Shown: one piece after another, positions 1 through 64,000 of the stretch
How positions within the stretch are numbered: the stretch's first letter is position 1
How the letters are laid out: each line of letters begins with the position of its first letter
Assembly (NCBI RefSeq): GCF_004349055.1
Contig: NZ_SMKX01000019.1
Location: 1-64,000 of the forward strand
Source of the DNA: Kribbella antibiotica
Lineage (GTDB): Bacteria > Actinomycetota > Actinomycetes > Propionibacteriales > Kribbellaceae
Length of the DNA stretch: 64,000 nucleotides
Direction of reading: 5' to 3'
Notes under the pieces: generated by a model
The model's input: the letters and a program-made list of their open reading frames with translations, nothing else
What the model was told of the DNA's origin: nothing
Database searches by the model: none
Program-made: the position numbers and the translations under genes

Positions 1-8
1 CCTGAGCC

Positions 9-47
9 CAGGTGGGTCCGATCCACAGCGACGACCGGACCCACCTG
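9..47. terminator. Stem-loop, possible terminator
   Basis: A perfect 12-bp inverted repeat pairs 9-20 (CAGGTGGGTCCG) with 36-47 across a 15-nt loop. There is no T-tract. It lies about 190 bp beyond the sucD stop, so it may end sucD read-through or serve a gene outside the window to the left. Confidence 0.5.
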
Positions 48-58
48 TTCCACATTTG

Positions 59-133
59 GTGGGCTGACCCACGCCCGTGTGGGTTAGCCCACCGCATGCG
101 GTAGGCCCACCCGCATCCCCGTGGGCTGACCCA
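59..133. repeat. Cluster of GTGGGCTGACCCA repeats
   Basis: The 13-mer GTGGGCTGACCCA occurs directly at 59-71 and 121-133. A near-perfect inverted copy lies at 79-92 (one mismatch), and ATGCGG (96-101) can pair with CCGCAT (around 111-116). Several mutually exclusive hairpins are therefore possible in a gene-free stretch downstream of sucD. The function is not evident; a terminator array or a small repeat element are both possible. Confidence 0.6.
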
Positions 134-163
134 TCAAATGGGGTGCGTCGGCGAACAACCCAC

Positions 164-209
164 AACGTCCGAAGGGTTGGAGGGCGTGGTCTCCGGATCT
201 TCGGACGTT
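164..209 (-). terminator. Stem-loop downstream of sucD
   Basis: AACGTCCGAAG at 164-174 pairs perfectly with 199-209 over a 24-nt loop. It lies 24 nt past the sucD stop (minus strand), which fits a rho-independent-like terminator without a U-tract, as is common in actinobacteria. Confidence 0.55.
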
Positions 210-232
210 ATGGGGCTGTGGTGTGGTGGCGC

Positions 233-1117
233 TTATACCGCGACCAGTACTGATCGCAGCAGCTCCGCGGTCTCGGTGGGGGTTTTGCCGACGCGAACAC
301 CGGCTGCCTCCAGCGCCTCCTGCTTGGCGGCCGCCGTACCGGATGAGCCGGAGACGATGGCGCCTGCGTGGCCCATCGTTTTGCCTTCTGGGGCGGTGAA
401 GCCGGCGACGTATCCGACCACCGGTTTCGTCACGTGCGCTGCGATGTACGCCGCTGCTCGCTCCTCGGCGTCGCCGCCGATCTCGCCGATCATCACGATC
501 GCGTCGGTATCCGGGTCGTCCTGAAACGCTTGCAGGGCGTCGATGTGGGTGGTTCCGATGATCGGGTCGCCGCCGATTCCGATGGCCGTCGAGAAGCCGA
601 AGTCTCGCAGTTCGTACATCATCTGGTAGGTCAGCGTCCCCGACTTCGACACCAGGCCGATCCGCCCAGGTCCGGCGATATCCGCTGGAATGATCCCCGC
701 GTTCGCCTGGCCGGGACTGATGATCCCTGGGCAGTTCGGCCCGATCACTCGGACTCCAGCTGCGGAAGCGTGCGCGAAGAACGCGGCCGTGTCGTGCACC
801 GGCACGCCCTCGGTGATCACGACCACCAACGGAATCCCTGCGTCGACAGCCTCGATCACCGCGCCCTTGGTGAACCGCGGCGGCACGAACACCACCGACA
901 CATCGGCGCCTGTCGCAGCAACTGCATCCGCGCATGACCCGTAGACCGGTATCGAACGGCGAGCGAAGTCGACCGACTGGCCGCCCTTGCCGGGCGTCAC
1001 GCCGCCGACAATATCGGTGCCGGCGGCAAGCATTCGGCTGGTGTGTTTCTGCCCCTCGGCACCGGTCATCCCCTGGACGACAACCCGGCTCTTCTTCGTC
1101 AGAAAGATTGCCATCAT
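233..1117 (-). CDS. sucD: Succinyl-CoA ligase (ADP-forming) alpha subunit
   Basis: This 294-residue protein is the CoA-binding, phosphohistidine-carrying subunit of succinyl-CoA synthetase (succinyl-CoA + ADP/Pi to succinate + ATP, reversible). The N-terminal CoA-binding Rossmann domain has [11 protein letters not shown] and GVTPGKGG. The phosphorylated His is H250 in the MGHAGAI loop, followed by [10 protein letters not shown]. The start codon ATG at 1117 overlaps the sucC stop as TGATG; a second ATG at 1114 is equally possible. Length is normal. It is translationally coupled to sucC, and its placement opposite an oxalate carrier suggests a catabolic copy that recycles succinate to succinyl-CoA for the CoA-transferase; that role is inferred. 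Confidence 0.96.
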
Positions 1118-2271
1118 CAAACCCCTTCAGCGGCGAGTTCGGCGGCGCGCAGGGCGGCGCCGTCCATCGTGTCGACCACGGTCACCAGCGGATGGTTGGC
1201 CTGGGCAAGGATCTTGCGACCTTCGGCCACGTTGTTCCCGTCCAACCGGACGACCAGTGGTTTGTCAGCGGCAGCGCCGAGCAGTTCGAGCGCCTGGACG
1301 ATCCCGTTCGACACCGCGTCGCAGGCGGTGATGCCGCCGAAGACGTTCACGAAGACACTGCGGACCTGCGGATCGCTCAGGATGATCCCGAGGCCGTTCG
1401 CCATCACCTCGGCCGACGCACCGCCGCCGATGTCGAGGAAGTTCGCGGGCTTCACGCCGTACGGCGAACCTGCGTACGCGACGACGTCGAGCGTCGACAT
1501 GACCAGTCCGGCGCCGTTCCCGATGATGCCGACCGAGCCATCGAGCTTGACGTAGTTCAGCCCCTTGTCGTGCGCCGCGGCCTCGAGCGGATCCGCCGAC
1601 GCGCGGTCTTCGAAGGCCGCGTGATCGGGATGCCGGTACGACGCACTGTCGTCCAACGTCACCTTCCCGTCCAACGCCTCCAGCGATCCGTCGGCCAGCT
1701 TCACCAGCGGGTTCACCTCAACCAGCGTCGCGTCCTCGGCAATGAACACGTCCCACAGCCGCCGTACGACGTCCTCCGCGCCGGCGGGGAATCCAGCCGC
1801 GGCCACGATCTCGGCGGCCTTCGCATCGTCGACCCCGAGCGCCGGGTCGATCGGCACCTGAGCGATCGCGTCAGGGTTGGTGTGCGCGACCTCCTCGATC
1901 TCCACACCGCCTTCGGTGCTGGCGATACAGAGGTAGGAACGATTCGCTCGATCAACCAGAAACGAGAGATAGAACTCCGAGGCGATAGCGGCGGCCGGTG
2001 CGAGCAGCACGCGGTGCACGGTGTGGCCCTTGATATCCATCCCGAGGATGTCGCCGGCCCGCGCGACCGCCTCGTCGGGGGAGGCGGCGAGCTTGACCCC
2101 GCCGGCCTTGCCGCGGCCGCCGGTCTTCACTTGCGCCTTCACCACCACACGTCCGCCGAGCTCTGCGGCAGCTGCCGCAGCGTCAGCCGGGTCCTCGATC
2201 ACGCGGCCGAGCGTCACCGGGACGCCGTGCCGTGCGAACAGCTCTTTGGCTTGGTACTCCATCAGGTCCAC
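1117..2271 (-). CDS. sucC: Succinyl-CoA ligase (ADP-forming) beta subunit
   Basis: This 384-residue ATP-grasp subunit binds nucleotide and succinate. The start is GTG at 2271, giving V-D-L-M-E-Y-Q; a GGAGG lies 8 nt upstream, whereas the ATG at 2262 has no such site. Visible motifs include [18 protein letters not shown] in the ATP-grasp lobe, VEVNPLV and NFLDIGGGA in the C-terminal half. Its stop overlaps the sucD start. The divergent 153-bp gap to the OFA carrier holds two copies of the CGGTATGCA word, one 38 nt upstream of this start, so sucCD appears co-regulated with the oxalate genes. Confidence 0.96.
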
Positions 2272-2304
2272 GGGGCAGTCCTCCGATCGAGCGGTCGAGT
2301 GCCG

Positions 2305-2328
2305 ACTGTATGCGGTATGCAATCTGGT
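2305..2328. promoter_or_regulatory. Putative operator copy 1 (sucCD side)
   Basis: TATGCGGTATGCAATCTG at 2309-2326 shares the 12-mer GGTATGCAATCT with the site before the ThDP gene (4600-4620), and CGGTATGCA with all three sites. It sits 38 nt upstream of the sucC start. The left half is degenerate (TATGC instead of CATAC). Confidence 0.5.
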
Positions 2329-2393
2329 CACAAGAGGCGGTCGCAACGCGCCAGCTCTGGACAACCAGCGGCGGAGAGGGGTACCACAGATCT

Positions 2394-2406
2394 CATACGG
2401 TATGCA
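2394..2406. promoter_or_regulatory. Putative operator copy 2 (carrier side)
   Basis: CATACGGTATGCA contains the perfect inverted repeat CATAC-G-GTATG. It ends 18 nt before the carrier start codon and just 5' of its Shine-Dalgarno. The alternative reading is that TACGGT is simply a -10 box (TANNNT). Confidence 0.5.
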
Positions 2407-2424
2407 GTAGTCAGGAGGCGCGAC

Positions 2425-3786
2425 ATGGATCACGTGACTACCCGGGACGTGTACGGCAGGCAGTATCGAGTGGGTGAGGACGCCCAGGACCTGACCGGGC
2501 ACCCGCGCCGCTGGCAGCTGTGGGCGGCGTGGGCATGCATGCTTGCCATCAGTCCGTTGCAGTACTCGTTCGGCACCGCCGCCCTCGGCCTCGAATCCGA
2601 CCGCGGCTGGGGTGCGGTCCAAACCCTGTGGCTGCTGGCGATCTTCGTCGCCTGCCAGGCCCTGGTCGCGATCCCAGCCGGCTGGCTCCAGCGGGTACGG
2701 CGGGCAACTCCGACCCAGCTCGTGGTTCTCGGCGGGGTTCTGTCCGCGATCGGCCTCGCCACTCTCGCGCACGCGGACAGCTATCTGGTCGTGGTGATCG
2801 GCTACGCCCTGATCGGCGGTATCGGCGCCGGTGTCGTCTACGCCGCCTGCATCACGACCGCGGCTCGCTGGTTCCCCGATCGGCGCACCGCCACGATCGG
2901 GTTCGTCACCGGCGGCTTCGCGATCGGCGCCGTACCGAGCATCTTGCTGTTGACGCTGGCGGAGACGCCTGGCAGCCGGCGGTTGGTCTTTGACCTGGCT
3001 GCGATCGTCGCCGTGCTGGCGACTGCCATCGGTGGCGGGCTCCTGAAGGATCCGCCGCGGCACTGGTGGCCCGCGGCGATTGATGCGCAGGCATGGGCGG
3101 TCGACCGCAAACTCAACCGGAGCATTCCGCACAACTCGCCCGCCGTGCGCCACTACCGTCCAGCTGAGGCGATGCGGACGGGCGCGCTCCCGCTGATGTG
3201 GCTCATGCTCGCGATCAGCGCCGCGTTGTCGTTGTTCGGGATCGCCTTCGTGGTGAGCTTCGCTGTTGCGACCGGATTGGGGATGGCGGTCGCCGGGTTC
3301 GCTGCCGGATTGCTTGCCGCGGTCAACGGTCTTGGTCGCTCACTCGCCGGGACGTTGTCCGATCGATTCGGCCGGCGGCGCGTCTTGGCCGCTGTACTGA
3401 TGGTGGAGAGCTTCACCCATATCGGTCTGGTCGTGGCGGGGGAGGCGGGTGTCGGCTGGGCGTTCGTCGTCTGCGCGATGTTCGCCGGCCTCGGTGGTGG
3501 CGCGTTCTACGCGATCATGGCGAACCTCGTGCTGGAGTTCTTCGGCGAGAACAGCCTCGTGCAGAACCAAGCCATCCTGTACTCCGCCAAAGCTGTCGGC
3601 GGCCTAGTGGGTGTCGGAGTGGCCGCTTCGGTGATCGCGGTCGTCGGCTATCGACCACTCTTCCTCGGCGCGGGACTGCTCGGCGTACTGGCTGCTTTGA
3701 GTGTGCGATTGCTGAAGCAGCCAGGTCGACCTGCGCTGTCAGTACGGCGGCAATTGGGTACGCCGGTCGCCGGGTCGAACGAGTGA
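2425..3786 (+). CDS. OFA-type MFS transporter (oxalate/formate antiporter-like)
   Basis: This 453-residue polytopic protein of about 12 membrane segments belongs to the major facilitator superfamily. The second half begins with [19 protein letters not shown], the loop motif typical of the oxalate:formate antiporter (OFA/OxlT) family. The start ATG at 2425 is preceded by AGGAGG at 7 nt; longer upstream readings run antisense through sucC. It is divergent from sucCD and lies before the frc operon, so oxalate or a related short carboxylate is the likely substrate. OFA members also carry lactate and other monocarboxylates, so substrate assignment rests on context. Confidence 0.85.
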
Positions 3787-4301
3787 GTGAGTACGGGCGC
3801 ATCGCGCGGCCGGAGCCTTGCGTGATGGAGCTGGTGTCGAAGCTGGCCCGGGAACCGTGGACGGATCGGCCGACGTGCGTGCATCCGACCCTGAGCGCGG
3901 CGGCCCGGGCTGTGCATGACCATTCCAGCTCGGCGGGGCGCCGGGCGTTGCTGCCGTTGGCGCCGAGGTTCCTCGACACTGCCCGGCCCGGCATGGAGGT
4001 GTCGGCTCGGGTGGTCGCGCTGTGTGTCTCGACGGCGCTGGCCACTGGTGAGGAGGGCGTCAGGTTGCGAAAGGCGCATGAGACTGCGCTGCGGCTGATG
4101 ACGGGGGAGGGAGTGATTCCCTGGTGGCTGCGCTTCAGCTGGAGCGAGCCGTTCTACCGCACGTTCGTCGCGACCGAACAGGTCGCGGAAGCCGTCGCGG
4201 TCACCGCTCGCCAAGCGAATGACCGTGAACTCCGCAACCTGCTCAAGCAGTGTCTAGCGGCTCATGGCGCTCTGCGTCCCGGAGCGCCCACTCCTTCGTG
4301 A
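3783..4301 (+). CDS. Hypothetical protein coupled to the OFA carrier
   Basis: This is a predicted 172-residue soluble protein with no recognised family. GTG at 3783 overlaps the carrier stop as GTGA, implying translational coupling; ATG at 3825 is a fallback start. The C-terminal half has WWLRFSWSEPFYRTF followed by an Ala-rich helical stretch ending near LLKQCLAAHG. There is no signal peptide or membrane segment. Its last 40 bp overlap the 3' end of a convergent small gene. Co-transcription with the carrier suggests a role in the same process, but none can be named. Confidence 0.65.
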   Translation: MSEYGRIARPEPCVMELVSKLAREPWTDRPTCVHPTLSAAARAVHDHSSSAGRRALLPLAPRFLDTARPGMEVSARVVALCVSTALATGEEGVRLRKAHETALRLMTGEGVIPWWLRFSWSEPFYRTFVATEQVAEAVAVTARQANDRELRNLLKQCLAAHGALRPGAPTPS

Positions 4302-4546
4302 TCGACATCCCCGGCGCCCCACAACCCGTGGTCGCGGTCGTCGTCGGGGATCACGATCAGCTCGCGATGAGCCGGCGTAATGATTTGGTCCTCAAGTCGG
4401 CGGAGGTCCGTCGTGCAGCGTTCCAGATCGTCCAGCAGGCGCAGTACGTCGATGTGAGCGCCCAGATGATTCCTCAATGACATAAGGGATTTCTCCAGCG
4501 CGAGCAGTGCCGTCCGGGTCCGTTGAAGTTCCTCGTGGATTGTCAT
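4262..4546 (-). CDS. Small coiled-coil-like hypothetical protein
   Basis: This 94-residue ORF has an N-terminal helical, heptad-like region of about 55 residues (MTIHEELQRTRTALLALEKS, then regularly spaced Leu/Ile) and a polar, Asp/Gly-rich tail. ATG at 4546 follows AGAGGGAGA at about 8 nt. The gene is divergent from the ThDP gene, and the shared operator-like site lies 54 nt upstream, so it may belong to the same regulon. No family is recognised. The 3' end overlaps the preceding gene on the other strand by 40 bp. Confidence 0.55.
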   Translation of the reverse strand: MTIHEELQRTRTALLALEKSLMSLRNHLGAHIDVLRLLDDLERCTTDLRRLEDQIITPAHRELIVIPDDDRDHGLWGAGDVDHEGVGAPGRRAP

Positions 4547-4599
4547 CGCCGTCTCCCTCTGGACAAGCACTGCGGCCTGGGATAAGACTACGACTACCA

Positions 4600-4620
4600 C
4601 ATACGGTATGCAATCTACAG
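4600..4620. promoter_or_regulatory. Putative operator copy 3 (ThDP-frc operon)
   Basis: CATACGGTATGCAATCTACA begins at 4600. It contains CATAC-G-GTATG and shares GGTATGCAATCT with copy 1. It lies 46 nt before the ThDP enzyme start and 54 nt before the divergent small gene. Confidence 0.5.
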
Positions 4621-4657
4621 AAGCCGGATCCCGGCCTTTCCGAGGAGATGACTGCAG

Positions 4658-6379
4658 ATGGCGCAGACAGTGTCGGAGACCCAGCCCGCCGCCCAGTCCG
4701 TTGCGCAGGTGAAGGAGCCGGAGATGATCTCGGGCGGTCACCTGGTGGCCAAGGCCCTGAAGGCCGAGGGGGTCGAGGTGATCTTCACCCTCTGCGGCGG
4801 CCACATCATCGACATCTACGACGGCTGTGTCGACGAGGGCATTGCGGTGGTCGACGTACGGCACGAGCAGGTTGCAGCGCACGCGGCTGACGGCTATGCC
4901 CGCATCACCGGCAAGCCCGGCTGTGCCGTCGTCACCGCCGGCCCCGGTACGACGAACGCCGTGACCGGGGTCGCGAACGCGTTCCGCGCCGAGAGCCCGA
5001 TGCTGCTGATCGGCGGTCAGGGTGCGTTGAACCAGCACAAGATGGGGTCCCTGCAGGACCTGCCGCACGTCGACATGATGACGCCGATCACCAAGTTCGC
5101 CGCGACCGTGCCGCACACCGCGCGCGCCGCCGACATGGTGTCGATGGCGTTCCGTGAGTGCTACAACGGTGCGCTCGGACCGTCGTTCCTGGAGATCCCG
5201 CGCGACATCCTGGACAACTCGGTCCCGGTCGAGTCCGCGACAGTTCCTTCGGCGGGGCACTACCGGGCGTCGACGAAGAGCATCGGCGACCCGGTCGCCA
5301 TCGAGGCGCTGGCGGATCTCATCGCGCACGCGGAGAAGCCCGTCGTACTGCTCGGTGGTCAGGTCTGGACGTCGCGCGGTAGCGACGCGGCGACCGACTT
5401 CGTCCGGGCGCTCGACGTACCGGCGTTCATGAACGGTGCCGCGCGCGGCACGCTCGCTCCCGGCGACCCGCACCACTTCCACCTGTCGCGGCGGTACGGG
5501 TTCAACAATGCGGACCTGATCATCATCGTCGGTACGCCGTTCGACTTCCGGATGGGCTATGGCCGGCGACTGCCGAAGTCGGCAACCGTCGTACAGATCG
5601 ATATGGATTACCGCACGGTCGGCAAGAACCGCGACGTCGACCTCGGTCTGGTCGGCGACCCGGGCGCGATCCTGGCCGCGGTCACGCAGGCCTCGACCGG
5701 TCGGGTGCGGAAGACGGATCGCCAGGCCTGGTTCAAGGAACTGCGGGCCGAGGAAGATGCGGCGTACCAGAAGCGTCTTCCGCGCCAACTGTCCGATGCG
5801 AACCCGATCCACCCGCTGCGGCTCGCGCACGAGATCAACGAGTTCCTCACCGAGGACTCGATCTACATCGGCGACGGCGGCGACATCGTCACCTTCTCCG
5901 GCGGCGTCGTCCAGCCGAAGTCGCCCGGCCACTGGATGGACCCGGGCCCGCTCGGCACCCTCGGCGTCGGCGTCCCGTTCGTGCTCGCGGCGAAGTACGC
6001 GCGACCGGACAAGGAGGTTGTCGCACTCTTCGGCGACGGCGCCTTCTCGATGACCGGCTGGGACTTCGAGACGCTGGTCCGCTTCAACCTTCCGTTCGTC
6101 GGTGTCATCGGCAACAACTCGTCGATGAACCAGATCCGCTACGGCCAGGAAGCGAAGTACGGGCAGGACCGCGGCCGGGTCGGCAACACCCTTGGTGACG
6201 TCAAGTACGACGAGTTCGCGCGCAACCTCGGCGGGTACGGCGAGGAGGTCCGCGACCCGAAGGACATCGGGCCGGCGATGCAGCGGGCGCGCGAATCCGG
6301 CCTGCCGTCGCTGATCAACGTCTGGGTCGACCCGGACGCGTACGCCCCCGGAACCATGAACCAGACCATGTACAAGTAG
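4658..6379 (+). CDS. ThDP-dependent decarboxylase/lyase (oxalyl-CoA decarboxylase or 2-hydroxyacyl-CoA lyase)
   Basis: This 573-residue protein has the three-domain acetolactate-synthase fold. The catalytic Glu is E70 in VRHEQVAAHAADGYAR. The ThDP/Mg motif spans GDG (about residue 459) to NN (about 486) and reads GDGAFSMTGWDFETL. ATG at 4658 follows GAGGAG at 10 nt. It is the first gene of an operon continuing with frc 12 bp later, so the likely reaction is oxalyl-CoA to formyl-CoA + CO2. The sequence differs from the Oxalobacter Oxc around the ThDP motif and has an acetolactate-synthase-like QHKMGSLQ stretch, so a formyl-CoA-producing 2-hydroxyacyl-CoA lyase is the main alternative. Confidence 0.85.
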   Translation: MAQTVSETQPAAQSVAQVKEPEMISGGHLVAKALKAEGVEVIFTLCGGHIIDIYDGCVDEGIAVVDVRHEQVAAHAADGYARITGKPGCAVVTAGPGTTNAVTGVANAFRAESPMLLIGGQGALNQHKMGSLQDLPHVDMMTPITKFAATVPHTARAADMVSMAFRECYNGALGPSFLEIPRDILDNSVPVESATVPSAGHYRASTKSIGDPVAIEALADLIAHAEKPVVLLGGQVWTSRGSDAATDFVRALDVPAFMNGAARGTLAPGDPHHFHLSRRYGFNNADLIIIVGTPFDFRMGYGRRLPKSATVVQIDMDYRTVGKNRDVDLGLVGDPGAILAAVTQASTGRVRKTDRQAWFKELRAEEDAAYQKRLPRQLSDANPIHPLRLAHEINEFLTEDSIYIGDGGDIVTFSGGVVQPKSPGHWMDPGPLGTLGVGVPFVLAAKYARPDKEVVALFGDGAFSMTGWDFETLVRFNLPFVGVIGNNSSMNQIRYGQEAKYGQDRGRVGNTLGDVKYDEFARNLGGYGEEVRDPKDIGPAMQRARESGLPSLINVWVDPDAYAPGTMNQTMYK

Positions 6380-6391
6380 GAGGACCCCGTC

Positions 6392-7618
6392 ATGTCTCAG
6401 GCCCTCGATGGTGTTCGTGTACTCGATATGACCCACGTGCAGTCGGGTCCGTCCTGCACGCAGATCCTTGCCTGGCTCGGCGCCGATGTGGTCAAGCTCG
6501 AAGCGCCGACCGGTGACATCACCCGCCAGCAGCTGCGCGACGTACCGGATGTCGACAGCCTCTATTTCACGATGCTCAACTGCAACAAGCGCAGCATCAC
6601 GCTGAACATGAAATCCGAGCGGGGCAAGGAGATCTTCATCGATCTGGTGAAGAACTCCGACGTCCTGGTCGAGAACTTCGCGCCCGGCGCGATCGACCGG
6701 ATGGGCTTCACCTGGGAGCGGCTGCAGGAGATCAACCCGAAGCTCGTCTTCGCGTCGATCAAGGGCTTCGGCCCGGGCCGCTACGAGAACTTCAAGGCCT
6801 ACGAGGTGGTCGCCCAGGCGATGGGCGGCGCGATGAGTACGACGGGCTTCGAGGAAGGTCCGCCGACCGCGACCGGTGCTCAGATCGGCGACTCCGGGAC
6901 GGGCATTCACCTGGTCGCCGGCATCCTGGCCGCGCTCTACCAGCGCACGCATACCGGCAAGGGTCAGCGGGTCTCGGTCGCGATGCAGGAGGCCGTGCTG
7001 AACCTGACACGGGTCAAACTGCGCGACCAGCAGCGGCTCGCGCACGGTCCGCTGAAGGAATACCCGAACGACAATTTCAGCTCCGAGGTCCCGCGCTCCG
7101 GCAACGCGTCCGGCGGCGGCCAACCCGGGTGGGCAGTCCGTACGGCGCCTGGTGGGCCGAACGACTACATCTATGTGATCGTCCAGCCGCCCGGCTGGGC
7201 TCCGATCGCGAACCTGATCGGCAAGCCGGAGCTGGCCGAGGACCCGGACTGGGCGACGCCCGCCTCCCGCCTCGACAAGCTGGACAAGATGTTCGCGCTG
7301 ATCGAGCAGTGGACCGAGCAGCACACCAAGTTCGAGGTGATGGACAAGCTCAACGCACTCAACGTGCCGTGCGGGCCGATCATGTCGACGCGTGAGCTGA
7401 TCGAGGACAAGACGCTGGCCGACCTCGGCGCGGTCGTCGAGGTCGAGCACCCGCAGCGCGGGACCTTCAAGACCGTCGGCTGCCCGATCAAGCTGTCCGA
7501 CTCCCCGGTCGTGGTCGAGACCTCACCCGGTCTCGGTGAACACAACACGGCCGTCTACGGATCGCTCGGCATCGACACCGCCGAACTCGAGGAACTGAAG
7601 GCCGCCGGCGTCGTCTGA
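6392..7618 (+). CDS. frc: Formyl-CoA:oxalate CoA-transferase
   Basis: This 408-residue class III CoA-transferase moves CoA onto oxalate. It aligns by eye over its length with Oxalobacter formigenes [19 protein letters not shown], the catalytic Asp D167 in [17 protein letters not shown], the glycine loop ASGGGQPGW near residue 250, and IPCGP-like [15 protein letters not shown] lies about 8 nt before the ATG. Spacing to the upstream ThDP gene is 12 bp, giving the usual oxc-frc pair. CoA may come from formyl-CoA or, given the neighbouring sucCD, from succinyl-CoA; the donor cannot be read from sequence. Confidence 0.93.
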
Positions 7619-7653
7619 CGTCACCCCATTCTTCGCGAAACGGAGTGCATGGC

Positions 7654-9798
7654 ATGAGTTATGACAAGGCAGCAGTCCAGACCATCCTCGACCAGGCTCT
7701 GGCGGACGGCCGCACCTCGCTGAGCGCGCCCGAGGCCAAGCTGGTCGCGGATGCGTACGGGATCCCGACGCCGGGTGAGGGGCTGGCCACGACTGCCGAG
7801 GGAGCAGCCGGTCTCGCGGCCGAGATCGGCTTCCCGGTGGTGCTGAAGATCAGTTCACCGGACATCCTGCACAAGACCGACGCCGGTGGCGTGGTCGTCG
7901 GAGTGGACAGTCCGGCGGCGGCACAGGCGGCGTACGAGAAGATCATTGCGAACGCCAAGGCCTACAAGGCGGATGCGGAGATCAGCGGCGTTCAGGTGCA
8001 GAAGATGCTGGTCACGGGCGGTGACGTGCAGGAGGTCATCATCGGGGCGATGACCGATCCGACCTTCGGGAAGATCGTCGCCTTCGGTCTCGGCGGCGTT
8101 CTCGTCGAGGTGCTGAAGGACGTCACCTTCCGGCTCGCACCGCTGACCGGCGCCGAGGCGCGCGCCATGATCGACGGGATCAACGCGCGCGAAATGCTCG
8201 AGGGGATCCGCGGCGCCAAGCCGGTGGACAAGGACGCGCTGGGCGAGCTGGTCCAGCGGCTGTCCGACCTGGTCACCGACTTCCCGCAGTTCGCCGAGGT
8301 GGACCTGAACCCGGTGCTCGCCGGGCCGGATGGCGCCACCGCGGTCGACTTCCGGATCATCGTCGACACCGAGGCCGGCAAGCCGGTCGAGCGGTACAGC
8401 CAGGAGGAGATCCTGACGGCGATGATGCGGATCATGAAACCGCGCGCCGTCGCCGTGATCGGGGCGTCCAACGAGGACGGCAAGATCGGCAACTCGGTGA
8501 TGAAGAACCTGGTCAACGGCGGGTATGCGGGCGACATCTACCCGATCAACCCGAAGGGTGGCGAGGTGCTGGGGCTGAAGGCCTTCCCCAGCATCCTCGA
8601 CGTACCGGGTGACGTGGATGTGGCGGTGTTCGCCGTACCGGCCAAGTTCGTCGGTGGAGCGCTCGAGCAATGCGGTGAGAAGGGCGTGGCCGGGGCGATC
8701 CTGATCCCGTCCGGGTTCGCCGAGACCGGGGAGCAGGAGCTCCAGGACGAGATCGTGGCGATCGCCCGCAAGCACAACGTCCGGATTCTCGGGCCGAACA
8801 TCTACGGCTACTACTACCTGCCGGAGAAGCTCTGCGCGACCTTCTGCACACCGTACGACGTCCAGGGCAGTGTCGCGCTCTCATCGCAGAGCGGCGGGAT
8901 CGGGATGGCCATCCTCGGGTTCAGCAGGTCCAGCCGGATGGGCGTCTCCGCGATCGTTGGGGTAGGCAACAAGGCCGACATCGACGAGGATGACCTCCTG
9001 ACGTTCTTCGAGAACGACGACAACACCAACCTGATCGCCATGCATCTTGAGGATTTGAAGGACGGCCGGGCTTTCGCCGAGACGGCGTCCCGGGTGTCGA
9101 AGAAGAAGCCGGTCATCGTGCTGAAGGCCGGTCGCACCGCCATGGGCGCGAAGGCGGCCAGCTCGCACACGGGTGCCCTGGCGGGAAACGACAAGGTGTA
9201 CGACGACATCCTGCGGCAGAGCGGCGTCGTACGGGCTCCGGGGCTGAACGAGATGCTCCAGTACGCCCGGGGGATTCCGTTGCTGCCGACTCCGAAGGGT
9301 GAGAACGTCGTCATCATCACCGGCGCGGGCGGCTCGGGTGTCCTGCTTTCGGACGCCTGTGTCGACAACGGCCTCCAGTTGATGACGATCCCGCCGGACC
9401 TCGACGCGGCGTTCAAGAAGTTCATCCCGCCGTTCGGGGCGGCCGGCAATCCGATCGACATTACCGGCGGGGAACCACCGTCGACGTACCGGAACACTGT
9501 TGCGCTCGGGCTCGAGGACGAGCGGATCCATGCACTGATCCTCGGCTACTGGCACACCATCGTTACACCGCCGATGGTGTTCGCGAAGCTGGTCGCCGAG
9601 GTGGTCGAGGAGTATCGGGCCAAGGGCATCGACAAGCCCGTGGTCGCATCGCTGTCGGGTGACGTCGAGGTCGAAGAGGCTGCGCAGTACCTGTTCGAGC
9701 ACGGCGTGGTCGCCTATCCGTACACCACCGAGACACCGGTTCAGGTGCTCGGCGCCAAGTACCGCTGGGCCCGCAACGCGGGGCCGCTCGGAACGTAG
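7654..9798 (+). CDS. ADP-forming acyl-CoA synthetase (acetate-CoA ligase family)
   Basis: This 714-residue fusion belongs to the NDP-forming acyl-CoA synthetase superfamily, with an N-terminal ATP-grasp lobe (about 1-230) followed by CoA-binding and ligase domains (from about 260, VAVIGASNEDGKIGNSV). The phosphohistidine is H505 in ASSHTGALAG; SSQSGGIGMA and TGAGGSGVL are further signature segments. The start ATG at 7654 is preceded by CGGAG at 8 nt; a GTG at 7645 overlaps that site and is less likely. In this operon it could conserve energy by converting formyl-CoA + ADP to formate + ATP, or could charge oxalate or another acid; the substrate is inferred. Confidence 0.88.
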   Translation: MSYDKAAVQTILDQALADGRTSLSAPEAKLVADAYGIPTPGEGLATTAEGAAGLAAEIGFPVVLKISSPDILHKTDAGGVVVGVDSPAAAQAAYEKIIANAKAYKADAEISGVQVQKMLVTGGDVQEVIIGAMTDPTFGKIVAFGLGGVLVEVLKDVTFRLAPLTGAEARAMIDGINAREMLEGIRGAKPVDKDALGELVQRLSDLVTDFPQFAEVDLNPVLAGPDGATAVDFRIIVDTEAGKPVERYSQEEILTAMMRIMKPRAVAVIGASNEDGKIGNSVMKNLVNGGYAGDIYPINPKGGEVLGLKAFPSILDVPGDVDVAVFAVPAKFVGGALEQCGEKGVAGAILIPSGFAETGEQELQDEIVAIARKHNVRILGPNIYGYYYLPEKLCATFCTPYDVQGSVALSSQSGGIGMAILGFSRSSRMGVSAIVGVGNKADIDEDDLLTFFENDDNTNLIAMHLEDLKDGRAFAETASRVSKKKPVIVLKAGRTAMGAKAASSHTGALAGNDKVYDDILRQSGVVRAPGLNEMLQYARGIPLLPTPKGENVVIITGAGGSGVLLSDACVDNGLQLMTIPPDLDAAFKKFIPPFGAAGNPIDITGGEPPSTYRNTVALGLEDERIHALILGYWHTIVTPPMVFAKLVAEVVEEYRAKGIDKPVVASLSGDVEVEEAAQYLFEHGVVAYPYTTETPVQVLGAKYRWARNAGPLGT

Positions 9799-9862
9799 CA
9801 AGGGAGGGGTTGCACAGCGGGGGTTCATTCAGTGTGCCTGGCGTCGATCTAAGGAGTCCGCC

Positions 9863-11362
9863 TTGGACGTCACAAGCAAGACCTCAGAAGTCCCCGACGA
9901 GCCCGCCGCGGCGGCCGTCACCGAGAAGGTCTGGAAAGCCGGCCGGCTCGAACCGATGCCGATCCGGAAACTGCCGGACGCACCACCGTCCATCCACATC
10001 CTCGGCCCGACCGTCTTCCTGGTCGCGCTGGGCGTGGGGATGGGGGAGTCGTACATGTGGCCCCGGCTCGTCCTGGTGTTCGGGCCGGACATCCGCTGGC
10101 TGTTCATGGTCGGCGTCACCCTGCAGGCGTTCGTGCTGCTGGAGATGGCGCGGTATGCGATGGCGACCGGGGAGAGCATCTTCTTCGGCGCCGCCCGGAT
10201 CTTCAAACCGCTGATGTGGTTCTTCTACGTCGCGGCGATCCTGATCTACATGTGGCCCGGCCATCTCTCGGCCGGAGCCGCCGCCTTCGAGGAAGTGTCG
10301 GGCATACCGTGGCAGGTGACGGCGTGCGTGGCTCTGGTGTTCGTCGGCGTCCTGTTCAGCATGCTCTCGGTGATCTACAACTTCCTCGAGAAACTGCTCG
10401 GGTTGCTGATCGGCTTCCTGGTCGTCGGTACGTCGGTCATCGCGGCGATCGTCGGTAACTGGGACGACCTCGGCAAGACGCTGGCCGGGATGTTCGCGGT
10501 CGGGTACTTCCCGCACGAGGCGATGACCTCGGCGTGGTTCCCGGTCGTGGTCGGGTCGATCGCTTTCGCCGGACCGTCCGGGATGCAGCAGATGTGGTAC
10601 ACGCTGCAGCTGCGGGACAGTGGCGCTGGGATGGGTGCACACATTCCGAAGGTCCGCGGGCTGCGGTCGGCCGGCGAGGCCGAGGCGATGCCGTCGCGCG
10701 GGTTCATGTTCGATACCGAAGACCCGGCGGAGATGGCGAAGTGGAAGGGCTGGCGCAAGTGGGTCACCTTCGACGCGATCCTGCTCTTCTGGGGGATCAC
10801 GATGCTGGTCACGGTGTCGTTCACCGTGCTGGCCATGTCGGCGGCCCGGACCAACCCGAACGTGAAGTCGCTGATCGAAGGAGGCGACCGGGATGCGGCG
10901 CTGCGGGCGATGTCGGATGCGTTCGCCTCGGCGGGTTCGCCGATCCTGGGCACGCTGTTCTTCGCCTTCATCGCACTGATCGGGCTGAACGCGACCCTGG
11001 GTCTGTTCGACTCGTTCTCCCGCGGCCAGGCGGACATGACGTACTACTTCGTGCCGGGCGCCAAGCGATTCTCGATGTCCCGCCTGTACGCCGGGTTCCT
11101 GTGGGGCGTGATCGTCTTCGGCATCCTGATTCTGCTGTTCGGTCCCGCTGACGGGCCGGCGGGGATTCTGGACACCCTCGCCTTCTTGTCCACGTTCGCG
11201 ATGGGCGCCTACTGCATCGTGTTGCTCCTGGTGAACAACAAGCTGCTCCCCAAGAAGATCCGGCCCGGCCCGGTGCGGAACCTGATCATCGGATTCGGTG
11301 CGGTCTTCTACCTGGGCATGCTCTTCTACTGCCTGATCCGCTTCGGCGTGGCAGTGGGCTGA
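9863..11362 (+). CDS. Nramp-superfamily membrane protein lacking the metal-binding motifs
   Basis: This 499-residue protein has about 11 membrane segments. The start is TTG at 9863 with AAGGAG at 6 nt; the ATG at 9956 would remove the leading residues and has no such site. The overall layout resembles Nramp divalent-metal transporters, but the first transmembrane helix reads GVGMGESYMWPR where DPGN is expected, and the TM6 region reads AFAGPSGMQQMW instead of the MPH motif. A long cytosolic insert with EDPAEMAKWKGWRKW precedes the later helices. As fourth gene of the frc operon it may move a carboxylate or other solute; this is inference. Confidence 0.75.
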   Translation: MDVTSKTSEVPDEPAAAAVTEKVWKAGRLEPMPIRKLPDAPPSIHILGPTVFLVALGVGMGESYMWPRLVLVFGPDIRWLFMVGVTLQAFVLLEMARYAMATGESIFFGAARIFKPLMWFFYVAAILIYMWPGHLSAGAAAFEEVSGIPWQVTACVALVFVGVLFSMLSVIYNFLEKLLGLLIGFLVVGTSVIAAIVGNWDDLGKTLAGMFAVGYFPHEAMTSAWFPVVVGSIAFAGPSGMQQMWYTLQLRDSGAGMGAHIPKVRGLRSAGEAEAMPSRGFMFDTEDPAEMAKWKGWRKWVTFDAILLFWGITMLVTVSFTVLAMSAARTNPNVKSLIEGGDRDAALRAMSDAFASAGSPILGTLFFAFIALIGLNATLGLFDSFSRGQADMTYYFVPGAKRFSMSRLYAGFLWGVIVFGILILLFGPADGPAGILDTLAFLSTFAMGAYCIVLLLVNNKLLPKKIRPGPVRNLIIGFGAVFYLGMLFYCLIRFGVAVG

Positions 11363-11363
11363 C

Positions 11364-11879
11364 ATGACCTCATCGAAGGAACTTGCGGAGTTCTCGGTCC
11401 CGGGGGCAATCGTCGGCGCCGCAGCCGGGCTGGTCGCCGGGGCGCTCGGCGTCCTGGCCGGACAGCCGCTGGGCTGGGCCATCATCACCGGCCTCGGCCT
11501 CGGTCTCCCTCTGATCGTGCTCGGCTCCGGGTACGCCGTACTGGTTGCCCTAGGCAAAGTCCCGGCCGGAGTGTTCGCGCCGGCCGCGGTCTACTGGGTG
11601 ATCGGCTTCCCGCTCGCCCTGCTCGTCCACGCCATCACCACCACCTGGTGGGTGACCGGCAGCCCCGGACTCCCGCCCGAACCCTGGAAGTTCCTGGCCT
11701 TCCGTGCGCTCGTCAGCATGGGCTTCGCCATCGGCTTCCTCTGGATGCACGAACAGCTCGGCCGCCACTGGTGGCCGCGGATCCTCCCGCACAACCGGTA
11801 CGCGCGCCGTACCGTCGAGCAGTACTCGCACTTGGCCTCAGCCTTGGCTGAACGCAAGGCCGCCACCGGCCGCCGTTGA
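11364..11879 (+). CDS. Small membrane protein, unknown function
   Basis: This 171-residue protein has about four hydrophobic segments (roughly residues 11-34, 38-60, 66-88, 108-126) and a basic C-terminal tail (HNRYARRTVEQYSHLASALA). Its ATG lies 1 nt after the stop of the Nramp-like gene, so the two are coupled and may form a complex. It is the last gene of the operon, followed by a strong hairpin. No family is recognised. Confidence 0.75.
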   Translation: MTSSKELAEFSVPGAIVGAAAGLVAGALGVLAGQPLGWAIITGLGLGLPLIVLGSGYAVLVALGKVPAGVFAPAAVYWVIGFPLALLVHAITTTWWVTGSPGLPPEPWKFLAFRALVSMGFAIGFLWMHEQLGRHWWPRILPHNRYARRTVEQYSHLASALAERKAATGRR

Positions 11880-11884
11880 GAACC

Positions 11885-11913
11885 GCCCGCAGCTCACCCG
11901 ATGAGCTGCGGGC
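11885..11913. terminator. Bidirectional terminator hairpin
   Basis: A perfect 12-bp stem pairs GCCCGCAGCTCA (11885-11896) with 11902-11913 around a 5-nt loop. It sits between the convergent ends of the frc operon and the GH39-like gene and can serve both. Confidence 0.8.
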
Positions 11914-11922
11914 AGTCTGCGG

Positions 11923-14523
11923 TTAGCCGACCTCGATCTCCGACAGGCCGATGGCCCAGCCCTCGCCGCCTTCGACCTGGAACTTCACCCAGCTGATCGA
12001 CTTCGGGGTGAACGTCACTGTCTTGCCGCGCCCGCTGTCGTCGAGCTCAGTGACCTTGACCGAGCTGCCGTCGCTGAAGGTCAACGTGCCGCCGTGGGCC
12101 TTGTCGATCAGGTTGTTCCGGTCGTACAGCACAACCTGGGTCACGGTCTGCGGGTATGCCCAGTCGAGCCGGAGCCACGGGTTGAGCTCGCGGTTCGAGC
12201 CCCACTCGCCGGTGTGCCACTGGTTGATCACGCCGTCGATGGCAGCACCCGCGCTCGTCTGGGGCGTGTCAGGCGCCTCCGACGACGCCTTCGCCGTCGC
12301 GCTGGAAGCCACGTTGCCGATCGGCCGGATCTGCAGCTCGGACAGCCCGATACCCATCCCGGTCGACCCACTCGCCTGGAAGCGCACCCAGCCCACGCTG
12401 CGCGCGGGGAACGTCACCACCTTCGCCTTGCCGTCGGCCGGGATCCCGGTCACCGGGACCGAACTGCCGTCGCTGAAGGTGAGTGTCCCGCCGTTCACGT
12501 TGCTGGTGGCATCGGCCCGGTCGTACAGGGTGATCTCGTCGATCGTCCGGTTGCTGACCCAATCCACCTGAAGCCACGGCGATGCCGTCGTGGACACCCA
12601 GTCGGAGCCGATCACACCGTCAACAGCCCGTACGACGCCAGGGGCCGAGCTGCTGGTCAGTACCCCTGCGGGTGCGACGTTGCCGCCGCGGTGGACCTGC
12701 AGCTCGGACAGCCCCACATTGAGCCCGACGCCCGTGGTGACCTGCAGCCGGATCCAGCTCGTCGTACGGGAAGGGAACGAGATGACCTTCGGGCTGCCGT
12801 CGTTGGGCAGCGGTGGCACCGGCACCGACGTACCGTCGCTGAAGATCAGCCAGCCTGCCTTGATCTGGTCCGTCGGGTTGGCCCGATCTGCGAGCACGAT
12901 GCGGCTGACCGTCTGCGCGGTCGGCCAGGCGAGCTGGACCCACGGCGTCATCTCGGCGTTGGAGGCCCACTCGCCGAAGGCGTGTACTGACTCGATCCCA
13001 TCGATCACCTTGGCCGGCACGAGACCGTCGCTGCTGGAGGAGCCGGTCACCGTCGCGCTCGGCGCGAGATTCTCGGTATCGGCGATTGAGTACGGCGTCA
13101 GGCGAACACCCAGCACCGACTTCGCGGGCGCCTGGAACCGGACCCGGCTGTTGCCGCCGGCGACGGTCAGCGGGATCGAGGCCTTGGGGGAGGGGATCGC
13201 CTGGTCGCTGCTCGCCTCGAAGATGCTCGCGACCGTGGTGGTCGCACCGCCCAGCCCGGTGAGCGCCAGGTCGACGTCGACCGGAGCCGTGCCGTCGTTG
13301 ACCACCCACGCCACGTTGTCGCCGGTCGAGGTGGTCGCGGCCGCTGCGTTGGTGACCGGGCCGCCGTAGCTGATCCCGCGGATGATGCTGTCACCGGCGG
13401 CGAGGCCGAGGTCCTGTCCCAGCAGCCGGAACGCGCGCGACTTCGGGGTCAGCGTGCCGTTTTTGTACACGCCGAAGTGCACGCCCCAATCCTCCTCGCC
13501 TTCGTCGTTGTCGGCGTAGTAGAGCGTGCCGTTGGCGCGCTGCTTGTAGAAGGTACTCAGCCGCTGGCCGACGGAGCTGATCATGTTCGGGTGATCGCTG
13601 TTCATCGGGTCGTAGCCCCAGGCGGCGGTCCAGTTCCACTCGGTCACGTAGACCGGGAAGTCGGCGCCCTTGCCGTTCTGTTGCGCGACGGCCTTCCACT
13701 GGTCGACGACCTCGGTGGGGTCGGTCGCGTAGTGGTGGTAGCTGAGGAAGTTGATGTTCGGCGCGATGCGGGCGTCGCTCAGCAGCGGCTGGATCCAGTT
13801 CGTCGCGGGGGCCGACAAGGCCGGACCGCCGAGCGGGATCTGGCTGTCGACCGACCGGATCGCCTTGGCTGCGTGGAAGTAGATGTCCCGGTACGCCGTC
13901 AGGTTGTCGGGGTACGAGCTGCCACCGATCCGCAGGAAGTCGATGTTCGGCTCGTTCCAGAGCTCGACCATTTTCACCTTGCCGGCGAAATGCTGGTAGA
14001 CCTTCTTGACGATGTCCTCGTAGATGTCCCAGTTCTCCGGCCGTGGCGGTGAGAAGTACTCGCAGTCCGCACAGCCGTGCCCGATCCAGGGGACGCCGTA
14101 GCCCATGATCAGCATCAGCTCGATGCCGCGCTGGGCGTACTCGTCCGCCCAGCCGTACAACTCCCAGTTCCAGTTGGCCGGGTCCGCGACCCCACCGACG
14201 TTCGCCCGGTAGTCCGCGGGCGTCGTGGTGGGCACGATCTGGAAGAGGTACGCCGTCCGGCGGACGAAGTTCGCGCCGTTCTGATGGAAGGCGTCGAGTT
14301 TGGCCGGCTGATCGAGGTGGTTGATATTCGCGCCGAAGACCTCGCGGTGACCCTTGCCGAGGTTCTGGGCGAAGTCCGCGGTGACGGACGCCGTCGCGGC
14401 GGCGACCTTCTGCTGCGCAGCGGGCCGCGGCGCCGTCGGCGTACTGGGTGCGGGAGCTGCACCGGTCAGCGGCACCAGCAGAGCAAGCGCGGTCAGCAGG
14501 GTCAGGACAGGTCTGAACTGCAT
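11923..14523 (-). CDS. Secreted GH39-like glycoside hydrolase with three C-terminal repeats
   Basis: This 866-residue protein starts with a Sec signal peptide (hydrophobic run ending near AAPAP, residue 25). Residues about 55-375 resemble a GH39/clan GH-A barrel, with acid/base E191 in ELWNEPN and probable nucleophile E295 in YVTEWNW. A beta-rich domain follows to about 475. Three homologous repeats of about 125 residues then follow (about 480-615, 616-740, 741-866), each carrying a TLTFSDGSSVPV-type strand and ending GIGLSELQI; they look discoidin/F5-8-type and may bind polysaccharide. Substrate is unknown, plausibly a plant or microbial glycan. Confidence 0.82.
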   Translation of the reverse strand: MQFRPVLTLLTALALLVPLTGAAPAPSTPTAPRPAAQQKVAAATASVTADFAQNLGKGHREVFGANINHLDQPAKLDAFHQNGANFVRRTAYLFQIVPTTTPADYRANVGGVADPANWNWELYGWADEYAQRGIELMLIMGYGVPWIGHGCADCEYFSPPRPENWDIYEDIVKKVYQHFAGKVKMVELWNEPNIDFLRIGGSSYPDNLTAYRDIYFHAAKAIRSVDSQIPLGGPALSAPATNWIQPLLSDARIAPNINFLSYHHYATDPTEVVDQWKAVAQQNGKGADFPVYVTEWNWTAAWGYDPMNSDHPNMISSVGQRLSTFYKQRANGTLYYADNDEGEEDWGVHFGVYKNGTLTPKSRAFRLLGQDLGLAAGDSIIRGISYGGPVTNAAAATTSTGDNVAWVVNDGTAPVDVDLALTGLGGATTTVASIFEASSDQAIPSPKASIPLTVAGGNSRVRFQAPAKSVLGVRLTPYSIADTENLAPSATVTGSSSSDGLVPAKVIDGIESVHAFGEWASNAEMTPWVQLAWPTAQTVSRIVLADRANPTDQIKAGWLIFSDGTSVPVPPLPNDGSPKVISFPSRTTSWIRLQVTTGVGLNVGLSELQVHRGGNVAPAGVLTSSSAPGVVRAVDGVIGSDWVSTTASPWLQVDWVSNRTIDEITLYDRADATSNVNGGTLTFSDGSSVPVTGIPADGKAKVVTFPARSVGWVRFQASGSTGMGIGLSELQIRPIGNVASSATAKASSEAPDTPQTSAGAAIDGVINQWHTGEWGSNRELNPWLRLDWAYPQTVTQVVLYDRNNLIDKAHGGTLTFSDGSSVKVTELDDSGRGKTVTFTPKSISWVKFQVEGGEGWAIGLSEIEVG

Positions 14524-14634
14524 GATGCTCCTTCGACGTTCCCCAGGGGCGGATGGGCATCAGCACCTTCGCATGCCCGAAGACAGCGCGACATTCATTC
14601 GAGGTCCATCGAAGAGGGCACTAGGGTCAGGCGG

Positions 14635-15219
14635 GTGGACGATCTTGCCGGACAGGCCAAGCTCTGGGTGCAGAAGTGGCGCTGGTACGAGCGGAACTCG
14701 CTGCCGTGGAATCGAGCGCGGATTCACTGGGAGTTGATGCGCCGCGGGGCGTTTGCACGGTGGCCGCTCCAGGGGAATGTGCTGGAGGCGCTGCGAGATG
14801 GGCGGCTCGAGGTGGGGGAGCACGCGCTGTTCGAGCCCAACGTGTGGATCACGGTGGGGGATGACGCGCGGGTGCGGATCGGCGCGGGGACGTTTCTGAA
14901 CCTTGGGGTGATGGTTGCCGCGCTGGAGCTGGTCGAGATCGGCTCGCATTGCATGCTCGCGAACGGGTGTTTCGTGACGGACTCCAACCATCGTTTCGAC
15001 GATCCCGACAAGCCGGTTCCCTGGCAGGGGTTCGAGTCCAAGGGGCCGACGCGGATCGGCGACAACGTCTGGCTTGGGGCGAATGTCGTGGTGACGAGCG
15101 GTGTGACGATCGGCGAGAGGTGCGTGATCGGCGCGAACAGCGTGGTCACGCGCGACATACCGCCGTACTCGGTGGCTGCTGGCGCGCCGGCCAAGGTGCT
15201 GCGCGCTGTCACGTACTAA
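14635..15219 (+). CDS. Hexapeptide-repeat acyltransferase
   Basis: This 194-residue left-handed beta-helix (LbH) O-acetyltransferase-type protein has isoleucine/valine hexapeptide coils from about residue 75 to 185 (e.g. ANVVVTSGVTIGERCVIGAN) and a catalytic-type His in TDSNHRFDD. The C-terminus GAPAKVLRAV is the family's typical ending. GTG at 14635 has no Shine-Dalgarno, but TAGGGT (14622-14627) lies 7 nt upstream, suggesting a leaderless mRNA. The acceptor (sugar or antibiotic) cannot be read. Confidence 0.8.
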   Translation: MDDLAGQAKLWVQKWRWYERNSLPWNRARIHWELMRRGAFARWPLQGNVLEALRDGRLEVGEHALFEPNVWITVGDDARVRIGAGTFLNLGVMVAALELVEIGSHCMLANGCFVTDSNHRFDDPDKPVPWQGFESKGPTRIGDNVWLGANVVVTSGVTIGERCVIGANSVVTRDIPPYSVAAGAPAKVLRAVTY

Positions 15220-15246
15220 CCGCTCGACCGACGCAGTCGGCTTGCG

Positions 15247-15987
15247 TTAGAGACTGCGGCGCCGGCGGCGGGGTTCTGGCTCAGGGGCAGGCGCAGCGGG
15301 GCCTTCGGCGGCGCGGAGGTCGTGGTAGGCCTTGCGGGTGTGCTCGGTGTGCTCGCGCATGGTCTGGGCGGCCTTGTCTTCGTCGCCGTCGCTGATCGCC
15401 TTGACCAGGCGACTGTGCTCGCGCCAGGAGGCGGCACCGCGGACCGGGGCGATGGGGGTGTAGTACCAGCGGACGCGACGATCGACCTGCGCGGCAAAGT
15501 CGATCAGGAACCGGTTGCCGGACATCTCGGTGATGAACGCATGCAGTTCGCCGTTCGTCCGTACGGCGCCATCGGTGTCGCCGGACTCGTGGAACGCCGT
15601 ACCGACCTTGCAGAGCTCTTTGAGCTTGGCCAGGTCTTCCTTCGTGGCATGACGAGCGGCGAGGCGGGCGGACTCGGACTCGAGTGCTGCGCGGGCGGCG
15701 AGGAGTTGGTCGACCTCATCCTCGGCGGGCACGTGCACCATGGCGCCGAAGCCGGGGCGGAGGTCCACCCAGCCTTCGTTGTTCAGGCGTTGCAATGCCT
15801 CGCGCACCGGTTGGCGGGAGACGCCGAGCAGACCAGCGAGCTCAACCTCGACAAGGTGCCGGCCGCGCTCGAGCGTGCCGTCGATGATCATCTCGGTGAG
15901 GGCTTCGTAGACGGACTCCCGCAGCGGCTGCGGCCGCTTCACGTGGCGGACGCCGGCCGGTTCCGCTCCTGCGTTGATGGTCGTCAT
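15247..15987 (-). CDS. GntR-family regulator, FadR/FCD subfamily
   Basis: This 246-residue regulator has an N-terminal winged helix (residues about 18-85: LRESVYEALTEMIIDG, VSRQPVREALQRL) followed by an all-helical FCD ligand domain with His residues in GELHAFI and EHSRLV typical of metal/carboxylate binding. ATG at 15987 has AGGAGG at 7 nt; the upstream reading frame extends into the operator and is rejected. A perfect 35-bp palindrome begins 32 nt upstream and is the obvious autoregulatory site. Many FCD regulators sense small organic acids, fitting the oxalate/formate context, but its targets are not shown. Confidence 0.9.
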   Translation of the reverse strand: MTTINAGAEPAGVRHVKRPQPLRESVYEALTEMIIDGTLERGRHLVEVELAGLLGVSRQPVREALQRLNNEGWVDLRPGFGAMVHVPAEDEVDQLLAARAALESESARLAARHATKEDLAKLKELCKVGTAFHESGDTDGAVRTNGELHAFITEMSGNRFLIDFAAQVDRRVRWYYTPIAPVRGAASWREHSRLVKAISDGDEDKAAQTMREHTEHTRKAYHDLRAAEGPAAPAPEPEPRRRRRSL

Positions 15988-16018
15988 CGAAGGTCCTCCT
16001 GTTTGCTGTGAGCAACAG

Positions 16019-16053
16019 CATGGCACTTGGTAGACAGTCTACCAAGTGCCATG
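16019..16053. promoter_or_regulatory. Perfect 35-bp palindrome, putative GntR operator
   Basis: The 17-nt arm CATGGCACTTGGTAGAC (16019-16035) is followed by a single A and its exact reverse complement (16037-16053). The core TTGGTAGAC-A-GTCTACCAA matches the FadR/FCD operator style. It lies 32-66 nt upstream of the GntR start. Confidence 0.75.
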
Positions 16054-16093
16054 GCCGTACCTAGCTATTTCATCGCAGCCTTGGGTCAAGCGA

Positions 16094-16255
16094 TCAGGCG
16101 GCCGACTCGTCGGCGCGCTGCTTCTCGTCGTCTGTGGTCAGTGCGGCGAGCTCGGCATCCAGGTCCACGGGAGTGTTGAGTTCCTGCTGCAGCTCCGGGG
16201 CATCCGGAAACTGCGGGCGGGCCGCCAGAGCGCCGAACCTACGGGTGAAGATCAT
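16094..16255 (-). CDS. Small ORF downstream of formate dehydrogenase
   Basis: This 53-residue ORF begins MIFTRRFGALAARPQFPDAP and continues with an acidic helix-prone stretch (QQELNTPVDLDAELAALTTD) and the tail EKQRADESAA. ATG at 16255 has AGAGAGGA at about 5 nt. It is on the same strand as fdh and starts 85 nt beyond the fdh stop. The TCTGTATACAT word shared with the LysR promoter lies 27 nt upstream. Codon use resembles its neighbours. No family is recognised; a small accessory or regulatory protein of the formate unit is possible. Confidence 0.5.
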   Translation of the reverse strand: MIFTRRFGALAARPQFPDAPELQQELNTPVDLDAELAALTTDDEKQRADESAA

Positions 16256-16281
16256 TGCTGTCCTCTCTTTGAATTCTGGCT

Positions 16282-16292
16282 TCTGTATACAT
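16282..16292. promoter_or_regulatory. TCTGTATACAT site upstream of the 53-residue ORF
   Basis: This 11-mer contains the palindrome TGTATACA and recurs identically before the LysR gene (18534-18544) in the same orientation. It may be a regulator site; an alternative is a -10-like element. Confidence 0.35.
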
Positions 16293-16340
16293 TCAACCAG
16301 GTGTACTCATCGGTTATGCCCGCATCTCACGTGATCCGCC

Positions 16341-17501
16341 TTACATCCGGGTCGAATACGAATGCGCTCCGGTACCCGCCAGTCGCCCACCGTCGACAAT
16401 CAGGTACTCATCGCGGATCGGCGTCCCCGCCAACCACGACTCGAGGATCTCGCGCGTCCCAGCGGCGTACCGGGCCTGCGCAGACAGGGAGGAGCCGGAG
16501 ATGTGCGGGGTCATGCCGTGGTTCGGCATCGTGCGCCACGGGTGATCGGCCGGGGCGGGCTGTGGGTACCAGACATCGCCGGCGTACCCGGCGAGCTGTC
16601 CGCTCTCGAGAGCGGTGACGATCGCGTCGCGGTCGGCGATCTTCGCCCGAGCGGTGTTGATCAAGTAGGTACCGCGCTTCATTGTTGCGAGCAACTTCTC
16701 GCCGAACAGCCCTTCCGTCTCCGGGTGCAGGGGCGCGTTGATCGTCACCACATCGCAGTGCGGGACCATGTCGGCTGCGCTCGCGTGGAAGGTCAGGTTG
16801 AGTTCGCGTTCGACCGACTCCGGCAGGCGGTGCCGGTCGGTGTAATGCAGGTTCACTTCGAACGGCGTGAGTCGCCGCAAGACCGCCGTACCGATTCTTC
16901 CGGCGGCGACCGTGCCGACGTGCATCCCCTCGAGGTCGTAGGAGCGTTGCACGCAGTCCGCGATGTTCCAGCCGCCGTCAACGACGACCTGGTGCGACGG
17001 GATGTAGTTGCGCACCAGCCCGAGAATCATCATCACCACGTGCTCGGCCACACTGATGCTGTTGCTGAAGGTCACCTCGGCGACCGTCACTCCGTGCTGT
17101 ACGGCGGCATCCAGATCGACGTGGTCGGAGCCGATGCCCGCCGTGATCGCGAGCTTCAGGTTGGGCGCCTTCGCGATTCGCTCGGCGGTCAGATAGGCCG
17201 GCCAGAAGGGTTGCGAGATCACCACATCGGCGTCGGGCAACTCGCGATCGAGAACCGAGCCGTCGCCTTCCTTGTCCGACGTCACGACGAGGGTGTGCCC
17301 CTGGCTCTCCAGGAAACTGCGCAGGCCGAGCTCCCCGGACACGCTGCCGAGCAACTCGCCCGGCGTGAAGTCGATCGCCTTCGGGGTCGGCGCCGTCTGG
17401 CCGCCGGGGTAGGTCGTGATCGTCGGCACGTCGTCGCGCGCGTACGACGTCGGGTAGCCGGTCGTGGGGTCGTCGTACAGGACACAGAGGATCTTCGCCA
17501 T
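16341..17501 (-). CDS. fdh: NAD-dependent formate dehydrogenase
   Basis: This 386-residue cytosolic D-2-hydroxyacid-dehydrogenase-fold enzyme oxidises formate to CO2 with NAD. It aligns closely with the Pseudomonas sp. 101 enzyme: YPGGQTAPTPKAIDFTPG, TAGIGSDHVDLDAA, NAD-binding AAGRIG with the NAD-selective Asp in HYTDRHRLPESV, catalytic Arg in NTARAKIADRDA, and catalytic His in MTPHISGSS. AAGGAG lies 10 nt before the ATG. It follows the LysR gene by 45 bp on the same strand. It would remove formate released by the frc pathway and yield NADH. Confidence 0.95.
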   Translation of the reverse strand: MAKILCVLYDDPTTGYPTSYARDDVPTITTYPGGQTAPTPKAIDFTPGELLGSVSGELGLRSFLESQGHTLVVTSDKEGDGSVLDRELPDADVVISQPFWPAYLTAERIAKAPNLKLAITAGIGSDHVDLDAAVQHGVTVAEVTFSNSISVAEHVVMMILGLVRNYIPSHQVVVDGGWNIADCVQRSYDLEGMHVGTVAAGRIGTAVLRRLTPFEVNLHYTDRHRLPESVERELNLTFHASAADMVPHCDVVTINAPLHPETEGLFGEKLLATMKRGTYLINTARAKIADRDAIVTALESGQLAGYAGDVWYPQPAPADHPWRTMPNHGMTPHISGSSLSAQARYAAGTREILESWLAGTPIRDEYLIVDGGRLAGTGAHSYSTRM

Positions 17502-17546
17502 GATGTGGAATCTCCTTGTTCTTCAGGGGATTCCACCGTCCCGCTG

Positions 17547-18518
17547 TTAGGTGCCGACGGTCAAAGACTTGCTGGTTATCTCGTGATAGGCGGTACCCAT
17601 CAAATGCACGTCGAGTAGATCGTCGAGGGCTTTGTGAACACCTGCCTGGCGGGCGACATCGAGCAGCGCTCTTGCCAGCACGGGCTCGGGGCTGCGGGCC
17701 GCGATCACCAGGCCGACGCGCGGTCCGTGGGCTGGGCCCTTCAGCGGTACGACGCGCATCCCGTCCGGTACGCCGAACATGTGCAGCCAGGCATGGGAAA
17801 TCACCGTCGACCAGTGGTCGCCGTGGAGGTGGCTGTAGAGGCCCGAGACGGTGTCACTCTCGATGGCGGGGGTGGCGATGACGCCGTCGTCAGTGAAGTA
17901 GCCGTTCATGATCCGGCGGTTGCGCATGTCCGGCGACAACAGGCAGAGCGGCAGCTCGGCAACCTGCGCCCACGTTGCCATCGGCAACTCGGCCAACGGG
18001 GAGTGCTGTGGAGTGAGCAGGAGGTAGCGCTCTTCGTACAGCGGGGTCTTGCGAACCTGGCCGAGCGTGTCATCGTCGAGGTACGTCATCGCGACATCGA
18101 GGTCGAACTCGGCCAGCTTCTGGGTGATATCCCGCGACGACAGCGACTCGATCGTCACCCGTGCGTGCCCGTGCCGCTCACAGAACGGTGTCGTCAGCAA
18201 CGAGATCACCGGCATTGCGGTAGGGATCGCGCCGAGTCTCAGGGTGCCGGTCAGGCCGCCCCGCAGCACAGACAACTCGTGCTTCAATGCGTCCTGCTCC
18301 GCCAGGATCCGCTGCGCCCACAGCAGCACCCGCTCGCCCTCGGGTGTCAGCCCCTCGAATCGCCGGCCCCTTCGCACGATCGGTACGTCGAGCTCCTGCT
18401 CGAGCTTGCGGATCGCGGCCGACAGTGATGGCTGCGATACGTAACAGGCGTTGGCGGCTCGGGCGAAATGCTTCTCCCGAGCGAGGGCCACCAGGTACTC
18501 CAACTGCCTCAGCAGCAT
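17547..18518 (-). CDS. LysR-family regulator, probable formate dehydrogenase activator
   Basis: This 323-residue LTTR has an N-terminal helix-turn-helix (LRQLEYLVALAREKHFARAA, SQPSLSAAIRKLEQEL) and a periplasmic-binding-like effector domain from about residue 90. ATG at 18518 is preferred because the HTH consensus begins at MLLRQLEYL; the upstream extension is not family-like. There is no Shine-Dalgarno. It is transcribed toward fdh (45 bp gap) rather than divergently, so the two probably share an mRNA. Formate or a related acid is a plausible inducer. Confidence 0.88.
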   Translation of the reverse strand: MLLRQLEYLVALAREKHFARAANACYVSQPSLSAAIRKLEQELDVPIVRRGRRFEGLTPEGERVLLWAQRILAEQDALKHELSVLRGGLTGTLRLGAIPTAMPVISLLTTPFCERHGHARVTIESLSSRDITQKLAEFDLDVAMTYLDDDTLGQVRKTPLYEERYLLLTPQHSPLAELPMATWAQVAELPLCLLSPDMRNRRIMNGYFTDDGVIATPAIESDTVSGLYSHLHGDHWSTVISHAWLHMFGVPDGMRVVPLKGPAHGPRVGLVIAARSPEPVLARALLDVARQAGVHKALDDLLDVHLMGTAYHEITSKSLTVGT

Positions 18519-18533
18519 CGCGCATACCAGCTG

Positions 18534-18544
18534 TCTGTATACAT
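18534..18544. promoter_or_regulatory. TCTGTATACAT site upstream of LysR gene
   Basis: This is an identical 11-mer to 16282-16292, placed 16 nt upstream of the LysR start, with the TGTATACA palindrome inside. Confidence 0.35.
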
Positions 18545-18682
18545 AATCCAACTGTAGTGATCGGGGTCCAGCTTCGATAGGTCTCACCTGTCTGTGACTC
18601 AGATCACAACTGCCCGCTGTCTGCTCTGCCGCCTACCGATCGACGCACTGGCAAGACATTCGTTGTGGAGAAAGGTAGACAG

Positions 18683-19438
18683 ATGCAGAAAGTCACGTCA
18701 CCAGACGGCACCGAAATCGCGTACGACGTGATCGGCACCGGACCCGGCTTGGTCCTGGTGGCCGGTGCGTTCACCGCCAGGTCGTACTTCACCCCGTACG
18801 TCGAGGCGCTGTCGACCGCCTTCGCCGTGGTCAACTACGACCGCCGCGGCCGCGGTGATTCCGGCGACACCTCGCCGTACGCGGTCGAGCGCGAGTGGGA
18901 AGACCTGGCCGCCGTACAGGCCGCAACGGGCGCGCGCTTCGCCTGTGCTTTTTCATCAGGGGTGATGGTGCTGCTGCAGTCCGGGGTGCCGTTCGAGCAG
19001 CTGGCCGTGGTGGAGCCGCCGTTCCGCACCGAGGGCGCACCGCCAGTGCCGGACCGGTACGTCGAGCGTCTGCAGGAACTCGATGCCGCAGGAGCCGCCG
19101 AGCTCTTCATGGTCGAGGCAGTAGGCCAGCCCAAGGAGGCGGTCGACCAAATGCGCTCCACCCCCATGTGGCCCGAGCTGATCGCCATGGCTCCAACCCT
19201 CCTGTACGACGCGCTCCAGTTGCGGGACAGCGCCGTACCGACCGCTCTGCTCAAGTCGATCAACACGCCAACACTCGCCCTCTTCAGCAACGCCAGCCCG
19301 GCGTGGCTACAAGAGTCAGTCCGCCAAACCGCCGCAGCCCTCCCGGATGCAACCGCCGAAGGCCACGAAGGAACCTTCCATACCGTCTCCCCGGAAACGC
19401 TCACTCAGGTACTGACGGGTCGGTTCTTGGGGGTGTGA
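18683..19438 (+). CDS. Alpha/beta-hydrolase family protein
   Basis: This 251-residue protein has the alpha/beta-hydrolase core: DGTEIAYDVIGTGPGLVLVAG (strand and oxyanion region), NYDRRGRGDSG, a nucleophile elbow CAFSSGV where the first Gly of GxSxG is Ala, and a C-terminal His in HEGTFHTV. ATG at 18683 is chosen over GTG 18665 because the upstream purine run GGAGAAAGG serves as ribosome-binding site. A half-site GGTAGACAG resembling the GntR palindrome overlaps its leader. Substrate unknown. Confidence 0.75.
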   Translation: MQKVTSPDGTEIAYDVIGTGPGLVLVAGAFTARSYFTPYVEALSTAFAVVNYDRRGRGDSGDTSPYAVEREWEDLAAVQAATGARFACAFSSGVMVLLQSGVPFEQLAVVEPPFRTEGAPPVPDRYVERLQELDAAGAAELFMVEAVGQPKEAVDQMRSTPMWPELIAMAPTLLYDALQLRDSAVPTALLKSINTPTLALFSNASPAWLQESVRQTAAALPDATAEGHEGTFHTVSPETLTQVLTGRFLGV

Positions 19439-19450
19439 GCTGCTTTGGCA

Positions 19451-19609
19451 ATGGTTGCTCGCCGCTCCGGACAAGCCGGGCACGTTGTCTGTGGCTGGTC
19501 GCCGCGGCGGCCGCGTTACATAAAGAGCTTGGCTGGGGCCGGCGCGGGGTTGAGGTACTGGCGAGGTTGGCGATCGCGTGACCGCTGCTTGAGGTACCCG
19601 CTATGGCTG
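19451..19609 (+). repeat. Left arm of 159-bp inverted repeat
   Basis: It matches the reverse complement of 20100-20258 over the full 159 bp with about 16 mismatches by eye and no gaps. The first 95 bp differ at only two positions. Confidence 0.85.
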
Positions 19610-20099
19610 AGGTCGAAAAGCAGCGCCAGTGTGGAAACTTCATGTCGCCATTTGCACAAAACGTTCCACCCAGCTCTCCAGGCGGGCTAGTAGGTGGGGC
19701 CGGGGAGCTTTACCCGTCATTCCAGGTCAGTTTCGCTCCCCAGCCCGCCCGGATACCTCACGAATCGGGCACTGGGGAGTCCTACTGGCGTATCCGCCTG
19801 CCGTTTCGCGCTACGCGTGACTTTTTCGGGTCCATACGCCGAAAACTCACGCATAGTGAGCGCCGGCGAGTCCAGCCGGGCCAACAACCGGGAGCTTGAA
19901 CAAGAAAAGGTGGGCCAGGACAGGTAACTACTTGCTCACGCCCACCACCAAGCCCACAGACCCCCGACAACTGGACAGCGCCGCGACGAAAAAGGGGCAA
20001 CCAGCGAGGCAGCCGGGCACGGCAGCACCCCCGGCCTCCTTGCCAGCGCTTTTCACCACCAACAAAGGGTCACGTTCCAGGCGTCCCCACTACCGGCCG

Positions 20100-20258
20100 C
20101 AACCATAGCGAGCACCTCAATCGGCGCGAGCGCGATCGCCGACCTCGCCAGTACCTCAACCAGCCACCGGCCCCAGCCAAGCTCTTTATGTAACGCGGCC
20201 GCCGCGGCGACCAGCCAAAGACAACGTGCCCGGCTTGTCCGGTGCGGCGAGCAACCAT
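20100..20258 (-). repeat. Right arm of 159-bp inverted repeat
   Basis: It is an inverted copy of 19451-19609. Its distal end (GCGGCGAGCAACCAT) is also the beginning of the 46-bp tandem unit. Confidence 0.85.
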
Positions 20259-20395
20259 GCACCGCCGTACCAGCCAGCCGCAGTCGTTGCGGCGAGCAAC
20301 CATGCACCGCCGTACCAGCCCAGCCGCAGTCGTTGCGGCGAGCAACCACGCCGCCATACCAGCCCGGCCGCAGGTAGTCCGGCGCGCAACTAGCC
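20243..20395 (+). repeat. Tandem 45/46-bp repeats
   Basis: Units at 20243-20287, 20288-20333 and 20334-20379 each begin TGCGGCGAGCAACCA and end around GCCGCAGTCGT; a partial fourth unit follows to 20395. The first two are near identical and the third is diverged. Confidence 0.85.
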
Positions 20396-20415
20396 AGACG
20401 GGAGTCTGGGGTTTG

Positions 20416-21141
20416 CTAAGCGCCGGCTGGGCGGATGAGGTGGGGGTGAGCGGTAGCGAGTTCGGCGTACGCCGCGAGGACGAGGGCGGGAATGTCGACG
20501 TGGTCGATGAAGTTGCGGCCGCGCGGACCGTAGCCGTGCTCGTCGTCATGTAGCCGACGGATCTCGCCCAGAACCAGCGAGCGGAACCGTGGCAATCCCC
20601 AGATCTCCGGATGGTCAGGGCCGGCGCTCACGAATTCTGGGCCTATCCAGGGGAGCACCGGCGCGTGGCTGATGAGCTGCGTGCCGGGGAGATCGGCGAA
20701 CGAGCGCGCGAAGCTCGCGTGCGTTCGCCGTTGCATCGTCGGGTCCTGGATCAGCACGAGAGCTGCCGGCTCGTCGATCAGCCTCCGGGTGAACGCCGCG
20801 TTGTCACCACAGTTCGTCGACTGGTCCTCCACCTGCAGAGCCGCGGCCGGTACGTCGAACTGCGTGGTGAGGACGTCGCGGAAGACGTGCGATTCCGGGC
20901 GACCCACCGCTACCGTTAGGCCGCGGCGTCTGACCGCGGTGTCGAGGTGATGGGTCGAGTGGCCGATGCCGCCGCTGATCAGGATTCGTGCGGCGGTGGC
21001 GTGGTGCAGCTGAGCCGCGACCTCGACCGACTCGAGCACGGCCGAGCCCATCAACACGATGATGTCCACCCGCTCGGGCAACACGTCGCGTCGAGCGAGG
21101 TAGCGGCCGATGGTGGTCTCAGCCGGAGTCGACTCGGTCAT
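20416..21141 (-). CDS. DUF218/YdcF-family protein
   Basis: This 241-residue protein matches the YdcF/ElyC-type DUF218 fold: DIIVLMGSAV near the N-terminus, ILISGGIGH, and the signature VEDQSTNCGDNAAFT, equivalent to E-x-x-S-x-N-T-x-x-N. There is no signal peptide or membrane segment, so it is a cytosolic version. AGGA lies 6-7 nt before the ATG. It sits 14 bp downstream of the beta-clamp gene on the same strand and is probably co-transcribed with it. Biochemical role is unknown. Confidence 0.8.
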   Translation of the reverse strand: MTESTPAETTIGRYLARRDVLPERVDIIVLMGSAVLESVEVAAQLHHATAARILISGGIGHSTHHLDTAVRRRGLTVAVGRPESHVFRDVLTTQFDVPAAALQVEDQSTNCGDNAAFTRRLIDEPAALVLIQDPTMQRRTHASFARSFADLPGTQLISHAPVLPWIGPEFVSAGPDHPEIWGLPRFRSLVLGEIRRLHDDEHGYGPRGRNFIDHVDIPALVLAAYAELATAHPHLIRPAGA

Positions 21142-21155
21142 GCGTCATCCTGACA

Positions 21156-22289
21156 TCAGCCCACCATTCGCAGCGGCACCACGATGTACGCCGAGTCGCC
21201 GCTGGGCTCGTCGTCGGCGGAGCGCAGGCCGACGACGTTGACCGGCTTAGTCGGCTCCGTGAACGAGAAGTGCGCGACCGGTGTGCCAAGAGCACTAAGC
21301 GCATCGAGCAGATAGCCCGTGTTGAAGCCGATCGTCAACGGATCGCCGGTGAGTTTGGCCTCGATCGGCTCGGTGGCCTCCGCCTCCTCGCCGCTCCCGG
21401 CGCTGAGGGTCGCCGTGCCGTCGGTGAACGCGAATCGCAGCGGCGAAGTCCGCTCAGCCACCAGAGACACCCGTTTGACCGCCTCGAGCAGCGTGGCGGT
21501 CTCCATGGTGACCGTCCTGGTGATCGCGCCGGGAGACGGGATCAGCTTGCGCACCTTCGGAAACTCGGCGTCGATCAACCGGCTGGTCGCCCGTCGGCCG
21601 GCCCCCTCGAACCCGATCAACCCGTCCCCTGTGCGAGTTGAACCGAGTGCGAGGGTGACCTCGTGGCCGGCCATCGTCTTGGCCAGGCCGGCCAGCACCT
21701 TTGCCGGGACGAGCGCATCCGCCTCGATCTCCGGATCGGACGGCTCCCAGCTGAAGCTGCGGACCGCCAGCCGGTAGCGATCCGTGGCCAGCAACGTGAT
21801 CACTGGCCCACGGATCTCCACCCGCACCCCCGTGAGTACCGGCAAGGTGTCGTCGCGCCCCGCGGCGGTCACCACCTGAGTGACCGCCCGCGCCAACACC
21901 TCACCGCTCACCACCCCACCGGCTGCCGGAAGCTCCGGCAATGGTGGGTATTCCCCCCATGGCAGCGTCTGGAGCGCAAACCGGGAGCTGCCGCTGGACA
22001 CCGTGACCCGCGCCCCCTCCGCATGCAGGTCAACGGTGTCCCGCGGCATAGCCCGGCAGATGCCGGCCAGAAGCCGCCCCGACAGCAGGACACGGCCGTC
22101 GTCCCCCACGTCCGCCGGCATGGCGACGCGTGCCGAGCTCTCGAAATCGAACCCCGACACCGTCAGCACCCCGTCGGCCGCCTCAACGGCCATCCCCGCA
22201 AGAATCGGCACACTTGGTCGGGTCGGTAGCCCCCTAGCCACCCAACCAACAGCCTCAGCCAGCACCTCACGCCCGACTCGAACCTTCAC
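21156..22289 (-). CDS. dnaN: DNA polymerase III beta subunit paralogue (sliding clamp)
   Basis: This 377-residue protein has three clamp domains, with VPILAGMAVEA in domain 1, DTLPVLTGVRVEI and LLATDRYRLAVRSF in domain 2, and the C-terminal YIVVPLRMVG in place of the usual PMRL-type ending. GTG at 22289 is the start because GGAGG lies 7 nt upstream; the GTG at 22295 would be 1 nt from it. dnaA, recF and gyrB are not nearby, so this is not the oriC copy; it is presumably an accessory clamp for repair or a specialised polymerase. Confidence 0.88.
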   Translation of the reverse strand: MKVRVGREVLAEAVGWVARGLPTRPSVPILAGMAVEAADGVLTVSGFDFESSARVAMPADVGDDGRVLLSGRLLAGICRAMPRDTVDLHAEGARVTVSSGSSRFALQTLPWGEYPPLPELPAAGGVVSGEVLARAVTQVVTAAGRDDTLPVLTGVRVEIRGPVITLLATDRYRLAVRSFSWEPSDPEIEADALVPAKVLAGLAKTMAGHEVTLALGSTRTGDGLIGFEGAGRRATSRLIDAEFPKVRKLIPSPGAITRTVTMETATLLEAVKRVSLVAERTSPLRFAFTDGTATLSAGSGEEAEATEPIEAKLTGDPLTIGFNTGYLLDALSALGTPVAHFSFTEPTKPVNVVGLRSADDEPSGDSAYIVVPLRMVG

Positions 22290-22338
22290 GGTCACCCCTC
22301 CAGATCGCGAGGTTCAACCCAATCAGGCGCCGCCGACA

Positions 22339-22374
22339 GTTTCCGGTGCCCCGTTCAGGTGGGGCACCGGAAAC
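22339..22374. terminator. Terminator hairpin after alcohol dehydrogenase
   Basis: A 14-bp perfect stem pairs GTTTCCGGTGCCCC (22339-22352) with 22361-22374 over an 8-nt loop. It lies 5 bp past the minus-strand dehydrogenase stop and upstream of the beta-clamp gene. Confidence 0.8.
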
Positions 22375-22379
22375 CCCTG

Positions 22380-23351
22380 TCAGGTCACGGCTATCACCAC
22401 TTTCCCGCGCACGTGACCGTCGATCAGGTACTGGATCGCCGCCTTCGTCTCGGCGAGCGGAAACACGCGGTCGAGCGCCGGCACTACCTGGCCGGTCTCG
22501 ATCAGTTCCGTCATCACCTGCAGGTCGGCGTGGTTCTCGGAGTTCATGAGCGGACGGAGTCGCTGGCCGATGAACCGCGACAGCAGCATCGCCCGCAACT
22601 GGCGGTCGTTGCCCCCGATCCAGCGGCCGCCCGTTTCACCTCCGACGATGACGAGCGTCCCCGTCGGGGTCATCGCTTTCCGCAGCCGGCGCAGCGACGC
22701 GTTCCCGTTGATGTCGATGATCACGTCGAAGGGTCCGTACTGCGTGAAGTCGTCGGTGCGATAGTCGAGCACGTGATGTGCACCCAGCCACCGGACGAGG
22801 TTAGCCTTGTTGGCACTGCACGACGCGGTGACCTCGGCGCCGTACGTCTCAGCCACCTGCACCGCGTAGCTGCCCACGCCGCCGGAAGCGCCGAGGATCA
22901 GCACCCGGTCACCCACCTTGACCTCGGCCTTGTCGCGGACCGCCTGCAGCGCAGTGAGCGCGGAGATCGGTACGGCGGCAGCCTGCTCGAAGGTCAGATT
23001 CTTCGGCTTCGGAGCCAGTTTGCGCTCCGGAACGCGGGCGTACTCGGCGAAGGCACCGATACCGATGCCGTACACCTCGTCGCCCGGTCGGAACCGGCTG
23101 ACCCCGGCTCCGACCGAGCTGACCACGCCGGCCAGGTCCATCCCGAGCACCGGGTTCTTCGGCGTACGAACGCCGTACCCGGCGAGTCGGACGGGATAGG
23201 GGAGTCCGGCCATGAGGTGCCAGACGCCCCGATCCACCCCCGCCGCGCGGACCTCGACGAGGACCTCGTCCTCGGCCGGGACCGGGACCTCGATGTCGCG
23301 GAGTGCGAGCACCCCCAGGTCGCCGTACCGGTTCTGTGTCATCGCCAGCAT
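22380..23351 (-). CDS. NAD(P)-dependent zinc-free alcohol dehydrogenase / quinone oxidoreductase
   Basis: This 323-residue MDR-superfamily protein has a GroES-like N-terminal domain (VLVEVRAAGVDRGVWHLMAG, VLGMDLAGVV) and a Rossmann domain with VLILGASGGVGSYAVQVA and a nucleotide-binding loop near TASCSANKANL. Structural and catalytic zinc cysteines are missing, as in quinone oxidoreductases. GGGGGGA precedes the ATG by about 8 nt. It is divergent from a TetR gene with a 30-bp operator in the 98-bp gap, so it is probably TetR-repressed. Confidence 0.88.
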   Translation of the reverse strand: MLAMTQNRYGDLGVLALRDIEVPVPAEDEVLVEVRAAGVDRGVWHLMAGLPYPVRLAGYGVRTPKNPVLGMDLAGVVSSVGAGVSRFRPGDEVYGIGIGAFAEYARVPERKLAPKPKNLTFEQAAAVPISALTALQAVRDKAEVKVGDRVLILGASGGVGSYAVQVAETYGAEVTASCSANKANLVRWLGAHHVLDYRTDDFTQYGPFDVIIDINGNASLRRLRKAMTPTGTLVIVGGETGGRWIGGNDRQLRAMLLSRFIGQRLRPLMNSENHADLQVMTELIETGQVVPALDRVFPLAETKAAIQYLIDGHVRGKVVIAVT

Positions 23352-23372
23352 TGTTTCGTTCCCCCCAGGCTG

Positions 23373-23402
23373 AACTTACGGCGTAAGCTTACGATGTAAG
23401 TT
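23373..23402. promoter_or_regulatory. TetR operator, 30-bp near-perfect palindrome
   Basis: AACTTACGGCGTAAG (23373-23387) faces CTTACGATGTAAGTT; only two positions per half break symmetry. It lies between the divergent dehydrogenase and TetR genes. Confidence 0.75.
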
Positions 23403-23449
23403 ATAGGATGTCGACCGATTTCGTCCAGTGATTCGTAAAGGAGTGACCG

Positions 23450-24091
23450 ATGACACCGCGCGGCGATCCACTCAACCGGGAACGCGTGCTGCGGGCGGCG
23501 ATCGCGCTCGCCGACCGTGACGGTCTCGATGCGCTGAGTATGCGAAAACTCGGGACCGAGCTCGGGATCGAAGCGATGTCGCTCTACAACCACGTGAAGA
23601 ACAAGAACGATCTGCTCGACGCGATCGTCGACCTGGTGCTGACCGACATCGAGGTCCCGCCGACCGGTACGCCGTGGAAGGAAGCGATGCGGCGCCGTTC
23701 GATCTCCGCTCACGACGTGCTGGTCGCGCATCCGTGGGCGGCGGTGCAGATCATGTCCCGGTTCACGATCGGCCCGGGCATGACGAAGTACCTGGACTCG
23801 ACGCTCGGGCGGCTACTGGAGGGCGGCTTCACGGTCGAGGGCGCGCTGGATGCGTGGCATGCGCTGGATAGTCACCTCTACGGCTTCACCATGCAGGAGG
23901 TGAGCCTGCCGTTTGCCGTTGAGGCCGCACCGGATGTCTCGGCTCAGGTGGTGGGCGGCCTGGATCCCGAGCGGTTCCCGCATGTCGTGCGGATCATGGC
24001 GCACGTGATGCAGTCCGGCCGGGTCGAGGACTTCACCTTCGGCCTCGACCTCGTCCTGGATGGACTGGAGAGCAAACTCAACGGAAGCTGA
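23450..24091 (+). CDS. TetR-family regulator (TetR_C type)
   Basis: This 213-residue repressor has an N-terminal HTH (LNRERVLRAAIALADRDGLD, LGIEAMSLYNHVKNK, the Y-x-H-V-x-x-K hallmark) and a TetR_C-like ligand domain. AAGGAG lies 6 nt before the ATG. It is divergent from the alcohol dehydrogenase and presumably represses both through the palindrome at 23373-23402. Its 3' end overlaps the convergent ATPase gene by 14 bp. Confidence 0.9.
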   Translation: MTPRGDPLNRERVLRAAIALADRDGLDALSMRKLGTELGIEAMSLYNHVKNKNDLLDAIVDLVLTDIEVPPTGTPWKEAMRRRSISAHDVLVAHPWAAVQIMSRFTIGPGMTKYLDSTLGRLLEGGFTVEGALDAWHALDSHLYGFTMQEVSLPFAVEAAPDVSAQVVGGLDPERFPHVVRIMAHVMQSGRVEDFTFGLDLVLDGLESKLNGS

Positions 24092-24653
24092 TCGCCTGCA
24101 GTCGGCTGGCCTGCCGCCGGCTCAGTACGATCGCGGACCGCGCGCCCGGGACCACCTGTCCCGGGTCCTCGGCCGCCTTGGCCAGCAACTGCGGCCACCG
24201 CCGGCAGTGCGTCTCCATACTTCCCGTGCGTACGACGCGTCCGCGCGACCACTGCCCGTCCCGCGCCACCTCACCCGGTACGTCGATGAGGATCAGGTGC
24301 AATGGCAGTCCGGCGCGCTTAGCCCGCCAGCCGAGCAGGCGTCGTACCCATGGACGCGTAGCGCAGTCATGGATCACCAGCGGGCCACTCTTCATCGCAC
24401 TGAGCACCTGCACGTAGTAAGTGAGGTGCAGCAGCGGACGCCAGTAGGAATACGGGACTACGCCGAGCACTCGCATCCACCGCGCCCGCAGCCGCTCGGA
24501 GTCGAACACCTGCACCCCGCCGTTCTCCGCGCCCTCCGGAAAGAGCCGACGCAGCAGTGTGCTTTTTCCGGCCCCCGGAATCCCGGCCAGCACCACCACG
24601 GCATCGCGCGAGTACCGGATCTCTTCCTCGGCCCCGACGACCGCCAGGTTCAT
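24078..24653 (-). CDS. P-loop ATPase/kinase-like protein
   Basis: This 191-residue AAA-type small kinase has Walker A GIPGAGKST (residues about 24-32), then GVQVFDSERLRARW and VIHDCATRPW in the Walker B position; the fold resembles zeta-toxin/polynucleotide-kinase-like NTPases. There is no antitoxin-like partner beside it. The start is ATG 24653; GTG 24662 is possible, and neither has a clear Shine-Dalgarno. Substrate unknown. Confidence 0.75.
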   Translation of the reverse strand: MNLAVVGAEEEIRYSRDAVVVLAGIPGAGKSTLLRRLFPEGAENGGVQVFDSERLRARWMRVLGVVPYSYWRPLLHLTYYVQVLSAMKSGPLVIHDCATRPWVRRLLGWRAKRAGLPLHLILIDVPGEVARDGQWSRGRVVRTGSMETHCRRWPQLLAKAAEDPGQVVPGARSAIVLSRRQASRLQAISFR

Positions 24654-24780
24654 CGCTATCACGTCAGTGCCCTTCCCTAGCCCGCCAATACCGGTTAGAC
24701 GGCACGGTTCCCCGTTCCGCCCCGTGGGTGCACTAAGAACTAGCTAGGAGTTCCCTGAGAGCGAGCGACTGTGACGTGAA

Positions 24781-24810
24781 CGAACTTGTTCGTTACGAAC
24801 ATGTTCGTTA
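24781..24810. promoter_or_regulatory. Tandem 15-bp operator (CGAACWTGTTCGTTA x2)
   Basis: CGAACTTGTTCGTTA is followed immediately by CGAACATGTTCGTTA, each with the inverted repeat GAAC-NN-GTTC. It sits 11 nt upstream of the monooxygenase start and is the likely site of the TetR encoded at 26549. Confidence 0.7.
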
Positions 24811-24820
24811 TGGTCGAGAC

Positions 24821-25960
24821 ATGACAACACATCACCCCATCGCGATCATCGGTGCGGGGCTCGGCGGGCTGACGGCCGCGCGGGTTCTGCAGGTCAACGG
24901 AATCGAAGCGGCGCTGTTCGAGCTGGAGTCCTCTGCGGAGACTCGGGTCCAGGGCGGCATGCTCGACATCCACGAGGAGAACGGGCAGCAGGCCCTGCGG
25001 GCAGCCGGTCTGTACGACGAGTTCCGCGCGATCATCCACGAGGGCGGCGAGGCGATGCGCCTGGTCGGCCCGGACGGGACTGTCGTTGTGTCGGAGGAGG
25101 ATGACGGCAACGGCGGCCGGCCCGAGGTTGATCGTGGCGATCTGCGCAAGCTGTTGCTGGGCTCGCTCTCCGACGGCTCGATCCACTGGGGCAAGAAGGT
25201 CACCGGTGCGCGCCCGCTCGACGGCGGGCGTCATGAGGTGACGTTTGCCGACGGATCTGTCATCACCACCGATCTGCTGATCGGAGCCGACGGCGCCTGG
25301 TCGCGCATCCGTCCGCTGCTCTCGGACGCCAAGCCTGCCTACACCGGGATCTCGTTCGTCGAGTCCGATCTGATGGACGCCGACGCCGGCCACCCGCGCA
25401 GTTCTGCGGTCATCGGCCACGGGTTCTTCATCTGCCTGGGTGATGAGCGTGGTTTTCTGGCGCACCGCGAGACCGACGGCAGCCTGCATATCTACACCGC
25501 GCTGAAGGTGGACGAGGGGTGGCTCGACACCATCGACTTCACCGACCCGGCGGCCGCCAAAGCGGCGGTGCTGGAGTACTTCGACGGCTGGGACGAGGGC
25601 CTGCGTGGGCTAGTCGCAGACGCTGACGGTCCGCTGGTGCCGCGACGCATCCATTCGCTACCGGTAGGGCATCGTTGGGAACGGACTCCCGGTGTGACTC
25701 TGCTGGGCGACGCGGCCCACTTGATGTCGCCGTTCGCCGGTGAAGGCGCCAACCTGGCGATGTTCGACGGAGCTGAGCTCGGTCAAGCGATCGCTGCACA
25801 TCCGGGTGACCTCGAGGCCGGCCTGGCCGCCTACGAGGATGCGCTGTTCCCACGCAGCGAGGCCAGCGCCGCGGACTCCGCCGAGAGCCTGCAGACCATG
25901 TTTGCTGCGGATGGACTGGACCGGATGACCGAGTTCTTCGCTGCGGTGAACCACGCATGA
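24821..25960 (+). CDS. FAD-dependent monooxygenase, TetX-like
   Basis: This 379-residue group A flavoprotein has the FAD-binding GAGLGGLTAARVLQ near the N-terminus, the DG motif LLIGADGAWSRIR, and LLGDAAHLMSPFAGEGANLA for FAD ribityl contacts. The layout and GGMLDIHEENGQQAL segment are like TetX/aromatic hydroxylases. ATG 24821 is preferred; the upstream frame runs into the operator. It overlaps the FMN reductase gene by ATGA and is followed by a TetR gene, so the trio is one regulated unit. Substrate is unknown; a polyketide, tetracycline-like or aromatic compound is plausible. Confidence 0.88.
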   Translation: MTTHHPIAIIGAGLGGLTAARVLQVNGIEAALFELESSAETRVQGGMLDIHEENGQQALRAAGLYDEFRAIIHEGGEAMRLVGPDGTVVVSEEDDGNGGRPEVDRGDLRKLLLGSLSDGSIHWGKKVTGARPLDGGRHEVTFADGSVITTDLLIGADGAWSRIRPLLSDAKPAYTGISFVESDLMDADAGHPRSSAVIGHGFFICLGDERGFLAHRETDGSLHIYTALKVDEGWLDTIDFTDPAAAKAAVLEYFDGWDEGLRGLVADADGPLVPRRIHSLPVGHRWERTPGVTLLGDAAHLMSPFAGEGANLAMFDGAELGQAIAAHPGDLEAGLAAYEDALFPRSEASAADSAESLQTMFAADGLDRMTEFFAAVNHA

Positions 25961-26538
25961 GGATCGCAGTGATCCTCGCCAGTACTCGCGCTGGCCGGGC
26001 CGGCGCTGCTGTCGCCGACTGGGTCGTGGCACAGGCCCAAGGCCGACCGGATGCCGAGTACACGCTGATCGACTTGGCTGTCGTGAACCTGCCCCAGATC
26101 GACGAGCCGATTCCACCGGCCGCAGGACGCTACAGCGAGCTCCACACCCAGCAGTGGGCGGAGACCATCGCCGGCTTCGACGGCTACGTCATCGTCACCC
26201 CGGAGTACAACCGCTCCTTCCCGGGCGCCCTCAAGAACGCACTCGATCGCGTCTACGCGGAGTGGAATAACAAGGCCGCCGGCATCGTCTCCTACGGCGT
26301 GGATGGCGGCGTACGGGCGGCCGAGGCGCTGCGTCCTGTGCTCGGGGCGCTTCAGCTCGCCGATATTCAGACGGAGGTCACGCTGAATCTTCGCTCCGAC
26401 TTCGAGCAGTTCGGTGCCAGATTCACGCCATCCGACCATCAGGCCACAGTGCTCGGTGGGTTTCTCGACCAGCTCGAGTCCTGGAGCCGTGCGATGGCTT
26501 CGGTGCGCAAGGTCCCGGTCGCCGGGCCAGTGCAGTAA
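25957..26538 (+). CDS. NAD(P)H-dependent FMN reductase
   Basis: This 193-residue flavodoxin-fold protein has the phosphate-binding loop STRAGRAGAAVADWV and the FMN-contacting TPEYNRSFPGALKNALD signature. It overlaps the monooxygenase by 4 bp (ATGA), so the two are translated together. It may supply reduced flavin or act as a quinone reductase. Confidence 0.92.
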   Translation: MRIAVILASTRAGRAGAAVADWVVAQAQGRPDAEYTLIDLAVVNLPQIDEPIPPAAGRYSELHTQQWAETIAGFDGYVIVTPEYNRSFPGALKNALDRVYAEWNNKAAGIVSYGVDGGVRAAEALRPVLGALQLADIQTEVTLNLRSDFEQFGARFTPSDHQATVLGGFLDQLESWSRAMASVRKVPVAGPVQ

Positions 26539-26548
26539 TTTTGACCCC

Positions 26549-27211
26549 ATGCCTGCGCTGAGCCGGCGGGAGCGTCCCGCCAAACCTGCATTGACCCGTG
26601 AGGGCATCGTTGACGCGGCGGTGCGGTTGATGGAGAGCGAAGGTCTGCAGCGCGTCACCATGCGCCGGCTCGCACAGGAGCTCGACACCGGCGCCGCCTC
26701 GCTCTACGTGTACGTCGCCAACGCCTACGAACTGCACGCGGCAATCCTGGACCGGCTGCTGGCACGGGTCGATCTGGCGCCGGCCCCCGACTGGCGCGAG
26801 GGCTTGCATCGCGTTCTCCGCAGCTATGCAGACCTGCTGTTCGCACATCCCAGCTTGGCGCGCTCCGCGCTCAGCCTGCGCCCCAACGGGCCCAACTACC
26901 TGGCACTGGTCGATACCTTGCTCGGGTTGCTGGCGGCTGGTCGAGTACCAGCTGTGCAAGCGGCCTGGGGTGTGGACTACCTGCTCCAGACAGCTACTGC
27001 CACAGCCGCCGAACACGCCGTCGACACCAAGCGGGACGCCGAAGCCGAGTGGCAACAACTCAGCGACACCCTCGCCAGCGCATCAGCCGACGACTACCCG
27101 CACCTTCACCAACGAGCAGCCGACCTGGTCTCCGGTACGCCGTCGGAGCGCAGCTACTGGGCAGTCGACATGCTCATCAACGGGATCATCGCCACCCCTA
27201 CGCCCCACTAG
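26549..27211 (+). CDS. TetR-family regulator
   Basis: This 220-residue repressor has a typical HTH (LTREGIVDAAVRLMESEGLQ, TGAASLYVYVANAYEL) and a TetR_C-type ligand domain. TAATTT (26536-26541) lies 7 nt before the ATG with no Shine-Dalgarno, hinting at its own leaderless promoter in addition to read-through from the reductase gene. It probably binds the tandem operator at 24781-24810. Its 3' end overlaps a convergent hydrolase by 14 bp. Confidence 0.88.
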   Translation: MPALSRRERPAKPALTREGIVDAAVRLMESEGLQRVTMRRLAQELDTGAASLYVYVANAYELHAAILDRLLARVDLAPAPDWREGLHRVLRSYADLLFAHPSLARSALSLRPNGPNYLALVDTLLGLLAAGRVPAVQAAWGVDYLLQTATATAAEHAVDTKRDAEAEWQQLSDTLASASADDYPHLHQRAADLVSGTPSERSYWAVDMLINGIIATPTPH

Positions 27212-28031
27212 CCAGTTCGACGATTGCATCGGCGTACTGGCTCAAGAGCTGCGGTGCCAGGTCGTGTCCCATGCCAGGGATGAGTAGCAGGCGGGCGCCT
27301 GGGATGGTCCCGGCGGTGTCGCGCCCGGCGGCTACCGGGATGAGTGGGTCGGCTTCGCCGTGAATGACCAGAGTGGGGACAGCGACGGCTCTGAGGCCGG
27401 TACGGCGATCTGTGGCCGCGAAGGTGGCCGTCTGATGGCGGACTGCTCCGGCTGGGTCGTAGGAGCGGTTGAAGTCGCTGGCGAACTGGGCGCGTAGTTC
27501 CTGCGCATCGGTGGGGTAGTCGGGGGACTGGGTGAGCTGCGCATTGGCGACTTGGTGGTCGAGGAAGGCGTCCAGATCCTCCTGCGGGTCGGGTGCCGGA
27601 GCCATCAGTCGCTGGATCAGCTCGGGGGAGGGGCCGGGCAGCTCCGGGTTGCCGCTGCTCGACATGATCGAGGTCAGCGTGCGGACGTGATCCGGGTGGT
27701 TGATCGCGATGAGTTGCGCGACCATGCCACCCATCGAACCGCCGACGATGTGCGCGGCGCCGATCCCCAGCGCATCCAGTAGCCCGGCCGCATCGGCCGC
27801 CATGTCGTCAAGCGCGTAGCCCGCATCCCCCTCGACCCGATCGGACAGTCCGACGTCGCGAGCGTCGTACCGGATGACTCGCAAGCCTTTGTCCACGAGC
27901 AGTTCGACAAGGCTCAACGGCCAGAGCGTGAGCTGCCCGCCGGTACCCATGATGAGGAGCACCGCCTCGCCGTCCTTGGGCCCGTAGATCTCGTACTCCA
28001 GTCGCAAACCGCTCGCAATCGTGATGTCCAT
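27198..28031 (-). CDS. Alpha/beta hydrolase
   Basis: This 277-residue protein has the nucleophile elbow GGSMGGM, acid residue in HGEADPLIP and His in GMGHDLAP, forming a complete catalytic triad; the YDARDVGLSD segment is typical of bacterial esterase/haloperoxidase-like hydrolases. ATG 28031 marks the family-like N-terminus (MDITIASGLRLEYE); longer upstream readings are antisense to IMPDH. It is divergent from a MerR gene, whose operator lies in the 51-bp gap. Confidence 0.88.
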   Translation of the reverse strand: MDITIASGLRLEYEIYGPKDGEAVLLIMGTGGQLTLWPLSLVELLVDKGLRVIRYDARDVGLSDRVEGDAGYALDDMAADAAGLLDALGIGAAHIVGGSMGGMVAQLIAINHPDHVRTLTSIMSSSGNPELPGPSPELIQRLMAPAPDPQEDLDAFLDHQVANAQLTQSPDYPTDAQELRAQFASDFNRSYDPAGAVRHQTATFAATDRRTGLRAVAVPTLVIHGEADPLIPVAAGRDTAGTIPGARLLLIPGMGHDLAPQLLSQYADAIVELASGA

Positions 28032-28048
28032 GCGAGCTACGCTATTTC

Positions 28049-28064
28049 TTGACGTTGACGTCAA
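28049..28064. promoter_or_regulatory. MerR-type operator
   Basis: TTGACGT-TG-ACGTCAA is a perfect 7-bp inverted repeat with a 2-nt spacer. It lies 19 nt upstream of the MerR start and 18 nt upstream of the divergent hydrolase start. Confidence 0.65.
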
Positions 28065-28082
28065 AGGCAAGGAGAAGTCGCG

Positions 28083-28466
28083 ATGCGTATCGGTGAGCTG
28101 GCCCACAAGTCCGGCGTCAGCACGCGTGCCCTCCGCTACTACGAAGAGCAGGGCTTGCTGGAGTCCGACCGCACCTTCAGCGGCCAGCGCGTCTACCCCG
28201 AGTCGGCCATAGACCGCGTGCTCCTCATCCAGCAGCTCTACACCGCCGGCCTCAGCAGCCGCCTCATCAAACCCCTGCTCCCCAGCATCGACGCCCAAGA
28301 CATCGGCCCCGAACTCATGCAGTGCCTGATCTCCGAGCGCGCCAACATCGCCCGCCGAACCGCCGACCTCCAAGAAGCCGGCCGCCGCCTCGACTTCCTG
28401 ATCGACCTCTCCCAGAACCCCGACGCTCACCGCTGTCCCGCCAGCCTCGCTGAACGGCCCGCCTGA
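28083..28466 (+). CDS. MerR-family regulator
   Basis: This 127-residue regulator has a winged-HTH N-terminus (MRIGELAHKSGVSTRALRYY, EEQGLLESDRTFSGQRVYPE) and a dimerisation helix. The C-terminal effector part is short with a single Cys (HRCPASL), unlike metal-sensing members. AAGGAGAAGTCG precedes the ATG. It is divergent from the alpha/beta hydrolase and likely controls it. Confidence 0.92.
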   Translation: MRIGELAHKSGVSTRALRYYEEQGLLESDRTFSGQRVYPESAIDRVLLIQQLYTAGLSSRLIKPLLPSIDAQDIGPELMQCLISERANIARRTADLQEAGRRLDFLIDLSQNPDAHRCPASLAERPA

Positions 28467-28487
28467 CCTCGTTGGTAGCGTTCCGAA

Positions 28488-29981
28488 ATGGCGCAGATCA
28501 TCACTGAGGTATCGCGGACATTCAACGAGTTCCTGCTGTTGCCGAACCGGACCCGGACCGACACTTCGGCTACGACAGTGGAGCTGAGGACGCCGTTGGT
28601 GCGGCACGTCGTGGGCGAGGTGCCGGCGATCGAGCTGCAGTCGCCGTTCACCTCGGCGATCATGCAGGCGGTCAGTACGCCCGAGCTGGCGATCGCGCTT
28701 GCGCGCAACGGTGGTCTCAGCTTCCTGCACCACAACCAGTCGATCGCGGACCAGGCTGCAGCGGTCCGTGAGGTCAAGAACTTCAAGGCCGGTTTCGTCA
28801 CTAGCGACACCAACGTGCGTCCCGACGACAGTCTGGGTGTCCTGGTCGACGTCATGCGTCACACAGGTCACAGCACCGCCGCAGTGACCCACGACGGATC
28901 GCCCAACGGCAGTTTGCTCGGCCTGGTGACCTCCAGGGACTTCCACCCCCAGCGCCATGACCTGGACGGACCGGTCAGTGGGCGGATGACCGCTATCGCG
29001 GACCTGACCCATGCGGGGCCTGACGTCACGCTCTCCGAGGCCAACGCACAGCTCTGGGACGAACGGCTCGATTGCCTTCCGGTGCTGGACGCCGACGGTC
29101 GCCTGCAGCATCTGGTGTTCCGTTCCGACTACACGGACAACAAGCGCTTCCCGAACCAGCTCGTTGACGCGGCCAAGCGGCTGCGCGTGGGTGCGGGCAT
29201 CAACACCCACGACTATCAAGAGCGCGTCCCGGCTCTGCTGGAAGCAGGTGCGGACGTGCTGTGCTTCGATTCGTCCGACGGCTACAGCGACTGGCAGGCG
29301 CAGGCGGTGACCTGGGTGAAGAAGCACTACCCCGAGATCCCGGTCGGCGGCGGCAACGTGGTCGACGGCGAAGCGTTCACCTTTCTTGCCGAGGCCGGTG
29401 CAGACTTCGTTAAGGTCGGCGTCGGCGGTGGTTCCATCTGCATCACCCGGGACCAGAAGGGCATCGGCCGCGGCCAGGCCAGCGCCGTACTGGATGTCGC
29501 AGCAGCCCGGGATGCCTTCCGTGAACGCACCGGCGAGTACGTGCCGATCTGCTCCGATGGCGGGCTGGTGCACGACTACCACGTCGCCCTGGCGCTGGCG
29601 ATGGGCGCCGACTTCGTCATGATGGGCCGCTACTTCGCTCGCTTCGACCAGGCCGCCGGCGCGAAATTCCCGACCCGTGACGGCTTCGTCAAGGAGTACT
29701 GGGGAGAGGGCTCGAACCGGGCCCGCAACTGGCAGCGCTACGGCCAAGGCGGCCAGGGACTGATCTTCGAGGAAGGCGTGGACGGCTACGTCCCCTACGC
29801 CGGAGACCTCAACGAAGGACTCGCGCTGACGATCGCGAAACTCAGGACCACGATGGTCTCCTGTGGCTCCAGGACCCTGCCGGAGTTCCAGTCGACGGCA
29901 CGGCTGACCCTCGTCTCGGACCAGAGCTTCCAAGAGAGCCACGCGACCGTCACGCTACGAGACACCCCGCCAACGGCCTGA
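28488..29981 (+). CDS. guaB: IMP dehydrogenase, Tritrichomonas foetus-like type
   Basis: This 497-residue TIM-barrel enzyme converts IMP to XMP with NAD. Catalytic Cys is C318 in GGGSICITRDQKGIGRGQA, the flap dyad lies in RARNWQRYGQGG, and a CBS pair is inserted at about 95-215 (LLGLVTSRDF, LPVLDADGRL). Residue numbering and long stretches (YWGEGSNRARNWQRY, GADVLCFDSSDGYSDWQ, FEEGVDGYVPYAG) match the protozoan T. foetus enzyme closely, unlike the standard bacterial GuaB. TAGCGT lies 6 nt upstream of the ATG without a Shine-Dalgarno, so the mRNA is probably leaderless. No gua or pur genes adjoin it. Confidence 0.93.
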   Translation: MAQIITEVSRTFNEFLLLPNRTRTDTSATTVELRTPLVRHVVGEVPAIELQSPFTSAIMQAVSTPELAIALARNGGLSFLHHNQSIADQAAAVREVKNFKAGFVTSDTNVRPDDSLGVLVDVMRHTGHSTAAVTHDGSPNGSLLGLVTSRDFHPQRHDLDGPVSGRMTAIADLTHAGPDVTLSEANAQLWDERLDCLPVLDADGRLQHLVFRSDYTDNKRFPNQLVDAAKRLRVGAGINTHDYQERVPALLEAGADVLCFDSSDGYSDWQAQAVTWVKKHYPEIPVGGGNVVDGEAFTFLAEAGADFVKVGVGGGSICITRDQKGIGRGQASAVLDVAAARDAFRERTGEYVPICSDGGLVHDYHVALALAMGADFVMMGRYFARFDQAAGAKFPTRDGFVKEYWGEGSNRARNWQRYGQGGQGLIFEEGVDGYVPYAGDLNEGLALTIAKLRTTMVSCGSRTLPEFQSTARLTLVSDQSFQESHATVTLRDTPPTA

Positions 29982-30003
29982 CGGCCACTGCGGTTTCTGT
30001 CGG

Positions 30004-30579
30004 TCAGGCTGGTAGTGGCTCGCGGGCGCTCGACCAGAGCCAGAGCGCCAGCCAGCCGATTGCGACGGCGAGTAGTAGGAGGCCTGCTTGTAGGGCGGCC
30101 TCCGGTACGGCGGCGCGAAGCGAGACCGGTATGGCGCCGACGGCGTAGAGGATCAGGGCCGGTCGAGGCGGGCCCTCGCGGTGCCACAAAGAGGCCGCGA
30201 ACATCGCCGTACTGATCAGGAACAGGATCGAGCTCACTGTCAGTGCCACGCCTAATGGGCCTGCGCGCAAGGACGTGACGGTGGCGCCGTCTACGCGGGG
30301 GAAGACCAGGTTGAGGACGAACTCGACCCCGACGAGCAACGTAATTGCGGTGAAGTTGAGCCCGAAGGCCACGACGCCGAAGATGCTGCCGCGCCGCCCG
30401 GTCCGCGCGAACAGCGCGGCCACGAGTCCGAGCGCCAGCACCTGGGCGAGCGGCGCGACCAGTTGCGTGGCGGCGCTGGTGGGAATCAGCTCTGCTCGCT
30501 TGGCCGTGTTGACGAGCAGGACCAGGCCACTCGCCAGTCCTGCCACGGCAGCGGCTCGATACACGTTCGGCAATGTCAT
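30004..30579 (-). CDS. Integral membrane protein, unknown function
   Basis: This 191-residue protein has about six hydrophobic helices and few charged residues, ending WLALWLWSSAREPLPA; it has a DUF4386-like appearance but that is not certain. ATG 30579 has GGAGG at 6 nt, preferred over upstream frame extensions. It is divergent from a TetR gene with tandem operators between them and is presumably TetR-controlled. Confidence 0.8.
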   Translation of the reverse strand: MTLPNVYRAAAVAGLASGLVLLVNTAKRAELIPTSAATQLVAPLAQVLALGLVAALFARTGRRGSIFGVVAFGLNFTAITLLVGVEFVLNLVFPRVDGATVTSLRAGPLGVALTVSSILFLISTAMFAASLWHREGPPRPALILYAVGAIPVSLRAAVPEAALQAGLLLLAVAIGWLALWLWSSAREPLPA

Positions 30580-30595
30580 CACACGCCTCCAGATC

Positions 30596-30627
30596 GATAA
30601 CACTCGTTATTGGATAACGCTTGTTAT
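30596..30627. promoter_or_regulatory. Tandem TetR operators
   Basis: Two 15-bp units, GATAACACTCGTTAT (30596-30610) and GATAACGCTTGTTAT (30613-30627), each form ATAAC-N5-GTTAT inverted repeats. They sit between the divergent membrane-protein and TetR genes. Confidence 0.7.
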
Positions 30628-30692
30628 GGTGAAGGCAGCGGTCGTCGACCACAAGGGCCGTGACCCACCTGTGTCCTCCGGAGTGGAATCAG

Positions 30693-31211
30693 ATGGCGCG
30701 TCGTAGTGATCAACCCGACATCCGCGAACGCCTGCTGTCCGGCGCCGCCGAAGTCCTCGCCACGGACGGCGTCGAGGGCCTGACAGTCCGCCGCGTGGTC
30801 GAGGCGGCCGGACGATCGACGATGTGCGTCTACACGAAATTCGGCAGCAGAGGCGGCCTGATGAGCGCCGTCTACGAACAAGCCGCCACCAGCCTGTACG
30901 GCGTCCTCGACCGCGCGCGCCCAGCCGACGGAAGCGCGGTCCTCGGCCTGGCATCGGCGTACCGGCGCTTCGCCCTGGCCAACCCCGGCGCCTACGCCCT
31001 GCTCTTCGACCATTCGCTCTCGGCCCTCGACATCGACGAGACCCTCCGCGCCGACGCCATCACCCGCACCGCGACCTACTTCGACCCAGCCGGCGAAGCC
31101 GAGCCTCTCCGGCTTTGGGCAACCATGCATGGCCTGCTGACACTCGAACGGTCCTTACCCAGCCCGCCAACCGGCGCTTGGAAGGACTTCTACCTGCGCG
31201 GCCTCACCTGA
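30693..31211 (+). CDS. TetR-family regulator
   Basis: This 172-residue repressor has HTH residues about 10-55 (IRERLLSGAAEVLATDGVEG, GRSTMCVYTKFGSRGGLM) and a WHG-type C-terminal domain. CGGAG at about 9 nt supports ATG 30693 over GTG 30660, which would overlap the promoter. It likely autoregulates through the tandem operators at 30596-30627. Confidence 0.9.
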   Translation: MARRSDQPDIRERLLSGAAEVLATDGVEGLTVRRVVEAAGRSTMCVYTKFGSRGGLMSAVYEQAATSLYGVLDRARPADGSAVLGLASAYRRFALANPGAYALLFDHSLSALDIDETLRADAITRTATYFDPAGEAEPLRLWATMHGLLTLERSLPSPPTGAWKDFYLRGLT

Positions 31212-31433
31212 CGGACGCGACGCCATGGTCAATCCCAGGACTCTGTCACTGGCCTTCTGCTCGATCTCACAATCCACCTCCGGTCGCTACGGCTTCGGGC
31301 AGTGGGCTGTGCGTCCGGCGCCGTGGCCTACACGATGGCGGGGCGATCGTGCGAATTCCTTGCAGGTTTCTGCACTACGCTGCTCACGACCTGTCATCGT
31401 GTCGTTGTCGAGCGTTGCGTCAGGGGGCTGGGT

Positions 31434-34325
31434 GTGACGGCTGAAATACGTCTGCTGGGTGAAGTGGACGCGCTGGTCGACGGGCGGCCGGTGGACCTCG
31501 GACCGCCGATGCAGCGGTGCATGCTGGCGGCCCTGGCAGTCGAGGCTGACCGAGTGGTGCCGGTGGATCGGTTGGTCGCGCGGGTCTGGGGTGCGGACGC
31601 GCCGCCACGCGCGCGAGCGACGCTGCACAGCTACATCTCCCGGCTTCGTGGGATCTTGTCCGGCGTGGCCGGAGTGAGCATCGTGCGACGCTCAGGCGGT
31701 TATGCACTGGTGACCGCCACCACGGAGCCGGTGCTCGACCTGCATCGATTCCGTGTTCTGTGCGCTCGCGCTCGTGAAGACGAGGGGGACGCAGCGCGCT
31801 GGTTGACCGAGGCTTTGGCCTTGTGGCGTGGCGATGCGCTGACCGGCTTGAATGGCAGTTGGGCCGAAGCGGAGCGCGACCAGTTGGGGCAGGAGCGGCT
31901 GGCGGCACAGCACGATCTGGTCGAGGCCCGGTTGCGTTCAGGACATGGTGAAGAGCTGGTTGCCGAGTTGTCTGCACGCGTCGGCGAGTATCCGTCGGAC
32001 GAGCGGGTGGCGAGCCAATACATGCTGGCGCTGTACCAAGCAGGACGAGCCGCCGAAGCGCTGCGGCATTACCAGCAGATCCGTACGTCGCTGGTCGAGG
32101 AACTGGGCGCCGATCCTGGCCCCGAGCTCCAGGACCTGCATCGGCAAATACTGGCCGCAGATCTGCCTCGCGCCGTCGCGCCCACCGACTCGGGGGCGAC
32201 CGCCGTCGTGGCGGGCCGCAACTGTCTTCCCCGTGATCTTCCGGACTTCACCGGGCGGGAGAACGAACTCGCCCGGCTGGCGGCGTCTGCCGATGACCTG
32301 GCCACCGTCTACACGGTCGACGGTATGGCGGGGGTCGGCAAGACCGCGTTCGCCGTCCACGCCGGCCACCTGCTGGCCGACAGGTTTCCGGACGGGGCGC
32401 TCTTTGTCGACCTGCAAGGCCACAGCGCGGGGAAGACGCCGCTGACCGCAGACGAGGCCCTGGACGTTCTGCTGGGTCAGCTCGCCATAGCGGTGACCGT
32501 TGACGCGAAGGCACAGTGGCGGGCAAAGACTGCGGCACTGCGGCTCCTGGTCATCTTCGACAACGCCGTGGACGAGTCCCAGGTGGCCCCGCTGCTGCCC
32601 GCCGGTCCCAGCCTCGTGATCGTGACGAGCCGAGCCAGGTTGCCGAACCTCGCCGGGGCACGACCGCTGTCCCTGGTCGTTCTGCCCGAAGAGGAAGCTA
32701 CGGCGTTCTTCGCGCGTCAGGTAGGCGCCGACAGGGCGGCGGCTGAGCCCGAGGCCGTGGCGCACATCGTCCGCATCTGCGCGGGTCTGCCGCTCGCGCT
32801 GCGGCTGTCCGGGGCGCGGCTGGCGCACCGTACGGCGTGGCCGGTCGCGCATCTTTCCGCGCAGCTGGCCAATGCGCGCGGGCGGTTGCCACAACTGTTC
32901 GCCGACCGCGAGGTTGCGCTGGCGTTCCGCATGTCCCATGAACACCTGCCCGCCGCGGACCAGCAGATCTTCTATGCGCTGGCCCGGCATCCCGGTGCCG
33001 ACGCGGACGCCGCAGTCCTCGCGGCGATGACTGACATGCCATTGGAGCGGGCTGACGACGCCCTGCAGCGGCTGGTTGATGTCCATCTGGCCGAGGAACC
33101 CGTGCCCGGCCGATACCGCCAGCACGACCTGCTGCGGCAGTACGCCCGCAGTCTGTCTGATGACCCTCAGATGACCGAGAAGATGCTCGACCACTACATA
33201 ACGGCCATCGCAGATGCGACAGCCCAGCAGGCTGGCAGCGGCCCGGAGGCCGACGCGGCGCACGCTTGGTTGATTGTGGAGCGCGGCAACTTGCTGGCCG
33301 CGACGCGCTGTGCCGCGGCTGAGGGATACAGCAACCACGCCTGGCGGCTGACGATCTCCTTCTGGCACTTCCTGGGTCGCGACGTCGCCGACGATCCGAT
33401 CGAGCTGCTCGAGCAGGGCCTGGCTACGGCGCAGGAGACGGGCGAGGGCGGTGAGGGACTGCTGAGCACTCTGCTGGCGCTCGCCCACTGGTCAGCCGGC
33501 CACACCTCACGCGCCTACGATCTGCTGACCGCCTCGGCGAAGCAGCAGGAGAACACCGAGTCGCACGCGCACACTCTCGCCTTGCTTGGTCTGATGCACC
33601 TGCAACGCGGAGCCCATGCGCAGGCAGCACAGCATGCGGAAGCAGCCTTCAACGAGCTCGCCGAACTCGGGCGTCTGTCCCCGCTCGGCATCGACGCCAA
33701 AGTCATCACCTCCTGGACCCGCGGCGTCGTCCACGGGCTGAACGGCGAGCACGAGACCGCGCTGGCCTACCTGCGAACGGCCTACAACGACTGCGAAGCA
33801 CTAGGCCAGGTCAGCCCCAACGACCACGTGCTCACCGCGCTGGCCCGATGCCTCATCGCGCTCGGCGCCTCCGAAGAAGCCCTCGGCCACCTCCACCAGG
33901 CACGCGACCTGCGGCAGCGGATCGACGACCGTGAAGGCGAAGCCGAAACCTTGATTCTCATCGGAACAGCCCATCGCTCGTCAGGACATGCCCACGACGC
34001 CCTGGAGCCACTACGCGCCGCGGTGACCATGCTCGACGACGATGCCCGGCTCCAGGCCCACGCCCGAATCGAACTCGGCCGGACCCTCGCCGTACTGGGA
34101 ATCACCACCGAGGCCATCGAGCACTACGACCTCGCCCTCACCCTCGCAACTCAGGGGGAGCACCTCCACGAACAAGCCCAGGCGCACCACGAACTCGCCG
34201 CACTGCTCAATGAAGACGACCCTGAGCTGTCCCAGAAACACCAACAGACGGCAGCAAAGATCTCCACCCAGCTCGACCTGAACCAGCCGGCCTCGCTACC
34301 GCATCTACGCCCCGCCGGCTGGTGA
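31434..34325 (+). CDS. AfsR/SARP-family transcriptional regulator with NB-ARC and TPR domains
   Basis: This 963-residue regulator contains an OmpR-like winged helix (about 1-95, IRLLGEVDALVDGRPVDL), a bacterial transcriptional activator domain (about 100-245), a STAND/NB-ARC ATPase with P-loop DGMAGVGKTAFAV near residue 297 and LLVIFDNA as Walker B, and a C-terminal TPR array (about 620-940). GTG 31434 follows AGGGGG at 6 nt. Such proteins switch on secondary-metabolite genes, but no biosynthetic cluster adjoins it here. Confidence 0.92.
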   Translation: MTAEIRLLGEVDALVDGRPVDLGPPMQRCMLAALAVEADRVVPVDRLVARVWGADAPPRARATLHSYISRLRGILSGVAGVSIVRRSGGYALVTATTEPVLDLHRFRVLCARAREDEGDAARWLTEALALWRGDALTGLNGSWAEAERDQLGQERLAAQHDLVEARLRSGHGEELVAELSARVGEYPSDERVASQYMLALYQAGRAAEALRHYQQIRTSLVEELGADPGPELQDLHRQILAADLPRAVAPTDSGATAVVAGRNCLPRDLPDFTGRENELARLAASADDLATVYTVDGMAGVGKTAFAVHAGHLLADRFPDGALFVDLQGHSAGKTPLTADEALDVLLGQLAIAVTVDAKAQWRAKTAALRLLVIFDNAVDESQVAPLLPAGPSLVIVTSRARLPNLAGARPLSLVVLPEEEATAFFARQVGADRAAAEPEAVAHIVRICAGLPLALRLSGARLAHRTAWPVAHLSAQLANARGRLPQLFADREVALAFRMSHEHLPAADQQIFYALARHPGADADAAVLAAMTDMPLERADDALQRLVDVHLAEEPVPGRYRQHDLLRQYARSLSDDPQMTEKMLDHYITAIADATAQQAGSGPEADAAHAWLIVERGNLLAATRCAAAEGYSNHAWRLTISFWHFLGRDVADDPIELLEQGLATAQETGEGGEGLLSTLLALAHWSAGHTSRAYDLLTASAKQQENTESHAHTLALLGLMHLQRGAHAQAAQHAEAAFNELAELGRLSPLGIDAKVITSWTRGVVHGLNGEHETALAYLRTAYNDCEALGQVSPNDHVLTALARCLIALGASEEALGHLHQARDLRQRIDDREGEAETLILIGTAHRSSGHAHDALEPLRAAVTMLDDDARLQAHARIELGRTLAVLGITTEAIEHYDLALTLATQGEHLHEQAQAHHELAALLNEDDPELSQKHQQTAAKISTQLDLNQPASLPHLRPAGW

Positions 34326-34381
34326 ACCCGCGGTCAGCCGCGGCCCCGAAACACATAACCGCAGGTCAGTGAGGGGTTTTG

Positions 34382-34455
34382 CGCGCCAGGCAGGACTCGA
34401 ACCTGCGACCAACGGATTAGAAGTCCGACGCTCTATCCAGCTGAGCTACTGGCGC
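34382..34455 (-). tRNA. tRNA-Arg (anticodon TCT)
   Basis: A complete 74-nt cloverleaf reads on the minus strand. The acceptor arm is GCGCCAG (34455-34449) with CTGGCGC plus discriminator G, the D-arm GCTC-AGCTGGATA-GAGC, the anticodon loop CTTCTAA and the T-arm GCAGG-TTCGAGT-CCTGC. The anticodon TCT reads AGA/AGG. CCA is not encoded. Confidence 0.95.
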
Positions 34456-34601
34456 ATGCCAGGAAGAGTCTGTCAGATGGGCGGGTGATCGCGCTGCCGG
34501 GTTGCTCGGTGTGGCGTGGAAGTACAGGGTTGTCGTTCCATCACGGTAACGCCGCGTGGGCGGTTCTGCCGTCTGGTGGGTGATCCAACTAGGCTGCGGG
34601 C

Positions 34602-36101
34602 ATGAGTTACCCCTCACCAGGCCCAGCCGGGCCGCCGCAGCCCGCGGCGCCGGCGTATCCGGGCGGCGGACAGCAACCGCAGCCGAACGTGCTCGGGGAC
34701 CATCCGGTCCCCGGACAACGGCGGAATCGCCAGGTGCTGATCGGCATCGTGGTCGTGGTGCTGATGGCGATCGCCGGGCTGGCGATCTGTGCGATCGTGG
34801 CGGATTCGACGGGTGCGGGCGGCTTCACCTGGGGGATGGCCTTCGCGATGGTGCCGGTGATCCCGGTCATCGGGCTGTACCTGTGGCTGGACCGCTACGA
34901 ACCGGAGCCGACCAGGTACATTCTGTTCGCGCTGTGCTGGGGTGCCTTCATTGCGACGCTGGTCGCGATCTTCATCAACACCGAGGTCGCCAAGCAGCTG
35001 GCCGAGACCGGGGCCGGCGGGGACCGGTCGGCGATCTTCGTGGCGCCGCCGGTGGAGGAGTTCGCCAAGGGGTCCGTCATCCTGCTGCTGGCGCTGGTGC
35101 GCCGCAAGGAGTTCGACGGGATCATCGACGGGCTGGTCTACGCCGGGATGGTCGGAGTCGGTTTCGCCTTTACCGAGAACATCCTCTACTACGGCCGCAT
35201 CTTCAGTGAGCTGTCGAACGAGGGCGGCAGCAACGCCGGTCTGCAGGGCGTGCTGGTCCTCTTCATCCTGCGCGGCGTGATGTCGCCGTTCGCGCATCCA
35301 CTCTTCACATCGTTCACCGCGATCGGGATCGGCATCGCCGTCCGGCATCGCAGTACGGCGGTGCGCTTCCTGGCGCCGGTGGTCGGCTTCCTGGCTGCGG
35401 TGCTCGCGCACGCGGCCTGGAACGCGTCGGCCAGCTGGGCCGAGGGCACGGGTTTCCTGCTCGCCTACTTCCTGCTGATGGTGCCGATCTTCGTCGGCAT
35501 GGTGATCTTCGCGCTGGTGCTGCGCTCGCGTGAAGGCAAGATGATCGCGTCGCGGCTCTACGACTACGTGCGGTTCGGCTGGCTGGTCGCTCCGGAAGTG
35601 CCGCTGATCGCGACCATGCGCGGCCGCAAGGCGCTCCGGCAGAACGCCCGCCGGTACGGCGGCCAGGCCGAAGCTGCTGCGAAGGCGTTCCAGGCGAACG
35701 CGACCGACCTGGCGTATCTGCGGGACAAGATCGTCCGGCAAGTGATCGGGCCGGAGGCTCTCACCGATGAGAAGCGGCTGCTCGACGAGCTGCGTGCTCG
35801 GCGGGCCAGTGTTCCCTTCCCGCCGATGCCGGCCTTCCCGCAGGCGATGCCGCCGGGCGGGCCAGGTGGACCGGGCGCTTACGGCCCGCCGCAGCCGGGT
35901 CCGGGTGACTGGCAGGGCGGTGGGGGAGTACAGGATGTGCCTGCACCGGGTGGACCTGGACAGGGTGGTTACGGAGGGCCTCAGCCGGGGTATCCATCGG
36001 GGCAACCCGGTTACCCAGCGAGCCAGCCCGGTTACCCACCGGGACCCCCTGGTCCGCAAGGATCGCCGGGAGGATACGGTCCGTATCCACCATCTCAGTG
36101 A
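34602..36101 (+). CDS. PrsW-family intramembrane metalloprotease
   Basis: This 499-residue protein has a Pro/Gln-rich cytosolic N-terminus (1-40), 8-9 membrane segments and the PrsW signatures PPVEEFAKG (E-E-x-x-K), TENILYY and HPLFTS with a later AHAAWN. The C-terminal 95 residues are Pro/Gly/Tyr-rich with repeated GYP units, probably disordered. TAGGCT (34590-34595) lies 6 nt upstream of the ATG and no Shine-Dalgarno is present, so translation is probably leaderless. Relatives cleave membrane anti-sigma factors; no sigma gene adjoins. Confidence 0.9.
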   Translation: MSYPSPGPAGPPQPAAPAYPGGGQQPQPNVLGDHPVPGQRRNRQVLIGIVVVVLMAIAGLAICAIVADSTGAGGFTWGMAFAMVPVIPVIGLYLWLDRYEPEPTRYILFALCWGAFIATLVAIFINTEVAKQLAETGAGGDRSAIFVAPPVEEFAKGSVILLLALVRRKEFDGIIDGLVYAGMVGVGFAFTENILYYGRIFSELSNEGGSNAGLQGVLVLFILRGVMSPFAHPLFTSFTAIGIGIAVRHRSTAVRFLAPVVGFLAAVLAHAAWNASASWAEGTGFLLAYFLLMVPIFVGMVIFALVLRSREGKMIASRLYDYVRFGWLVAPEVPLIATMRGRKALRQNARRYGGQAEAAAKAFQANATDLAYLRDKIVRQVIGPEALTDEKRLLDELRARRASVPFPPMPAFPQAMPPGGPGGPGAYGPPQPGPGDWQGGGGVQDVPAPGGPGQGGYGGPQPGYPSGQPGYPASQPGYPPGPPGPQGSPGGYGPYPPSQ

Positions 36102-36191
36102 CTGCCACCCGTCCACGCCGCCAAACGGGGATGACGATGACTTTGCTTCTGTGCCGTCCGACCGGGCACTCTGTGCTCGTGGACGGACGCC

Positions 36192-39100
36192 GTGGCTGAC
36201 ATGAAGTCAGCAGCTGGTGAAGGTCCGGAGCCACAGGTTCCGGGCCGGGACCAGCCTGCCCAGGAGCTGGCCAGCCTGATCGCGCAGTCCGAGGCCGGTG
36301 CCAAGGGCAAAGGCTTCTGGCGCCGTCGCCGGCGCAAGAACGCGACCCCTGAGCCCGCCGCGACGCCGTCGGTGGATGCCGAGGCGGACGCGAAGTCTGC
36401 CGAGCCCTCTGAGGACAAGCCCGCGGAAACTGTCAAGGCTGCGGCTGAGGCGCCGACGAGCACCGTCGAGACGGCAAATGACGAGTCGGCGAGCGGTAAG
36501 CCGACGGAGGCCGCCGAGTCTGCCGACGAATCCGCGGTGGAGACGGCTGAGCCTGTGGAGTCGGCTGAGCCTGCTGCTGAGGAGACCGAGAAGTCGGTCG
36601 ACGCGGCAACGGACGCTCCCGCGGACGGTTCTGCCGAAGCTGACGCGCCCGAGGGCGACGCTGCGACTGCTTCTTCTGACGATGACGACGAGTCGAGCTC
36701 CGTTGCCGGTGCCGAGGCTGCTGAGGATGATGTGGCCGTGGCGACGAAGTCCGACGCGGACGACGAAGCGCAAGCTCCCGAAGCAGCCGACTCTGAGGAC
36801 AAGGCTGCCGCTGACGTAGCTGAGGTGCCGGAAGAGGCTGACGAGCGGCCGCGGCCGACTGTCGGTGTGGTGTACGAGCCGGATGAGTCGCCGGACGGGT
36901 TCCCGTTGGAGTACGGCAACATCATTGTTGGGCTGCCCAAGCAGGGTGATGCGTCGCCGGACGATATTGATGAAGCCCGTGCCTACGCCGAAGAGCTCCG
37001 CGCCGTCGAGTCTGCCGGTGTGGAGCCGGTGCAGGTCGAGCCCGCGGAAGACACCGTCGTCGAGGACTCGGAGACCCCGGTCGCCGAGGAGACAGATGTC
37101 GTTGCGGCCGAGTCTGCCGTCGATGACGCTGCCGACGAGCCGGCCGAGGCTGTTGCTGCCGACAAGGCTGTGTCGTCGGACGAGGTCGAGCCGGAGGTGG
37201 ACGACGCAGCGGAAGCCGTCGCCACTACCGAAGATGTCGAAGGCGAGGCTGCGGAGGACGGAGCCGCCGAGGTGACGGCGCCGGAGGCTGAGCAGACGGC
37301 GGCTGACGTCGAGCCGGAGGCGGAACCGGAAGCTGCGGTCGCCGAGGAGCCGACGGAAGCCGAGGAGCCGACGGAAGCCGAGGAGCCGACGGAAGCCGAC
37401 GAGCAGGCTGAGGCCGAGGAGCCGACGGCCGAGGTTGTCGACGACGAATCCGGCGATGAGGCTGCGGAGGCGGTTGTCGACCAGCCCGACGAGGAGCCTG
37501 GCGACGAAGTTGCTGAGGTTGCCGACGAGGATTCTGCCGACGAGTCCACTGAGCAGGCTTCGGAAGATTCAGCTGAGGGTGAGTCGGCGGAGGCTGAGAG
37601 CTCTGCGGACGAGGTTGTCGAGGAGCCGGTTGAGGTCGAGCTGACGGCGGAGGAGCTGGCTGAGCAGTTGGCGGCTGAGCAGGCCGCGATGGCTTTGATC
37701 ACGGCTCTGATGAAGCTGCGGGGCGCGCTGGCTGGGAGCCGGTTGCCTTTGGACGTTGTGGGGGCCGATGAGGCTCGGCAGCAGCAGAAGGCGATGCTCG
37801 ACCAGTTGGACGACTACATCCTGCCGCGGTTGGTGCAGTTGGAGGCGCCGATTCTGGCGGTCGTCGGTGGGTCCACCGGCGCCGGTAAGTCGACGTTGGT
37901 GAACTCGGTGATCGGCAAGGTGGTCAGCGAGCCGGGTGTGCTGCGGCCGACGACGCGGTCGCCGGTGCTGATTCATCACCCGGCCGATGGCGACTGGTTC
38001 ATCGGTGACCGGGTGCTGCCGGGGATGGCGCGGACGAGCGCGGAGAGCCCGGGCGGCATGGAGGATCCGGGGCAGCTGCGGCTGGTCTCGTCGGACACCG
38101 TGCCGCGTGGCCTTGCAGTGCTGGATGCTCCGGACATCGACTCGGTGGTCGAGGCGAACCGGGATCTGGCCACACAGTTGCTGGCGGCCGCCGATCTCTG
38201 GCTCTTCGTCACGACGGCAGCGCGCTACTCCGACGCAGTGCCGTGGGAGTTCCTGCAGAGCGCTTCGGATCGCAGTACGGCGGTTGCCGTGGTGCTGGAC
38301 CGGGCGCCGACCGAGACGATCGACGACATCACCGGGCACCTCGCGCAGATGCTGCTGGAGCGCGGGCTCGGCGACTCGCCGTTGTTCTCGATCAAGGAAA
38401 CAGTTGTCGACGGCAACGGAATGCTGCCGGACGAAAGCGTTGCCTCGATCCGGGAATGGCTGGCCGACCTGGCCGCCGACGCCGAGGGACGTGCTGCGGT
38501 CGTGCGCCGGACGCTTCATGGCGCGGTCACCTCGATGGTGAAGACGACTCCGCCGTTCGCTGCCGCAGTGCGGGCGCAGGGTGACACCGCGGTCGAGCTG
38601 CGGTCGAGTGTCGAGGCTGCCTACGACCAGGCGGTCAAGGGCATCGCGACCTCGACCCAGGATGCGACCTTGCTGCGCGGCGAAGTGCTGGCGCGCTGGC
38701 AGGAGTTCGTCGGGACCGGCGAGCTGCTGAAGGGTCTGCAGGGCAACTCGAGCAAGCTGCGGGAGAAGGTCAAGAAGTCGATCGGCACCACGCCGGCACC
38801 GACCCGCGACCTGAACGACGCGGTCGAGTCCGGGCTGTTGTCGTTGCTGATCGAGCAGGCCGAGGCGGCTGCCGAGCGCGCGGAGAAGATCTGGCAGGCG
38901 ACGTCCGCCGGACGCCAGCTCCTCGCTGCGGCCAAGACCGCACCGGACACAGTCGCCGGCGAGGCGGTGGCGACCGAGACCGAGACCGACACTGAGCTCG
39001 CGCTCGGGGCGATGTCCCCCGATTTCGCGGCCAAGGCGGAGCGGGCCGTCAAGGAGTGGCAGGCCGGTGTCCTCGAACTCGTCCGCAAGGTCGGGACCGA

Positions 39101-39443
39101 GAAGCGGCTGGCGGCGCGCATCCTGGACGCTGGGGTGAACGGGCTGTCGTTGTCGGTCATGGTGGTCCTTTTCGCCGAGAACGCAGGGATCCCGACCGGT
39201 GCCGAGGCGAGTATCGGTGTCGGTAGCGCGGTGGTCGGGCAGAAGCTGCTGACCGCGGTCTTCGGCGACGCGGCGGTGCAGACCCTGATGTCGAAGTCGC
39301 GCGCGGATCTTGACGGTAAGGTTCATGCCTTGATGGATGCCGAATTCGCCCGGTATCTGGCGGTCCTCGACCAGCATCCGGTCGATCCCGAGGCTGCCAG
39401 GCAACTGACCGAGGCCGCGCGCGCGGTGGAGGACTGCACGTGA
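36192..39443 (+). CDS. Dynamin-like GTPase with long acidic N-terminal region
   Basis: This 1083-residue protein begins with about 500 residues of Ala/Glu/Asp/Pro-rich low-complexity sequence, interrupted by a basic patch (FWRRRRRKN, near 38-46) and a short hydrophobic-containing segment (GFPLEYGNIIVGLPKQGD, near 235-255). A GTPase domain follows, with P-loop GGSTGAGKST near residue 560, AVLDAPDIDSV as G3, helical stalk-like regions and a C-terminal hydrophobic stretch (GLSLSVMVVLFAENAG). GTG 36192 or ATG 36201 may be the start. It overlaps the next GTPase gene by GTGA; the pair resembles two-gene bacterial dynamin systems such as Streptomyces DynA/DynB, by layout only. Confidence 0.82.
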   Translation: MADMKSAAGEGPEPQVPGRDQPAQELASLIAQSEAGAKGKGFWRRRRRKNATPEPAATPSVDAEADAKSAEPSEDKPAETVKAAAEAPTSTVETANDESASGKPTEAAESADESAVETAEPVESAEPAAEETEKSVDAATDAPADGSAEADAPEGDAATASSDDDDESSSVAGAEAAEDDVAVATKSDADDEAQAPEAADSEDKAAADVAEVPEEADERPRPTVGVVYEPDESPDGFPLEYGNIIVGLPKQGDASPDDIDEARAYAEELRAVESAGVEPVQVEPAEDTVVEDSETPVAEETDVVAAESAVDDAADEPAEAVAADKAVSSDEVEPEVDDAAEAVATTEDVEGEAAEDGAAEVTAPEAEQTAADVEPEAEPEAAVAEEPTEAEEPTEAEEPTEADEQAEAEEPTAEVVDDESGDEAAEAVVDQPDEEPGDEVAEVADEDSADESTEQASEDSAEGESAEAESSADEVVEEPVEVELTAEELAEQLAAEQAAMALITALMKLRGALAGSRLPLDVVGADEARQQQKAMLDQLDDYILPRLVQLEAPILAVVGGSTGAGKSTLVNSVIGKVVSEPGVLRPTTRSPVLIHHPADGDWFIGDRVLPGMARTSAESPGGMEDPGQLRLVSSDTVPRGLAVLDAPDIDSVVEANRDLATQLLAAADLWLFVTTAARYSDAVPWEFLQSASDRSTAVAVVLDRAPTETIDDITGHLAQMLLERGLGDSPLFSIKETVVDGNGMLPDESVASIREWLADLAADAEGRAAVVRRTLHGAVTSMVKTTPPFAAAVRAQGDTAVELRSSVEAAYDQAVKGIATSTQDATLLRGEVLARWQEFVGTGELLKGLQGNSSKLREKVKKSIGTTPAPTRDLNDAVESGLLSLLIEQAEAAAERAEKIWQATSAGRQLLAAAKTAPDTVAGEAVATETETDTELALGAMSPDFAAKAERAVKEWQAGVLELVRKVGTEKRLAARILDAGVNGLSLSVMVVLFAENAGIPTGAEASIGVGSAVVGQKLLTAVFGDAAVQTLMSKSRADLDGKVHALMDAEFARYLAVLDQHPVDPEAARQLTEAARAVEDCT
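37344..37397 (+). repeat. 18-bp tandem repeat inside the acidic domain
   Basis: Three identical copies of GAGGAGCCGACGGAAGCC encode the EEPTEA hexapeptide. They mark recent slippage-type growth of the disordered region. Confidence 0.9.
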
Positions 39444-41119
39444 CGGAAACGACGGAGACGGTCAAAGGCCCGGTGCGGGCTGCGACCGACGTCCTGACCA
39501 AGATCGACGCTCTCGAGAAGGCCGCGACGGCTGGTCAGGGCCGGCTCGATCCGGTTGTGCTGACCGAGGCCACCCAGATCGTCGACCGGGCCGGGCAGCG
39601 GCTGCGGATGTCCGGCGAGCTGACTGTGGTCGCACTGGCCGGGGCCACCGGCTCCGGGAAGTCGTCGCTGTTCAACGCGATGACCGGCCTGGATCTGGCC
39701 GCGATCGGCACCCGCCGGCCGACCAGCTCGATGCCGCTGGCCTGTGTCTGGGGTGAGGAGCCGGCCGGTGAGGTGCTGAACTGGCTGGGCATCCCGCGCC
39801 GGCACCAGGTGCAGCACCGCAGCTCGCTGGAGGACGCGCAGTCGGAGGACCTCGACGGTCTGATCCTGCTCGACCTGCCCGACCACGACTCGATCGAGGT
39901 CGAGCACCGGCTCATCGTCGACCGCCTCGTCGAGCTGGTCGATCTGCTCGTCTGGGTGGTCGACCCGCAGAAGTACGCCGACGCGGCGCTGCACGACCGC
40001 TACATCAAGCCCTACGCCTCGCACTCCGGGGTGATGGTCTTTGCGCTGAACCACGTCGACAAGCTCACGCCGGATCAGCAGAAGAGCTGCCTGAACGACC
40101 TCGAGCGGTTGCTGAAGACCGATGGCGTCAAGGCGCCGACAGTCGTGGCGACCTCTGCGGTCAGTGGTGACGGACTCGACGAGGTCCGCGGCCTGCTGGT
40201 CAAGCGAGTCAGCAACAAGCGCTCGGCCAAGGAGCGGCTCGCCGCCGACGTGGATCGCGTCGCGGACCGGATGGCGAGCCAGTGTGGCACCGCCAAGACT
40301 CCGGAGATCGCCGACGCCGAGGTCAACGAACTGGTCGAGGCGCTCTCCGACGCGAGTGGTCTGCCGGTGGTGGTCGACGCCGTCCGTCGCTCCTACCTGC
40401 AGCGTGCTCAGGCGGCGACGGGGTGGCCGCTGACCAAGTGGATCGGTCGGCTGCGGCCGGACCCGCTGCGTGGTCTTCAGCTTGACGAGGTCTCTCGCCA
40501 ACAGGGCAAGGCATTGCGCAAGTCCACGGCGAGCGATGTCGCCACCGCCCGCACTTTGTTGCCTGCGGCAACACCAGTGCAGCGGGCCCGGATGGACAGT
40601 GCGGTGCGCACCATCACCGACCGCGCGGCGGCCGGCCTGTCGCGGCCGTGGGCCGACTCGGTCCGGACTGCGATCCGCCGCCGCGAGGAGTCGCTGGGCG
40701 ACGAGCTCGACCAGGCTGTCGCACGGACGGACCTCGGCAACTCCACCAACCCTGGTTGGTGGAGTGCGGCCAAGTTCATTCAGTGGCTGCTCTTCCTGGT
40801 CGCATTGGGTGGTGCAGCCTGGCTGCTCGCTGCCCTGGTGGCGCGGATCGCCGGTGCCGGTGAGGTGCCGCTGCCGAGTGCGGGTGGCATCGCGTACGCC
40901 TGGATCATGCTGGTCGGTGGAGCAGCCCTCGGTCTCGGACTCGCAGTGCTCTGCCGGTTGGTAGCCGTCAGCGGTGCTGCGCGGCGGGCTCGTGCGGCTG
41001 AGCAGGCGCTGCGCAGCGAACTCGAGAGGGTTGCCGACAGCCACATCGTGGCACCGGCCCGGGCCGAGCTCGACGCCTACAGCACCTGCCGCGACACGCT
41101 CGCCATCGCTCGGGGCTAA
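39440..41119 (+). CDS. Membrane-anchored GTPase (YfjP/dynamin-like partner)
   Basis: This 559-residue GTPase has G1 GATGSGKSS (about residue 69), G3 DLPDHDS, G4 NHVDK and G5-like TSAVSG, a helical middle region, and two membrane segments near the C-terminus (about 450-475 and 485-508) followed by an arginine-rich amphipathic helix. It starts with GTG overlapping the upstream GTPase stop (GTGA). The two proteins likely act together in membrane remodelling or septation; that is inferred from family analogy. It ends 4 bp inside the convergent epoxide hydrolase gene. Confidence 0.88.
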   Translation: MTETTETVKGPVRAATDVLTKIDALEKAATAGQGRLDPVVLTEATQIVDRAGQRLRMSGELTVVALAGATGSGKSSLFNAMTGLDLAAIGTRRPTSSMPLACVWGEEPAGEVLNWLGIPRRHQVQHRSSLEDAQSEDLDGLILLDLPDHDSIEVEHRLIVDRLVELVDLLVWVVDPQKYADAALHDRYIKPYASHSGVMVFALNHVDKLTPDQQKSCLNDLERLLKTDGVKAPTVVATSAVSGDGLDEVRGLLVKRVSNKRSAKERLAADVDRVADRMASQCGTAKTPEIADAEVNELVEALSDASGLPVVVDAVRRSYLQRAQAATGWPLTKWIGRLRPDPLRGLQLDEVSRQQGKALRKSTASDVATARTLLPAATPVQRARMDSAVRTITDRAAAGLSRPWADSVRTAIRRREESLGDELDQAVARTDLGNSTNPGWWSAAKFIQWLLFLVALGGAAWLLAALVARIAGAGEVPLPSAGGIAYAWIMLVGGAALGLGLAVLCRLVAVSGAARRARAAEQALRSELERVADSHIVAPARAELDAYSTCRDTLAIARG

Positions 41120-42240
41120 CCAGTCACGACTCGCGTCTGCTGTTCGTCAGCCTGCACCACCCTGTGCAGGCTGACGAAGAACTTCCGAACGTCTTCAGCG
41201 AGTAGTTCCGGCACCTCCATGGCGGCGAAGTGGCCGCCACGGTCGAACTCGGACCAGTGCACGACGTCGTACAGGCGCTCGGCCAGCGGCCGGATCGACT
41301 GGGTGATGTCGTGCGCGAAGACTGCGACGCCCAACGGGACCGGGCAGGTCTGCGCGCGCCGCGGCACGTCGTGGTGCAGTCGCGCCGATGAGGCCGCCGT
41401 CGCCGTCAGCCAGTACAGGGCGATCCCGGTGAGCATCCGATCGTCGGTGATCTGCGAGCGCGGATCGGTCCACTGCGCGAAGCGCTCAGCGATCCAGGCC
41501 AGTTGGCCGACCGGTGAGTCGGTCAGCGCGTAGCCGATGGTCTGCGGAGTGAGGGCCTGCAGCGCCTGGTACGGCGGCCGGTTCGCCATCAGGTGCCGGA
41601 TCTTGTCCAGGCGGGCTTCCTCTCCAGCGGTCAGCTCGATACCGGCGTCGGGATCTGGCCGGGTCGGAAGATAGTTCACGTGCACCCCGGCAACGTGGTC
41701 GGGGGCGACCGCCCCGAGTGCCATCGAGATCCCCGCGCCGAAGTCGCCGCCCTGCGCCCCGTAGCGCTCGTATCCGAGGCGGCGCATGAGCTCGGCCCAG
41801 GCCCGTGCGATCCGGTCGAGGTCCCACCCGCGCTCGTGGGTCGGACCGGAGAATCCGAACCCGGGGATCGACGGGATCACCAGATGGAAGTCCCGCGACA
41901 GCGGCTCGATCACGTCGAGGAACTCCAGGAACGAACCTGGCCAGCCGTGGGTCAGGATCAGCGCGAGTGCATCCGGCCGCGCGCACCTGACATGGACGAA
42001 GTGGATGGTCTGATCATCGATCTCGGTGGTGAAGTGCGGAAGTTCGTTGAGGGTGGCCTCGTGGGCGCGCCAGTCGTAGCTGGTGCGCCAGTGGTCGGTC
42101 AGCTCCTTGAGTCGGGCCAGCGGGAAGCCGTAGTCGGACCCGGCGTCGGTCACTTCGTTCGGCCAGCGGGTGCGGGCCAGCCGGTCGGCCAGGTCGTCGA
42201 GATCGGCTTGGGGAACGGCGATACGGAACGGCTTGATCAT
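41116..42240 (-). CDS. Epoxide hydrolase (EHN domain family)
   Basis: This 374-residue protein has the N-terminal EHN segment (FRIAVPQADLDDLADRLART) and an alpha/beta-hydrolase core with oxyanion motif HGWPGSFLEF, nucleophile Asp in AQGGDFGAG, lid tyrosine region and His in RGGHFAAME. It opens epoxides to diols. ATG 42240 has AGGAG at 7 nt. It is divergent from a MarR gene, with a perfect operator between them that likely represses it. Confidence 0.9.
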   Translation of the reverse strand: MIKPFRIAVPQADLDDLADRLARTRWPNEVTDAGSDYGFPLARLKELTDHWRTSYDWRAHEATLNELPHFTTEIDDQTIHFVHVRCARPDALALILTHGWPGSFLEFLDVIEPLSRDFHLVIPSIPGFGFSGPTHERGWDLDRIARAWAELMRRLGYERYGAQGGDFGAGISMALGAVAPDHVAGVHVNYLPTRPDPDAGIELTAGEEARLDKIRHLMANRPPYQALQALTPQTIGYALTDSPVGQLAWIAERFAQWTDPRSQITDDRMLTGIALYWLTATAASSARLHHDVPRRAQTCPVPLGVAVFAHDITQSIRPLAERLYDVVHWSEFDRGGHFAAMEVPELLAEDVRKFFVSLHRVVQADEQQTRVVTG

Positions 42241-42272
42241 GTCCCTGCTCCTGCGGAATCGGCGGATGCCCA

Positions 42273-42295
42273 TAACGTTAGTCCATCTAACGTTA
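42273..42295. promoter_or_regulatory. MarR operator
   Basis: TAACGTTAG (42273-42281) and its exact inverse (42287-42295) flank TCCAT. The site lies 33 nt upstream of the epoxide hydrolase start and 58 nt before the MarR start. Confidence 0.75.
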
Positions 42296-42352
42296 GGAGT
42301 CCGAACGGTATCACGATCGTTCGCCCGCCGAACGATTCGATAGCATGCCCGG

Positions 42353-42829
42353 ATGGACGAGCCTGAGAATGAGGTGGCCAGGTGGGCGGCCATGCCGACC
42401 TGGGTGCTGAGCCAAGCCGCTCAGCACGGTTCGCGGCTGGTGGTCGACGGCTTCGCGTCCGTCGGTGCCCGCGGATATCACTATCGGCTGCTGGCGACGC
42501 TGGAGGACTTCGGGCCGGCCAGCCAGGCGGCGCTGGGTCGTCGGAGCGGCATTCACCTGAGTGACATGGTTGCGACGGTCAATGAGCTGGCGGAGCTGGG
42601 GCTCGTCGAGCGCGCGGCGGATCCCTCGGACCGTCGGCGCAACGTCATCACGCTGACGACGGCGGGCAAACGTCACCTTCGGCGCCTTGAAAGTCGCCTG
42701 GCGGCGGCTCAGGAGGAACTGCTTGCTCCGCTGTCGGCCGATGAGCGGCGCCGCCTGGTGGCACTTCTGGCGACACTGCTGGAGCACCACGACCGGCGAG
42801 CCGGGGTCCAGGAAGAGCGCTGGCGCTGA
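42353..42829 (+). CDS. MarR-family regulator
   Basis: This 158-residue regulator has a winged helix with GRRSGIHLSDMVATVNELAE as recognition region and the wing VERAADPSDRRRNVITLT, the D-x-R-R hallmark. TAGCAT (42341-42346) lies 6 nt before the ATG with no Shine-Dalgarno, so the mRNA is probably leaderless. It presumably binds the TAACGTTAG palindrome. Confidence 0.9.
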   Translation: MDEPENEVARWAAMPTWVLSQAAQHGSRLVVDGFASVGARGYHYRLLATLEDFGPASQAALGRRSGIHLSDMVATVNELAELGLVERAADPSDRRRNVITLTTAGKRHLRRLESRLAAAQEELLAPLSADERRRLVALLATLLEHHDRRAGVQEERWR

Positions 42830-42858
42830 CCGGGAGCCTGGATGGAACCGGCGAAGAT

Positions 42859-43473
42859 CTACAGCTCGACGCCGGGAGCGAACTGGTCCATCGAGACCTT
42901 GGCGGCCTCCAATGAGTCTTCCTCGGTTGTCGTGCCGGAACGGCGAACGACCTCCAGCCAGGCCCGCACGGACTGCTCGTTGAACTGCAGCATCTCGGGT
43001 GAGTCGGCGAACGTGACCGGGTCGTGGTCGTCCGGCAGACCGGCGACGTAGAGCGCTAGCCCCAGAAGACCGCCGTCCCAGCCAGGTCCGACGTACAGTG
43101 CGCCGCCTGCGCCAGGGGCCGGGATGTCCGTCACGACATGCTCCAGCTCGAGCTCCGTCGAGTTGTCCGGTGCCGGCTGCAGGCGGATCTCCAGCAGGCT
43201 GTTCGGGCCGCCGTAGCTGACCTTGAAGCGCTGGGGTGGCTCGCACTCGAGGACCTCGCCACCGGCCATGTCCTGCAGCTGGAAGCTTCCGCCGACCTGG
43301 AAGTCGCCGGTGGTCGGCCAGAACCAGCGGGCCAGCCGGGCCGGATCGGTCAGGGCGTCCCAGAGCTCCGCCGGAGTGGCGCGGTACGTCCGGCGCATCT
43401 TCAGGCTGACGGTCTCGCCGGTCCGGCCGACTTCGCGCTGGACGGCGTTGAGGTGCTCGAGAATGTCGATCAT
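42859..43473 (-). CDS. SRPBCC/AHSA1-domain protein
   Basis: This 204-residue START-like fold protein has RTYRATPAELWDALTDPARL and WFWPTTGDFQVGG, the usual AHSA1 signature, over residues about 25-150, then a family-typical C-terminal helix. It lies 48 bp downstream of ssb on the same strand. A TTGACT/TATATAAG stretch in the gap may be its own promoter. Ligand unknown. Confidence 0.88.
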   Translation of the reverse strand: MIDILEHLNAVQREVGRTGETVSLKMRRTYRATPAELWDALTDPARLARWFWPTTGDFQVGGSFQLQDMAGGEVLECEPPQRFKVSYGGPNSLLEIRLQPAPDNSTELELEHVVTDIPAPGAGGALYVGPGWDGGLLGLALYVAGLPDDHDPVTFADSPEMLQFNEQSVRAWLEVVRRSGTTTEEDSLEAAKVSMDQFAPGVEL

Positions 43474-43521
43474 GAAGGCCAGAATGCCGGGCTGGGCTTA
43501 TATAAGTCAAGCCTGAGATAG

Positions 43522-44049
43522 TCATGCGGCCTCGGCCTCCCGGGTAGTCGGGGTGAGGGGGAGTGAGGTCGCGGCGAACTCGTCGGGCGGGAAGGGCGCG
43601 ACGAGGTCAGGGTCGGGAAGCGAATGGCTGGACGAGTCAGCGGGCGCAGGTGCGGCTGTGGGGGTGTCCGGCCACGCGGCTTCGGCTCGGGGCGCGGACT
43701 TGGTGAAGATCGTGGTGCCTCTGGACAGGTCGTGGCCGACGGAGAGGGCTTCGAGGACCACTTTTGAGCGGCGTTCGCCGTCGTCGGTGGTCCACTCGTA
43801 GGTGCGGAGCCGGCCGGTGATGATGACCGGCTGACCCACGTGGACCGATTCGAAGGTGTTCTGCGCCAGGCCGCGCCAGCACTCGACGTTGAACCAGGTG
43901 GTTGGCCGGTCGACCCAGCCCTGGTCGGCCTGGAAATACCGTGGGGTGGAGCCGATCCGGAAGGTCACCTGCGGCGTCCGCCCGCCGACTTCCCTGAACT
44001 GGGGCTTGCTGCCGACCCAGCCCTGCACTGTCACGTAGGTCTCACTCAT
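43522..44049 (-). CDS. ssb: Single-stranded DNA-binding protein paralogue
   Basis: This 175-residue protein has one OB fold (residues about 3-110: TYVTVQGWVG, TTWFNVECWRGLAQNTF, VIITGRLRTYEW) and a Pro/Ala/Ser-rich tail. The tail ends TTREAEAA and lacks the acidic D-D-x-(I/V/L)-P-F tip that recruits repair and replication proteins in housekeeping SSB, so this is a secondary SSB. It is divergent from ettA. The start is ATG 44049, with AAAGGA 11 nt upstream. Confidence 0.9.
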   Translation of the reverse strand: MSETYVTVQGWVGSKPQFREVGGRTPQVTFRIGSTPRYFQADQGWVDRPTTWFNVECWRGLAQNTFESVHVGQPVIITGRLRTYEWTTDDGERRSKVVLEALSVGHDLSRGTTIFTKSAPRAEAAWPDTPTAAPAPADSSSHSLPDPDLVAPFPPDEFAATSLPLTPTTREAEAA

Positions 44050-44181
44050 CCTGGCCGCCGTCCTTTCGATCGCGTTGTCACCGGAGAAGATGCACGCGAT
44101 CGGGGCCGGAATCGGCGCCGACCTCAGGGCCTGTGGACAACCGGTTGGGCTCAGGCGGTGCCGAGCGCATAGGCTCTGGGT

Positions 44182-45864
44182 ATGGCGGAATTCATCTATA
44201 CCCTTCGCAACGTCCGGAAGGCGTTCGGCGACAAGGTCGTTCTCGACGACGTCACGCTGAACTTCCTGACCGGGGCGAAGATCGGCGTGGTCGGGCCGAA
44301 CGGCACCGGCAAGTCCTCGCTGTTCAAGATCATGGCGGGCATCGACCACGCGTCCAACGGTGAAGCCCGGCTGGCGGAGGACGCCACGGTCGGGATCCTG
44401 TTGCAGGAACCGCCGCTGAGCGAAGGCAAGACCGTGCTGCAGAACGTCGAGGAAGGGGTCGGCGACACCAAGCAGAAGCTCGACCGCTTCAACGAGATCT
44501 CTGCCGAGCTGGCCGACCCGGACGCGGACTACGACACGCTGCTCGGCGAGATGGGCGACCTGCAGACCGAGCTCGACCACCGCAACGCGTGGGACGTCGA
44601 TGCTCAGCTCGAGCAGGCGATGGACGCGCTGCGGTGCCCGCCGGGCGACGTGCTGGTCGACAACCTGTCCGGTGGTGAGCGCCGCCGGGTCGCGCTGTGC
44701 AAGCTGCTGCTGCAGCAGCCCGACCTGCTGCTCCTCGATGAGCCCACCAACCACCTGGACGCTGAGTCCGTGCTGTGGCTGGAGCAGCACCTGCAGAAGT
44801 ATCCGGGCGCCGTCCTGGCGATCACCCACGACCGGTACTTCCTGGACAACGTCGCCGAGTGGATCCTGGAAATGGACCGCGGCAAGACCTACGGGTACGA
44901 GGGCAACTACTCGAAGTACCTGGAGACCAAGCAGCAGCGGCTCGTCGTCGAGGGCGCGAAGGACGCGAAGCGGGCGAAGATCCTGGAGCGCGAGCTCGAG
45001 TGGGTCCGGTCGAACGCGAAGGCCCGGCAGACCAAGAGCAAGTCCCGGCTGGCCCGCTACGAGGAGCTCGCGGCCGAGGCCGAGCGCTCCAAGAAGCTGG
45101 ACATCGACGAGATCAACATCCCGGCCGGACCGCGGCTGGGCAGCACGGTGCTCGAGGTCTCCAAGCTGGAGAAGGGCTTCGGCGACCGCACGCTGATCGA
45201 CGGCCTCAGCTTCAGCCTCCCGCGGGCCGGCATCGTCGGTATCGTCGGCCCGAACGGCGTCGGCAAGTCGACGCTGTTCCGGATGATCATCGGCGAGGAG
45301 CAGCCGGATGCCGGCAGCCTGAAGCTCGGCGAGACGGTCAAGATCTCGTACGTCGACCAGTCCCGCGGCGGCCTGGACCCGAAGAAGACGGTCTGGCAGC
45401 AGGTCTCGGACGAGCTCGACTACATCAAGGTCGCGAACTTCGAGATGCCGAGCCGGGCGTATGTCGCCTCGTTCGGGTTCAAGGGCCCGGACCAGCAGAA
45501 GCCGACCGGCGTTCTGTCCGGTGGTGAGCGCAACCGGCTGAACCTGGCGCTGACGCTGAAGATGGGCGGCAACCTGCTGCTCCTCGACGAGCCGACCAAC
45601 GACCTGGACGTCGAGACCTTGCAGTCCCTCGAGGACGCACTGCTCGAGTTCCCGGGCTGCGCTGTGGTCGTCTCCCACGACCGGTGGTTCCTGGACCGCG
45701 TGGCGACCCACATCATGGCCTGGGAAGGCACCGACGAGGACCCGGCCAAGTGGTTCTGGTTCGAGGGTAACTTCGCGTCGTACGAGGCGAACAAGGTCGA
45801 GCGGCTCGGCCCGGAGGCGGCCCGCCCGCACCGCGTCACGCACCGCAAGCTCACGCGCGACTGA
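44182..45864 (+). CDS. ettA: ABC-F ATPase, energy-dependent translational throttle protein
   Basis: This 560-residue cytosolic tandem ABC protein has Walker A GPNGTGKSS and GPNGVGKST, signature LSGGERRRV and LSGGERNRL, Walker B LLLLDEPTNHLD and LLLLDEPTNDLD, with the EttA arm between about 95 and 140 and the linker near 255-305. It binds the ribosomal E-site and gates translation by energy status. TAGGCT (44170-44175) lies 6 nt before the ATG and no Shine-Dalgarno is visible, so it is likely leaderless. Confidence 0.96.
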   Translation: MAEFIYTLRNVRKAFGDKVVLDDVTLNFLTGAKIGVVGPNGTGKSSLFKIMAGIDHASNGEARLAEDATVGILLQEPPLSEGKTVLQNVEEGVGDTKQKLDRFNEISAELADPDADYDTLLGEMGDLQTELDHRNAWDVDAQLEQAMDALRCPPGDVLVDNLSGGERRRVALCKLLLQQPDLLLLDEPTNHLDAESVLWLEQHLQKYPGAVLAITHDRYFLDNVAEWILEMDRGKTYGYEGNYSKYLETKQQRLVVEGAKDAKRAKILERELEWVRSNAKARQTKSKSRLARYEELAAEAERSKKLDIDEINIPAGPRLGSTVLEVSKLEKGFGDRTLIDGLSFSLPRAGIVGIVGPNGVGKSTLFRMIIGEEQPDAGSLKLGETVKISYVDQSRGGLDPKKTVWQQVSDELDYIKVANFEMPSRAYVASFGFKGPDQQKPTGVLSGGERNRLNLALTLKMGGNLLLLDEPTNDLDVETLQSLEDALLEFPGCAVVVSHDRWFLDRVATHIMAWEGTDEDPAKWFWFEGNFASYEANKVERLGPEAARPHRVTHRKLTRD

Positions 45865-45876
45865 TCCTGAAGCACT

Positions 45877-45916
45877 GAAGAACCCCGGACGACCGAGAGG
45901 CCGCCCGGGGTTCTTC
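45877..45916. terminator. Bidirectional terminator hairpin
   Basis: GAAGAACCCCGG (45877-45888) pairs perfectly with 45905-45916 over a 16-nt loop. It lies between the convergent ettA and metalloprotease genes; the A/T-rich stem base provides a U-run in both directions. Confidence 0.85.
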
Positions 45917-45927
45917 ACGTTGCCGAC

Positions 45928-46734
45928 TTACGTACCGGGCTTCGGGTAGAGCAGGTTGAGGACCTGGCGGTCGTCGCTGGACGGGTGCGTGCTCCAGCCC
46001 GGCCCGACGGTTCCGCTCATCAAGCAGCTGTTGGTGGATGAGTTGTGGTCAAGGCCGAGGGCGTGCCCCAGCTCGTGGCAGGTGGTCTTGGCGCGCTGTG
46101 TGGTGTTGGTGAGCAGACGCGTGTTGAGCTCGACCGAGGCTGGGCCCGATGGAGCGTTCGCCGCCCACCTGGTCAGGCCGTACCAGGATTCCGCGCTGTT
46201 GACCGCGTAGACGTGTACGCAGTGCCGGCCGCCACCGGGGCAACCCTCGGTGTACCAGCGGTAGTAGGAATCGATCCCCAGTGCCTGGTTCCAGTCGTTC
46301 ACCGCAGCCGTGACCGGGTAGCCGGCTGGGGTGTGGTCCAGGAAGTAGACCTGCGGGTCGTTGAACTGGTTGTAGGCCCACGCGTGGCTGCACCACGCGC
46401 CTGCCGTACCGACGATGGGCGAGCAGGCGAGCACCCCCGATGGGCCCATCGTCTGGCCGGCGGGTACGACGCCCTGCACGCCCTTGGCGCGCAGCTCGGC
46501 GCGGAGCTTCTCGGCTGATCCGGCGGGCTCGTACCGGGTCATGCTCGTGACTGCGCCGAGCGCGTTCCGCTCGATCACGACGACCTCGTCGTCGGCAACC
46601 GTCGGTGCGGCGGCAGGTGCCTTGTCGGCCACGGGGGCGGCGCCGGCCGCGACTCCCCACGGCGAAATCGCGACGGCGACGGCGAACAGCGAAGCCGCTG
46701 CCGTCACCACAATCCTTCGTCTGACATGCCTCAC
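45928..46734 (-). CDS. Secreted matrixin-like zinc metalloprotease
   Basis: This 268-residue protein starts with a signal peptide (RRR followed by a hydrophobic run, cleavage near residue 33). After a pro-like segment comes a catalytic domain with the zinc motif HELGHALGLDH and a Met-turn SCLMSG, the metzincin/matrixin pattern. Cys pairs (CSPIVGTAGAWCSH, CPGGGRHC) suggest disulfides. It probably degrades extracellular protein. Confidence 0.88.
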   Translation of the reverse strand: MRHVRRRIVVTAAASLFAVAVAISPWGVAAGAAPVADKAPAAAPTVADDEVVVIERNALGAVTSMTRYEPAGSAEKLRAELRAKGVQGVVPAGQTMGPSGVLACSPIVGTAGAWCSHAWAYNQFNDPQVYFLDHTPAGYPVTAAVNDWNQALGIDSYYRWYTEGCPGGGRHCVHVYAVNSAESWYGLTRWAANAPSGPASVELNTRLLTNTTQRAKTTCHELGHALGLDHNSSTNSCLMSGTVGPGWSTHPSSDDRQVLNLLYPKPGT

Positions 46735-46880
46735 GGGTGTTCCTCTCTCGGGGCGGACACCGGTCCGGGGACCGGCGAGGAATTCCCATCAGAACGCACA
46801 AAATCCGGAACCGGCCAGGCTTCGGAACCGGCAGCTCCCGAAACTGCCGGTGTTCGATTGTTCACCGTCAGTCGCTTGAT

Positions 46881-46923
46881 ACTTAGCCCTTGCGCTAAGT
46901 GTTGAGGATGGTTAATACTTAGC
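46881..46923. promoter_or_regulatory. ArsR-type operator sites
   Basis: ACTTAGC (46881-46887) faces GCTAAGT (46894-46900), and a third ACTTAGC half-site lies at 46917-46923, overlapping the likely -10 (AATACTT) 6 nt before the ArsR ATG. Confidence 0.6.
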
Positions 46924-46926
46924 CGC

Positions 46927-47262
46927 ATGGCACAGTATCTAGGCGAGGTGGACGGCGTGTTCGTCGCGCTCGCAGACCCGACCCGGCGCGACGTGATCCG
47001 CCGGCTCGGGCGCGGTCCGACGAGCGTGGGGGAGTTGGCGGCGGAGTTTCCAATGACGCTGCCCTCTTTCATGAAGCACGTCCGCACGCTCGAGACGAAC
47101 GGTCTGATCCGGACGGTGAAGACCGGCCGGGTGCGGACCTGTGTGCTCAATCGTGAGCGGCTGGCGCTGGTCGACAACTGGCTCGACGAGCAGCGGCGGA
47201 TCTGGGAAGACCGCACCGACCGGCTGGACCGCTTTGTCACCGAATCGATGGAGGAGCAGTAG
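46927..47262 (+). CDS. ArsR-family regulator
   Basis: This 111-residue winged-helix repressor (VALADPTRRDVIRRLGRG, PSFMKHVRTLETNGLIRT) lacks metal-binding cysteines. It directly abuts an AHSA1 gene, the common ArsR-SRPBCC arrangement, with a DHFR-like gene next in the operon. It probably autoregulates via the ACTTAGC sites; the ATG lies 6 nt from the presumed -10, so the mRNA may be leaderless. Confidence 0.9.
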   Translation: MAQYLGEVDGVFVALADPTRRDVIRRLGRGPTSVGELAAEFPMTLPSFMKHVRTLETNGLIRTVKTGRVRTCVLNRERLALVDNWLDEQRRIWEDRTDRLDRFVTESMEEQ

Positions 47263-47733
47263 ATGAACCCCGATCTCGACCTCACCCTGGAGCGGATCAT
47301 CCGCGCGCCGCGAGCTGTGGTGTGGCGTGCGTGGACCGAGCCTGACCGCTTTGAGAAGTGGTGGGTCCCGGCGCCTACCGTATGCCGGGTCGAACGGCTG
47401 GAGGCTCGGCCCGGCGGCGCACTGGTCACCCGGATGAGCGACGACGGCGTGGACTTCGTGCCGCATCTCGACGCAACCTTCCTGGCCGCCGATGAGCTCG
47501 AGCGAATCGTGTTCACCAACGCGATCGACAGTGCGTGGCGGCCGGGTAGCCCGGAGCAGGTCACGATGGTGGCCGAGATCACGCTGGCCGATCATCCCGA
47601 CGGGACCGACTACCGGATCGTCGTACGGCATGCCGATCGGGACTCCAGGAATCGCCATGCGGCGTTGGGGTTTGCCGATGGCTGGGGGACTGTCACCAAG
47701 CAGCTTGCCGAGTTGGCGGAGGAGACGCGATGA
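47263..47733 (+). CDS. SRPBCC/AHSA1-domain protein
   Basis: This 156-residue START-like protein has the AHSA1 opening (LERIIRAPRAVVWRAWTEPD, FEKWWVPA) and the closing helix GWGTVTKQLAELA. ATG directly follows the ArsR stop, with GGAGGAG 5-8 nt upstream inside that gene, so they are coupled. It overlaps the next gene by ATGA. Ligand unknown. Confidence 0.92.
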   Translation: MNPDLDLTLERIIRAPRAVVWRAWTEPDRFEKWWVPAPTVCRVERLEARPGGALVTRMSDDGVDFVPHLDATFLAADELERIVFTNAIDSAWRPGSPEQVTMVAEITLADHPDGTDYRIVVRHADRDSRNRHAALGFADGWGTVTKQLAELAEETR

Positions 47734-48350
47734 GGATCGTACTGACGGAGTTCGTCACGCTGGACGGTGTCAGCCAAGGTCCCGGTTCGCCGACCGAGGA
47801 CACGACCGACGGATTCAGCCGCGGTGGCTGGCTGGTCCCGTTCATCGATGAGGTGTTTGTACGGCGCACTGCCGAGTGGCTGACCCTGGCCGACGGGTTG
47901 CTGCTCGGTCGGCGCACGTACGACGCCTTCGCGCGCGACTGGCCGCAGATCACGGACCCCGACGACCCGTTCACCGAGCGGATGAACGCACTGCCGAAGT
48001 ACGTCGTGAGCAGCACGTTGGCCGAAGGCAGCTGGAATCCGACGACGGTTGTCAGCGGTCTCGAGGGCGTTGCGGAGTTGAAGAAACTGCCGGGGAACGA
48101 ACTGCAGATCCACGGCAGTGCGAGGCTCGGCAATGCCCTGCTGAAGGCGGGTCTGGTCGACCTCGTGCGGTTGGCGGTCGCGCCGACGGTGATCGGGGCC
48201 GGGCGTCGGCTGTTCGAGCACCCGGGCGATACGGCCGGGTTGAGGCTGGCCAAGCACGAGGCGACCCCGAGCGGTCTGTTGCTGCTGGAGTACGAGGCGG
48301 TCGGCGCCGCGCGGATGGCGGAGTACGAAGGCGTTACCGCGTTTGTCTGA
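47730..48350 (+). CDS. Dihydrofolate reductase-family protein (RibD C-terminal domain)
   Basis: This 206-residue RibD_C/DHFR-fold protein has RIVLTEFVTLDGVSQGPG at the N-terminus, ADGLLLGRRTYDAFA and LQIHGSARLGNALLKAGLVD for cofactor binding. It is the third gene of the ArsR-SRPBCC operon, linked by an ATGA overlap. It is probably an NADPH reductase of unknown substrate, not the housekeeping FolA or RibD. Its 3' end overlaps the convergent phosphotransferase by 17 bp. Confidence 0.9.
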   Translation: MRIVLTEFVTLDGVSQGPGSPTEDTTDGFSRGGWLVPFIDEVFVRRTAEWLTLADGLLLGRRTYDAFARDWPQITDPDDPFTERMNALPKYVVSSTLAEGSWNPTTVVSGLEGVAELKKLPGNELQIHGSARLGNALLKAGLVDLVRLAVAPTVIGAGRRLFEHPGDTAGLRLAKHEATPSGLLLLEYEAVGAARMAEYEGVTAFV

Positions 48351-49200
48351 AGTCTTCCAGGACGCGTTCGATGACTGTGAAGTCCGCGTTGACAGCGGCC
48401 TTCCAGAGTGCCCAGCCGCGGGCGCGTGCCCAGGTGCCCGCGTCCTGCCGCACGGCGGTTCGGAAGGTTTCGCGGGCTGCGCCGGTGAAGAAGGTGTACG
48501 CGATCGCCAGGTCGCAGGCCGGATCGCCGACGCCTGAGGTGCCGAAATCGATGACGGCCGACAGGCCTCCGTCCCGCACCAACAGGTTGCCGTAGGCAAT
48601 ATCGCCGTGGAACCACACCGGCGGTCGGTCGTAGGGATTGCTCAGAGCTGCGTTCCAGACCTCCGTGGCCAGGTCGGCATCGATCCTGTCCTTCAAGGAA
48701 ACAAGGGCTTCGACGGTATCGGAGTGATAGTGCGCGGGCGGCGCGCCGCGGTAGAAGGTGTGCTCGCCTGCCGGCGGTCCGCCGGTCGCGTCGCACCGCT
48801 GGAGTGCGAGCACGAAATCAGCGATTGCCCGGGCGAACTCGTCCAGGTCCGGAACGGTTTCGACGGAGACCGTCTCGCCCGGGATCCAGCGCCGTACGGC
48901 CCAAGGGTGTGGGTAGCCCTGGCCTGGCTCGCCTTTGGCAACGGCTTCGGGGATCGCGACCGGGAGGGCGGGCGCCAGGATCGGCAGCCAGTGGTGTTCC
49001 TTGTCGACGGCAGCCACGTACCTCGCCGCTGTCGGAAGGCGAACGGTCAGTTCGGAGCCGAGCCGGTACGTGCGGTTGTCCCAGCCGTCGACCTTCACCG
49101 GAGTGATCGGCAGTCCGGCCCACTGCGGGAACTGGTCGGCGATGAGCCGGCCGACGAGCGCGGCGTCGACTCCGGCGCGGCCGTCCTGGTGGTTCGTCAT
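48334..49200 (-). CDS. Aminoglycoside phosphotransferase-family kinase
   Basis: This 288-residue APH/choline-kinase-fold enzyme has the catalytic loop WFHGDIAYGNLLV, the DFG-like VIDFGTSGVGDPACDL and the N-lobe VDGWDNRTYRLG. The family phosphorylates aminoglycosides, macrolides or metabolites; the substrate here is not determinable. No resistance or antibiotic genes adjoin it. Confidence 0.9.
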   Translation of the reverse strand: MTNHQDGRAGVDAALVGRLIADQFPQWAGLPITPVKVDGWDNRTYRLGSELTVRLPTAARYVAAVDKEHHWLPILAPALPVAIPEAVAKGEPGQGYPHPWAVRRWIPGETVSVETVPDLDEFARAIADFVLALQRCDATGGPPAGEHTFYRGAPPAHYHSDTVEALVSLKDRIDADLATEVWNAALSNPYDRPPVWFHGDIAYGNLLVRDGGLSAVIDFGTSGVGDPACDLAIAYTFFTGAARETFRTAVRQDAGTWARARGWALWKAAVNADFTVIERVLEDFRQTR

Positions 49201-49241
49201 GGCCCGAGTTTCCCGGATGGACAGTTCCGGGGACCAACGGT

Positions 49242-49676
49242 TTAGTCGGCGGCTACAGAGTCGGTGAGGAACGCGAGGATCGTGCGCAGTTCCTCGTCGG
49301 TGCGTGTCGCCAGCACGGCCTGCATGCGCGCGCCCTGTTCGACGTACATCGGCATGAAGGTTTTCTGGATGGCCTCTGTCGAGGCTGTCACCACGACCTT
49401 GCGGCGGTCGGCGCGATCGGGGCTGCGGGTGACGAAGCCGTGTGCCTCGAGCCGGTCGAGCACCCCGGTGACCGTGCCGGAGGTGAGGCCGCTGTACTCC
49501 GCGAGTTGCCGTGGGGTGAGCGGGCCGTGCGTTTGCAGCAGTGTCATGAACTGCGAGTCGCTGGCGCCGAGCCCGAGCTTGGCGGAGACGGAGTGGTTGA
49601 ACAGGATCACGTCCGCGATGAACCGGATCATTTGCTGCTGGATCCTCGCGGCGAGCTCTTTGCTGGCATTGGTCAT
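49242..49676 (-). CDS. MarR-family regulator
   Basis: This 144-residue regulator has winged helix PRQLAEYSGLTSGTVTGVLD and wing RSPDRADRRKVVVTAS. ATG 49676 has GAGG 6 nt upstream; a longer frame runs through the intergenic operator. It is divergent from an FAD monooxygenase and likely represses it through the sites at 49722-49746. Confidence 0.88.
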   Translation of the reverse strand: MTNASKELAARIQQQMIRFIADVILFNHSVSAKLGLGASDSQFMTLLQTHGPLTPRQLAEYSGLTSGTVTGVLDRLEAHGFVTRSPDRADRRKVVVTASTEAIQKTFMPMYVEQGARMQAVLATRTDEELRTILAFLTDSVAAD

Positions 49677-49721
49677 GGTCCGCCTCAGCATAGAGGGCTT
49701 GCTTTTCTCTCGGATCTCCAA

Positions 49722-49746
49722 GATACTCATTGTATCAAGATACTTG
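49722..49746. promoter_or_regulatory. Putative MarR operator
   Basis: GATAC-TCATT-GTATC (49722-49736) is directly followed by CAAG-ATA-CTTG (49736-49746). Together they cover the gap between the divergent MarR and monooxygenase genes. Confidence 0.6.
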
Positions 49747-49773
49747 AAGGTGCGAGATAATTGAGGAGAATTC

Positions 49774-51120
49774 ATGAAGGTGCTGGTGATCGGGGGTGGG
49801 ACCGGCGGGCTCGCGTTGGCCCACGGGCTGGTGCGGGCTGGGATCGAGGTGGCGGTGTTCGAGCGCGACGCGCTGCGCACCGACGGGCTGCACGGCTACC
49901 GCGTCGGCATCGACCCGGACGGGAGTCGGGCGCTGCATGCACTGCTGCCGGCCGAGCTGTATGACACCTTCGTGGCGACCAGGGCTCGCGACCCGAAGTA
50001 CTTCAACATGCTCACCGAGGACCTCAAGGAGGTCCTGTCGATGGAGCTGCCGCCGGACCCCGACCCGATCGAGAGCGAGAAGTCGATCAGCCGGATGACG
50101 ATGCGGCAGGTTCTGCTGACCGGGCTCGACGACGTGGTGCAGTACGGCAAGGAGTTCACCCGCTTCGAGCAGCGCGGCGACCAGGTGACTGCCTACTTTG
50201 CCGACGGTACGACGGCCACCGGCGACCTGCTGGTTGCCGCCGACGGCTCAGGCTCCCGGGTACGGCGGCAATATCTTCCGCACGCGCAGATGGAGGAGAC
50301 CGGGATCATCTCGATCGCCGGCAAGCTGCCGATCACCGCGGAGAGCCGGAAGCTGGTGTCGCCGAAGGTGTTCGAGGGCATCAGCATGGTGAGCGCGCCG
50401 CACGGGTTCGGCTGCATCCTGCACGTGATGGAGTTCCAGTGGGACCGCGACGGCAACATGAAGAGCGGTATCGGTGGAAACACCGAGGAGCTCATCCGGC
50501 GCTGGCCCGGTCTGCAGTTCGACAACACCCGCGACTACATGAACTGGGGTCTGTGGGCGTCGAAGGAGAAGTTCCCGGCCGATGTCATGGAGCTGGGCGG
50601 TCGCGAGCTGGTCGACCTGGCGTTGAAGATCACGCCCGGCTGGAGTCCGCAGCTGCGCAAGCTGCTCGAGTTGACCGATGTCAGTACGTGCTTCCCGGTC
50701 AACATCCGGACCTCGGTGCCCATTGGGCCGTGGCAGACCACTAATGTGACGCTGATCGGCGACGCAATCCACACCATGACGCCGGGCCGCGGGGTGGGTG
50801 CGAATACGGCGCTCCGGGACGCGGTGAACCTGTGTCGTCAGCTGGTGGAGGTCCGGGATGGCCGCAGTGAGCTGATTTCGGCGGTTTATGAGTACGAAGC
50901 GAAGATGATCGAGTACGGCTTCGACGCCGTAGTGAAGTCACGCGCGCAGATGACGTCGGACGATCCGATGCACAAGCCGGTGATCGGCCGGCTGGCGCTT
51001 GCCGGGATGCGCACGGCCATGCGGACCGTCAATCACCTGCCGCCGGTCAAGCGCCGTATGCGCGAGTCGATGCTCGCCTTCCGCGGCGCCGACCGGGAGG
51101 AGTTGGAACTCAAGCTCTAG
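49774..51120 (+). CDS. FAD-dependent monooxygenase (aromatic hydroxylase-like)
   Basis: This 448-residue group A flavoprotein has N-terminal GGGTGGLALAHGLV, the DG motif LLVAADGSGSRVRR and the C-terminal LIGDAIHTMTPGRGVGANTA. GAGGAGAATTC precedes the ATG. It is divergent from a MarR gene. Relatives act on polyketides and aromatic compounds. The last 4 bp overlap a convergent MarR gene. Confidence 0.9.
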   Translation: MKVLVIGGGTGGLALAHGLVRAGIEVAVFERDALRTDGLHGYRVGIDPDGSRALHALLPAELYDTFVATRARDPKYFNMLTEDLKEVLSMELPPDPDPIESEKSISRMTMRQVLLTGLDDVVQYGKEFTRFEQRGDQVTAYFADGTTATGDLLVAADGSGSRVRRQYLPHAQMEETGIISIAGKLPITAESRKLVSPKVFEGISMVSAPHGFGCILHVMEFQWDRDGNMKSGIGGNTEELIRRWPGLQFDNTRDYMNWGLWASKEKFPADVMELGGRELVDLALKITPGWSPQLRKLLELTDVSTCFPVNIRTSVPIGPWQTTNVTLIGDAIHTMTPGRGVGANTALRDAVNLCRQLVEVRDGRSELISAVYEYEAKMIEYGFDAVVKSRAQMTSDDPMHKPVIGRLALAGMRTAMRTVNHLPPVKRRMRESMLAFRGADREELELKL

Positions 51121-51581
51121 TGCTGACCCACGTGCTCGGAGACGGCGTCGAAGACGCGGCCGATCGCGGCGAAGTCCTCAGGGCTCGCCAGGTCGACCAG
51201 GTTTGCCCGGACGCTCTCCACGTGGGTCGGCGCCGCCTCCACCAGGAGGTCGTGGCCCGCATCGGTCAGCTCGGCCCAGACGCCCCGCTTGTCGCTCGTG
51301 CAGGAGGTCCGCCGCACCAGCTCGGCGCCTTCGAGGCGGCCGATGGTGTGCGTCAGTCGGGAGCGGCTCTGGTGCAGCCGGTCGGCGAGGTCCGCCATCC
51401 GCAGTCGCCGATCGGGCGACTCGGAAAGCCGGACCAGGATCTCGTAGTCGTTGATCCCGATGCCGAAGCGGCGGAGCTCATCGTCCAGCTTCGCCATCAG
51501 GCGCGCCGTGCCCAGCAGGTACGCGCGCCACGCCACCTGCTGCTCTGGATTCAGCCAGCGAGTCTCAGTCGTCATCGTCAC
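51117..51581 (-). CDS. MarR-family regulator
   Basis: This 154-residue regulator has MADLADRLHQSRSRLTHTIG as recognition region and VRRTSCTSDKRGVWAELT as wing. GTG 51581 is chosen because TACACT (51594-51589 on the minus strand) lies 7 nt upstream, the leaderless pattern; ATG 51575 is two codons further in. It is divergent from yceI, with nested inverted repeats between. Confidence 0.85.
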   Translation of the reverse strand: MTMTTETRWLNPEQQVAWRAYLLGTARLMAKLDDELRRFGIGINDYEILVRLSESPDRRLRMADLADRLHQSRSRLTHTIGRLEGAELVRRTSCTSDKRGVWAELTDAGHDLLVEAAPTHVESVRANLVDLASPEDFAAIGRVFDAVSEHVGQH

Positions 51582-51632
51582 GTGGACCAGTGTACCGGGA
51601 ATGTAATTGACTTTTAAACCGTTGATCCGTAC

Positions 51633-51665
51633 TGTCGTGTTCATCAGGTTGACACGACAACCTGA
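51633..51665. promoter_or_regulatory. Overlapping inverted repeats upstream of yceI-like gene
   Basis: TGTCGTGT (51633-51640) pairs with ACACGACA (51652-51659), and TCAGGTTG (51644-51651) pairs with CAACCTGA (51658-51665). The two helices share bases 51658-51659 and interlock, so they could be operators for MarR or alternative leader structures. Confidence 0.5.
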
Positions 51666-51714
51666 CCCTGACAAGTCGCCCCCCGGCACCGCTTGCACCT
51701 TCTGAGAGGACCTC

Positions 51715-52281
51715 ATGACCGAGACCGTCACCACCCCCACCACCACGATCCCCGGCCTCGTCGCGGGGACCTACTCCCTCGACGCGGCGCACACGGAGAT
51801 CGGCTTCACCGTCCGCCACCTGATGACCAAGGTGCGCGGCACCTTCCAGGAGTTCACCGGCGACATCGTCGTCAAGGATTCGCTGGAGGAGTCGACCGCG
51901 AACGTCGTCATCGAGCTCGCGTCGGTCCACACCCGCAACGACCAGCGCGACGGTCACCTGCGCTCCGGCGACTTCTTCGACGCCGAGAACACCCCGAAGA
52001 TGACGTTTGCGAGCACCACCCTGAAGGCCGAGGGCGACGACTACGTCCTGGCCGGCGAGCTGACCATCAAGGACGTCACCAAGCCGATCGAGCTTGCGTT
52101 CGAGTTCCTGGGTGTCGAGCAGAACGCCTACGGCCAGACCATCCTCGGCTTCGAGGCCTCCACCTCGATCAGCCGCAAGGAGTGGGGCATCGACTTCAAC
52201 GTGCCGCTCGAGGGCGGCAAGCTCCTCATCGGCGACAAGGTGGACATCCACCTCGACGTGCAGGCTGCACTGCAGGCCTGA
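51715..52281 (+). CDS. YceI-family protein
   Basis: This 188-residue lipocalin-like YceI protein has GTYSLDAAHTEIGFTVRHLM, VRGTFQEFTGDIVV and HLRSGDFFDAENTPKMTF. There is no signal peptide, so it is a cytosolic version. AGAGGACCTC precedes the ATG. The family binds polyisoprenoids or amphiphiles. It is divergent from a MarR gene and ends at a strong terminator. Confidence 0.93.
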   Translation: MTETVTTPTTTIPGLVAGTYSLDAAHTEIGFTVRHLMTKVRGTFQEFTGDIVVKDSLEESTANVVIELASVHTRNDQRDGHLRSGDFFDAENTPKMTFASTTLKAEGDDYVLAGELTIKDVTKPIELAFEFLGVEQNAYGQTILGFEASTSISRKEWGIDFNVPLEGGKLLIGDKVDIHLDVQAALQA

Positions 52282-52293
52282 CCTGTCTGACAA

Positions 52294-52323
52294 AAGCCCC
52301 GCATCCAGGTGGATGCGGGGCTT
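52294..52323. terminator. Bidirectional terminator hairpin
   Basis: AAGCCCCGCATCC (52294-52306) pairs with 52311-52323 around AGGT: 13 perfect pairs followed by CTTTAT. It separates the convergent yceI and TetR genes. Confidence 0.92.
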
Positions 52324-52339
52324 CTTTATGTGGTCCGTG

Positions 52340-52939
52340 TTATGTCTGGACCATCCGGTGGGCGAGGTCCGCGTACAGCTTGCCCAATGCGTCCGGGTCG
52401 CCGCGATGCGGCGTGTACCAGCGAGCGACGTCAATCGACAGTGACAGTACGGCGAGCGTCGTACCAGGCAGGTCCGGTACGGCGAACGAACCATCCTGTA
52501 CGCCGTCAGCCAGCACCTGCTCGATTTCCGTCGAAATGGCCCGCCGGATCGTCGCCACCTCGGCCAGGTGTTCGGGGGAGAGTGCATTCAGCTCGTACTG
52601 CACCACGTGCGCGATGGTGTGGTGCCGGGCGTGCCATGCGGTGAACGCTGCGACCAGTCCGCGGAGCCGGTCCGCCGGAGTGCCGCCTTGGTCGGCAGAG
52701 CGCAGTACCTCAAGCGCTGCGTTGTGGCCGTAGAGGCTGATCTCGAAGAGCAGTCGTTCCTTCGAGGGGTAGTGCACGTAGAGCGCAGCTGGACTCATCC
52801 CGGCGCGAGACGCGATGTCCCGTGTGGTGGTCGCCTGGAAGCCGCGCTCGGCGAATGCGTCGATGGCGCCGCGGATCAGCCGGCGGGCGGCGGCGGGCTC
52901 GACGTGATCCCAATCGAGGGAATCGGTGACTGCGGACAC
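52340..52939 (-). CDS. TetR-family regulator of beta-oxidation genes
   Basis: This 199-residue repressor has HTH AIDAFAERGFQATTTRDIAS, AGMSPAALYVHYPSKERLLF and a TetR_C_24-like effector domain. GTG 52939 is favoured, with CAGGGT 7 nt upstream; the longer frame to 52987 runs through the operator. It is divergent from the acyl-CoA dehydrogenase operon, so an acyl-CoA-responsive repressor of fatty-acid breakdown is likely. Confidence 0.85.
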   Translation of the reverse strand: MSAVTDSLDWDHVEPAAARRLIRGAIDAFAERGFQATTTRDIASRAGMSPAALYVHYPSKERLLFEISLYGHNAALEVLRSADQGGTPADRLRGLVAAFTAWHARHHTIAHVVQYELNALSPEHLAEVATIRRAISTEIEQVLADGVQDGSFAVPDLPGTTLAVLSLSIDVARWYTPHRGDPDALGKLYADLAHRMVQT

Positions 52940-52966
52940 GTTGACACCCTGCACCAAACGGGTGAA

Positions 52967-52984
52967 GCTAAGCAAGCGCTTAGC
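52967..52984. promoter_or_regulatory. TetR operator before acyl-CoA dehydrogenase
   Basis: GCTAAGC (52967-52973) faces GCTTAGC (52978-52984) with spacer AAGC. It lies 45 nt upstream of the acyl-CoA dehydrogenase start. The AAGCGCTT core resembles sites of actinobacterial lipid regulators. Confidence 0.65.
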
Positions 52985-53029
52985 CACGCGTAGTTAGATC
53001 AAACACAGGTCGAAATATCGGAGGGCACG

Positions 53030-54175
53030 ATGGACCGCGTCATCTTCAACGAGGATCACCACGCCTTCCGGGCCAGTGCCAAGGAGTACTGCGACCGCTC
53101 GCTGGTGCCGCGGATGGAGCAGTTCCTCGAGGAGAAGACGATCGAGCGGGCCGCCTGGCTCGAGGCCGGTAAGCAGGGCTTCCTCGGTCTCGACGTGCCC
53201 GAGGAGTACGGCGGCTCCAGCGTCGGCGACTACCGGTTCAACCAGGTGTTCGCCGAGGAGGTCTCGAAGGTCTCCGCCGCGCTGTCGAGCTGTTTCGGCA
53301 TCCACTACGACTGCGCTGCGCCGTACTTCGTCGACCTCGGCACCGAGGAGCAGAAGCAGCGCTGGCTGCCGAAGTTCTGCTCCGGTGAGTACATCGCCGC
53401 GATCGGGATGACCGAGCCGTCCGGCGGCTCCGACCTGGCCGCGCTGAAGACCACCGCGAAGAAGGCCGACGGCGGCTGGGTGCTGAACGGCTCCAAGACC
53501 TTCATCACCAACGGCGACATGGCCGACCTCGTCATCGTGGCCGCCCGCACCACCCCGGAGAAGGGCGCGAAGGGCATCACGCTGTTCGTGGTCGAGGAAG
53601 GCATGGAGGGCTTCGCCCGCGGGCGCAAGCTGGACAAGGTCGGCCAGACCGAGTCCGGTACCTCGGAGCTCTTCTTCGAGGACCTCTTCGTTGCCGACGA
53701 CAACGTTCTCGGTGAGCTCGACCGCGGCTTCATCCACATGATGGAGCGCCTCGCCCAGGAGCGGATCGGCGCCGCGGTGTCGAATATCGCGCACGCCGCG
53801 CAGATCCTCGACGAGACCATCGACTACGTGAAGCAGCGCAAGGCCTTCGGCCAGGCGATCGGCTCGTTCCAGTACAACAAGTTCCTGATCGCCGAGCTGG
53901 TCACCAAGGTCGAGGTCACCCAGGCCTATGTCGACAACGGCGTGGTCGCGCACGACGAGAACCGGCTGACCGCCGTCGACGCCGCCAAGACCAAGTGGTG
54001 GAGCGCGCACGTGCAGAACGAGGTGCTCGACGCCTGCGTCCAGCTGCACGGCGGCTACGGCTACATGAACGAGTACCGCGTCGCCCGCGCCTGGCGCGAT
54101 GCGCGCGTCACCAAGATCTGGGCAGGATCGAACGAGATCATGAAGGAACTCATCGGCCGCGATTTGGGCCTGTAA
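53030..54175 (+). CDS. Acyl-CoA dehydrogenase
   Basis: This 381-residue FAD enzyme introduces the alpha-beta double bond in acyl-CoA. Signatures are GMTEPSGGSDLAALKT (FAD/substrate), SKTFITNG and QLHGGYGYMNEY. The usual MCAD-position catalytic Glu is Ala here (KIWAGSNEI), and the catalytic base is probably E244 in LAQERIG, as in LCAD/isovaleryl-CoA dehydrogenases. It is the first gene of an operon with thiolase (16 bp gap) and SDR. Confidence 0.94.
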   Translation: MDRVIFNEDHHAFRASAKEYCDRSLVPRMEQFLEEKTIERAAWLEAGKQGFLGLDVPEEYGGSSVGDYRFNQVFAEEVSKVSAALSSCFGIHYDCAAPYFVDLGTEEQKQRWLPKFCSGEYIAAIGMTEPSGGSDLAALKTTAKKADGGWVLNGSKTFITNGDMADLVIVAARTTPEKGAKGITLFVVEEGMEGFARGRKLDKVGQTESGTSELFFEDLFVADDNVLGELDRGFIHMMERLAQERIGAAVSNIAHAAQILDETIDYVKQRKAFGQAIGSFQYNKFLIAELVTKVEVTQAYVDNGVVAHDENRLTAVDAAKTKWWSAHVQNEVLDACVQLHGGYGYMNEYRVARAWRDARVTKIWAGSNEIMKELIGRDLGL

Positions 54176-54191
54176 GAAAGGTATCCCGGAC

Positions 54192-55411
<1,220 letters not shown>

Positions 55412-55412
<1 letters not shown>

Positions 55413-56167
55413 TGAGCCTGGAAAACCGTACGGCGATCGTCACCGGAGCCTCCCGGGGTATCGGGCTGGCGATCGCCCAGCGTCTCGTCGCGGACGGCGC
55501 TCGCGTCGTCATCACCGGACGCAATCAGGATGCCCTCGACGAAGCGGTCAAGACCCTTGGCGGTCGCAAGCACGCCTTGGCGATCGCGGGGAACGCCGCG
55601 GACGGCGCGCATCGCGGATCCACGGTCGCGGCGGCCGTGGCGACGTACGGATCGCTTGATCTGCTGGTGAACAACACCGGGATCAACCCGATCTACGGCG
55701 ACCTGCTCGATATCGAAGCCGGTGTCGCGGCCAAGATGGTCGACACGAACGTGCTCGCCACGATCTCCTGGGTGAAGGCCTGCCGGGACGCGTGGATGGG
55801 CAACCACGGCGGCGCTGTGGTCAACGTGTCCTCGCTGGCCGGGCTCGCCCCGTCGCCGGGCATCGGCTGGTACGGCGCCACCAAGGCGATGCTGTCCCGC
55901 GTCACGGCCGAGCTTGCGTTGGAGCTCTCACCGGAGATCCGGATCAACGCCGTGGCTCCGGCGGTGGTGAAGACAAAGTTCGCCGGAGCCCTCTACGAAG
56001 GACGTGAGGAAGAGGTCGCGGGGACGTACCCACTGGCCCGCCTCGGCCTCCCCGAGGATGTCGCCTCGCTGGTGTGGTTCCTGCTGTCCGACGAGGCATC
56101 CTGGATCACCGGTCAGACCATCACCATCGACGGCGGCCTCACCCTCAAAGGCGGCATGGTCGGCTAG
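55412..56167 (+). CDS. SDR-family oxidoreductase (3-hydroxyacyl-CoA/FabG-like)
   Basis: This 251-residue short-chain dehydrogenase has TGASRGIG for the nucleotide loop, LVNNTGINP, catalytic Ser in VNVSSLAG and Y-x-x-x-K in GWYGATKAM, ending TITIDGGLTLKGG. It overlaps the thiolase stop. In this operon it likely oxidises 3-hydroxyacyl-CoA; the asparagine-threonine NNTG in place of NNAG is a mild variation. Confidence 0.92.
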
Positions 56168-56179
56168 TTCGACGACAGG

Positions 56180-56746
56180 CTAGGGCTGACGGCCCTGCCA
56201 AGCGGCGAGGCGGTCGTACGGCGATGCATCGTCGGCGACCGCTACGACCGGGCCGAACGGAACCGCACCGCCCCGCGGTTCGGCCGGCAGGTTGTGGCGG
56301 AGCATCGGCAGCACGGTGTTCGCCAAGTCGTCGTCGAGTTGATCAAGTCGCCCGGTCGCCTTCGCCAGGTCCCACGAGTGCGTGGTGAGCTCACCGGTGT
56401 AGGCGCCGATGGCGGCTGCTCCCGGCATGGTGCCGAACGGCAGCTTGCAGATCCGGCCGAGGATCGAGTCGTCGGTCAGTGTCACATCGAGCGCCACCCG
56501 GTGCTCTTTCCAGGCCGCGGCCACATCGGGACTGTCGGTCACCATCGGGATGCTCAGCGGATCGCCGCCGGTCAGCGCGAGGTCGATGCGGGCAATGACC
56601 GACAGTAGGTGTGCCTGCAACGTGCGGACGTCGTACTCCGGGCAAGGTGTCGGCTTCGCGAGGTCGTCGAGGCTGGTGGTGTTGATCAGGTGCTGCGTCT
56701 GGTCGAGGGCCCGGACGAACATCGGGCGTGGGTCTGCGTTTGTCAT
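56180..56746 (-). CDS. TIGR03086/DinB-like metal-binding protein
   Basis: This 188-residue protein has the mycothiol-dependent maleylpyruvate isomerase-type four-helix fold. CPEYDVRTLQAHLLSVIAR carries the first His ligand, TGELTTHSWDLAKATGR the second, and the family signature of TIGR03086 is complete. ATG 56746 follows GGGGA at 4 nt. It is divergent from a WYL regulator and probably its target. Confidence 0.88.
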   Translation of the reverse strand: MTNADPRPMFVRALDQTQHLINTTSLDDLAKPTPCPEYDVRTLQAHLLSVIARIDLALTGGDPLSIPMVTDSPDVAAAWKEHRVALDVTLTDDSILGRICKLPFGTMPGAAAIGAYTGELTTHSWDLAKATGRLDQLDDDLANTVLPMLRHNLPAEPRGGAVPFGPVVAVADDASPYDRLAAWQGRQP

Positions 56747-56799
56747 GTCCCCACTCTCGGGCCCTATAGGTGACATCTACTGTCGTCTATTCTCGAGAG

Positions 56800-57774
56800 A
56801 TGCGAGCCGACCGGTTGTTGCAGATCATCTTGTTGCTGCAAAGGCATCCGCGATTGAGTGCGCGGGATCTGGCCGAGCGGCTCGAGGTGTCGAAGCGAAC
56901 GGTGCTGCGCGACATGGAGGCGCTGTCAGCGGCCGGAGTGCCCGTGTACGCCGAACGCGGGCGCAACGGTGGTTGCGTCCTGTTGCCCGGGTATCGCGCT
57001 GACGTCAGTGCGCTGACGCCGCGAGAGGCGCAGGCGTTGTTCGCGTGGTCGGGGCGGGCTGAGCTGTCCGACGAGCTGGGGCTGCAGGGGAGTCTCAAGT
57101 CGGCCATGGGCAAGCTGTCGGCCACCCTGCCGCTGGAGCTCCAGAGTGATGCCACAGCGCTGTCCGGTGCGATCGTGGTGGACCGCCGCCGCTGGTTCGC
57201 CGAAGCAGAGGACCACGGCGCACTCCCCGCACTGCGACAAGCCGTGGTGGCCGAGCGTCGAGTCCGGCTGCGATACGCATCCGCCAGTAGCGGACTGCAG
57301 CGTCGTACGGTCGATCCGTGGGGACTGGTCGAGCAGGCCGGGCGCTGGTACCTGGTGGCCGCGCATCGGGGCGCAGCGCGGATGTATCGGATGTCGCGGA
57401 TCGAGCAGGTCGACGTACTAGACGAGGTGGCCGACAGGCCGGCCGGTCTGGATGTGCGGGCCGAGTGGGATCGGTTGCGATCCAATCTGGAGCAGGGGCG
57501 CGGCCCGACCGGCGTACAGACTGAGGTGCGGGTGCATCCCGATCGGGTCGACATGGTGCGCCGATTGGTCTCACCGTTCCTGGCCAAAGGCGCGATCGCC
57601 CAGGTGATCCCCAGCGACGACGACTGGCCGCACCTGCGTCTGGACTTCCGGGTCCGCGAGGCTGCGTGCGGCATGCTGCTCGGTCTTGGAGCCGGAGTAG
57701 AGGTCCTCGGTCCAGACGACCTGCGGGACCAGATGCTGGAGCTGGCGAGAGGTGCCGTCGCGCTCTACAGCTAG
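56800..57774 (+). CDS. YafY-type WYL-domain regulator
   Basis: This 324-residue regulator has an N-terminal HTH_11 domain (LSARDLAERLEVSKRTVLRD, GGCVLLPGY), a WYL domain (RTVDPWGLVEQAGRWYLVAA) and a WCX C-terminus. TATTCT (56788-56793) lies 6 nt before the ATG without a Shine-Dalgarno, suggesting leaderless translation. It is divergent from the TIGR03086 gene. Confidence 0.9.
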   Translation: MRADRLLQIILLLQRHPRLSARDLAERLEVSKRTVLRDMEALSAAGVPVYAERGRNGGCVLLPGYRADVSALTPREAQALFAWSGRAELSDELGLQGSLKSAMGKLSATLPLELQSDATALSGAIVVDRRRWFAEAEDHGALPALRQAVVAERRVRLRYASASSGLQRRTVDPWGLVEQAGRWYLVAAHRGAARMYRMSRIEQVDVLDEVADRPAGLDVRAEWDRLRSNLEQGRGPTGVQTEVRVHPDRVDMVRRLVSPFLAKGAIAQVIPSDDDWPHLRLDFRVREAACGMLLGLGAGVEVLGPDDLRDQMLELARGAVALYS

Positions 57775-57981
57775 TCGCTGTGGACTCCCCGCCGCCGGTG
57801 ACCCCGTCGTGTCCCAGCACGATGGCACTTCCGGCGGTCGGGGCGTTCAGTCCGACAGCACCGCATAACTCTAATGCTTCGGGGCTACACGACCGAATCA
57901 CAGCCAGCCCGCACCTGGTTGCGATCACGTTGCTATCTAATTCCGTGGCGTGGTACCGGGGCGGCTGGCTATGGTCCGGAC

Positions 57982-58884
57982 ATGACGACGGGGATGCAGA
58001 TCCGGCCGGTAACCGGCGATGACGCGGCAGCAGTGTCGGCCCTGCGTCGCGCTGTCTACACGTACAAGGTCATGTCGCCGCAGGCGGCACATCACATGAT
58101 CACTGTCTTCTCCCCTGCTGAGCGCTTCCTGGCGCTGGTGGCCGAGGTGGACGGTCAGTTGGTCGCGTGGGGTTCGGCGGCGCTGAACAACTGGACCAGC
58201 GAAGTAGGTCAGAGCTACCTCTCGCTCTACGTTCACCCGGACTTCCGCAAGCAAGGCATCGGCAGCGCGCTCACGGACCGACTGCACCAGCACCTGACCG
58301 AGGTCGGTGCGGTCAAGGTGCGCACGTTCGCCCAGGCTGAGGGTCTGGAGTTCGCTCGCAACCGTGGCTACGACGGCACGAGGCAGATGCACTACGCCGG
58401 TGTCGAAACGGCCGTACTGCCGCCGCAGCCGCCGACTCCGGAAGACATCTCGCTGGTGTCGCTGGACAAGCTCGATCCGCGCCAGGTATTCGCCGCCGAT
58501 GCGGCAGCCTCGCTCGACGAGCCGGGTGATGTTCCGATGGACACACCTGACTACGACGTCTGGCTCAACGAGGTCTGGAACGGCCCTGGTCTCGACAAAT
58601 CACTCAGTACGGCGGCGATGGTCGGTGACGAGGTGGCGGCCTTCACCGCCGTGGAGGTCGACGGCGATCGCGCCTGGTCGGGCATGACCGGCACCGTTCC
58701 GGCGTACCGGGGTCGTGGGCTCGCGAAGCTGGTCAAATCGGTTGCTCTGCGCCACTGTTCTGCCGCGGGCATCACGTCGGCCTACACCTCGAACGACGAC
58801 GAGAACGGCCCGATGCTTGCCATCAACAACTGGCTGGGTTACCGCCGCGTGCAGACCGAGCTGGGCCTGCTGCGCACGCTCTGA
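57982..58884 (+). CDS. Double-domain GNAT acetyltransferase
   Basis: This 300-residue protein is made of two GNAT domains. The first (about 5-140) has acetyl-CoA loop RKQGIGSALT. The second (about 155-300) has YRGRGLAKLVKSVAL and ends with NNWLGYRRV. ATG 57982 is 6 nt from TATGGT (57970-57975), the leaderless pattern. It is a paralogue of the next gene, separated by 129 bp. The layout resembles mycothiol synthase-type double GNATs, but the substrate is unknown. Confidence 0.88.
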   Translation: MTTGMQIRPVTGDDAAAVSALRRAVYTYKVMSPQAAHHMITVFSPAERFLALVAEVDGQLVAWGSAALNNWTSEVGQSYLSLYVHPDFRKQGIGSALTDRLHQHLTEVGAVKVRTFAQAEGLEFARNRGYDGTRQMHYAGVETAVLPPQPPTPEDISLVSLDKLDPRQVFAADAAASLDEPGDVPMDTPDYDVWLNEVWNGPGLDKSLSTAAMVGDEVAAFTAVEVDGDRAWSGMTGTVPAYRGRGLAKLVKSVALRHCSAAGITSAYTSNDDENGPMLAINNWLGYRRVQTELGLLRTL

Positions 58885-59013
58885 AGCGAATGCGCCTTGC
58901 TGCGCATGGCAACGGCTACCTGGTGTGCTGATACGGACCTGTAACGTGACAATCACTGCATGCCGGCCAGGGTTGCGGGATATCTTCCGGAGAACTTCGG
59001 TGAAGGAGTTCTC

Positions 59014-59898
59014 ATGGAGATCAGGGCTGCTGAAGTGGGCGACCTCGACAGCGCGATGGCGTTCCACGACGCACTCGTGCCGTATCTCGTGGTGACGCGG
59101 ACCAATCTGACCGCACGGCTGACTGCGCCGCCGCAACCGGGACAGGCCACGTTCGCGGCGGTGGATGGTGATGTCGTGGTGGGCTGGGGGACCACGGCGC
59201 TGACCTCCGGCTCCGATCCGCTCGCCGGTGAGCTGCGGGTCACGGTGCGGCCCGATGTGCGTGGGCGTGGGCTCGGGACGGCGTTGCTCAACGCCGCGCA
59301 CGACGAGCTTCGCAAAGCCGGCGCGACCAGCGTGCGGGTGTTCGCCGAGCCGTCGTCGGCGGTCTGGGCCGCGCGCTGGGGCTACGCCCAGACCAGGCAG
59401 GTGCACTATGCGGGGATCGATCCACGCAAGGCCCCTGACCTTCCGGGGCCGCCGACCGGCATCGAGCTGGTCGCGCTGAACCAGGTCGACCCGCGCAAGC
59501 TGCATGCAGCCAATGAGGTTGCCCAGCGCACCAAACCGGGTGACGCGAAGATCGCTTCGCAGCCTTACGAAGAGTGGGAGCAGGAGGTCTGGACGTCACC
59601 GGCGGTGATGCTGGATCTGAGTGTGGCCGCGGTGCTGGACGACGAGATCATCGGCTTCACGCTCGGGATCGGTGACCGGACCAAGATCTGGTCGAAGATG
59701 ACCGCGACGATGCCGGAGTATCGCGGGCGGGGGCTGGCCAAGTTGGTCAAGGCGGCCGCTCTGCAGCGTGCCGCCGCAGCCGGGGTGCAGAACTGCTACA
59801 CCGCCAACTACGACGGCAACGCTCCGATGCTTGCCGTCAACGAGTGGCTCGGTTACTACCGCGTCGCCACTCACTCGGTCCTGGTCTGTCCCCTCTAA
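59014..59898 (+). CDS. Double-domain GNAT acetyltransferase (paralogue)
   Basis: This 294-residue double GNAT protein has the acetyl-CoA loop VRGRGLGTALL in domain 1 and YRGRGLAKLVKAAAL in domain 2, with VNEWLGYYRV near the end. The second-domain motifs are nearly the same as those of the gene just upstream, indicating tandem duplication. GAAGGAG lies 5 nt before the ATG. Confidence 0.9.
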   Translation: MEIRAAEVGDLDSAMAFHDALVPYLVVTRTNLTARLTAPPQPGQATFAAVDGDVVVGWGTTALTSGSDPLAGELRVTVRPDVRGRGLGTALLNAAHDELRKAGATSVRVFAEPSSAVWAARWGYAQTRQVHYAGIDPRKAPDLPGPPTGIELVALNQVDPRKLHAANEVAQRTKPGDAKIASQPYEEWEQEVWTSPAVMLDLSVAAVLDDEIIGFTLGIGDRTKIWSKMTATMPEYRGRGLAKLVKAAALQRAAAAGVQNCYTANYDGNAPMLAVNEWLGYYRVATHSVLVCPL

Positions 59899-59902
59899 GG
59901 CC

Positions 59903-60358
59903 TTAAGGAACGAGCAGTACGACGGTCTCCGCGACGCAGGCCGGCTTCGCGGAACCCTCCAGCTCGATCACCCAGTTCAGCGACACCTGGACGCCGGCCG
60001 GGGTCTCGGCGGTGTTCGCGATCGAGGCACCGGCCCGGATCCGCGAACCAACCGGGACCGGCGTGGGAAAGCGGACCTTGTTCACGCCGTAGTTCAGCTT
60101 GGCGGTGACTCCGGAGACCGAGAACAGCTCCTCGCCGAAGCGCGCGATCAGGCTCAGGGTCAAGTAACCGTGGGCGATCGTGCCGCCGTACGGGCCCTTG
60201 CTTGCCCGCTCGACGTCGACATGGATCCACTGGTGGTCACCGGTCGCCTCGGCGAACTGGTTGACCTGCTCCTGGGTGATCTCGAGCCACTCGGTCTCGC
60301 CCAGTGCGGTGCCGACCGCGTTGACGACCTCTTCGACCCCGGTGAAGGATTTAGTCAT
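59903..60358 (-). CDS. MaoC-family (R)-specific enoyl-CoA hydratase
   Basis: This 151-residue hot-dog-fold protein has the hydratase-2 motif FAEATGDHQWIHVD (catalytic Asp/His) and YGGTIAHGYLTLSLI. AAGGA lies 6 nt before the ATG. It is 10 bp downstream of a FabG-like SDR on the same strand, a hydratase/reductase pair for fatty-acyl or hydroxyacyl-CoA metabolism. Confidence 0.93.
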   Translation of the reverse strand: MTKSFTGVEEVVNAVGTALGETEWLEITQEQVNQFAEATGDHQWIHVDVERASKGPYGGTIAHGYLTLSLIARFGEELFSVSGVTAKLNYGVNKVRFPTPVPVGSRIRAGASIANTAETPAGVQVSLNWVIELEGSAKPACVAETVVLLVP

Positions 60359-60368
60359 CGTCAGTCCT

Positions 60369-61121
60369 TCAGTTCCGGGGTCCGCCGGCGACGTACAGGA
60401 CCTGACCGGAGACGAAGCCGTTCTCCTCGCTGCAGAAGAACGAGGCAGCAGCGGCGATGTCCTCGGGCGTTCCGGTGCGCTGCACCGGGATCGAGGCTGC
60501 GGTCGCCTTCTTGAACTCCTCGAAGTCGATGCCGACCCGCGCCGCGGTGGCCGCGGTCATGTCGGTCTCGATGAACCCGGGAGCGATCGCGTTCGAGGTG
60601 ACACCGAACTTGCCGAGCTCGAAGGCCAGGGTCTTCGCGAGGCCCTGCAGACCGGCCTTGGCCGAGGCGTAGTTGGCCTGGCCGCGGTTGCCGAGCGCCG
60701 AGGTGGATGACAGGAAGACCAGCCGGCCGTACTTGGCCTCGACCATGTGGGACTGGACGGCCTTCGACATCAGGAAGCTGCCCTTGAGGTGCACGGACAT
60801 CACCGTGTCCCAGTCGTCCTCGGACATCTTGAAGAGCAGGTTGTCACGCAGGACGCCCGCGTTGTTCACCAGGATCGTCGGGGCGCCGAGCTCGGCCACG
60901 ACGCGCTCGACGGCGGCGGCGACCTGGTCGGACTTGCTCACGTCGGCACCGATGGCGACGGCCTTGCCGCCGGCCTCGGTGATCGTCTTGACGGTCGCCT
61001 CGCAGGCGCCTTCGTCGAGGTCGAGGACCGCGACGGCGTTCCCGTCCTTGGCCAGGCGCAGCGCGACGGCCGCGCCGATTCCCCGGGCTGCCCCGGTCAC
61101 AATCGCCACTCGCTGCGTCAT
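60369..61121 (-). CDS. SDR-family 3-oxoacyl reductase (FabG-like)
   Basis: This 250-residue short-chain dehydrogenase has TGAARGIG, LVNNAGVLRDN, FLSSTSALGNRGQANYASAK with Ser/Tyr/Lys catalytic residues, and GQVLYVAGGPRN at the end. GGGAG lies 5 nt before the ATG. It is probably co-transcribed with the MaoC gene. CCTACCGGTAGG, a 12-bp palindrome 8 nt upstream of the start, may be its operator. Confidence 0.94.
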   Translation of the reverse strand: MTQRVAIVTGAARGIGAAVALRLAKDGNAVAVLDLDEGACEATVKTITEAGGKAVAIGADVSKSDQVAAAVERVVAELGAPTILVNNAGVLRDNLLFKMSEDDWDTVMSVHLKGSFLMSKAVQSHMVEAKYGRLVFLSSTSALGNRGQANYASAKAGLQGLAKTLAFELGKFGVTSNAIAPGFIETDMTAATAARVGIDFEEFKKATAASIPVQRTGTPEDIAAAASFFCSEENGFVSGQVLYVAGGPRN

Positions 61122-61129
61122 TGCCGCTC

Positions 61130-61141
61130 CCTACCGGTAGG
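61130..61141. promoter_or_regulatory. Palindrome upstream of FabG-like gene
   Basis: CCTACCGGTAGG is a perfect 12-bp palindrome. It lies 8 nt before the start codon and overlaps the leader, a typical repressor position. Confidence 0.45.
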
Positions 61142-61249
61142 TATTACTGCCGAGGATGACATTACCCACGGTGCGTCACAGCGGCAGGACCCAAGGTGCG
61201 ATGATCGCCGTGTGGATCATCACAGACCGGGGTGGTGGGGTGGGAAAGT

Positions 61250-61669
61250 ATGAGCAACAGACATGTGTATGAGTGTCCGCTGCGTTGGGGCGACATGGAC
61301 GCGCTTGGGCACGTGAACAACGGCAAGTACGTCGACTATCTCCAGGACGCGCGCGTCGACTTCCTGTTCCGGACCGCCGTCGAGCTCGGCGTGGACACCC
61401 TGGAGACCGGTCTGCTGGTGGCCCGGCACGAAGTCCAGTACCGCGCGCCGCTGCACTTCCGCCCGGAGCCGGTGCGGATCGAGTTGTGGATCAGCGAGAT
61501 CAGAGGTGCGCAGTTCACCGTTGACTACGAGATTCTCGATCTCGAGCCGACCCGGACGACGTACGTCGAGGCCCGGACCAAGCTGGTCCCGTTCGACTTC
61601 ACGGCCAATCGACTACGCCGGATCACTCCGGAAGAACGCGCCGTACTGGAAGGGCTGGTGGGCGCATGA
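61250..61669 (+). CDS. Acyl-CoA thioesterase (4HBT family)
   Basis: This 139-residue hot-dog-fold protein has the 4HBT motif RWGDMDALGHVNNGKYVDYL with catalytic Asp. ATG 61250 is preceded by GGGAAAG. The next gene overlaps by ATGA and encodes a homologue, so a heterodimer is possible. Confidence 0.92.
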   Translation: MSNRHVYECPLRWGDMDALGHVNNGKYVDYLQDARVDFLFRTAVELGVDTLETGLLVARHEVQYRAPLHFRPEPVRIELWISEIRGAQFTVDYEILDLEPTRTTYVEARTKLVPFDFTANRLRRITPEERAVLEGLVGA

Positions 61670-62082
61670 CGTTCACGCACCCGGTTCTGGTCCGTTGGTC
61701 GGACATCGACTCGTACGACCACGTCAACAACGTCCGGTACTTCGACTACCTGCAGGAAGCGCGGATCGCCTTCCTTGGCCACCTGGTCGACTCCCGGAAC
61801 TACTTCGCCGAGTACCCGTGTGTCCTGGTCAGCCAGACCGTCGACTACCTGCGACCGATCCTGCTGCGACACCCGCCGTACGACGTGGATGTCTGGATCG
61901 AAGCAGTCGGTACGACGTCCTACACGATCGGCTCGCGAATCGTCGACCGCAGCGGTGGCGGCGAGGATGTCTACGCGAAGGCGGTGTCGGTGATCGTCGC
62001 GGTGGACGGCGAGACGCACGCCAAGCGAGTGCTCGGCGACGCCGAACGGGCAGCCCTCGCAGCGCAGCTTAGGACGACTTGA
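61666..62082 (+). CDS. Acyl-CoA thioesterase (4HBT family), second copy
   Basis: This 138-residue protein has RWSDIDSYDHVNNVRYFDYL, parallel to its upstream neighbour, and a HxxY-type later strand. It overlaps the preceding gene by 4 bp. It may dimerise with it to form a full hot-dog pair. Confidence 0.92.
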   Translation: MTFTHPVLVRWSDIDSYDHVNNVRYFDYLQEARIAFLGHLVDSRNYFAEYPCVLVSQTVDYLRPILLRHPPYDVDVWIEAVGTTSYTIGSRIVDRSGGGEDVYAKAVSVIVAVDGETHAKRVLGDAERAALAAQLRTT

Positions 62083-62097
62083 GACACTGGTCCCGAC

Positions 62098-62517
62098 ATG
62101 AGTGACGCAGAGAGCTTCTACGACGCCGTCGGTGGGGCGGACACCTTCCACCGGCTGGTGGCGGCGTTCTACCGCGGTGTCGCCACCGATCCCGAGCTAC
62201 GGCCGATGTACCCGGAGGAGGACCTCGGTCCGGCCGAGGTGCGGTTCCGGATGTTCCTGGAGCAGTACTGGGGCGGGCCACGCACCTACTCCGAGGAGCG
62301 CGGGCATCCGCGGCTGCGGATGCGCCACATGCCGTTCGCGGTCACTCCGCGCCAGCGGGACAACTGGCTCCGGCACATGCGGGCCGCCCTTGACGAGATC
62401 GCCCTCAGCCCCGAACGGGACGAGGAGATCTGGCGGTACATGGTGATGGCCGCGCAGAGCATGGTGAACACCGACGAACCGCAGTACCCCGGCGCGATCG
62501 ACGTGTCCGGCAAATAA
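62098..62517 (+). CDS. glbO: Truncated hemoglobin, group II
   Basis: This 139-residue protein has a 2-over-2 globin with [20 protein letters not shown], the proximal His in MRHMPFAVT and Trp G8 in RDNWLRHM, the GlbO pattern. It binds O2 and may act in redox or NO defence. It is 15 bp downstream of the thioesterases and precedes an OsmC gene. Confidence 0.93.
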
Positions 62518-62541
62518 GCTTCGCAAGGAGAACAGACGAGC

Positions 62542-62970
62542 ATGGCAACGATTCGTACGGCCAAGACGCACTGGGAAGGCTCGCTGATCGAGGGCGCCGG
62601 GCAGGTCGCCCTGGAGTCCTCCGGTGTCGGCACCTTCGACGTCTCGTGGGCGTCGCGCGCCAACGACGCGAACGGCAAGACCAGCCCGGAAGAGCTGATC
62701 GCGGCCGCGCACTCGGCGTGCTTCTCGATGGCGCTGTCGCACGCGCTGACCGAGGGTGGCAACGCGCCGGAGTCCCTGGACACCTCCGCCGACGTCACCT
62801 TCCAGCCGGGTGAGGGCATCACCGGCATCAAGCTGTCGGTCAACGGCAAGGTGCCGGGCCTGACCGCCGACGAGTTCGCGGAGTTCGCCGAGGGCGCGAA
62901 GAAGAACTGCCCGGTCTCGCAGGCGCTCGCCGGCACGACGATCACGCTGGACGTCACCTTCACTGCCTGA
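62542..62970 (+). CDS. OsmC-family peroxiredoxin
   Basis: This 142-residue protein has the peroxidatic Cys in AAHSACFSMAL and the resolving Cys in KKNCPVSQAL. It reduces organic hydroperoxides with thiol equivalents. AAGGAG lies about 10 nt before the ATG. It follows glbO by 24 bp and ends at a strong hairpin. Confidence 0.94.
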   Translation: MATIRTAKTHWEGSLIEGAGQVALESSGVGTFDVSWASRANDANGKTSPEELIAAAHSACFSMALSHALTEGGNAPESLDTSADVTFQPGEGITGIKLSVNGKVPGLTADEFAEFAEGAKKNCPVSQALAGTTITLDVTFTA

Positions 62971-62976
62971 GCATTG

Positions 62977-63012
62977 AAGAGCGCCCCGGTCCGTGTGGAC
63001 CGGGGCGCTCTT
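62977..63012. terminator. Bidirectional terminator hairpin
   Basis: AAGAGCGCCCCGGTCC (62977-62992) pairs with 62997-63012 around GTGT: 16 perfect pairs with A/T ends. It separates the convergent osmC and chitinase genes. Confidence 0.92.
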
Positions 63013-63016
63013 GCGT

Positions 63017-64000
63017 TCAGCCGTGGAACTGAGCGGCGATCTTCGTGAAGGCGTAGGCGCTCTGCGAGATTCCGCTGCAGTCGGAGCCGGCGTCACCGCC
63101 GCTGCCGCATTGGCGGTCCCGGTTGATGGCCCAGTAGGTGAATCGCGCCAGGTGGTGCTGCTGGGCGTAGCTGAGCATCGTCTGGTAGTTCGCGACCGTC
63201 ACGGTCTCACCGTCGTCGGTCTTGCCGTTCATCGACGAGATCCCCATGTGCCGGTACGCCGTGTCGTCGTTCCAGCCGTAGGCGGTTTTGAGCTTGCCTT
63301 TCAGGCCCTCCATGGCCTGCTGGGTCAGCGTGGCCATGTTGGCCGTACCGCCGCCGAAGTCGAACGGCATCAGCACCCAGCCGTCGGGGGTGAAACCGGA
63401 GTTCTTCGCCTTGGTGATCAGACCGCTGCCCCAGGAGTCCGGGCCGGTCTTCTCCGTGCCCATGGTGACGTAGATCTTCACGCCGGAGTTGTTGGCGCGG
63501 ATGATCTTCAGCGCGTCCACAACCCGCTGCTGGACGGTGTTGTTCTGGAACTCGGTGTTCTCGATGTCGATGTCGATCGCCTTCAGGCCGAAGGCGTTGA
63601 TCACCTTCTGGTACGCGCCGGCCAGCGCGGAGGCCGACGTACAGCGGACGCCTAGCTTGTCGCCGTCCCAGCCGCCGAACGACGGGATGATGTCGCCGCC
63701 GGCGCCGCGGATGCTGTTGATGACCGACTGGTCGTTGCCGCCGGTGAGATTGCGGCTGCCGTCCCACTTCGGGTTGCAGCTGCCGTCGGCGAGCACGAAG
63801 GCCATCGTGAACCACTGGTTGCCGGCGGCCTTCATGATGTCGGTCGCCTTCTGCGGGCTACCCCACCCGAGATACAGGTACGGCGCCGCGCCGATGCTGG
63901 CGGGGTCGGCCTGAACTGCAGTGGGTGCGGCCTGGGCGGCGGCTGCCGCGCCGAGGGCCAGCGAGCCGGCGGCTACGGCGGAAGCGGCGATTTTGAGCAT
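63017..64000 (-). CDS. Secreted GH18 chitinase
   Basis: This 327-residue protein begins at the window edge with a signal peptide-like MLKIAASAVAAGSLALGAAA, so it may be complete or may start slightly beyond. The GH18 barrel shows YLYLGWGS, DIIPSFGGWDG and the catalytic strand IDIDIEN with the acid Glu. Cys near 305-320 suggests a disulfide. It cleaves chitin outside the cell. It ends 4 bp past the terminator shared with osmC. Confidence 0.88.
   Translation of the reverse strand: MLKIAASAVAAGSLALGAAAAAQAAPTAVQADPASIGAAPYLYLGWGSPQKATDIMKAAGNQWFTMAFVLADGSCNPKWDGSRNLTGGNDQSVINSIRGAGGDIIPSFGGWDGDKLGVRCTSASALAGAYQKVINAFGLKAIDIDIENTEFQNNTVQQRVVDALKIIRANNSGVKIYVTMGTEKTGPDSWGSGLITKAKNSGFTPDGWVLMPFDFGGGTANMATLTQQAMEGLKGKLKTAYGWNDDTAYRHMGISSMNGKTDDGETVTVANYQTMLSYAQQHHLARFTYWAINRDRQCGSGGDAGSDCSGISQSAYAFTKIAAQFHG

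What the first reader, a model, noticed from the sequence alone, without database searches (positions are those of the whole stretch)
19439..20415. Gene-free element with 159-bp inverted arms and structured core
Two 159-bp arms, about 90% identical, enclose 490 bp with strong hairpins (19681-19749 and 19815-19852). No protein is encoded. This could be a non-autonomous mobile element (MITE-like), a large structured non-coding RNA or a chromosomal structure site. The high conservation of the first 95 bp of the arms, including TTACATAAAGAGCTTGG, argues for selection or recent copying.
Basis: partly seen in the sequence, partly recalled or inferred. Interest (0 to 1): 0.62.

Follow-up and report, generated by a model that had tools for sequence, protein, structure and literature searches.

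The report
Hairpin mosaic repeat between bacterial genes
A soil actinobacterium (Kribbella) carries about forty copies of a gene-free element built from hairpins, placed just after the ends of genes, where they probably stop transcription and where other mobile DNA likes to land.

Summary
In detail: 165-bp inverted arms (19451-19615 / 20094-20258, 89%) enclose 478 bp of hairpins between two convergent genes. The element matches 39 other places in this draft genome (24 complete copies with the window's) and 9 diverged ones. The arms show no sign of coding and are freely shuffled between copies, so the long arm-arm stem is not maintained in cis. The core is a mosaic of hairpins (order C-D-B-A). 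Hairpin A is a family of its own: found in 31 of 38 Kribbella genomes and 0 of 158 others of the order, with strong covariation (21 of 32 pairs changed on both sides; 0/500 shuffles). Its copies sit about 50 bp from gene 3' ends, often between convergent genes, rarely at divergent ones; at one orthologous gap two species have hairpin A and two have unrelated hairpins. An IS110-family element has entered hairpin A's loop in six contigs, and its left end carries two 7-nt segments fitting both target halves (predicted bridge-RNA guides). Best reading: a REP/BIME-like mosaic of 3'-end hairpins, probably bidirectional terminators, with no Y1 (RAYT) transposase found in this genome. The MITE reading is only partly supported: no clear target duplication, no parent transposon found. 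Function is inferred, not shown.

The parts
19440..20275 (.). composite element shared with other copies
   Evidence: own-genome matches mostly cover query 13-836 of 19439-20415; alignment of 24 complete copies
19451..19615 (+). left inverted arm
19630..19669 (+). hairpin C (module present once or twice in other copies)
   Evidence: weak fold alone, z -1.2; module map of 24 copies
19672..19755 (+). hairpin D
   Evidence: -37.4 kcal/mol, z -1.6; seen in 15 of 24 copies mapped
19808..19860 (+). hairpin B; its loop holds a 190-bp MITE in three other copies, and in contig C333 a transposase gene follows a truncated copy of it
   Evidence: z -4.6
19870..19986 (-). hairpin A, the genus-wide covarying module
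   Evidence: 95 bits in the window, but this copy is one of the 38 that built the model
19922..19923 (.). position that matches the 2-bp core (AG, CT on the other strand) where the IS110-family element has entered other copies; uninterrupted here
   Evidence: junctions; position read off
20094..20258 (-). right inverted arm
20240..20390 (.). about three 45-bp units repeating the outer end of the arm
   Evidence: families D1, D2
18683..19438 (+). left neighbour gene, alpha/beta hydrolase (PF12697)
20416..21141 (-). right neighbour gene, convergent, DUF218 (PF02698)

Best explanation
The element is one copy of a REP/BIME-like mosaic intergenic repeat of Kribbella: hairpin modules held between two long inverted arms and lodged just after the stop codons of genes, often convergent ones. 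Shown here: multicopy, no sign of coding, modular, at gene 3' ends; hairpin A is genus-wide with covarying stems; an IS110-family element, a MITE and a further transposon sit at hairpin loops of copies. Inferred: the hairpins act as bidirectional transcription terminators or 3'-end stabilisers, which would explain their place, the change of sequence with kept pairing, and unrelated hairpins at an orthologous site; copies spread by an unknown route and are then reshuffled by recombination between copies.
For: 39 further places in this genome and 9 diverged ones. Module map of 24 copies: same order, modules missing or doubled. Hairpin A: 21 of 32 pairs with double changes, 0/500 shuffles, sliding the partner drops pairing from 80% to 39-47%; 31 of 38 Kribbella genomes, 0 of 158 others (12 of the 31 had given sequences to the model). 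Place: of 30 composite copies 14 convergent, 11 tandem, 2 divergent, 3 unclassified, and the window's own is convergent; of 60 hairpin A loci 27 convergent, 25 tandem, 2 divergent, 6 unclassified (one place counted twice); centre a median 53 bp from the nearest gene 3' end in 51 of the 54. In this window other convergent gaps hold hairpins (4 of 6 with z below -2), divergent gaps do not (0 of 11), tandem gaps seldom (3 of 13). At one orthologous convergent gap two genomes have hairpin A and two have unrelated strong hairpins. An IS110-family element sits in hairpin A's loop in six contigs, as known for REPs (PMC1525189, passages).
Against: No transcript data. On the gene strand of 28 rows of tandem copies G-T pairs (44) hardly exceed A-C (38), and 47 against 38 in convergent ones, so selection on an RNA strand is not visible; DNA-level palindrome correction could give the same covariation. 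Two weakly folding copies (L109, L125) had been dropped before pairs were counted. The arms have no evident role and do not covary. Hairpin A is missing from 7 of 38 Kribbella genomes. Gene calls come from my own codon-usage script; two of the 27 composite calls overlap the element (L012, L015); some loci are orthologous between species.
Confidence: 0.62

Rival explanations
1. A true MITE: a deletion derivative of a DNA transposon, moved in trans by a transposase that binds the arm ends.
For: Long inverted arms, shared outer ends GGTACGGCG/CGCCGTACC in many copies, many copies, close matches only in this genome; in G018, G014 and G029 the two flanking genes lie 64-196 bp apart by alignment blocks, without the element.
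Against: No convincing target duplication (mean longest shared word 6.2 against 5.9 with shuffled flanks, 14 of 200 shuffles as high; L012 with 9 and L015 with 10 letters stand out); arm pairs seen lie about 1 kb apart or less, so no autonomous parent was seen, though the assembly breaks at copies.
Confidence: 0.15
2. Neutral palindromes: the hairpins spread as selfish DNA and stay perfect by DNA-level palindrome correction and gene conversion, with no function; 3'-end placement only shows where insertions are tolerated.
For: Little G-U over A-C asymmetry; all four allele combinations at 583 of 703 site pairs in 41 arms; avoidance of promoters would follow from tolerance alone.
Against: Hairpins of unrelated sequence at the same orthologous gap and hairpins in 4 of 6 other convergent gaps of the window point to a demand for a hairpin there.
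Confidence: 0.17
3. A large trans-acting structured non-coding RNA encoded in many copies.
For: Covarying hairpin A, strong fold of hairpin B.
Against: Module content differs between copies, the arms of one copy pair no better than arms of different copies, at gathering scores the only Rfam match in the window is a tRNA.
Confidence: 0.04

Closest known systems
REP / BIME repeats of gammaproteobacteria with RAYT transposases (PMC2817692, passages seen)
   Same: Many intergenic palindromes with kept complementarity, mosaic composites, preference for gaps between convergent genes (PMC1525189, passages), targets of IS110-family and other ISs
   Different: Hairpin A has nested stems over about 95 columns instead of a short palindrome; a GT(A/G)G at the foot of its inner stem in 17 of 38 rows but only 1 of 15 outside this genome and G015; no Y1 transposase (PF01797) in this draft genome; composites have 165-bp inverted arms; in the order sampled the family is confined to Kribbella
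IS621 and other IS110 elements that insert in REPs through a bridge RNA (PMC11208160, passages seen)
   Same: 2-bp CT core, insertion in a repeated palindrome, left end with a segment equal to the left target and one complementary to the right target
   Different: Only about 115-120 bp of each end of the Kribbella element were found; the guides are predicted from sequence and were picked by eye
Correia elements, RUP and similar MITEs (named in a passage of PMC2817692; otherwise recalled)
   Same: Short non-coding inverted-repeat elements in many copies
   Different: No clear target duplication and no parent transposon found here

Membership tests
REP/BIME | many intergenic copies of an imperfect palindrome | tested here: met
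REP/BIME | complementarity kept through compensatory change | tested here: met
REP/BIME | GTAG/GTGG-type head at the foot of a short palindrome | tested here: inconclusive
   17 of 38 rows read GT(A/G)G across the foot of the inner stem, 1 of 15 outside this genome and G015; the whole stem system spans about 95 columns
REP/BIME | RAYT (Y1, PF01797) gene in the genome | tested here: not met
   no match in this draft genome; 5 of 14 control genomes ring; other Kribbella genomes not tested
REP/BIME | target of specific insertion sequences | tested here: met
   IS110-family element at the hairpin A loop in six contigs
MITE | inverted repeats at the ends, multicopy, no sign of coding | tested here: met
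MITE | target-site duplication | tested here: inconclusive
   flank sharing 6.2 against 5.9 shuffled, 14 of 200 as high, 24 copies
MITE | autonomous parent with the same ends | tested here: inconclusive
   none among matches in the own genome, but the draft breaks at copies
Bidirectional intrinsic terminator | hairpin directly after stop codons, between convergent genes | tested here: met
   about half of classified copies are in tandem gaps
Bidirectional intrinsic terminator | transcripts end at the hairpin | not testable with these tools
   no RNA data
IS110 family (the invader) | IS110-type transposase | tested here: inconclusive
   32 C-terminal residues up to 75% identical to genes annotated as IS110 transposase; the same peptide has no Pfam match and only chance-level PDB matches; the body is missing
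IS110 family (the invader) | bridge-RNA guides that fit the target | tested here: met
   both 7-nt segments in order in 1 of 200,000 resampled left ends; the segments had been picked by eye

The most novel reading that the evidence does not exclude
Hairpin A is a REP-like mobile terminator family that is spread not by a Y1 transposase but by a Kribbella protein with an AbiEi-type domain and a PD-(D/E)XK-like nuclease domain. That gene has a hairpin A copy on both sides in G023 and G004 (one orthologous locus) and in K. albertanoniae (a locus with other neighbours); the pairs of hairpin A copies about 1.1 kb apart that I noticed in the capped lists all flank this gene family.
Probability: 0.1. 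Interest if true: 0.8.

Novelty: new variant of a known kind. Interest (0 to 1): 0.5.

Why it matters
REP-like repeats are best known from proteobacteria, where many come with RAYT transposases. A genus-wide, covarying hairpin family in a high-GC actinobacterium, in a genome where that enzyme was not found, and built into larger arm-bounded mosaics, would show that dispersed 3'-end hairpins arise and spread by more than one route, and that IS110 elements with bridge RNAs use them as targets outside proteobacteria too. It also gives a testable set of candidate bidirectional terminators for actinobacteria.

Tried and rejected
Coding arms: not supported, no codon periodicity over 48 arms, and each of six frames of the left arm has a stop in at least one copy (1 to 23 of 24). 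Long arm-arm stem as a conserved structure: rejected, same-copy identity 0.8257 against 0.8259 between copies, 51.5% of 20,000 permutations as high. Y1/RAYT partner: no match in this genome. Phage or plasmid origin: no match in either collection. Rfam at gathering scores: only a tRNA in the window. Target duplications: inconclusive. RNA-strand test by G-U against A-C: little difference. Hairpin B as a genus-wide module: not seen, only this genome and G015 of 38 at up to 2 mismatches. Candidate partner nuclease: AbiEi_4 above its cut-off in two of three proteins and below it in the third, MTES_1575 far below its cut-off in all three, no NCBIfam match. Both hairpins of such a pair sit at gene 3' ends, so the flanking may be chance; I keep it as a lead. 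Papers: none holds Kribbella with 'repetitive extragenic palindromic', with 'miniature inverted-repeat' and genome, or with 'insertion sequence' and IS110; one paper, unrelated by its listing, holds Kribbella, palindromic, repeat and intergenic. Two wider searches on actinobacterial REPs (6 papers, none on this by its listing) and on bidirectional terminators (1 paper, Zymomonas) gave nothing I used.

Full report
Observation. The inverted arms are real: 19451-19615 and 20094-20258, 165 nt, 89% complementary, 478 nt apart; the next listed inverted repeat of the window within 1.5 kb is 52 nt at 73%. The shared element runs from about 19440 to 20275; the stretch to about 20390 is a run of about three 45-bp units that repeat the arm's outer end. 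It fills the gap between two convergent genes, an alpha/beta hydrolase (stop at 19438) and a DUF218 gene (stop at 20416). Hairpins at 19808-19860 (z -4.6) and 19862-19995 (z -2.2) exceed shuffles; 19672-19755 is strong but hardly beyond its composition (z -1.6); 19628-19672 is weak (z -1.2).

Copies. A search of the window's own draft genome (9.28 Mb, 348 contigs) gave 121 matches, which I grouped into 39 other places and fetched. Twenty-three of these hold both arms in one contig; with the window's copy that makes 24 complete copies. Queries with a diverged copy and with one module pointed to 9 further places (C279, C280 twice, C265, C294, C291, C314, C42, C312 near its start). Of 58 genomes (own, 36 others of the genus, 21 of the order), 4 matched: own, G015 (nine short pieces), G018 and G035. 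No match in plasmid or phage records. G015:C536 has the length (104,883) and hairpin position of a named contig of Kribbella albertanoniae, and G010 those of K. pratensis, so the genus is Kribbella. The species of the window was not identified.

Arms. Among 48 arms of 24 copies, left and right arm of one copy are no more alike (0.8257) than arms of different copies (0.8259; 51.5% of permutations as high). All four allele combinations occur at 583 of 703 pairs of common sites and at 89 of 142 pairs within 20 bp, in 41 arms (seven diverged right arms were left out). So arms are reshuffled between copies and the long stem is not maintained in cis. Variation shows no codon periodicity, though two of six frames of the left arm are open in most copies; three small ORFs have no Pfam match. 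Flanks show no convincing target duplication.

Core. The order is C, D, B, A, with modules missing or doubled. In three of the 24 copies (L019, L023, L044) a MITE sits in hairpin B; in L019 and L023 it is 190 bp and its 5-bp duplications, TCCAT and TCTAT, follow the local sequence. In C333 an ORF with HTH_38 and rve domains (IS30-like; that label is recalled) follows a truncated hairpin B. Hairpin B was found only in this genome and G015 of 38, at up to 2 mismatches.

Hairpin A. A 21-nt pattern of its loop region (up to 3 mismatches) matched 25 of 38 Kribbella genomes; the reversed control matched none. From 53 candidate places in held loci, 44 were kept; the 9 dropped for weak folds are six halves cut by an insertion, one chance match in a gene, and two plausible copies, L109 and L125. 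Of the 44 I aligned 38, leaving out six own-genome copies: L009, L012, L014, L019, L027, which are near-duplicates of others, and L017, whose one side is replaced. The 38 show nested stems; 21 of 32 pairs change on both sides, 80% of cells pair against 39-47% when the partner is slid, and none of 500 shuffles reaches the values. A covariance model found hairpin A in 31 of 38 Kribbella genomes and none of 158 other genomes of the order (1 of 29 genera). Twelve of the 31 had given sequences to the model, 19 had not. At most 18 candidates per genome were scored, so copy numbers are lower bounds; stricter filters were on.

Place and function. I called genes with a codon-usage script trained on the window. 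Composite copies: 30 examined, 27 classified, 14 convergent, 11 tandem, 2 divergent (in L012 and L015 a called gene overlaps the element). With the window's copy, 15 of 28 are convergent against 14 of 54 gene pairs in the window (binomial 0.0017). Hairpin A loci: 60 examined, 4 without a clear centre, 2 unclassified, 27 convergent, 25 tandem, 2 divergent; L116 and L191 are the same place, so 26 of 53 is the fair count, and some loci look orthologous between species. In 51 of the 54 (L110 and the two divergent ones left out) the hairpin centre lies a median 53 bp from the nearest gene 3' end, 40 of 51 within 70 bp. In this window, other convergent gaps hold strong hairpins (4 of 6 with z below -2), divergent gaps do not (0 of 11), tandem gaps seldom (3 of 13). 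At one orthologous convergent gap, among the four genomes in which I saw the two genes side by side (the list is capped), G004 and G026 have hairpin A while G036 and G023 have unrelated strong hairpins. At the window's own site, G018, G014 and G029 have no element between the two genes; several other genomes have longer gaps there that I did not analyse. This fits hairpins kept at gene ends, most simply as bidirectional terminators. That step is inferred. Against it: on the gene strand of 28 rows of tandem copies G-T (44) and A-C (38) are nearly alike, as in convergent copies (47 and 38), so no selection on an RNA strand is seen, and DNA-level palindrome correction remains possible.

IS110. 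Six contigs (C318, C101, C296, C346, C305, C14) begin or end with the same 115 bp at the right half of hairpin A, and two (C149, C333) with the other end. That other end codes for 32 residues, up to 75% identical to plasmid genes; 12 of the 25 rows listed are annotated as IS110 transposase. The peptide itself has no Pfam match and only chance-level PDB matches. Junctions give a CT core. The left end holds ATTACCT and GGGACAG, which are the left target with its core and the complement of core plus right target; I picked these segments by eye, and one of 200,000 resampled ends has both in order. This is how bridge-RNA guides are described (PMC11208160, passages) and parallels IS110 elements in REPs (PMC1525189, passages).

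Lead. Pairs of hairpin A copies about 1.1 kb apart, noticed in capped lists, in G004, G023 and K. albertanoniae flank one gene family with an AbiEi-type domain and a weak REase_MTES_1575 match. In the 231 records (810 kb) then held, homologues occur only at these loci, but that DNA was mostly chosen for its hairpins. G004 and G023 are one orthologous locus; K. albertanoniae has other neighbours. Each hairpin also sits at a gene 3' end, so chance is not excluded.

Verdict. A REP/BIME-like mosaic of 3'-end hairpins, a new variant of a known kind. It works like a REP but is not filed as one, since no Y1 transposase was found in this genome and the head motif is not shared by the family; nor as a MITE, for want of target duplications and a parent.

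Noticed in passing
L020 and L155 (C149, C333) 1-120; L028 (C318) 1-111: Both ends of an IS110-family element inserted in hairpin A's loop, with predicted bridge-RNA guides for that target; its body was not found in the assembly.
   Followed up: partly
L019 654-843, L023 2382-2571, and L044: A 190-bp MITE (ends GAGGCTGTCGC / GCTACAGCC) in the loop of hairpin B, with 5-bp duplications in L019 and L023 that follow the local allele.
   Followed up: partly
L155 230-1480: A transposase ORF with HTH_38 and rve domains (IS30-like) after a truncated hairpin B.
   Followed up: partly
L227 349-1287; L163 169-1173; L062 549-1508: AbiEi-type plus nuclease-like gene with a hairpin A copy on both sides in three genomes (two loci).
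   Followed up: partly
L110 552-1028 (G010, Kribbella pratensis): Three hairpin A copies in tandem about 170-190 bp apart.
   Followed up: no
window 50-143: A second long palindrome at the window's edge (52-nt arms, 73%), with a weak hairpin A score (20 bits, E 0.07).
   Followed up: no
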